Below, piece after piece: positions 1 through 22,530 of a stretch of 22,530 nucleotides of DNA. A program made the translations under genes and the position numbers. The notes below the pieces were generated by a model. That model did no database searches. It was not told the DNA's origin and saw only the letters and a program-made list of their open reading frames with translations. Within the stretch, counting starts at the first letter, position 1, and the number at the start of each line of letters is the position of its first letter. The stretch comes from a bacterium. GTDB lineage: Bacteria; SM23-81; DAOVCL01. Location of the stretch: positions 1-22,530 of the forward strand of contig JAOZPP010000050.1 in assembly GCA_029932675.1 (NCBI GenBank). Reading direction: 5' to 3'.

Positions 1-20
1 TTAGCTAAATTCTTAGGCTG

Positions 21-824
21 TTGACGCTAAATAGAAAAGCGAAAGTCGGGTTAGGGAGCAAGCTCAAGGAAAGGCTATTTGGGAATGAGGACGCTGTGGG
101 CAAGACGGTTATTATCAATAAGATCCCCTTCACGGTCATTGGGGTAATGATAGACAAGCTACAGATGGGAATGTACAATGGGCCTGATTGGGACAAGGCA
201 ACAATTCCAGCCACCACTTTTGCCACCATATTCGGCCAGCAGTACTTAAGTAACATAGTCTACCGGCCAAAGGATGTGGCTCAAGTTGAGGAGGTAAAGG
301 CGAAGATCTCCCAGGTGATGGGAGCAAAATATAAGTTTGATCCAAAGGACAAGGAGGCATTGTCGCTTTGGGATGTAATCGAAGGGCAGAGGATCTTCAA
401 CAAGGTCCTCACCGGTCTACAGATCTTCTTGGGGATCATCGGGGGAATGACCCTTTTGATCGCCGGTGTAGGCGTGGCCAACATAATGTATGTAGCGGTC
501 AAGGAACGAACCAGGGAGATAGGGATAAAGATGGCCCTGGGGGCAAAACGGCTCCACGTTATGAGCCAGTTCCTCTTAGAATCCCTGCTTATCGCCATCT
601 TCGGAGGAACACTGGGAATTCTCCTCTCACTGATGATCGTGCAGGTCTGGAGGGCTATCCCCATAAGGGCGGAGTGGATGCAGTGGCTAGGTAAACCCGT
701 TATCTCCTTGGAGGTCGCTGTAATTACTGCGGCGATCTTGGGGTTGATTGGGATATTCTCCGGGGTATTCCCCTCCCAAAGGGCTGCCTCCGTAAACCCA
801 GTGAATTCTTTGCGATACGAATGA
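21..824 (+). CDS. MacB/FtsX-type ABC transporter permease, C-terminal part only (broken or cut at 5' end)
   Basis: Inner-membrane permease subunit of a MacB/LolCE-like ABC exporter; substrate unknown. The 267 residues begin in the second half of the periplasmic MacB core domain (about 5-115). Three membrane segments follow, at about 129-154, 182-210 and 230-252. The family motif VKERTREIGIKMALGAKR lies at 160-177, and the C-terminus ends in the usual AASVNPVNSLRYE style. Family members are about 400 residues or more, so the first membrane segment and half of the periplasmic domain are missing. All three plus frames are closed at the very start of the window (TAG at 2-4, TAA at 6-8, TGA at 22-24). 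The break is therefore a real disruption, a frameshift or a poor sequence edge, and the TTG at 21 is probably not a natural start. Its partner ATPase begins 12 bp downstream. Confidence 0.8.
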   Translation: MTLNRKAKVGLGSKLKERLFGNEDAVGKTVIINKIPFTVIGVMIDKLQMGMYNGPDWDKATIPATTFATIFGQQYLSNIVYRPKDVAQVEEVKAKISQVMGAKYKFDPKDKEALSLWDVIEGQRIFNKVLTGLQIFLGIIGGMTLLIAGVGVANIMYVAVKERTREIGIKMALGAKRLHVMSQFLLESLLIAIFGGTLGILLSLMIVQVWRAIPIRAEWMQWLGKPVISLEVAVITAAILGLIGIFSGVFPSQRAASVNPVNSLRYE

Positions 825-836
825 AGCGGGGCCTCG

Positions 837-1502
837 ATGATCAGGATGCGTAAGATAAGAAAGGTCTACTCCAAAGGAATGGTTAAGGTGGAGGCGCTAA
901 GGGGAATTGACCTGGAGATCGGGGAGAATGAGTTCGTCTCCATCATGGGCCCCTCGGGTTCAGGAAAATCCACCCTAATGAATCTGATGGGATGCCTTGA
1001 CAAACCCACTTCCGGAGAGTATCTTCTGGAGGGGGAGAAGGTAGAGAGTTTAAGTTCAAATCAACTTGCGGAGATCAGGAACCGGAAGATTGGCTTCGTA
1101 TTCCAGAACTTCAACCTCCTTCCCTATGCTAGCGCATTTGAAAATGTGGAGGTTCCCCTCATCTTCGCTGGCCTACCCTCGCGGGAGAGGAGAAAAAGGG
1201 TGGAGGAGCTCTTGGAGAAGGTCGGACTAAGGGATCGAGCCCACCATAAGCCCACGGAGCTCTCCGGGGGCGAAATGCAGAGGGTGGCCATTGCCCGTGC
1301 CTTGGCCAATCAACCCAGGTTAATACTGGCAGATGAACCAACCGGAAACTTAGACTCAGCCTCAGGGGGAGAGATCGTTGATCTCTTCGCCGAGCTGTGG
1401 AGACAAGGCCATACCATAGTGGTCATCACCCATGACAACGAGATCTCCCAGCGAACCCAAAGGATTATAAGGTTGAAGGATGGGATAATCTTGGGCCAAT
1501 GA
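837..1502 (+). CDS. ABC transporter ATP-binding protein, LolD/MacB family
   Basis: Cytoplasmic ATPase that powers the MacB/LolCE-type permease encoded just upstream. Its 221 residues are the normal length for LolD-like subunits. All nucleotide-binding motifs are visible: Walker A GPSGSGKST (about 38-46), Q-loop (FVFQNFNLLP, about 87-96), signature LSGGEMQRVAIARAL (about 142-156), Walker B LILADEPTGNLD (about 161-172) and the H-loop VITHD (about 195-199). The PYASAFENVEVPL segment after the Q-loop is typical of the LolD/MacB/FtsE group. ATG at 837 was taken as the start; a second ATG at 846 is possible, and neither has a strong ribosome site, which fits translational coupling to the permease. 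The family is certain; which substrate it moves (lipoprotein, peptide, drug) cannot be told. Confidence 0.95.
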   Translation: MIRMRKIRKVYSKGMVKVEALRGIDLEIGENEFVSIMGPSGSGKSTLMNLMGCLDKPTSGEYLLEGEKVESLSSNQLAEIRNRKIGFVFQNFNLLPYASAFENVEVPLIFAGLPSRERRKRVEELLEKVGLRDRAHHKPTELSGGEMQRVAIARALANQPRLILADEPTGNLDSASGGEIVDLFAELWRQGHTIVVITHDNEISQRTQRIIRLKDGIILGQ

Positions 1503-1725
1503 GATAGATTAGGATTACTGATCTTAGTTGAACCCCTGGAAAGGAGGTTGCCGGGACAAAGCGAAAAATCGAGAGAGAAGGGATAGGGAAGGAAATATCT
1601 CTGGGGTTGGTAGAGACTTCTCATCCCCTATCCTGTGGCTGAGGGGGTGTTCCTGAGGAGCCGGAAATAGAGAAGGGCCAAAAGGCCGGCTCTGAAGGGC
1701 ACTAACGACCAAAGGAGGCATAAAG
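1503..1725 (+). promoter_or_regulatory. Structured leader between the ABC ATPase gene and the S9 peptidase gene
   Basis: This 223-bp gap has no gene. It can fold into two stems. GGATAGGG at 1581-1588 pairs with CCCTATCC at 1626-1633. GAGCCGG at 1658-1664 pairs with CCGGCTC at 1686-1692 and encloses a small GGCC-AAAA-GGCC hairpin. Neither stem is followed by a run of T, so these are not standard intrinsic terminators. A strong ribosome site, AAAGGAGG at 1711-1718, sits 7 bp before the ATG at 1726. The gap may hold the promoter of the next gene, but no clear -35/-10 pair was seen. Confidence 0.4.
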
Positions 1726-4461
1726 ATGATTGCTCGACGGCGATTTTTCTTGGTGTTGAGCGCTATTTTCTTAATGGCAATCAGCCTGGCGGCGAAGAGG
1801 CTGGACTACCTAAATAGGCTACCGCCCTTAATCGACCGGGAGACCTTCTTCGGGGATCCGGAGATCGCCGGGGGAAAGATCTCCCCGGATGGTAAATACA
1901 TAACCTTCCTTAAGCAGTTCAAGGGGAAGCTGAACATCTGGATAAAGGGGGTCGATGAACCCTTTGAGGCGGCACGACCGATTACCGCCGATACAATCCG
2001 TTCAGTGACCGGTTACGGATGGACCTATGACAGCAGATATATCATCTATGTCCAGGACAAGGGAGGCAATGAAAATTACCATGCTTATGCTGTTGATCCC
2101 TATGCCAAACCCAAACCAGGCCAGGATGTGCCTGAGGCGCGTGATCTTACCCCCATTGAAGGTATAGCGGCGCGGTTTTACGGAGGCTCCAAAAAGACCC
2201 CTGATATCATTTATATAGGCCTCAATGACCGGGATGAACGCTACCACGATTTGTACAAGCTCGAGATATCCACTGGCAAGAGAACGCTAATTAGGGAAAA
2301 CAACGAGAACATCACAAACTGGATCTTTGACCTTAACGGTAATCTGAGGCTTGCCTCCCGAGTGACTGATGACGGTGGCACCGAGATCCTGCGCGTCGAT
2401 GGGGAGAAGCTCACCCCGGTCTATGTTTGTAGCAACGAAGAGCAAGTGGGGGTTCTTCGCTTTCACAAGGACGGCAAGCGCTGTTATCTGGTAACTAACA
2501 AGGGCAAAGATGTGGACCTCAGCCGCCTGATACTCTTCAATCCCCAGACCCGGAAAGAGGAATTCGTCGATACAGACCCCAGGAATGAGGTAGATTTTGG
2601 GGGTGCCGAATTCTCCGAGAAGACCGATGAGCTCATTGCCACCTATTATGTAGGCGACCGCCTGCGTATTTACTTCAAAAACAAGAAGTTCGAGAAGGCA
2701 TATAAAAAACTGAAAAAGAAGCTACCCGATGGGGATATATACTTTGGCTCTTCAACCCTCGATGACCGTTACTGGATGGTTACGGTCACCAAGGATACCG
2801 ATCCTGGGGCAAGGTATCTTTATGATATGAAAAAGGGTAAGGTAAAGTTTCTCTACCGGCCACGACCCAAATTGCCCACCCAGTATCTGGCGGAAATGAA
2901 ACCCATCAAGTACAGGGCAAGGGATGGGCTGGAGATCCATGGCTATCTGACGATTCCCAAAGGGGTGAAGCCAAAGAATTTGGCGGTTGTGGTTCTTCCC
3001 CACGGGGGACCATGGTATCGCGACCGTTGGGGATATGACTCCTATGCCCAGTTCCTTGCTAACAGAGGCTATGCTGTCTTTCAACCAAACTTCCGGGCCT
3101 CCGCAGGTTTCGGCAAGAAGTTCTTCAATGCTGGCAAGCGTCAGTGGGGCGAGGCCATCCAGCACGACATCGCCGATGGGGTGAAATATTTGATTGAGAA
3201 GGGGATTGCTGATCCCAATAGGATTGCTATCTTTGGAGGTTCTTTCGGCGGCTATTCCACCCTCTGTGGCTTAGCCTTCACGCCAGACCTCTACGCGGCT
3301 GGGGTTTCCTATGTAGGCCTGTCCAACCTAATTACCTTCCTGACCTCCATTCCACCATATTGGGAGACGATGCGCAAGTTCTTAAACAAACAGGTGGGGG
3401 ATCCGAATGACCCAGATGATGTAGAAATGCTGAAACGCCAATCCCCTCTTTTTTCTGCGGACAAGATAAAAGCCCCCTTGCTCGTGGTGCAAGGGGCAAA
3501 CGATGTGCGGGCGAGAAAGGCGGAGGCAGATCAGATCGTCGTCGCCCTGCGCGATCTGGGGCGGGATGTGGAGTACCTGGTAGCACCTGATGAGGGCCAT
3601 GGTTTCTTAGGGGAAGAGAACCGCATGGCAATGACAGTGGCTATGGAGAGGTTCTTCGCCAAGCATCTCGGTGGTCGGTTTCAAAGGGAGATAGATGAGA
3701 GGACCAGGAAACGGTTGGAGGAGCTTACCGTGGATGTGGATACGGTAAAACTTGTCCAACTCCCCGCGGATCCGGAGAGGGCTAAGACAGCCCCTTTGCC
3801 TTCGGTTGATCCAGGGAGGCTCAACCCGATGACCCTTGCTTACAAGGCCACCATGACTATTGGCGGACAGGAAATCACTATGGAAATTACCAGGAAGTAT
3901 GAAAAGGCTATGGAGAATGGCACACCTGTATGGCGAACCATCTCCACCCAACAAAGCCCTATGGGTAGTGCCATCGATACCTTTACAGTTGATCGGGAGA
4001 GCCTCCAGCCGATACGCAGGAAAGTAAAACAGGGCCCCACCACTGTTGTCCTGGAGTATGCCAAGGGAACGGTTAAGGGAAAGATAATTATGGGCGCCAA
4101 TGAGATACCTGTGGAGGTAAAACTGCCCGCGCCCGTCTTTGGGGATGAAGCTGCACTGGAGTTAGCAATTGGGGCTATGTCCTTGACCCCCGGTTATCGA
4201 ACAACCTTGCGCACATTTGATCTCCAGCTCCAGAAATCCCGGCCGATGTTTATGGAGGTAACCGGCGTGGAGACCCTTACTGTTCCCGCAGGCACATTCG
4301 ATGTCTACAAGTTGGAACTTAAGCCCCTGGATGGCGAAATGGGTGGGGGAACGATGTTTGTACACAAGAACGCTCCCCACTATATGGTGCGGGGGAAATT
4401 CCAGCTTCCGGCGCAGGCAGGCGGCGGAACTGCTATCGTAGAGCTCCTTGGCCAAAAGTAG
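1726..4461 (+). CDS. Secreted S9 family prolyl oligopeptidase with C-terminal DUF3108-like domain
   Basis: Serine peptidase of the prolyl-oligopeptidase/acylaminoacyl-peptidase (S9) family, probably periplasmic or secreted and cleaving short peptides. Residues 5-23 form a hydrophobic signal sequence. About 40-385 is the beta-propeller, with WD-like strands such as [10 protein letters not shown]. About 390-650 is the alpha/beta-hydrolase domain: HGGP oxyanion region at 426-429, nucleophile Ser506 in GGSFGGYS, Asp593 in QGANDV and His625 in DEGHGF. All three catalytic residues are therefore present. The protein then continues for about 215 residues (695-911) with a beta-rich domain whose end ([13 protein letters not shown], then [11 protein letters not shown]) resembles DUF3108. 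S9 enzymes normally stop near 650-700, so this is a fusion. ATG 1726 has a strong ribosome site, AAAGGAGG. The S9 call is firm; the tail call rests on pattern similarity. Confidence 0.93.
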
Positions 4462-4502
4462 GCCTATAGCGCACCTGCGGAGAAGGCCTGTTCCAAAAAC
4501 CC

Positions 4503-4534
4503 TGAGGGGGCAGAAGTCCTCTTCTGCCCCCTCA
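4503..4534. terminator. Perfect 14-bp hairpin between the peptidase and esterase genes (terminator-like)
   Basis: TGAGGGGGCAGAAG at 4503-4516 pairs perfectly with CTTCTGCCCCCTCA at 4521-4534 around a 4-nt TCCT loop. It lies 41 bp after the stop of the S9 peptidase and 51 bp before the next ATG. There is no T tract after it, so it may be a factor-dependent terminator, an mRNA 3'-end stabiliser or an attenuator rather than a classical intrinsic terminator. Confidence 0.6.
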
Positions 4535-4585
4535 CCATGAGCATAGGGGTGCTGACGGCTCAAGTTCCTCTTTGCCAGGAGAAAG

Positions 4586-7099
4586 ATGAGAAGGCTGATC
4601 GTTCTTTGGGGACTTTTGATTCTCCTCCCAACCATCCTGCAGGCCGAACCCAAGTTCGCGCCCACTATCGGGGATACATTGATCATCAAGGACTGGCTCT
4701 ATGCCGGCCCCTTCTCCGTAGGGGCACGGGAGGGGATAGTGGATGTGCTCAGGGACACAACAGGTTTTGCTCCTAAGGAAGGAGAGAGGGTTCCCAGTAT
4801 TTTAGCACCAGGTGGAGAGGTTAAGTGGCGGAGGGTTGAATCCCAGGATGGTAGCTTAAAACTGAAATACGAAAACATCGAATGGGAAAGCCTAGAGGAT
4901 ATCTACGGGGTAGCTGGACTGCTCGATGCCGGTTATGCCTATGCTGAATTCTCTTCGCCAGATCGCCGGAGAGCCCTAGCCGTTGCCGAGAAGATATCCT
5001 GGTTTAAGCTCAATGATGAGCTCTTCCCTGGGGACCCGTATGGCCATAACATCGTCCGTATTCCACTCATCATCTCCCCAGGGAGAAATAGGGTTCTGGT
5101 GAAGGTAAGTGGTTTCGGGGGGCATCGGTTCATCTTCAAGCTGATCCCTGCACCATCACCAATTGTGACTCTTATCAAGGATACAACCCTACCCGACATC
5201 ATCAAGGGAGAGGTAATGAGCCCTCCTGTGGGGATCACCATCCTGAACACCACCTCCAAATGGCTGCAGGGGATCAAGCTCTCCTTAGGAGGGGAAGGGG
5301 CTTTCTTTAAGACGGAGAGGCTGGTTCCCCCTATGGCCCCCCTTTCGGTGATCAAGGTTCCCATCGATTTGGGGATGAAGAAGACCATTAGCGAAGGGGA
5401 TACAATCTCGATCCCAGTGAGCCTCTCCTTTGAGGGTTTCACCCATCGGGAAAGGATTAAACTGAGGCTGCGTGAGAGGGGAACTTCTTATAAAGTGACC
5501 TTTATCTCCAAGATAGATAGTTCCTGCCAATATTATGCCGTTCTCCCTCCCAAAGATTATGATCCGCAGAGAACCTATGCCCTTATCTTTACCCTGCATG
5601 GCGCAGGAGTAGCGGCCTCTGGCCAGGTGGATGCCTATACCCAAAAGGGTTGGGCTTTTGTAGTTGCCCCCACAAACCGCAGGAGGTTTGGCTTCGACTG
5701 GCAGGATTGGGGAAGACTGGATGCCTTAGAGGTGTTGGAAGAGGTGAAAAAGAGGTTCCCCATCGACCCCAATCGGATCTACCTCACCGGCCATTCTATG
5801 GGGGGGCACGGGGTTTGGCATATTGGACTGGCCCATCCAGACCTCTTCGCTGCCATTGCCCCCAGTGCGGGGTGGGCAAGCTTCCAACTCTATATCCCCT
5901 GGTTTCTGCAGAAGAGCTACCTCTTTGCCCATCCGCAGCCTCTGGCCTATAGGGATATGTCCCTGAGGGAGGATGTTCCGCCACTTTTCTTGGAGAATGC
6001 CCTCAACCTGCCCATCTTTATCCTTCAGGGCGGGGCCGATGAGAATGTCCCTCCAATTCAGGCCAGGCTATACGTCAAGCTCCTTCACCAATTGGGTTAT
6101 AGGTATACCTACAGGGAGGTTCCAGGCCAGAAGCACTGGTGGAACCTCAAGGACACCCCGGGGGTAGACTGTGTGGACTCAGATGAGCTGATGAGTTTCC
6201 TCCGCTCTCAAGAGAGGAACCCCTTTCCTAAGCACCTTATCTTTAAGACTACAGATATCGGTTTGAACAATAGGTGCTATTGGCTGGAAATAGAGAGGGT
6301 TGAGCAGCCATTTGCCGATAGCAGAATTGAGGTTGAGGTAAAAGGGAGAAGGATAGAGATAGGGGTTGAGAATATAGCAGAATTCTCCCTAAACCTCAAC
6401 CCCAAGCTCCTCCCCCTGGGAAGGATAGAGATCTCCGTTAACTCCCAACCCTTGTATTACAACTTCCGCCATCCAGTTAAACTCTTCATCTCCCGGAGGA
6501 AGGGAAAGTTCAGGTTGAGAAGGCTAAAAAGGAAGAAGGGTCTGGCGAAATCCCCCGAACTCTTTGGCCCCATAAAGAGAGCATACTTCTCCCCTTTCCT
6601 CCTTGTTTATGGCACCCTCGGCGACTCAGCTTCCCTTCAACTCAACCTTCATCTGGCCAGACTACAGACATTCTCCTGGTGGAGGAGGGGAAATGGATTA
6701 GCCAGAGTAATTCCAGACCGGGAAATAACCGACGAAATGTTAAAGGACTATAACCTAATCCTCTTTGGTGGACCTCAGGAGAACCTGATAGTAAGAAGGA
6801 TCAATGAGATGCTTCCCATCTCCATAAAGGGAGAAAGAGTATACATGGGAGATAAACTCATCGAGGGGGAAGACCTCGCTTTGGAGGAGGTATATCCCAA
6901 TCCCCTTAATCCCAAAAAGTTGGTCTTAGTCCTTGCGGGGGCGAGTAAGCGAGCCAATGAGATTAAGGGGTTCTTCGGCACCCTATACTCTGGAGCAGGG
7001 TTGCCTGATTTCGTTGTCTATGACAGATCTGTAAAACAGAGGGGTTGGGGTGGAGTAATAAGGGCAGGTTTCTTTGGTGCAGATTGGGATATACGGTGA
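4586..7099 (+). CDS. Secreted alpha/beta-hydrolase esterase/peptidase (PHB-depolymerase/feruloyl-esterase-like), multidomain
   Basis: Exported serine hydrolase of the poly(3-hydroxybutyrate) depolymerase/feruloyl esterase-like group, often annotated as prolyl oligopeptidase-family peptidase. Residues 1-20 are a signal peptide ending near LQAEP. About 25-190 is an N-terminal beta-sandwich-like region, and 200-295 looks like an Ig-like spacer. About 300-545 is the hydrolase: Ser404 in GHSMGG, Asp485 in GGADEN and His517 in GQKHWW give a full triad. The C-terminal 190 residues carry a segment (LILFGGPQENLIVRRINEML, about 725-744) like those after the hydrolase in similar large proteins. ATG 4586 follows AGGAG with 5-bp spacing. 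The natural substrate is unknown; an ester of a polysaccharide or polyester is more likely than a peptide, as inference only. Confidence 0.85.
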   Translation: MRRLIVLWGLLILLPTILQAEPKFAPTIGDTLIIKDWLYAGPFSVGAREGIVDVLRDTTGFAPKEGERVPSILAPGGEVKWRRVESQDGSLKLKYENIEWESLEDIYGVAGLLDAGYAYAEFSSPDRRRALAVAEKISWFKLNDELFPGDPYGHNIVRIPLIISPGRNRVLVKVSGFGGHRFIFKLIPAPSPIVTLIKDTTLPDIIKGEVMSPPVGITILNTTSKWLQGIKLSLGGEGAFFKTERLVPPMAPLSVIKVPIDLGMKKTISEGDTISIPVSLSFEGFTHRERIKLRLRERGTSYKVTFISKIDSSCQYYAVLPPKDYDPQRTYALIFTLHGAGVAASGQVDAYTQKGWAFVVAPTNRRRFGFDWQDWGRLDALEVLEEVKKRFPIDPNRIYLTGHSMGGHGVWHIGLAHPDLFAAIAPSAGWASFQLYIPWFLQKSYLFAHPQPLAYRDMSLREDVPPLFLENALNLPIFILQGGADENVPPIQARLYVKLLHQLGYRYTYREVPGQKHWWNLKDTPGVDCVDSDELMSFLRSQERNPFPKHLIFKTTDIGLNNRCYWLEIERVEQPFADSRIEVEVKGRRIEIGVENIAEFSLNLNPKLLPLGRIEISVNSQPLYYNFRHPVKLFISRRKGKFRLRRLKRKKGLAKSPELFGPIKRAYFSPFLLVYGTLGDSASLQLNLHLARLQTFSWWRRGNGLARVIPDREITDEMLKDYNLILFGGPQENLIVRRINEMLPISIKGERVYMGDKLIEGEDLALEEVYPNPLNPKKLVLVLAGASKRANEIKGFFGTLYSGAGLPDFVVYDRSVKQRGWGGVIRAGFFGADWDIR

Positions 7100-7185
7100 T
7101 CCGGTTCTGGACTCTAACATTTCGGATCAGCTATTAATTAAATTTAGGTCAGATTCCTAACAAAAAGACTCAAAGGAAGGTATTT

Positions 7186-8994
7186 ATGATGAGGGTCAAA
7201 ATAGTCTTAGCCGCAATCCTGCTCATAGCCATATCATTGAGCTTTGCCCCAGCCGAAGCGGGAGAGGCTGAGAAGTTTCAGTTTGTGGTTATGGGTGACA
7301 ATCGGGATGCCCGCCCTGTAGTTCAGCCTGAAATCTACAGGAAGATCATCCAAGAGGTTAACCTGCTGAATCCGGATCTGGTTGTGATAGGAGGTGACCT
7401 CATTCTTGGTTATACTTCAGATGATTCCCTTGTTAGGGAGGAGTGGAAGGAATTCAAGAGGGTAACCGGCGAACTGGAGATGAAAGCCCACTTGGTGGTG
7501 GGCAATCATGATGTTTGGGACGAAATGTCGCAGAGGATTTACGTTGAAGAGTGCGGGGAACTCTACTATTCATTCAACTATCGGGGCTCTCATTTCATCA
7601 TCCTTGATACCGAACTCGTTGGGGAAATGGAACGGATAACGGGTGATCAATTGAAGTGGCTGCAAAAGGACCTCAACAAGAACAGGAAAGCAAAATACAT
7701 TTTCGTCTTTATGCACAAGCCGCTCTGGGCTTATGAGGGAGAGCCAGGGGAAGCTTGGAGTAGGGATGTACACCCACTTCTGGTCAAATATGGGGTGGAC
7801 ATTGTCTTCTCCAGCCATTGGCACACCTACGAGATCGATTATCGGGATGGCATCCGCTATGTGATCACCGGTGGTGCCGGTGCTCCGATCGGCGATTATC
7901 CCGAAGCCGGGAATTTCTTCCACTATCTATTATGCACAGTTGCAGAGAAGGGCGTGGAAATCGCTGTTATCAAACCAGGAAATATCTCAGAGGAAGAAGT
8001 GGTAAGGTTTGCAGATGCCCAAAGACATTACAAGGTTAGAACCCAATGTCTAAGCTACCCCTACCTTGATCTCCCCCTATCAGGTCAAAGCCAGATTGAG
8101 ATCGTAGTTGACAATCCCTTTCCAGATTCGATCAGTGGCACCCTAAATTGGGACCTGGAGGGATTTGCGGATTGGGAGATCGAACCTCCAGAGATATCCT
8201 TTGCTGTTTTGCCGGGAGTTCAATCCCGCCTGAGCTTCAAAGTCACCCCCCCTAAGGGTAAGGAGCTATGGTATCCCACCCCAACCCTGAAGGCAGTTTG
8301 TTCCTATGTGGCTGGCAAGAATCCACTTCTGATAGAGAGGGATATAAGGTTGGTTCCCAATTATGAATGTGAGAGGGCCTGGCAACCGCCAGTTATAGAC
8401 GGTGAGCTACCAGATTGGAAGGGAATTCACCCTCTCCTCTTAAACAAAAGATACCAGGTGGCTTCCAGGGATACAATAAGATGGACTGGCCCTGAGGACA
8501 AGAGCGGTAAGATCTCCTTTAGCTGGGATGATAAAAGCCTCTATTTTTCGGCCCAAGTCACCGACGATATCCTCTACCAGGAAGGCAAAGGAAGTAAGCT
8601 CTCCAAAGGTGATTGTATAATTCTCTCATTTGATGTCGGTGATGATCCCAGGAAAGTCGGTAAGCCGGACGAATTTCTCACCGTCTATTTCTTCGCCCTG
8701 ACAAAGGCAGGTCCTAAGGCCTACCGTTGGTATCCAAGTTCTGAGGAGGGAGTCTGCAGCGCAAAGGAAATCAAACTGAGAATAAGAAGAACTTACAAAG
8801 GAGAGGTTTATGAAGCCCAGATCCCCTGGGCGGCGCTTAAAGCCGGTTTTACACCTGGTCCGGGGACGGTAATTGGTCTGGATATTGACCTTACCGATAA
8901 CGATGGAGGAAAAAGAGAGGGTTGGCTCCAGTGGACCCCAGGGATGATGGAACGAAATGACACCTCATACCTCGGCAGGTTGATCTTGCGTTAA
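7186..8994 (+). CDS. Secreted calcineurin-like metallophosphoesterase with C-terminal CBM9/DOMON-like domain
   Basis: Exported metal-dependent phosphoesterase. Residues 1-26 are a signal peptide (cleavage near AEAGE). About 30-265 is the catalytic domain with the complete metal-binding set: Asp38 in GDNR, Asp71 in GGDL, Asn107-His108-Asp109 in GNHD, His177 in FMHKPLW, and His211/His213 in SSHWHTYE. About 295-390 resembles a NEW3/Ig-like linker. About 397-602 looks like a family-9 carbohydrate-binding or DOMON-type beta-sandwich (PPVIDGELPDW, ISFSWDDKSLYFSAQVTDD, then EAQIPW and LQWTPG). The overall plan suggests a surface or periplasmic enzyme tethered to a glycan; the phosphate substrate is unknown. 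Start: AAAGGAAGG at 7172-7180, 5 bp before tandem ATGs (7186 and 7189). Confidence 0.88.
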   Translation: MMRVKIVLAAILLIAISLSFAPAEAGEAEKFQFVVMGDNRDARPVVQPEIYRKIIQEVNLLNPDLVVIGGDLILGYTSDDSLVREEWKEFKRVTGELEMKAHLVVGNHDVWDEMSQRIYVEECGELYYSFNYRGSHFIILDTELVGEMERITGDQLKWLQKDLNKNRKAKYIFVFMHKPLWAYEGEPGEAWSRDVHPLLVKYGVDIVFSSHWHTYEIDYRDGIRYVITGGAGAPIGDYPEAGNFFHYLLCTVAEKGVEIAVIKPGNISEEEVVRFADAQRHYKVRTQCLSYPYLDLPLSGQSQIEIVVDNPFPDSISGTLNWDLEGFADWEIEPPEISFAVLPGVQSRLSFKVTPPKGKELWYPTPTLKAVCSYVAGKNPLLIERDIRLVPNYECERAWQPPVIDGELPDWKGIHPLLLNKRYQVASRDTIRWTGPEDKSGKISFSWDDKSLYFSAQVTDDILYQEGKGSKLSKGDCIILSFDVGDDPRKVGKPDEFLTVYFFALTKAGPKAYRWYPSSEEGVCSAKEIKLRIRRTYKGEVYEAQIPWAALKAGFTPGPGTVIGLDIDLTDNDGGKREGWLQWTPGMMERNDTSYLGRLILR

Positions 8995-9053
8995 TGGTTT
9001 GATAGGACAAGGAATTTCCTTTCATTAGACAGGATTGCGGGGACAATGGGAAC

Positions 9054-9106
9054 TGTGGGAGAAGTCCCCTGGTCTCGACCAGCAGCATCCGGGGATGCCT
9101 CCCACA
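9054..9106. repeat. Structured intergenic element folding as a three-way junction
   Basis: TGTGGGAG at 9054-9061 pairs with CTCCCACA at 9099-9106. Between the two arms lie two complete hairpins: CTGGT-CTCG-ACCAG at 9069-9082 and GCATC-CGGG-GATGC at 9085-9098. Together they make a three-way junction in the gap between the convergent genes, just before the terminator at 9111. It could be a REP/BIME-like dispersed element or a small structured RNA; one copy in one window cannot decide. Confidence 0.5.
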
Positions 9107-9110
9107 ATGA

Positions 9111-9145
9111 AAACCTCCCGCAGGTTTAAAGCCTGCGGGAGGTTT
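9111..9145. terminator. Bidirectional intrinsic terminator between convergent genes
   Basis: AAACCTCCCGCAGG at 9111-9124 pairs perfectly with CCTGCGGGAGGTTT at 9132-9145, a 14-bp GC-rich stem around a 7-nt loop. On the plus strand it is followed by GGATTTT; on the minus strand the 3' side continues TTTTCA. It lies between the phosphoesterase (ends 8994, plus) and the propeller protein (ends 9218, minus), so it can stop transcription from both sides. Confidence 0.85.
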
Positions 9146-9217
9146 GGATTTTATGAGAGGTAAACCCACCCGCTCCTTCCAGGCAGGCATGGCTTTGTCT
9201 GGGCAAGTCGTTAACTA

Positions 9218-10708
9218 TTAGCGCAGCAATAACAACTTGTGGGTTTGCACAAAATCCCCCCCCACCCTTAACCTGTAAAAATACACCCCGCTGGCCAGCG
9301 GCTGTCCAGAATCAGCGGTGCCATCCCACCAAACGGTATAAGTACCTGCTGGTTTTTTTTCGTTAACAAGTGTAGCTACTTCCCTGGCAAGCAGATCATA
9401 GATCTTTAGGGTCACTTCCGTCGTTGCTTGAACCTGGTAACGAATGGTAGTTGCCGAGTTAAATGGATTGGGGTAATTTGGATAGAGGACAAATTTCTCG
9501 GCTATGTGGTTATCGTGATTTTCTTCAATGCCCTCCGGATCGGGAGCCAACCTGACCAAATAGGCACGTGTGTCCCAAGTGCCAACTTCCCTGGCCCCCG
9601 CGATGATGTAGCCGCCATCAGCGGTGCGGCGAATCTGATAGGAACTCTCATCCTTCCATTCTTCGCCGATGAACTTCGTCCAAAGGGTATCGCCGTTGGC
9701 ATCCAGACGGAGCACCCACACATCCCAACTGTGCCAATAGGGAGACCTCTTCCCCACCCCAGTGACCACGTATCCCCCATCCGGCAGAACTTCTACATCG
9801 CAGGCCACCTCCTTCGCGTAGTCGCTGCCGTAAAACTTATGCCAATCCATCATTCCGGTGGAATCGGTTTTGAGGATTACTATATCCATATCCGGAGAAC
9901 TAACATTTTGATGCCAACCGGCGACAATATATCCCCCATCCAGGGTTTGTCGGACACTATTACCATACAAGTCCGGAGCCCAATCGTAGATCACCAGTCC
10001 GGTTACCCTTAATAAGTCATCCAATTTTTGCAAGAAGATGGCAAAGGAATGGTTGCCGTAGGAATTGGTCTCCCCGACAACGATGTAGCCGCCATCAGAA
10101 GTTCTGTCAATATCTCGCGCCTTATCTGTCCAGCCCCAGTTATAACAAGTGCTCCTTTGCTCCAGGCCATTGGAGAGGGTCATCACCGTGTAGACATTGG
10201 CCCCGGCGTTATCCTGGGTCTGGTAACCAACGGCGACAACCCCATGGTAAGTGGTAGCCACTGCACCATAGGCATAGGTGTCCTCCATAATATCCCCAAA
10301 TTGGAACCCCCAACCGCTGCCATTGGAATCCGCTTTTACTATATAGATGTTCATATTATCTTCGGAGTTCACCACCTCCCCAGCGAGCACAAATTCACCA
10401 TCCAGGGCCGGTTCCAGGGTGTAGGCTCTCTCATGGCGATCGCTCAGCCCGATTTTGTCCTCCCAGACCATATTGCCGTCCGCATCGATTCTAAACAGCC
10501 ACATATCATCTGGCAAACCTACATCGTGGGGGGTATAGCCTCCTACCATAAACCCACCACCAGGTAGTTGTGCCACACCATAAGCGGCACTAACCCCACT
10601 ATCGCCGTAGGTCCGAGTCCAGATGGTGTCCGGAGGCTGAGCCATAAGGGCCTTAATCCCTAAAATACTGGCCATAATTATAGCCAATAAGAGCAGTTGG
10701 CGTCTCAT
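9218..10708 (-). CDS. Secreted seven-repeat beta-propeller protein with type IX (Por) C-terminal sorting domain
   Basis: Probable cell-surface or released protein, function unknown. Residues 1-23 are a signal peptide (cleavage near LMAQPP). About 30-390 holds seven evenly spaced copies of a DGGYIVAG-like strand, at about 50, 102, 154, 205, 257, 310 and 364. This period of 51-54 residues is what a seven-bladed propeller would give. Residues 405-496 are a Por secretion-system domain: YPNYPNPFNSAT, then LKIYDLLAREVATLV, GTYTVWWDG, ASGVYFYRL and a final KLLLLR. In the FCB group this domain directs export by the type IX system followed by processing. ATG 10708 follows AAAAAAGGAG with good spacing. 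The repeats may bind a ligand; no enzyme motif was seen. Confidence 0.85.
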   Translation of the reverse strand: MRRQLLLLAIIMASILGIKALMAQPPDTIWTRTYGDSGVSAAYGVAQLPGGGFMVGGYTPHDVGLPDDMWLFRIDADGNMVWEDKIGLSDRHERAYTLEPALDGEFVLAGEVVNSEDNMNIYIVKADSNGSGWGFQFGDIMEDTYAYGAVATTYHGVVAVGYQTQDNAGANVYTVMTLSNGLEQRSTCYNWGWTDKARDIDRTSDGGYIVVGETNSYGNHSFAIFLQKLDDLLRVTGLVIYDWAPDLYGNSVRQTLDGGYIVAGWHQNVSSPDMDIVILKTDSTGMMDWHKFYGSDYAKEVACDVEVLPDGGYVVTGVGKRSPYWHSWDVWVLRLDANGDTLWTKFIGEEWKDESSYQIRRTADGGYIIAGAREVGTWDTRAYLVRLAPDPEGIEENHDNHIAEKFVLYPNYPNPFNSATTIRYQVQATTEVTLKIYDLLAREVATLVNEKKPAGTYTVWWDGTADSGQPLASGVYFYRLRVGGDFVQTHKLLLLR

Positions 10709-11063
10709 CAGATACTCCTTTTTTGAGGTTGAATGTTACTCCCCTCATCTCCCTATCGAAGCGACTAATTTGTTGTTGTTCAAAAATAAAAAGTGGGGGT
10801 TGCCAAGAGATCTTTTCCTTCCGTTTACCAGGCCTCTGTTTAGTTGCATACAATACTTTTTGCCAAAGTATTGTAAATTGTTTAGGCCTAAGGCCAAAGC
10901 CATTGGGGAACTTCTCACAGCTTTTAGGAAACTTAACCCCCTCTCTTTCCGGGAGTGGTGGAAGAGGAAAAACGAGACTAATGTTTTCTTTCAGTATTTA
11001 CAAGTGAAAAGACCTCCATTGACATAGTTTTTTGCCAAGTTAGACGATGTTCTAACCATCATC
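10709..11063. other. Intergenic stretch (355 bp), no gene; contains a hairpin and an imperfect direct repeat
   Basis: No convincing ORF was found. An 11-bp stem (10849-10859 with 10865-10875, loop TTGCC) could end the minus-strand isomerase-like transcript, though no T run follows. A roughly 20-bp segment at 10850-10869 recurs imperfectly at 11022-11041 (shared core TTTTTGCCAA). The ribosome site of the propeller gene (AAGGAG, minus strand) lies near 10714-10720. Attachment-like heptamers ACTTAAC (10931-10937) and GTTAGAC (11039-11045) are present, with no pairing arms between them. This stretch probably contains the junction between the cassette array and the older chromosome. Confidence 0.45.
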
Positions 11064-12353
11064 TCACACCTCAATTGTAAAAACCCCAAAGAGCTTATTT
11101 AGCTCCTTTATCTTCTTCCTATAATCGCCATACACCATAAGATGATGGCATCCTGACGTTTTATGAATAAATTCCCTTGCATTGTCAACTCTAATCTTCA
11201 CAATTTCTCGGCAATCACCAGGGACATCCTTCTTCTGCCCTGTAATTATTCCTGTCGTGCAGAACATAGTCTTCAAATCTCCACTAAGACGGCAGATGGT
11301 TACCTTTTGGCCGATCTTCATCTCTACATATGCTGTTAGACTTCCCATGAACTTCTCTCCATGGTAGTCTCTCAATATATAAGGAACCGATGTTGTCTCA
11401 TACCCTGCCATCTTTCTGGGGCTTACACAGTGGCCGATGATAAGAGTAGTGTCATCCTCAGACTCAGCCTCTATTCCTCCCATAAAAGCAGGTCTATCAG
11501 CAAGATAATGCAATATTACCATTAGCAGAAGCGAAAGGATATCCGCTTCACATCCAGCGGGAATGGCTTCATCTCTCAAGTTGGTATATGCAAAACAGGG
11601 AACTGGTAATGGATCATTCCCATACGCCATTGTCATCGCCTGTGCTTGTTTCTCCTTCAGTAAATCCTTTATTAGAAGGTATAGTCTTGCTACGGCTATA
11701 ACATCCTCCTCTTTTGGTTCTATTATTTTCTCAGCATGCTTTATCCATTCCTCCGCTATAGATTTTACCTTCTCCTCTTTCATGTCTTTCCATCTTTTCA
11801 CCACCTCATCGCTTTTCACATATTCAATCTCAATCCCAAATCTGTCTTTGATAGCCTCAACACCACCAGAGATGCGGAGTGGCCATTTCTCCCAGTGTGG
11901 ATAATCGGCATTCAAGACAAGTATTTTGGTATTCTCTATCCTTTTCTTTACCTTGAGAAGTTCAAGCCGTAAATTCATATCTGGATAATCAATAGCAACC
12001 CAGACATCCTTTTTATCCCACATATATTCCAATGCGTCCATTGCACCATTGATTTTATACGCTTCCTTAAAAAGAATAATGGGGGTGTTGTATTCAGCAA
12101 TTTTGATTACGCACTTCCCCAGACCAAGATATGGTTTGTAGAGAAGAAGAACATCTGCCTCTTTCGTCGCTCCCTCCAATAAAGTAAGATCTGATTCCTT
12201 GTTAATAATAACACCTTCAAGGATTTGAACTTCAACCGAAAGATTTTCCTGCAGTTCCTTAATCCTTCCCCTGAATTCCTCCATACTCATTATACCTTTT
12301 CTACAGACCAAAACTGGAAGTATATTAAATGTCTTGGTGTGAAATTTCTTCAC
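11064..12353 (-). CDS. L-fucose/L-arabinose isomerase-like fold protein
   Basis: Member of the L-fucose isomerase (FucI/AraA)-like superfamily, probably a cytoplasmic sugar isomerase or relative; substrate unknown. At 429 residues it is shorter than FucI (about 590) and near the size of the family's compact uncharacterised members. An N-terminal Rossmann-like part (about 8-150) is followed by a central segment. The C-terminal half carries IPAGCEADILSLLL (264-277, acidic Glu269/Asp271), IIGHCVSP (305-312) and CHHLMVYGD (402-410). The Glu/Asp and His residues lie where this superfamily binds its metal. The start is GTG at 12353, chosen because AGGAGGT lies 8 bp upstream. The gene begins 28 bp after the attC-like site at 12382-12478, as a cassette gene would, but no clear attC follows its stop. 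It may be a last, decayed cassette or a flanking gene. Confidence 0.72.
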   Translation of the reverse strand: MKKFHTKTFNILPVLVCRKGIMSMEEFRGRIKELQENLSVEVQILEGVIINKESDLTLLEGATKEADVLLLYKPYLGLGKCVIKIAEYNTPIILFKEAYKINGAMDALEYMWDKKDVWVAIDYPDMNLRLELLKVKKRIENTKILVLNADYPHWEKWPLRISGGVEAIKDRFGIEIEYVKSDEVVKRWKDMKEEKVKSIAEEWIKHAEKIIEPKEEDVIAVARLYLLIKDLLKEKQAQAMTMAYGNDPLPVPCFAYTNLRDEAIPAGCEADILSLLLMVILHYLADRPAFMGGIEAESEDDTTLIIGHCVSPRKMAGYETTSVPYILRDYHGEKFMGSLTAYVEMKIGQKVTICRLSGDLKTMFCTTGIITGQKKDVPGDCREIVKIRVDNAREFIHKTSGCHHLMVYGDYRKKIKELNKLFGVFTIEV

Positions 12354-12381
12354 TATAACTTACCTCCTATTCATGAATTTC

Positions 12382-12478
12382 GCCTAACGGCCTAGGAGGA
12401 TAATACGACGTTGCGACCGTAGGGAGCAATGTCCCGAAGGGCAAGGTGTTAGCCCGTAGTATATATGCTGTGTTATAC
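12382..12478 (-). other. attC-like recombination site A (end of the restriction-modification cassette)
   Basis: Read on the minus strand the site opens with GTATAAC (degenerate R'') and ends with GTTAGGC (a perfect GTTRRRY R' box). Inside, 12400-12410 pairs with 12455-12466: ten base pairs, one mismatch and one extra unpaired base (12463). An extrahelical base in one arm is a known attC feature. The site lies 43 bp after the stop of res and 28 bp before the start of the isomerase-like gene. A second possible R'' (GTTAGCC on the plus strand, 12448-12454) lies inside. Called from box and stem pattern only. Confidence 0.65.
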
Positions 12479-12521
12479 GCTGTGCCGTGCCTTTTTTAGG
12501 GGTTATGAACTTTCTCATAGT

Positions 12522-15500
12522 TTATAGTGAACTATTTCCCAAGATACTCTTAAACAATACCCCCGGCCAATTTTCATCTGGCAAGAATAGCACATGATGG
12601 CTTATATATTCGTCTTTGGGGGGAGGATTTGTTCTCCCCTTTATTAATTTATCGTATGGAGTCTGGGAAAGGATAAAAGATTCTAAAGCTACATCCTTTC
12701 TTCCAAGCTTCTGTTCCACCCGCTTAATATCCTCTTTAAGTTTTATCTTTTCGTCATCCAATCCCTTCGTGTGCTCTAACCCTTTTGGGTCAATAAAAAC
12801 AATGGTCTGCCTCTTAGCTTTTTTTATCCACATAATAAAGTCAGGGTAAAAGCCTGCCCATTGAAGTTGAAAGCCCACCCCCACCTTCGGATGATTCCTT
12901 AGAAGATATACCTCAAATGGTAATTCATCTTTTTTCCTCTTTAAAAATTCCTTTAGACTACGGACAAAATCCTTTTCACTTTCTACCAGCCCAGAAGGTG
13001 TGATTTTATTTATCTTCTTACCTTGGAGTAATATTGGCACATAAAGGGACTTATCAAAATAGATGCGTGGCAAAACTTCCGTGTCTTCTTTAAGTAATTT
13101 ATCCAAATCTTGTGTCAGCTTTCTTATCTCTTCAATAAGTGTCTTTTCACTCTTGGCAATTTGAACTGTGTAAGTGTATTTATTTTCTGGTTTTTCAAAA
13201 ACAAAAAGAGTTAGCTGTTTTGTAACCTTATCATATCGCAGGTTTTCAGTCTCAAAGCGCCTCGCATACCTTCTATAAAATAAATCCAAATATTTTTTAA
13301 TAACCAAAAGTGCTATATTCTCTACTCTTCGGATATCATTCTCGCTTTTGACCTCAAAAATCTCAGGAAGCCCCATAATTTTATATCTATCTGATAGAAG
13401 CAGGTTTTTTAGCACCTCTGTATCTAAAACCAAATTCCAGTAACCCTTCATAATTTTGAAATCAAAAATTTCCTGCACAATCCAGTTCCAATCAAACAAA
13501 TTTACAGTATCTTCGGTGAATTTCAATTCACAGGCTTCTGCTCTTATCTGGTCTATTTTAACCCCCCTTTCTCTTTCCTTTGCCAGATATACTGATACCT
13601 TTGGTATAAGGTCTATTGTGAAATAGAGTTTGTCATCGAGTTCCAACCTCAAAATTTCCTCCTCTGAAAACTCCCTCTTCTCGTCTTTTGAAAGGGTATA
13701 AAGAGCCTCCCACCTTTCCTCATGCTGTGGCTTTACGGGTATTTCAATGGTCTCAAACTCCGCTCCTTCCTTCTGGATTGCCTCTAAGAATCTGCTTAAA
13801 TAGTCTGCCTTGATTCCATAGATGTTGAGCATCTCCAGAGGTCGGACAGGGGTATTCTCCTCGCTTCTCTTCAAAGACATACCACGCCCTTTCAGCCTTA
13901 CTCCTCTTCCAAACAACTGAATTATCTGCGGTCCCTGCCCTCTGCCAATGTTAAGAAGTCCCATTGAAGATACCCGCCAGGTATCCCAGCCCTCGATGAA
14001 CTTCTTTGAACCGATAAGGAGATTAACACAAGATGCTTCTCTTTTAATATCATTAAAAAGAGAACCTGAAATGGCATCCTGACTTACAGATATTCCCTTT
14101 TTCTCCAATTGCTTCTTAAAACCAGAAGTATCACCGATACTTATAACTCCAAAATATTCATTCTCCCCTATCTTTAATCCCAACTCACCTCCTGCATTTT
14201 TTATCTCATAGATGCCAAGGCTTCCTCTTCCACCAAAAACCCTTGTGTATAAGTCATCAAAATCGGTGCCCTTACGATTAAGATACTCAAATTTACCGGT
14301 AAAAACATCTTTATCATCTTCATCCCGTAGATTTGTTCTTCCTTCCAGGATTTTCTTTATCCATTCTTTTAACCAATCATCATCTTGAATTACCCTTTTT
14401 ATGAAATCTACAATCTGAATAACATCAGATTCTTCCTCTTTGCCAGTAACCGTAGTTCCGACAAAAATCCAGAGCGGTTTCTCAAGGTTATATTCCTTAG
14501 CGAGCCTACTATTTTCTTCATATATGAGAAGTTGCTCATAAAAGGATAGGAGATTGGCTACAAACATTGACTCCTGAAACTCCTTTTCACCAACTTTCAC
14601 CTGCTTCACATTCAGGACTGAGAAGTCCTTGCCATATCCATCAAGATAGAAGTATTTATAGGAATAATCAAAAAGGATTGATTTGGCATATTCGGAGAGT
14701 ATCTCTTTATCCTTCTCGCTCAAAATCTGCCCAAAAGTAGCGCTGTATTCAAAGACAAAGCCTCCTTCAGCAAGCCTATTTCTGAGTTTTGCCCATTTCT
14801 GCTCCTCTGACCTTTTCCCCTTATGCCCTTCATCTACAAAAACAAGATTTCTCCCCTCAAACACATCAACCGGTAAGGTAACTCCCCCACCCTTTTTCTC
14901 CTCCACAAATTTTGTCATTTCTATCACTAAAATCTCGCGCTCAGACCTTCCAAATCCGCTTAAACCACCTGCATAAAGCCTTGCTGGTATGTCACTTTTC
15001 TGGAGCTCATCAAAATGCTGTTTTGAAAGCCCTTCATTGGGAGTAATCAGGATGATGTTATCAGGAGAAAATAAACTGTAATAGAAGAATTGATGGTAGT
15101 TTATGTGCATAATCAAAGTTTTTCCCGAACCCGTTGCCATCCAGAACGCAAGCTTCTTCAGATCATCTTCAGCAAATGAATCTAATTTAATCCCTTGTTC
15201 CTTGGAATATTCTTTTAAAAATTCATTCAGTTCATCCAGAAATTCAATCTTTCTATTTTTCAGGTTATCCAGAACAATTTCGGCAAAAAGCACAGCCAAA
15301 TACTGGAAATACTTAAGGGTTATATTGCGTCTGTAGTTTATTTTTCTTGTGTAGGATTGAATGTTCTCATCATATCTAAGGAGAGTATCTTCTGGAATCT
15401 GGAGATTTTCAAAAGCTGAACGCAGAACATTTACAAAATAAGTTCTCCCATCGCTATCTGTTCCTGTGGGTGAGTCTTTCATCTTCTCCTGCAAATCTCT

Positions 15501-15566
15501 GAAGTCATCAACTCCGAAAAGTGAAAGTAGGCATTTGTTCAGGACAAGATATTTCTCTATTTTCAT
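12522..15566 (-). CDS. res: Type III-like restriction enzyme subunit Res (DEAD helicase plus PD-(D/E)xK nuclease)
   Basis: Restriction subunit that would act with the Mod-like protein of the same operon: ATP-driven translocation on DNA and cleavage when sites are unmethylated. The SF2 helicase core spans about 130-570: Walker A ATGSGKT (144-150), motif II DEGH (245-248), motif III SAT (275-277) and motif VI QLFGRGVRLKG (550-560). The C-terminal nuclease has FEVYLL (884-889), YPDF (907-910) and FIDPKG (924-929), a PD...DxK active site with Asp909, Asp926 and Lys928. Its 1014 residues are normal for Res. The start overlaps the upstream DUF4411 stop as ATGA (15563-15566), so translation is coupled. 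No frameshift or missing motif was seen, so it looks functional. Confidence 0.93.
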   Translation of the reverse strand: MKIEKYLVLNKCLLSLFGVDDFRDLQEKMKDSPTGTDSDGRTYFVNVLRSAFENLQIPEDTLLRYDENIQSYTRKINYRRNITLKYFQYLAVLFAEIVLDNLKNRKIEFLDELNEFLKEYSKEQGIKLDSFAEDDLKKLAFWMATGSGKTLIMHINYHQFFYYSLFSPDNIILITPNEGLSKQHFDELQKSDIPARLYAGGLSGFGRSEREILVIEMTKFVEEKKGGGVTLPVDVFEGRNLVFVDEGHKGKRSEEQKWAKLRNRLAEGGFVFEYSATFGQILSEKDKEILSEYAKSILFDYSYKYFYLDGYGKDFSVLNVKQVKVGEKEFQESMFVANLLSFYEQLLIYEENSRLAKEYNLEKPLWIFVGTTVTGKEEESDVIQIVDFIKRVIQDDDWLKEWIKKILEGRTNLRDEDDKDVFTGKFEYLNRKGTDFDDLYTRVFGGRGSLGIYEIKNAGGELGLKIGENEYFGVISIGDTSGFKKQLEKKGISVSQDAISGSLFNDIKREASCVNLLIGSKKFIEGWDTWRVSSMGLLNIGRGQGPQIIQLFGRGVRLKGRGMSLKRSEENTPVRPLEMLNIYGIKADYLSRFLEAIQKEGAEFETIEIPVKPQHEERWEALYTLSKDEKREFSEEEILRLELDDKLYFTIDLIPKVSVYLAKERERGVKIDQIRAEACELKFTEDTVNLFDWNWIVQEIFDFKIMKGYWNLVLDTEVLKNLLLSDRYKIMGLPEIFEVKSENDIRRVENIALLVIKKYLDLFYRRYARRFETENLRYDKVTKQLTLFVFEKPENKYTYTVQIAKSEKTLIEEIRKLTQDLDKLLKEDTEVLPRIYFDKSLYVPILLQGKKINKITPSGLVESEKDFVRSLKEFLKRKKDELPFEVYLLRNHPKVGVGFQLQWAGFYPDFIMWIKKAKRQTIVFIDPKGLEHTKGLDDEKIKLKEDIKRVEQKLGRKDVALESFILSQTPYDKLIKGRTNPPPKDEYISHHVLFLPDENWPGVLFKSILGNSSL

Positions 15567-16078
15567 AGTTTATCCTCTTTATGAATTCTGAACTTCCAGC
15601 CTAATCTTCTAAAAAATTCTAATAAGTTAATGCATTCTATATTGTAATTTCTACACACAGTTGGAATTTTCTGGGGGTTTATTCTAGATTCCTCAGTTAC
15701 TACAACATGTTTAATATCTGAGAAAAGTTTTTCTTGTTCCTCTTCATTTCTCACAATAGCAAGTGCTATTAGCCATGGATCCGCATTAGAAGCAGCTACT
15801 TCTCCTGATTTAGCTAAAAAAGGATAATCCCTTAATATCTCTTTCACCTTTTTAATCTGTCTCATATCTGGTCTTACAAATAGCTTCTTTTTCCCTTTTA
15901 TCCATCTTTTTAGCTCATCATCCCCTCGCTCAATCTCTCTTTTCACCTCAATTGGTGCTATTAATCTTCTGTCTTTGATAAGACTCTCCATCTTGGGTAA
16001 TAAATCTACAAAGACATCTATTGGATATCTATCCTTCATTTCAATTAAAGAACTTGTATCTATACAATATACATCCAT
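15563..16078 (-). CDS. DUF4411 family PIN-like protein, probable toxin
   Basis: PIN-like putative ribonuclease of the DUF4411 family, known as a frequent partner of XRE/ImmA-IrrE proteins and predicted to be a toxin. The 171 residues open with VYCIDTSSLIEMK, where Asp7 matches the first PIN acidic residue. Further acidic positions are in APIEVKREIE (Glu44, Glu48), SNADPWLIALA (Asp100) and VVVTEES (Glu129/Glu130), which gives the usual PIN set. It lies 9 bp after the ImmA/IrrE-like gene and overlaps the res start by 4 bp. It is therefore embedded in the restriction operon. RNase activity is inferred, not shown. It could instead be a regulatory or abortive-infection arm of the R-M system. Confidence 0.85.
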   Translation of the reverse strand: MDVYCIDTSSLIEMKDRYPIDVFVDLLPKMESLIKDRRLIAPIEVKREIERGDDELKRWIKGKKKLFVRPDMRQIKKVKEILRDYPFLAKSGEVAASNADPWLIALAIVRNEEEQEKLFSDIKHVVVTEESRINPQKIPTVCRNYNIECINLLEFFRRLGWKFRIHKEDKL

Positions 16079-16087
16079 TATCCCACA

Positions 16088-17239
16088 TTATCTAACAGCT
16101 AATTCTTCAACTTTATTTAAATGTTTGAGTTTCACCGATAGATATTCAATAGTATCTGCAGTAGTAATAAGTTTCCTTTCCTTACCTTGAAAAATAAGAG
16201 AAACGAATTGTCTACCTCTTTCTTGGATACATTTGCGTGGTGGAGTAATAAATCCCTTACTTTTTGGAAGGCGAAATTCTTCTTTGAGTCTTCTAACTTC
16301 ACTTTCATACTCAGATTGACTGATTAGGTTTAAACTTCTTATTCTGGTTAGTATGGCATGCTTGCTTACTCTATATTTCTTTGACCATCTTTCAAGCATC
16401 TCATAAGAAACTCTCTTAGATCTCAAAAAATTCTGAAAATCTATATCTTCTCTTAATACAGTCTCAGGGACAAGAAATTCAGAAGCAAAACGATTACACC
16501 AATTCTCCACATCTAAATTATTTAGGTTTATTTCCTCCTCTCCTGCATAGATTTCAGGTAGTCTCAAAATAATGTGGGCATACTCATGGAAGAGAGTAAA
16601 AATTCTGGCAAGGATGTTATCATCTGAATTTAATGCTATTACCGGTGGTTCTTTATCCATAAGAGAAAAACCTCTTGCAGATTTAAGAGGAAACTTGTAT
16701 TGAAAAACCAAAATATTTTGTCCTTCAATAGCATTTCTCCATTTATTAAAAGCGTAATAAGCATTTCTCCATCCAAGCTGCTTATCTATGGAAATGCCAA
16801 GTCTTTCTCTTTCTTTTCTGGCAACTATTATTGGGTTTTGATTGATGGATTCAAAGGAAGTCTTGGGTTTGGTGTCAATGCCTAAATTCCTCATCAATTC
16901 ATTGGCAATAGATTGATAATACCTCGTTTTTCTTATGGCAAGACGCAGTTCCTTGGATAAATATTCTTCACTTTTTGGTAGAATGCGAAATGAAGCAGTT
17001 ATAGATGGTTCTTCAGGTGGTTCTGGTAGAAAGAAAACAGCTAAAGGACGTTTAAATAAATTGGCAAGGATTTCAATCTGTCTGTAAGTTGGATTTTTCC
17101 TCCCACTTTCTATCTTCTCATAATTTTCTTTGCTCGTTTTAAGCTTCCTTGCTATCTCATCACTCTTAAATCCAGCACTTTCCCTTGCCCATTTTATAAT
17201 TGCAGAATTGATGTTTACCTCTAATGATTTTCCTGCCAT
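16088..17239 (-). CDS. XRE-family HTH / ImmA-IrrE metallopeptidase fusion protein, probable antitoxin/regulator
   Basis: Two-domain protein. Residues 10-70 are an XRE-type helix-turn-helix (WARESAGFKSDEIARKLK, then YEKIESGRKNPT). About 150-300 is an ImmA/IrrE (COG2856) zinc peptidase with HEYAH at 218-222 and a likely third ligand in the helix VENWCNRFASEFLVP (about 244-258). In known systems such proteins repress their operon and are released by peptidase action, and in TA modules they act as antitoxin to the next gene. Here the next gene, 9 bp on, is the DUF4411 PIN-like protein. The ATG lies 1 bp after the mod stop, with GGAGAG upstream inside the mod end. The extended C-terminus (about 300-383) has no recognised domain. 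It probably controls expression of the whole mod-res operon. Confidence 0.9.
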   Translation of the reverse strand: MAGKSLEVNINSAIIKWARESAGFKSDEIARKLKTSKENYEKIESGRKNPTYRQIEILANLFKRPLAVFFLPEPPEEPSITASFRILPKSEEYLSKELRLAIRKTRYYQSIANELMRNLGIDTKPKTSFESINQNPIIVARKERERLGISIDKQLGWRNAYYAFNKWRNAIEGQNILVFQYKFPLKSARGFSLMDKEPPVIALNSDDNILARIFTLFHEYAHIILRLPEIYAGEEEINLNNLDVENWCNRFASEFLVPETVLREDIDFQNFLRSKRVSYEMLERWSKKYRVSKHAILTRIRSLNLISQSEYESEVRRLKEEFRLPKSKGFITPPRKCIQERGRQFVSLIFQGKERKLITTADTIEYLSVKLKHLNKVEELAVR

Positions 17240-17240
17240 A

Positions 17241-20222
17241 TTATCTCTCCATCAGCCTTTTAAATTCTGGTTCAATATAACGAATTTCTACTATATGATC
17301 TCCAAGTTTTGGGGTAAGAACACTCTGCCCATTTACATAGACAATATGTGGTGCCCAAGGTGCAAGTTCTTTGATAATAAATTCTTTATCCTTCTTAAAA
17401 TCCTCTTCATCCCACCTATCAGAATATTCACGCCAGACAACTGCAATATCTTTCCCCTCTTTTTCACCGAAGATGAATAAATATTGCCTTCCATTGTTTG
17501 CCTGTGCGTGTCCGCCCGCAGATAGGTTTCTTGTCTTGATTTTCTTAACTTTCAATCCCAGAAGATAATTAAATGTCTCAGGAATATCCACTACCACTTC
17601 CTGAGGCTCGCCAACTTCTTCAAGATTAACTTTTAGTTTGTAAGAGAGAGGACTTTTAAGCTGTTCTACGTTTAATAAACATGGATTTTCTCGTGTTTCA
17701 TAATCTAAGAAATATTTAAGAAGATATTCATCTTTAAACAAGCTCTGTGCAACCTCATTTGGATTGAGTTCAATATTGTCTAAAGTGTCTTCGTATTGTT
17801 CTAAGATTTGGTATTTGAAGAAGCCACCTGCGGACTTAGGATTGTATTTGTCTTTTACATCCTTTTCCTTTGATATACCGCTTTTATCATAGGCGAGTAC
17901 ATTTTTCATTCTCGGTAAAACTACACTCCAAAAATGTTCACCCATCTCAACACCAATCCATTTCCTTTTGAGTTTATGAGCTACTGCTGTGGTTGTACCA
18001 GAACCAAGGAAGAAGTCTAAAACAAGGTTGCCTTCGTTAGATGTAGACTGTATAACACGCTTCAGGAGAATTTCGGAGTTTTCAGTGGAGAAATTCCAGT
18101 TAAAAGAATAACCATAAAATCCAGTCCAATCATCTGTTAGATAAATATTTGAAGGTTTTATCATTTGAGGATTCCCCGTCTTGCTAAACCTTATCTTTCC
18201 TTCCCTTTCTAATTGAGTAATTATTTCTTGTGGTGGAAAACGTCTGCCTTTTCGTGGTAAGACTTCCTTACCTAATATTATTCTTGCCCTTGAGATGGGA
18301 TCCTCATCTTCATCATATTTTATATTTTCGGGTGAGAAAAGTTTGACCATCTCTTTAGGAATAATATCCCATTTCTCACCCTCCATATCAATAGACCGCC
18401 ATTCTTCTTTTTCCCTTTCTTCGGTAATATGATGGAAATAAACAATTTCAAAATTCTTTGAGTACCAGAAGATAGAATCATGCCAAGATGGAAACTTTTT
18501 TCCTTCTGTTTTCATCCTAACGGATTTATTAATTATAATCTCATTCTTAAAGTTATCCTCACCAAAAATTTCATTCATCAGCATTCTTACAAACATATTT
18601 CCGTTATAATCGCAACGGACAAAAATACTCCCTTTGTCACTTATTAAATCTCTTGCCAGTTGCAATCTGTTTTCCAGAATGCTTATCCAAGTGGAATCCT
18701 TATAATTCACATTATAAAGAAAATCTGCATTTGCTCCAAGATTAAACGGAGGATCAATATAAATACTCTGGACTTTTTCTTTATACTTTCCAAGAAGCAA
18801 ATTCAACGCCTGATAGTTTTCACTTTTTATAAGTAAGCCATCTAAAAGGTCATCTAAAACTGTTTTTTCGCTGAGTTTCTCAAGCAGTCTTTCCTTGAAC
18901 TCCTGGGTAAAGTATCTAGTATCAATCGGCAGTTTTTTATTTTTCAAATCTCCTTTTGTTTTTGGTATATCAAATCCTAAGTTTTGCCATTCTTCTTTCT
19001 GCTCCTTGTTGTTCCAAATCTCCCGATGAAACTCTTCCGGCACACGGTCAGTGGTTATTACATACTCTGTTTTTAGCACAAATTTCTTTTTCTCCCATAA
19101 CTTTTTTTGGAAATCCTCAATCTGTGATAGAAAATCAATTATATCCTCTCCAATCTCACGCACCACTTTGGCTCTTGTTATATGTTTGTCCAGAAATCGC
19201 TCCTTCTCTAGTGTCTCAATATCTAAAACTTCAGTTTTGATGAAGTAATCCAGTTGCTCAGATAGGAATTTTTTGAGGCTTTTGTGGATGAAATAGTCCT
19301 TTGTGTTTTTGGCAGTGAACCTTGAAATCTGATAGAAAAGCAGTGTTTTCTCGTTCTTATACTCTTTACTCAAAACTGCTTTCATCTCAATGCCATCAAC
19401 CTTATTTAGTATCTCATCACAGGTTTTCTGATTTATCTTCTCCTGCTTTGCGGTATTGCTACCTCCTTCCACACCATACCCTTTTACCTCTTCTTCTGTA
19501 AGCTCCCGATACTGGAAGCGGATGATTAAGTTTTTGCTCTCGGTGGATAGTGGATTTTCGTCATCAAGAATAAAGAACCTCTGTTTTGTAGCTTTTTTTG
19601 AACCTACTTCTTCTTTTGCCTGAACAATACGGAAGATAATTTTGTAGCCATCCGCTTTAAAGGTATAATCACGGAAAAGCAGACCTGTCTTTATATAATA
19701 CTGGTCTGAATTTGCCCAGTAGAGTTTTACCTCCTCACCATTGTAAGGGATGGCATACTTGTAACCTTTGATTGAATACCGATATTGGGGGACAAAATCC
19801 CCTTCTTCATAAAAGCGAGAGAAGAAACTATAGAGGTCGTTGAACACTTGAAGCTTGATTTCATCGATGGTTTCTGCTTCATCCTTCTGTGCTTTTAAGG
19901 ATAAATATTTTCTCCCCAATTCTGAATCTTTAAATTCGTCCTTCAGATCACCTGCTGAAGTTAAAGGTTCTTTCCCCAGTTTTTTTGCCGTTTCCAGAAG
20001 CTCTTTTTTTACGCCTTCAAATCTCTGATTGATGTTGGTTAGCCCTTCATTCTTATGTTTAGCAAAAGCAGATTCAATCCTCTCTACAAGGTCTTTCTGA
20101 ATAAACTTCTCAATTTGGTCCCGTTTATAGTTCAGAATCCGGTAGATTCCAAAATCCAAATCCGACGTTTCAAACTGAAACAGCTTTTTAAGTAAATCCT
20201 GAAATTTTTGAATAGTACCCAT
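17241..20222 (-). CDS. mod: Type III-like DNA methyltransferase subunit Mod (N6-adenine class) with long N-terminal extension
   Basis: Modification subunit of the restriction system. Numbering here counts from an upstream in-frame GTG at 20231 (996 residues). Motif IV DPPF is at 493-496 and the SAM motif DFFLGSGTT at 739-747. IV before I is the beta-class order of type III Mod proteins. The predicted product is N6-methyladenine; the target site is unknown. Mod proteins are usually 550-700 residues, whereas this one has about 490 residues before motif IV (helical, YRILNYKRDQI style). That may be a target-recognition or Res-contact region. I prefer ATG 20222 (993 residues) because AAAGGGG lies about 8-14 bp upstream. 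It is the first gene of the operon, starting about 40 bp after attC site B. A GC-rich patch encoding SAGGHAQAN (905-912) looks like a small insertion. Confidence 0.92.
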   Translation of the reverse strand: MGTIQKFQDLLKKLFQFETSDLDFGIYRILNYKRDQIEKFIQKDLVERIESAFAKHKNEGLTNINQRFEGVKKELLETAKKLGKEPLTSAGDLKDEFKDSELGRKYLSLKAQKDEAETIDEIKLQVFNDLYSFFSRFYEEGDFVPQYRYSIKGYKYAIPYNGEEVKLYWANSDQYYIKTGLLFRDYTFKADGYKIIFRIVQAKEEVGSKKATKQRFFILDDENPLSTESKNLIIRFQYRELTEEEVKGYGVEGGSNTAKQEKINQKTCDEILNKVDGIEMKAVLSKEYKNEKTLLFYQISRFTAKNTKDYFIHKSLKKFLSEQLDYFIKTEVLDIETLEKERFLDKHITRAKVVREIGEDIIDFLSQIEDFQKKLWEKKKFVLKTEYVITTDRVPEEFHREIWNNKEQKEEWQNLGFDIPKTKGDLKNKKLPIDTRYFTQEFKERLLEKLSEKTVLDDLLDGLLIKSENYQALNLLLGKYKEKVQSIYIDPPFNLGANADFLYNVNYKDSTWISILENRLQLARDLISDKGSIFVRCDYNGNMFVRMLMNEIFGEDNFKNEIIINKSVRMKTEGKKFPSWHDSIFWYSKNFEIVYFHHITEEREKEEWRSIDMEGEKWDIIPKEMVKLFSPENIKYDEDEDPISRARIILGKEVLPRKGRRFPPQEIITQLEREGKIRFSKTGNPQMIKPSNIYLTDDWTGFYGYSFNWNFSTENSEILLKRVIQSTSNEGNLVLDFFLGSGTTTAVAHKLKRKWIGVEMGEHFWSVVLPRMKNVLAYDKSGISKEKDVKDKYNPKSAGGFFKYQILEQYEDTLDNIELNPNEVAQSLFKDEYLLKYFLDYETRENPCLLNVEQLKSPLSYKLKVNLEEVGEPQEVVVDIPETFNYLLGLKVKKIKTRNLSAGGHAQANNGRQYLFIFGEKEGKDIAVVWREYSDRWDEEDFKKDKEFIIKELAPWAPHIVYVNGQSVLTPKLGDHIVEIRYIEPEFKRLMER

Positions 20223-20263
20223 AATTACCACCCCTTTAATTTATTTTTCAGGCACGCCATTTC

Positions 20264-20351
20264 ACTTAACGTTTTGAGCGTATCTGAAGTCCGGCTTTGC
20301 TGGATTTAGGCAAAGTGCCGAAGGCACGAAGCCAGATACACTCTGTTAGCC
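20264..20351 (-). other. attC-like recombination site B (between zincin and R-M cassettes)
   Basis: On the minus strand the site runs from GGCTAAC to GTTAAGT; the latter fits the R' consensus GTTRRRY. The arms GAGCGTATCTG (20276-20286) and CAGATACACTC (20333-20343) pair over ten of eleven positions, with one C-A mismatch. A small GTGCC-GAA-GGCAC hairpin lies inside the loop. The site starts 5 bp after the zincin stop. Its 20327-20349 half is 22/23 identical to 22020-22042 in site D. Confidence 0.75.
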
Positions 20352-20356
20352 GAAGT

Positions 20357-21214
20357 TTATTCTTCACCATTTAACATCTCATAAAATAACTTTTCTATCT
20401 CTACCAACAATTTCGGTTCTTGCATACTCAAAAATTCAATATATTTTGATCCTCCCTCATAAAACGTTACTCTGCTGAAAGGCTTTTCTATGCCATAATG
20501 ATTTTCATTGAGACCAAGCCTGCGTCTAATCTGATTTTCAATGAAGCGTGCAAACCCTTCTTTCCATTCCTGCCAGACCATATATTCAAAATCATCTTTA
20601 TTTAAAATTTGCTTCAATTGGCTTCGGTATTTGAAAACATCGTCAGAGTTATTTCCTTCCAAAGCTTTCAAGAACAGAGAATAGGTTTTAGTGAATTCGC
20701 TGTTATTATATGGGAAAGAATAATTTATCTCCCACATATAATCTTTTTTAGCCATTGCCTTCTGAGCTACACCCAATTTTTGTTTGAGTTCTGGCTCACA
20801 GGTTTCCAATTGCTGACAATGCATGAATTCGTGAAAAATCATAACGTAACCCTCAAGAGAGTCAAAAATTTCACCGGAGATCACACAAGCTACTTTATTT
20901 TTGTAACATTCAAGTGGAAAAGCGGCCTTAACACCTTTGGGGACTGGCATTGGAGTAGGTGCTTTTTTAATAAAAACATAACTCTTTCCAGAAGAATCAG
21001 TGTCAAATACTAAGAAGCTATCATTTTCTGCAATAGCAGTTGGAAATACTCTTTCCAGAAAAGGATGAATATCCTTGATCTCATTTTGGACTTCAAATAT
21101 TTTTTGTAAATCGCTAATATATTTCAATTGCACTTCCTCCAGCCTTGCAGTGTGACAAGTAGCTATTTGGCTTAAAATAGTTACCATTAAGAAAGAAATC
21201 GAGATCGTTTTCAT
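20357..21214 (-). CDS. Secreted putative zinc metalloprotease (HExxH) cassette protein
   Basis: I do not recognise a named family. Residues 1-22 form a signal peptide (hydrophobic FLMVTILSQIATC); the Cys at 20 could also be a lipobox, but the match is weak. The protein carries a zincin motif, HEFMH at 128-132. A second conserved-looking acidic helix, EWKEGFARFIE (216-226), could supply the third zinc ligand (Glu219 is the best candidate) in the manner of gluzincins. It is therefore probably an exported zinc peptidase of 285 residues. It is a single-gene cassette: it starts 28 bp after site C and stops 5 bp before site B. Its AT-rich base use matches the neighbouring cassettes and not the left block. 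Activity and substrate are inferred or unknown. Confidence 0.75.
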   Translation of the reverse strand: MKTISISFLMVTILSQIATCHTARLEEVQLKYISDLQKIFEVQNEIKDIHPFLERVFPTAIAENDSFLVFDTDSSGKSYVFIKKAPTPMPVPKGVKAAFPLECYKNKVACVISGEIFDSLEGYVMIFHEFMHCQQLETCEPELKQKLGVAQKAMAKKDYMWEINYSFPYNNSEFTKTYSLFLKALEGNNSDDVFKYRSQLKQILNKDDFEYMVWQEWKEGFARFIENQIRRRLGLNENHYGIEKPFSRVTFYEGGSKYIEFLSMQEPKLLVEIEKLFYEMLNGEE

Positions 21215-21242
21215 TTAAGCTCCCATTTCTAAGCGAAATGTT

Positions 21243-21314
21243 GCCTAACGGCAAGCGTGTTTGCGAAGTTGCCTTTAGGCAATTTAGCGAAGCGTCGCAA
21301 ACATGCTGTTAGGC
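21243..21314 (-). other. attC recombination site C (between GNAT and zincin cassettes)
   Basis: This is the clearest site. GCCTAAC at 21243-21249 and GTTAGGC at 21308-21314 are perfect complementary R boxes. Arms 21254-21266 and 21295-21307 pair over 13 positions with one G-T pair. Four unpaired bases (21250-21253) on one side give the usual asymmetry. A TTGCC-TTTA-GGCAA mini-hairpin forms the variable terminal structure. The 72 bp lie well within the known attC range, 28 bp after the GNAT stop and 28 bp before the zincin start. Confidence 0.85.
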
Positions 21315-21342
21315 GCAGTGATTATTTGAAGATATCCTCTTT

Positions 21343-21900
21343 CTACGATTCCAGCTTTCTCTTCATGAAAATTGCCACTTCCCCTTCCGTCATATCTCTA
21401 TTGGAGTAGTAGGAAAGGTCAATCCCTTCAATCTCGAAACCAACCTTGCGATAGAATTCGATTGCAGGCACATTATAATTTTGAGTCTCGCAAACGATGA
21501 CTCGCATACCAGCCTCTTTAGCTTTATCAGCCAGGGCCTCCATAAGTTGTTTTCCTATGCCCCTCCTCCTATGCGTCTCGGCAACACAGAATTCCCAGAC
21601 CCACAGGCTACGATTCCAACTCTCCTGCTCCGCAATAACGATACCAACCAGCCGGTCACCATCGTATGCTCCCAGAGATAACCCCTGCTGAACAACTTGT
21701 TCATACCGATCCAACAACGTGCCATCGAGATCATCATGTTTTACATAAGGCTTATCTAAGGCAGTGAGTTTGAGGGTGATGACTGTACGTTCGTGCGTTT
21801 CGGTCTTTTTGACGACATATTTGGCCGTTGAAATATAGTTTCTTGAAAGTTGTCTCAAGTCATTAGCATTGAAGTTCTTCAGCGTCCTAATTTTAATCAT
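21343..21900 (-). CDS. GNAT acetyltransferase, streptothricin acetyltransferase (Sat)-like
   Basis: Cytoplasmic acetyl-CoA-dependent N-acetyltransferase. Numbering from an upstream ATG at 21915: motif A HRRRGIGKQL (115-124) is the acetyl-CoA loop. The segment CETQNYNVPAIEFYRKVGF followed by EGIDLSYYS (142-172) closely follows the pattern of Sat-type streptothricin acetyltransferases (ETQ-N-NVPA, Y-K-GF, GIDL-Y). The N-terminal half is longer and less familiar. I prefer the ATG at 21900 (185 residues, MIKIRTLK) because GGAGAGG ends 6 bp upstream; ATGs at 21915 and 21906 also exist. It is a single-gene cassette between sites D and C. sat genes are classic cargo of clinical integrons, so the match of gene and setting is notable. 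Real substrate unknown; GNAT call firm, Sat subfamily probable. Confidence 0.85.
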   Translation of the reverse strand: MIKIRTLKNFNANDLRQLSRNYISTAKYVVKKTETHERTVITLKLTALDKPYVKHDDLDGTLLDRYEQVVQQGLSLGAYDGDRLVGIVIAEQESWNRSLWVWEFCVAETHRRRGIGKQLMEALADKAKEAGMRVIVCETQNYNVPAIEFYRKVGFEIEGIDLSYYSNRDMTEGEVAIFMKRKLES

Positions 21901-21926
21901 AGCCATCCTCTCCATTTAACCATTGC

Positions 21927-22044
21927 GTCTAACGTGGCGGCGGGTAAGCGAAGTTTCGCTTGAGGGAAAGCTTGCTTTCACTCAAGCGGACTGGGTAAGT
22001 GGATTTGGACAGAGCGTAGCGAAGCCAGATACGCTCTGTTAGGC
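21927..22044 (-). other. attC-like site D, probably chimeric (between GIY-YIG and GNAT cassettes)
   Basis: On the minus strand it runs from GCCTAAC to GTTAGAC, both good R boxes, 12 bp after the stop of the GIY-YIG gene. The two arms next to the boxes are not complementary. Instead there is a local 10-bp hairpin ACAGAGCGTA/TACGCTCTGT (22009-22018 with 22030-22039) that overlaps one R box. A second long hairpin lies in the middle: CGCTTGAG...CTCAAGCG, about 21957-21987, with GAAAGC-TT-GCTTTC inside. One half matches site B, which suggests a hybrid of two attC types. Confidence 0.6.
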
Positions 22045-22056
22045 GAAGGTGCCATG

Positions 22057-22515
22057 TCATTGATAATTAAAATAACATCTGAAGATGTTAATTAGTTTTT
22101 CTATGTTTCCTCTGTCAAGATCACTTAGATCATTTGGGTTAATGCTCAATTTTGAACAGACATCTTTTTCCTTGATGACACATACCTTTAAATTAGAGAA
22201 GATATTCAATTCGATAAACTTTTTTATGAAATTTCTTTCTGGGTCGAAGCCCCTTCTTCTGTTAGCAAAGTTATCTATGCTCCCATTGTTTGTATTAAGA
22301 CGTTTGTTTAAATCGTCAGCTTTACCTGCGTAGAGAGGTTTCTTACCCTCCAGGATTATATACCACCCACTTTCCGATGGTATCGATCCAGCAGGGACCT
22401 CGAAATAGTACGGGGGTTTGAAACTCAATGGATAGTAACAAGAAGGATTTTGTATCAATTCGTCAATAACTTTTTTAGACGTTGTCCCAAAGTTGTATGA
22501 TGGTACTATAGCCAT
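22057..22515 (-). CDS. GIY-YIG nuclease-like cassette protein
   Basis: Small protein (152 residues) with a GIY-YIG-like core: GWYII at 50-54 in place of GIY, then PLYAGKADDLNKRL at 60-73 in place of YIG with the conserved Arg72. A Glu in the C-terminal helix (NIEKLINIF, Glu139) could be the metal-binding acid. GIY-YIG domains cut DNA in a metal-dependent way (homing enzymes, UvrC, restriction enzymes); this one has no recognised partner domain. The N-terminal 45 residues (YPLSFKPPYYFEVP) are of unknown role. ATG 22515 lies 15 bp from the window edge, with AGAGG upstream. A GTTATC just before the start may be the end of another, weaker attC. Its stop is 12 bp before site D, so it is a cassette gene. 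Confidence 0.72.
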   Translation of the reverse strand: MAIVPSYNFGTTSKKVIDELIQNPSCYYPLSFKPPYYFEVPAGSIPSESGWYIILEGKKPLYAGKADDLNKRLNTNNGSIDNFANRRRGFDPERNFIKKFIELNIFSNLKVCVIKEKDVCSKLSINPNDLSDLDRGNIEKLINIFRCYFNYQ

Positions 22516-22530
22516 TGATAACGGACCTCT

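Follow-up and report, generated by a model that had tools for sequence, protein, structure and literature searches.

A complete type III restriction-modification operon probably carried as a single 7.9 kb integron cassette

Anti-phage genes, including those of restriction-modification (R-M) systems, are known as gene cassettes of integrons from the work of Darracq et al. (2025) and Kieffer et al. (2025), as described in PMC12409362. In that account the type II and type IV restriction genes of integrons are reduced in length, and no system with three or more genes, such as CRISPR-Cas or BREX, is present (Darracq et al. 2025, via PMC12409362); according to the same source the defence systems of integrons are streamlined to one or two genes, cassettes having to be small. 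Surveys of attC clusters have required gaps of under 4 kb between attC sites (PMC9668308). Type I and type III R-M loci contain built-in toxin-like genes that have been repeatedly replaced (Makarova et al. 2012, PMC3506569), and XRE-COG2856 proteins pair with PIN toxins (Makarova et al. 2009, PMC2701414). Here we describe a four-gene type III R-M operon lying in an attC array, which on sequence evidence we read, with a probability of about 0.72, as one integron cassette of ~7.9 kb that was captured whole.

The window, i.e. the whole stretch of DNA analysed, is a complete contig (C31) of 22530 bp from the 3.03 Mb metagenome-assembled genome of an uncultured bacterium, which comprises 116 contigs and is 97% complete. 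Reading from right to left, the minus-strand genes are GIY-YIG, GNAT, a 285-aa protein, mod, XRE-ImmA, DUF4411, res and a 429-aa protein (Table 1), and beyond the last of these lie chromosomal-looking genes. The GC content is 36% in the R-M unit, 40% in the attC array and 51% in the left-hand chromosome; it stays low up to about 10.9 kb, where it rises. The right end of the contig falls within the array, on the integrase-proximal side. This is a contig of a metagenome-assembled genome that ends in an array, and it may contain a mis-join. The 285-aa cassette protein (20357-21214) has no match in Pfam or PADLOC; with its signal-like start and HEFMH motif it is possibly a secreted zinc peptidase.

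Table 1. Features of the attC array and of the R-M unit within the window, from right to left.
Feature	Position	Strand	Basis or remark
attC S0, end of GIY-YIG cassette	21927..22044	-	44.7 bits, R3 trained without S0
GNAT acetyltransferase cassette gene	21343..21915	-	Pfam Acetyltransf_1; cassette ends match 16/21
attC S1	21243..21314	-	45.9 bits, R3 trained without S1
285-aa cassette gene, family unknown, HExxH-like motif HEFMH	20357..21214	-	ORF
attC site A	20264..20351	-	66.2 bits, R3 trained without site A
Unit read as one cassette, 7882 bp	12388..20269	-	end match 14/21; internal attC none
mod, type III DNA methyltransferase, 993 aa	17241..20222	-	PF01555 E 1e-37; PADLOC MTase_III E 4e-157
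XRE-ImmA/IrrE protein, HTH and HEYAH zinc peptidase	16088..17239	-	PF06114, HTH_3, HTH_19; PADLOC RmrA-like
DUF4411 PIN-like nuclease, probable toxin	15563..16078	-	PF14367 E 3e-34
res, type III helicase-nuclease, 1014 aa	12522..15566	-	PF04851; PADLOC REase_III E 5e-145
R-M unit 3' end, reverse complement matches 5' start 20270-20244	12472..12498		9/10 outer matches in register
attC site B, degenerate: R'' GTATAAC 12478-12472, R' GTTAGGC 12388-12382	12382..12478	-	arms and end matching
429-aa gene, weak AraA_central	11064..12353	-	start 28 nt past site B R'; GC 40%
R''-like remnant GTCTAAC at 429-aa gene end	11039..11045	-	11/14 match to that cassette's start

The plan of the attC sites became visible on comparing palindromes of the window contig with those of a second array, in contig C83. 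In the first half an R'' core ending in AAC is followed by one A, an 11-nt stem arm and a variable loop that ends in ACTTC; the second half comprises the second stem arm, five nucleotides ending in C, and an R' core that starts with GTT. The stem spacers of this class are thus 1 and 5 nt. A first attC finder, based upon near-symmetric spacers and perfect cores, found only S1 in the window and was abandoned, the real spacers being those just given. A covariance model of five sites (R1) identified more sites in the host, in a genus-mate and in another family of the phylum, and with the rebuilt models (R2 and R3) the class is present in 13 of 98 genomes from many lineages, including 18 sites in the genome G057. 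R3 was trained on 50 sites, none of which comes from the window. In these 50 sites the stems are paired in 85.7% of cells, compared with 69.5% in shuffles, and there are 164 double-change cells against 61. The covariation score is 0.458 against 0.189 in shuffles; fitting the alignment to the structure favours such a score, and controls in which the alignment was slid gave 0.11 or less. The attC class is real, and both of its stems covary.

Some members of the class depart from the plan. Sites with R' cores GATAGGC or GATGGGC in place of a GTT core are found at three loci (L020 4539-5238, L056 9448-10429 and L057 5891-5959), and are possibly inactive; several are then followed by a common sequence resembling AAATGTCGCTGGCTACGCCACG. 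Another attC-like array leaves the right end of contig C93 (L021 17337-18600), with RelE-like, MazF-like and nucleotidyltransferase genes nearby.

With the window sites left out of its training, R3 scores S0, S1 and site A at between 44.7 and 66.2 bits, showing that all three are real members of the class. The upstream boundary of the R-M unit is therefore an authentic attC, that of site A, whose R' box has the sequence GTTAAGT (20270-20264). When the full R3 model was run over 12479-20263 with filters off there was no credible attC inside the R-M operon. A plus-strand candidate at 16090-16143 was dismissed, since at 10 to 13 bits it is at background level and it has the wrong orientation. An earlier note on this DNA had placed the crossover points of the unit at two R' boxes, with no other attC between them. 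Both statements hold: the ends at 20270 and 12388 are the G of each R' box, delimiting 7882 bp, and sites A and B have no credible match between them.

The left boundary is less clear. Site B fits into the gap between res and the 429-aa gene, yet its covariance score is 10.8 bits with R3 (E about 1) and 11.6 bits with R2, which is background level. From structure alone the site is indistinguishable from background and would not be called. Moreover, the 7-nt R boxes at the two ends of the R-M unit agree at only four of seven positions. These observations favour the most serious alternative, in which the array stops at site A, the R-M genes are its neighbours by accident as a normal chromosomal or island operon, and the resemblance of site B to an attC is due to chance. 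Against this, the arms of site B are complementary. Their score is 8, where those of site A, S1 and S0 are 9, 11 and 5, respectively, and a score of 8 was reached by none of 57 random R''/R' pairs taken from 140 kb of the host genome. The R' of site B also has the extended core of the array, GTTAGGCGAA. The genome has 13 copies of this string, 10 of them on contigs C31, C59, C83 and C93, where attC-like sites were found; this carries little weight by itself because the reversed control is almost equally frequent, with 10 occurrences.

A further line of evidence comes from the ends of the cassettes. The integrase cuts at G^TT of R' during cassette integration, and the start of a cassette and its own 3' end are consequently joined in the free circle. 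We developed a test in which the first ~20 nt of a cassette are compared with the last ~20 nt of the same cassette in reverse complement. In this attC class the likeness of the two ends goes past the 7-nt core, as seen for a cassette of C83 where the start is GTTATACGCCATATTACT and the reverse-complemented end is GTTATACGCCGTATTACT. Across six genomes, 29 pairs of neighbouring sites have a mean end match of 11.4/21 compared with 9.05 for mismatched pairs, a value as high being found in 0 of 100 000 permutations (p < 1e-5). The host's own seven cassettes give a permutation p of 0.0012. The test offers a simple, sequence-only way to recognize true single cassettes.

Applied to the R-M unit, the end match is 14/21, ranking first of 29 both in its row and in its column, which speaks against an array that stops at site A. 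A match of 14/21 to the start of the unit is reached by only 12 of 7480 GTT sites in host sequence, and among the five GTT positions within 150 nt past the res stop the R'' of site B alone matches the unit start (14/21; the others 6 to 9). The aligned ends can be written as AGGCACGGCA-CAGC-GTATAAC against GTTAAGT-GAAA-TGGCGTGCCT, and their nine of ten outer matches in register are equalled at four of the 7480 GTT sites. The individual probability of the match is 0.0016 to 0.03 depending on the null, which is modest. Taken with the GTT controls, the match indicates that the two ends of the R-M unit appear to come from one molecule. This is good but not conclusive evidence that they once belonged to the same circular molecule, the test being statistical rather than physical. 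For the R-M unit the gain on folding of the joined ends was only modest (-14.5 to -18.9 kcal/mol), and we have given it no weight.

The region beyond site B points in the same direction. The 429-aa gene, which has weak similarity to arabinose isomerase, has cassette-like ends, and the GC content stays low until about 10.9 kb, both of which speak against an array that ends at site A. An 11/14 match as good as that of the GTCTAAC element (11039-11045) to the start of this cassette is reached by 20 of the 7480 GTT sites. This element is probably the truncated last attC of the array and the 429-aa gene probably its last cassette, although both assignments are post hoc and less certain than the R-M end match. 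Weighing all of this, we regard an array that stops at site A as unlikely, while it is clearly the best of the alternatives.

What does the unit contain? As judged from its sequence it encodes a type III R-M system. Mod has motifs IV and I in beta order, with DPPF at residue 490 and FLGSGT at 738, and Res has both its helicase and its nuclease motifs intact (GSGKT, DEGH, SAT, QLFGRG, and PDF with DPK forming the PD-(D/E)xK site). Between them lie an adjacent XRE-ImmA and PIN pair that matches toxin-antitoxin gene families (PF06114 plus HTH, and PF14367); the DUF4411 PIN protein has retained acidic residues where they are expected. The operon mod / XRE-ImmA / DUF4411 / res proposed in the earlier note is thus confirmed, with intact ORFs, Pfam and PADLOC domains and catalytic motifs. 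The four ORFs are tightly packed and overlap or abut (mod/ImmA at 17241/17239 and PIN/res at 15563/15566), so that they are probably co-translated. Outside the genes only some 41 nt lie ahead of mod and some 43 nt behind res. The matched ends extend up to about 25 nt from the mod start and from the res stop, leaving no room for further cassette content. The unit is about seven times longer than its neighbouring cassettes; among the other 28 cassettes measured in the class the median is 1.06 kb and the longest has 4.3 kb.

So long a unit might have arisen by fusion of two or more cassettes once an attC between them, such as one separating mod from XRE-ImmA or PIN from res, had been lost, in which case it never moved as one. 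In general, long cassettes could plausibly form through such a loss. However, the overlapping or abutting genes leave no space for a remnant, nearly all relatives that have both mod and res on the contig have them side by side in an operon, and the outer ends match each other; fusion is accordingly very improbable. Least probable of all is the later insertion of the operon into a smaller A-B cassette by another mobile element or by homologous recombination, which would suit the wide travel of mod-res by other routes, with relatives in many phyla, but is opposed by matching ends so close to the mod start and res stop that nothing is left over and by the failure to identify a transposase gene in the unit from ORFs and Pfam.

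Do the relatives of the operon travel in this manner? A scan of one genome per species gave 257 relatives of Res, and the loci of the best 80 were retained for analysis. Relatives of mod-res are widespread, occurring in many phyla, and in the best 80 of 257 loci mod, where present on the contig, nearly always adjoins res. An attC of this class was found beside mod-res in none of the best 80 of 257 loci, from which it follows that cassettes are not the usual vehicle of the operon family. Two relative loci examined in detail lie between unrelated chromosomal genes. That relatives are chromosomal and have no attC of the class is a point in favour of the array stopping at site A, and the earlier note had itself named related strains with the operon in one fixed place and without attC sites as evidence against carriage as a cassette; on this check, across many phyla and the best 80 loci, the family proves not to be cassette-borne as a rule. 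The R-M operon appears to have been captured as a cassette only once.

The slot between mod and res is variable. In the relatives it contains MNT-HEPN, AbiEi/AbiEii, DarT-macro, Fic, YhcG or AIG2-like genes, or else it is empty; toxin-like modules were seen in it in L061, L065, L067, L068, L070, L071, L087, L092, L094, L096 and L137. Such variability fits the swapping of toxins in R-M loci (PMC3506569) and the pairing of XRE-COG2856 with PIN proteins (PMC2701414). In a Thermocrinis genome (L091 5176-6890) an ImmA/DUF4411 pair lies directly upstream of a homologous mod-res, outside the slot.

Searches for the operon on mobile elements and for the site before capture gave little. It was not found in viral contigs, and plasmids yielded only relatives of the operon below 60% identity. 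Neither an empty site nor a second copy of the R-M unit was found. The genus-mate is without a close mod and without the 429-aa gene, and the chromosomal neighbour tested has no orthologue there, only a weak match (39% over 129 aa).

In the host assembly, which is 97% complete, there is no match to IntI over the TIGR02249 cut-off, and on this contig, which stops on the side where intI would lie, the array has no intI gene beside it, unlike that of a complete integron. Of the host candidates below the cut-off, those that were examined appear Xer-like and do not have the IntI insertion. At a contig edge of the genus-mate (L150 3-326, in G001 C1) lies an IntI C-terminal fragment that scores 208.8 bits over model positions 180-315 and resembles a typical IntI C-terminus. 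The genome G090, which has the attC class, contains two full IntI genes over the cut-off, on contigs other than those in which sites were read. A tyrosine recombinase beside an attC array in that genome (G090 C55) was not counted as IntI, as it appears to be without the IntI insertion.

How general are R-M genes in cassettes of this class? Other lineages have multi-gene R-M cassettes with this attC class, 2 to 4.3 kb in length. In G057 C19 (L160 11134-15381) a 4.3 kb interval between two attC sites contains six genes, among them one for a BglII-type endonuclease and two for DNA methyltransferases. Next to it in the array (L160 7584-19726) are a UvrD-like helicase with a second gene (3.4 kb) and a DUF4062-TPR protein with a second gene (4.1 kb), together with a bSEFIR protein, so that the array is rich in likely defence genes. 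G004 C29 (L165 6343-11470) has two consecutive multi-gene intervals, one of 2.8 kb and one of 2.1 kb; both contain a DNA methyltransferase together with unknown neighbours that are possibly restriction enzymes. The end match is weak for the 4.3 kb interval of G057 (10/21) and good for the 2.8 kb interval of G004 (14/21). With the 7.9 kb type III R-M unit and its toxin-antitoxin pair, the 4.3 kb BglII-like unit and the methyltransferase units of 2 to 2.8 kb as examples, it can be proposed that a distinct attC class with spacers of 1 and 5 nt mobilizes whole multi-gene defence operons as single large cassettes in several uncultured lineages; we see the chances for and against this wider proposal as evenly balanced.

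Returning to the reading of the R-M operon as one cassette, we count in its favour the three strong flanking sites, the covarying stems, the end match and an operon that fills the unit, together with the GC pattern, the cassette-like ends of the 429-aa gene, the R-M cassettes elsewhere and the IntI fragment of the genus. Against it we count site B at background level, R boxes agreeing at 4/7, host IntI candidates below the cut-off, the failure to find an empty site or second copy, homologous operons that are without attC of the class, and a possible mis-join in the assembled contig. The proposal of the earlier note that a defence system is carried as a single cassette therefore stands in part: the unit runs from an attC of the class to a putative second one, its ends match and it has no internal site, but the left attC is degenerate and no IntI of the host assembly passes the cut-off.

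We envisage that the cassette would comprise mod, XRE-ImmA, PIN (DUF4411) and res, followed by its own attC, now diverged as site B, and that it was captured into a chromosomal attC array. An integron integrase would recombine the folded bottom strand of the attC of the free circle with an array site at G^TT, so that the integrated cassette would start with TTAAGT after site A and end in its own attC. Mod would methylate the DNA of the host, and Res together with Mod would cut unmodified incoming DNA. The XRE-ImmA/PIN pair is probably a toxin-antitoxin-like back-up or retention module, which may be triggered when the R-M enzyme is lost or inhibited. We infer excision and integration of the unit, expression and anti-phage activity of the operon, and a toxin role for DUF4411.

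If this reading is true it has several consequences. A four-gene R-M cassette of 7.9 kb would mean that the limit on cassette size is not strict. Mod, res and the toxin pair would move as one unit, so that protection and antidote arrive together; their joint arrival is a known difficulty in R-M transfer. Array definitions with a 4 kb gap would hide cassettes of this size. If the wider proposal on the attC class holds too, integrons would spread complete R-M systems that are missed by surveys splitting arrays at 4 kb.

The locus can be compared with several described systems. Like the integron defence cassettes reported in the sources cited above, which lie between attC sites in chromosomal or mobile integrons, it has predicted anti-phage genes in an attC array, but it differs from them in having four genes, with full-length mod (993 aa) and res (1014 aa), in 7.9 kb. 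The earlier note's view that the arrangement is undescribed is too strong, for R-M and other defence genes in integrons are known in kind; what is new is the size, the gene number and the combination with a toxin-like insert, and the unit is larger than the defence cassettes so far described in those sources. Like a CALIN, i.e. an attC cluster without an integrase, the array has consecutive attC sites in the same orientation and no IntI on the contig. Here, however, the contig also ends inside the array, and with the survey gap limit of < 4 kb (PMC9668308) a cassette of 7.9 kb falls outside the CALIN definition and would be split off. As in type III R-M systems of the EcoP15I type, Mod has beta-order DPPF and FLGSGT motifs and Res has helicase motifs and PD-DPK, whereas the XRE-ImmA/PIN genes between mod and res and the setting in an attC array are not part of those systems. 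R-M operons with built-in toxins likewise have toxin-like genes inside, and the present operon differs in the identity of the insert, XRE-ImmA/DUF4411, and in its probable carriage as a cassette. Finally, like the XRE-COG2856/PIN systems this is an operon of a fused XRE-ImmA protein and a PIN-type nuclease, but here the pair sits inside a type III R-M operon.
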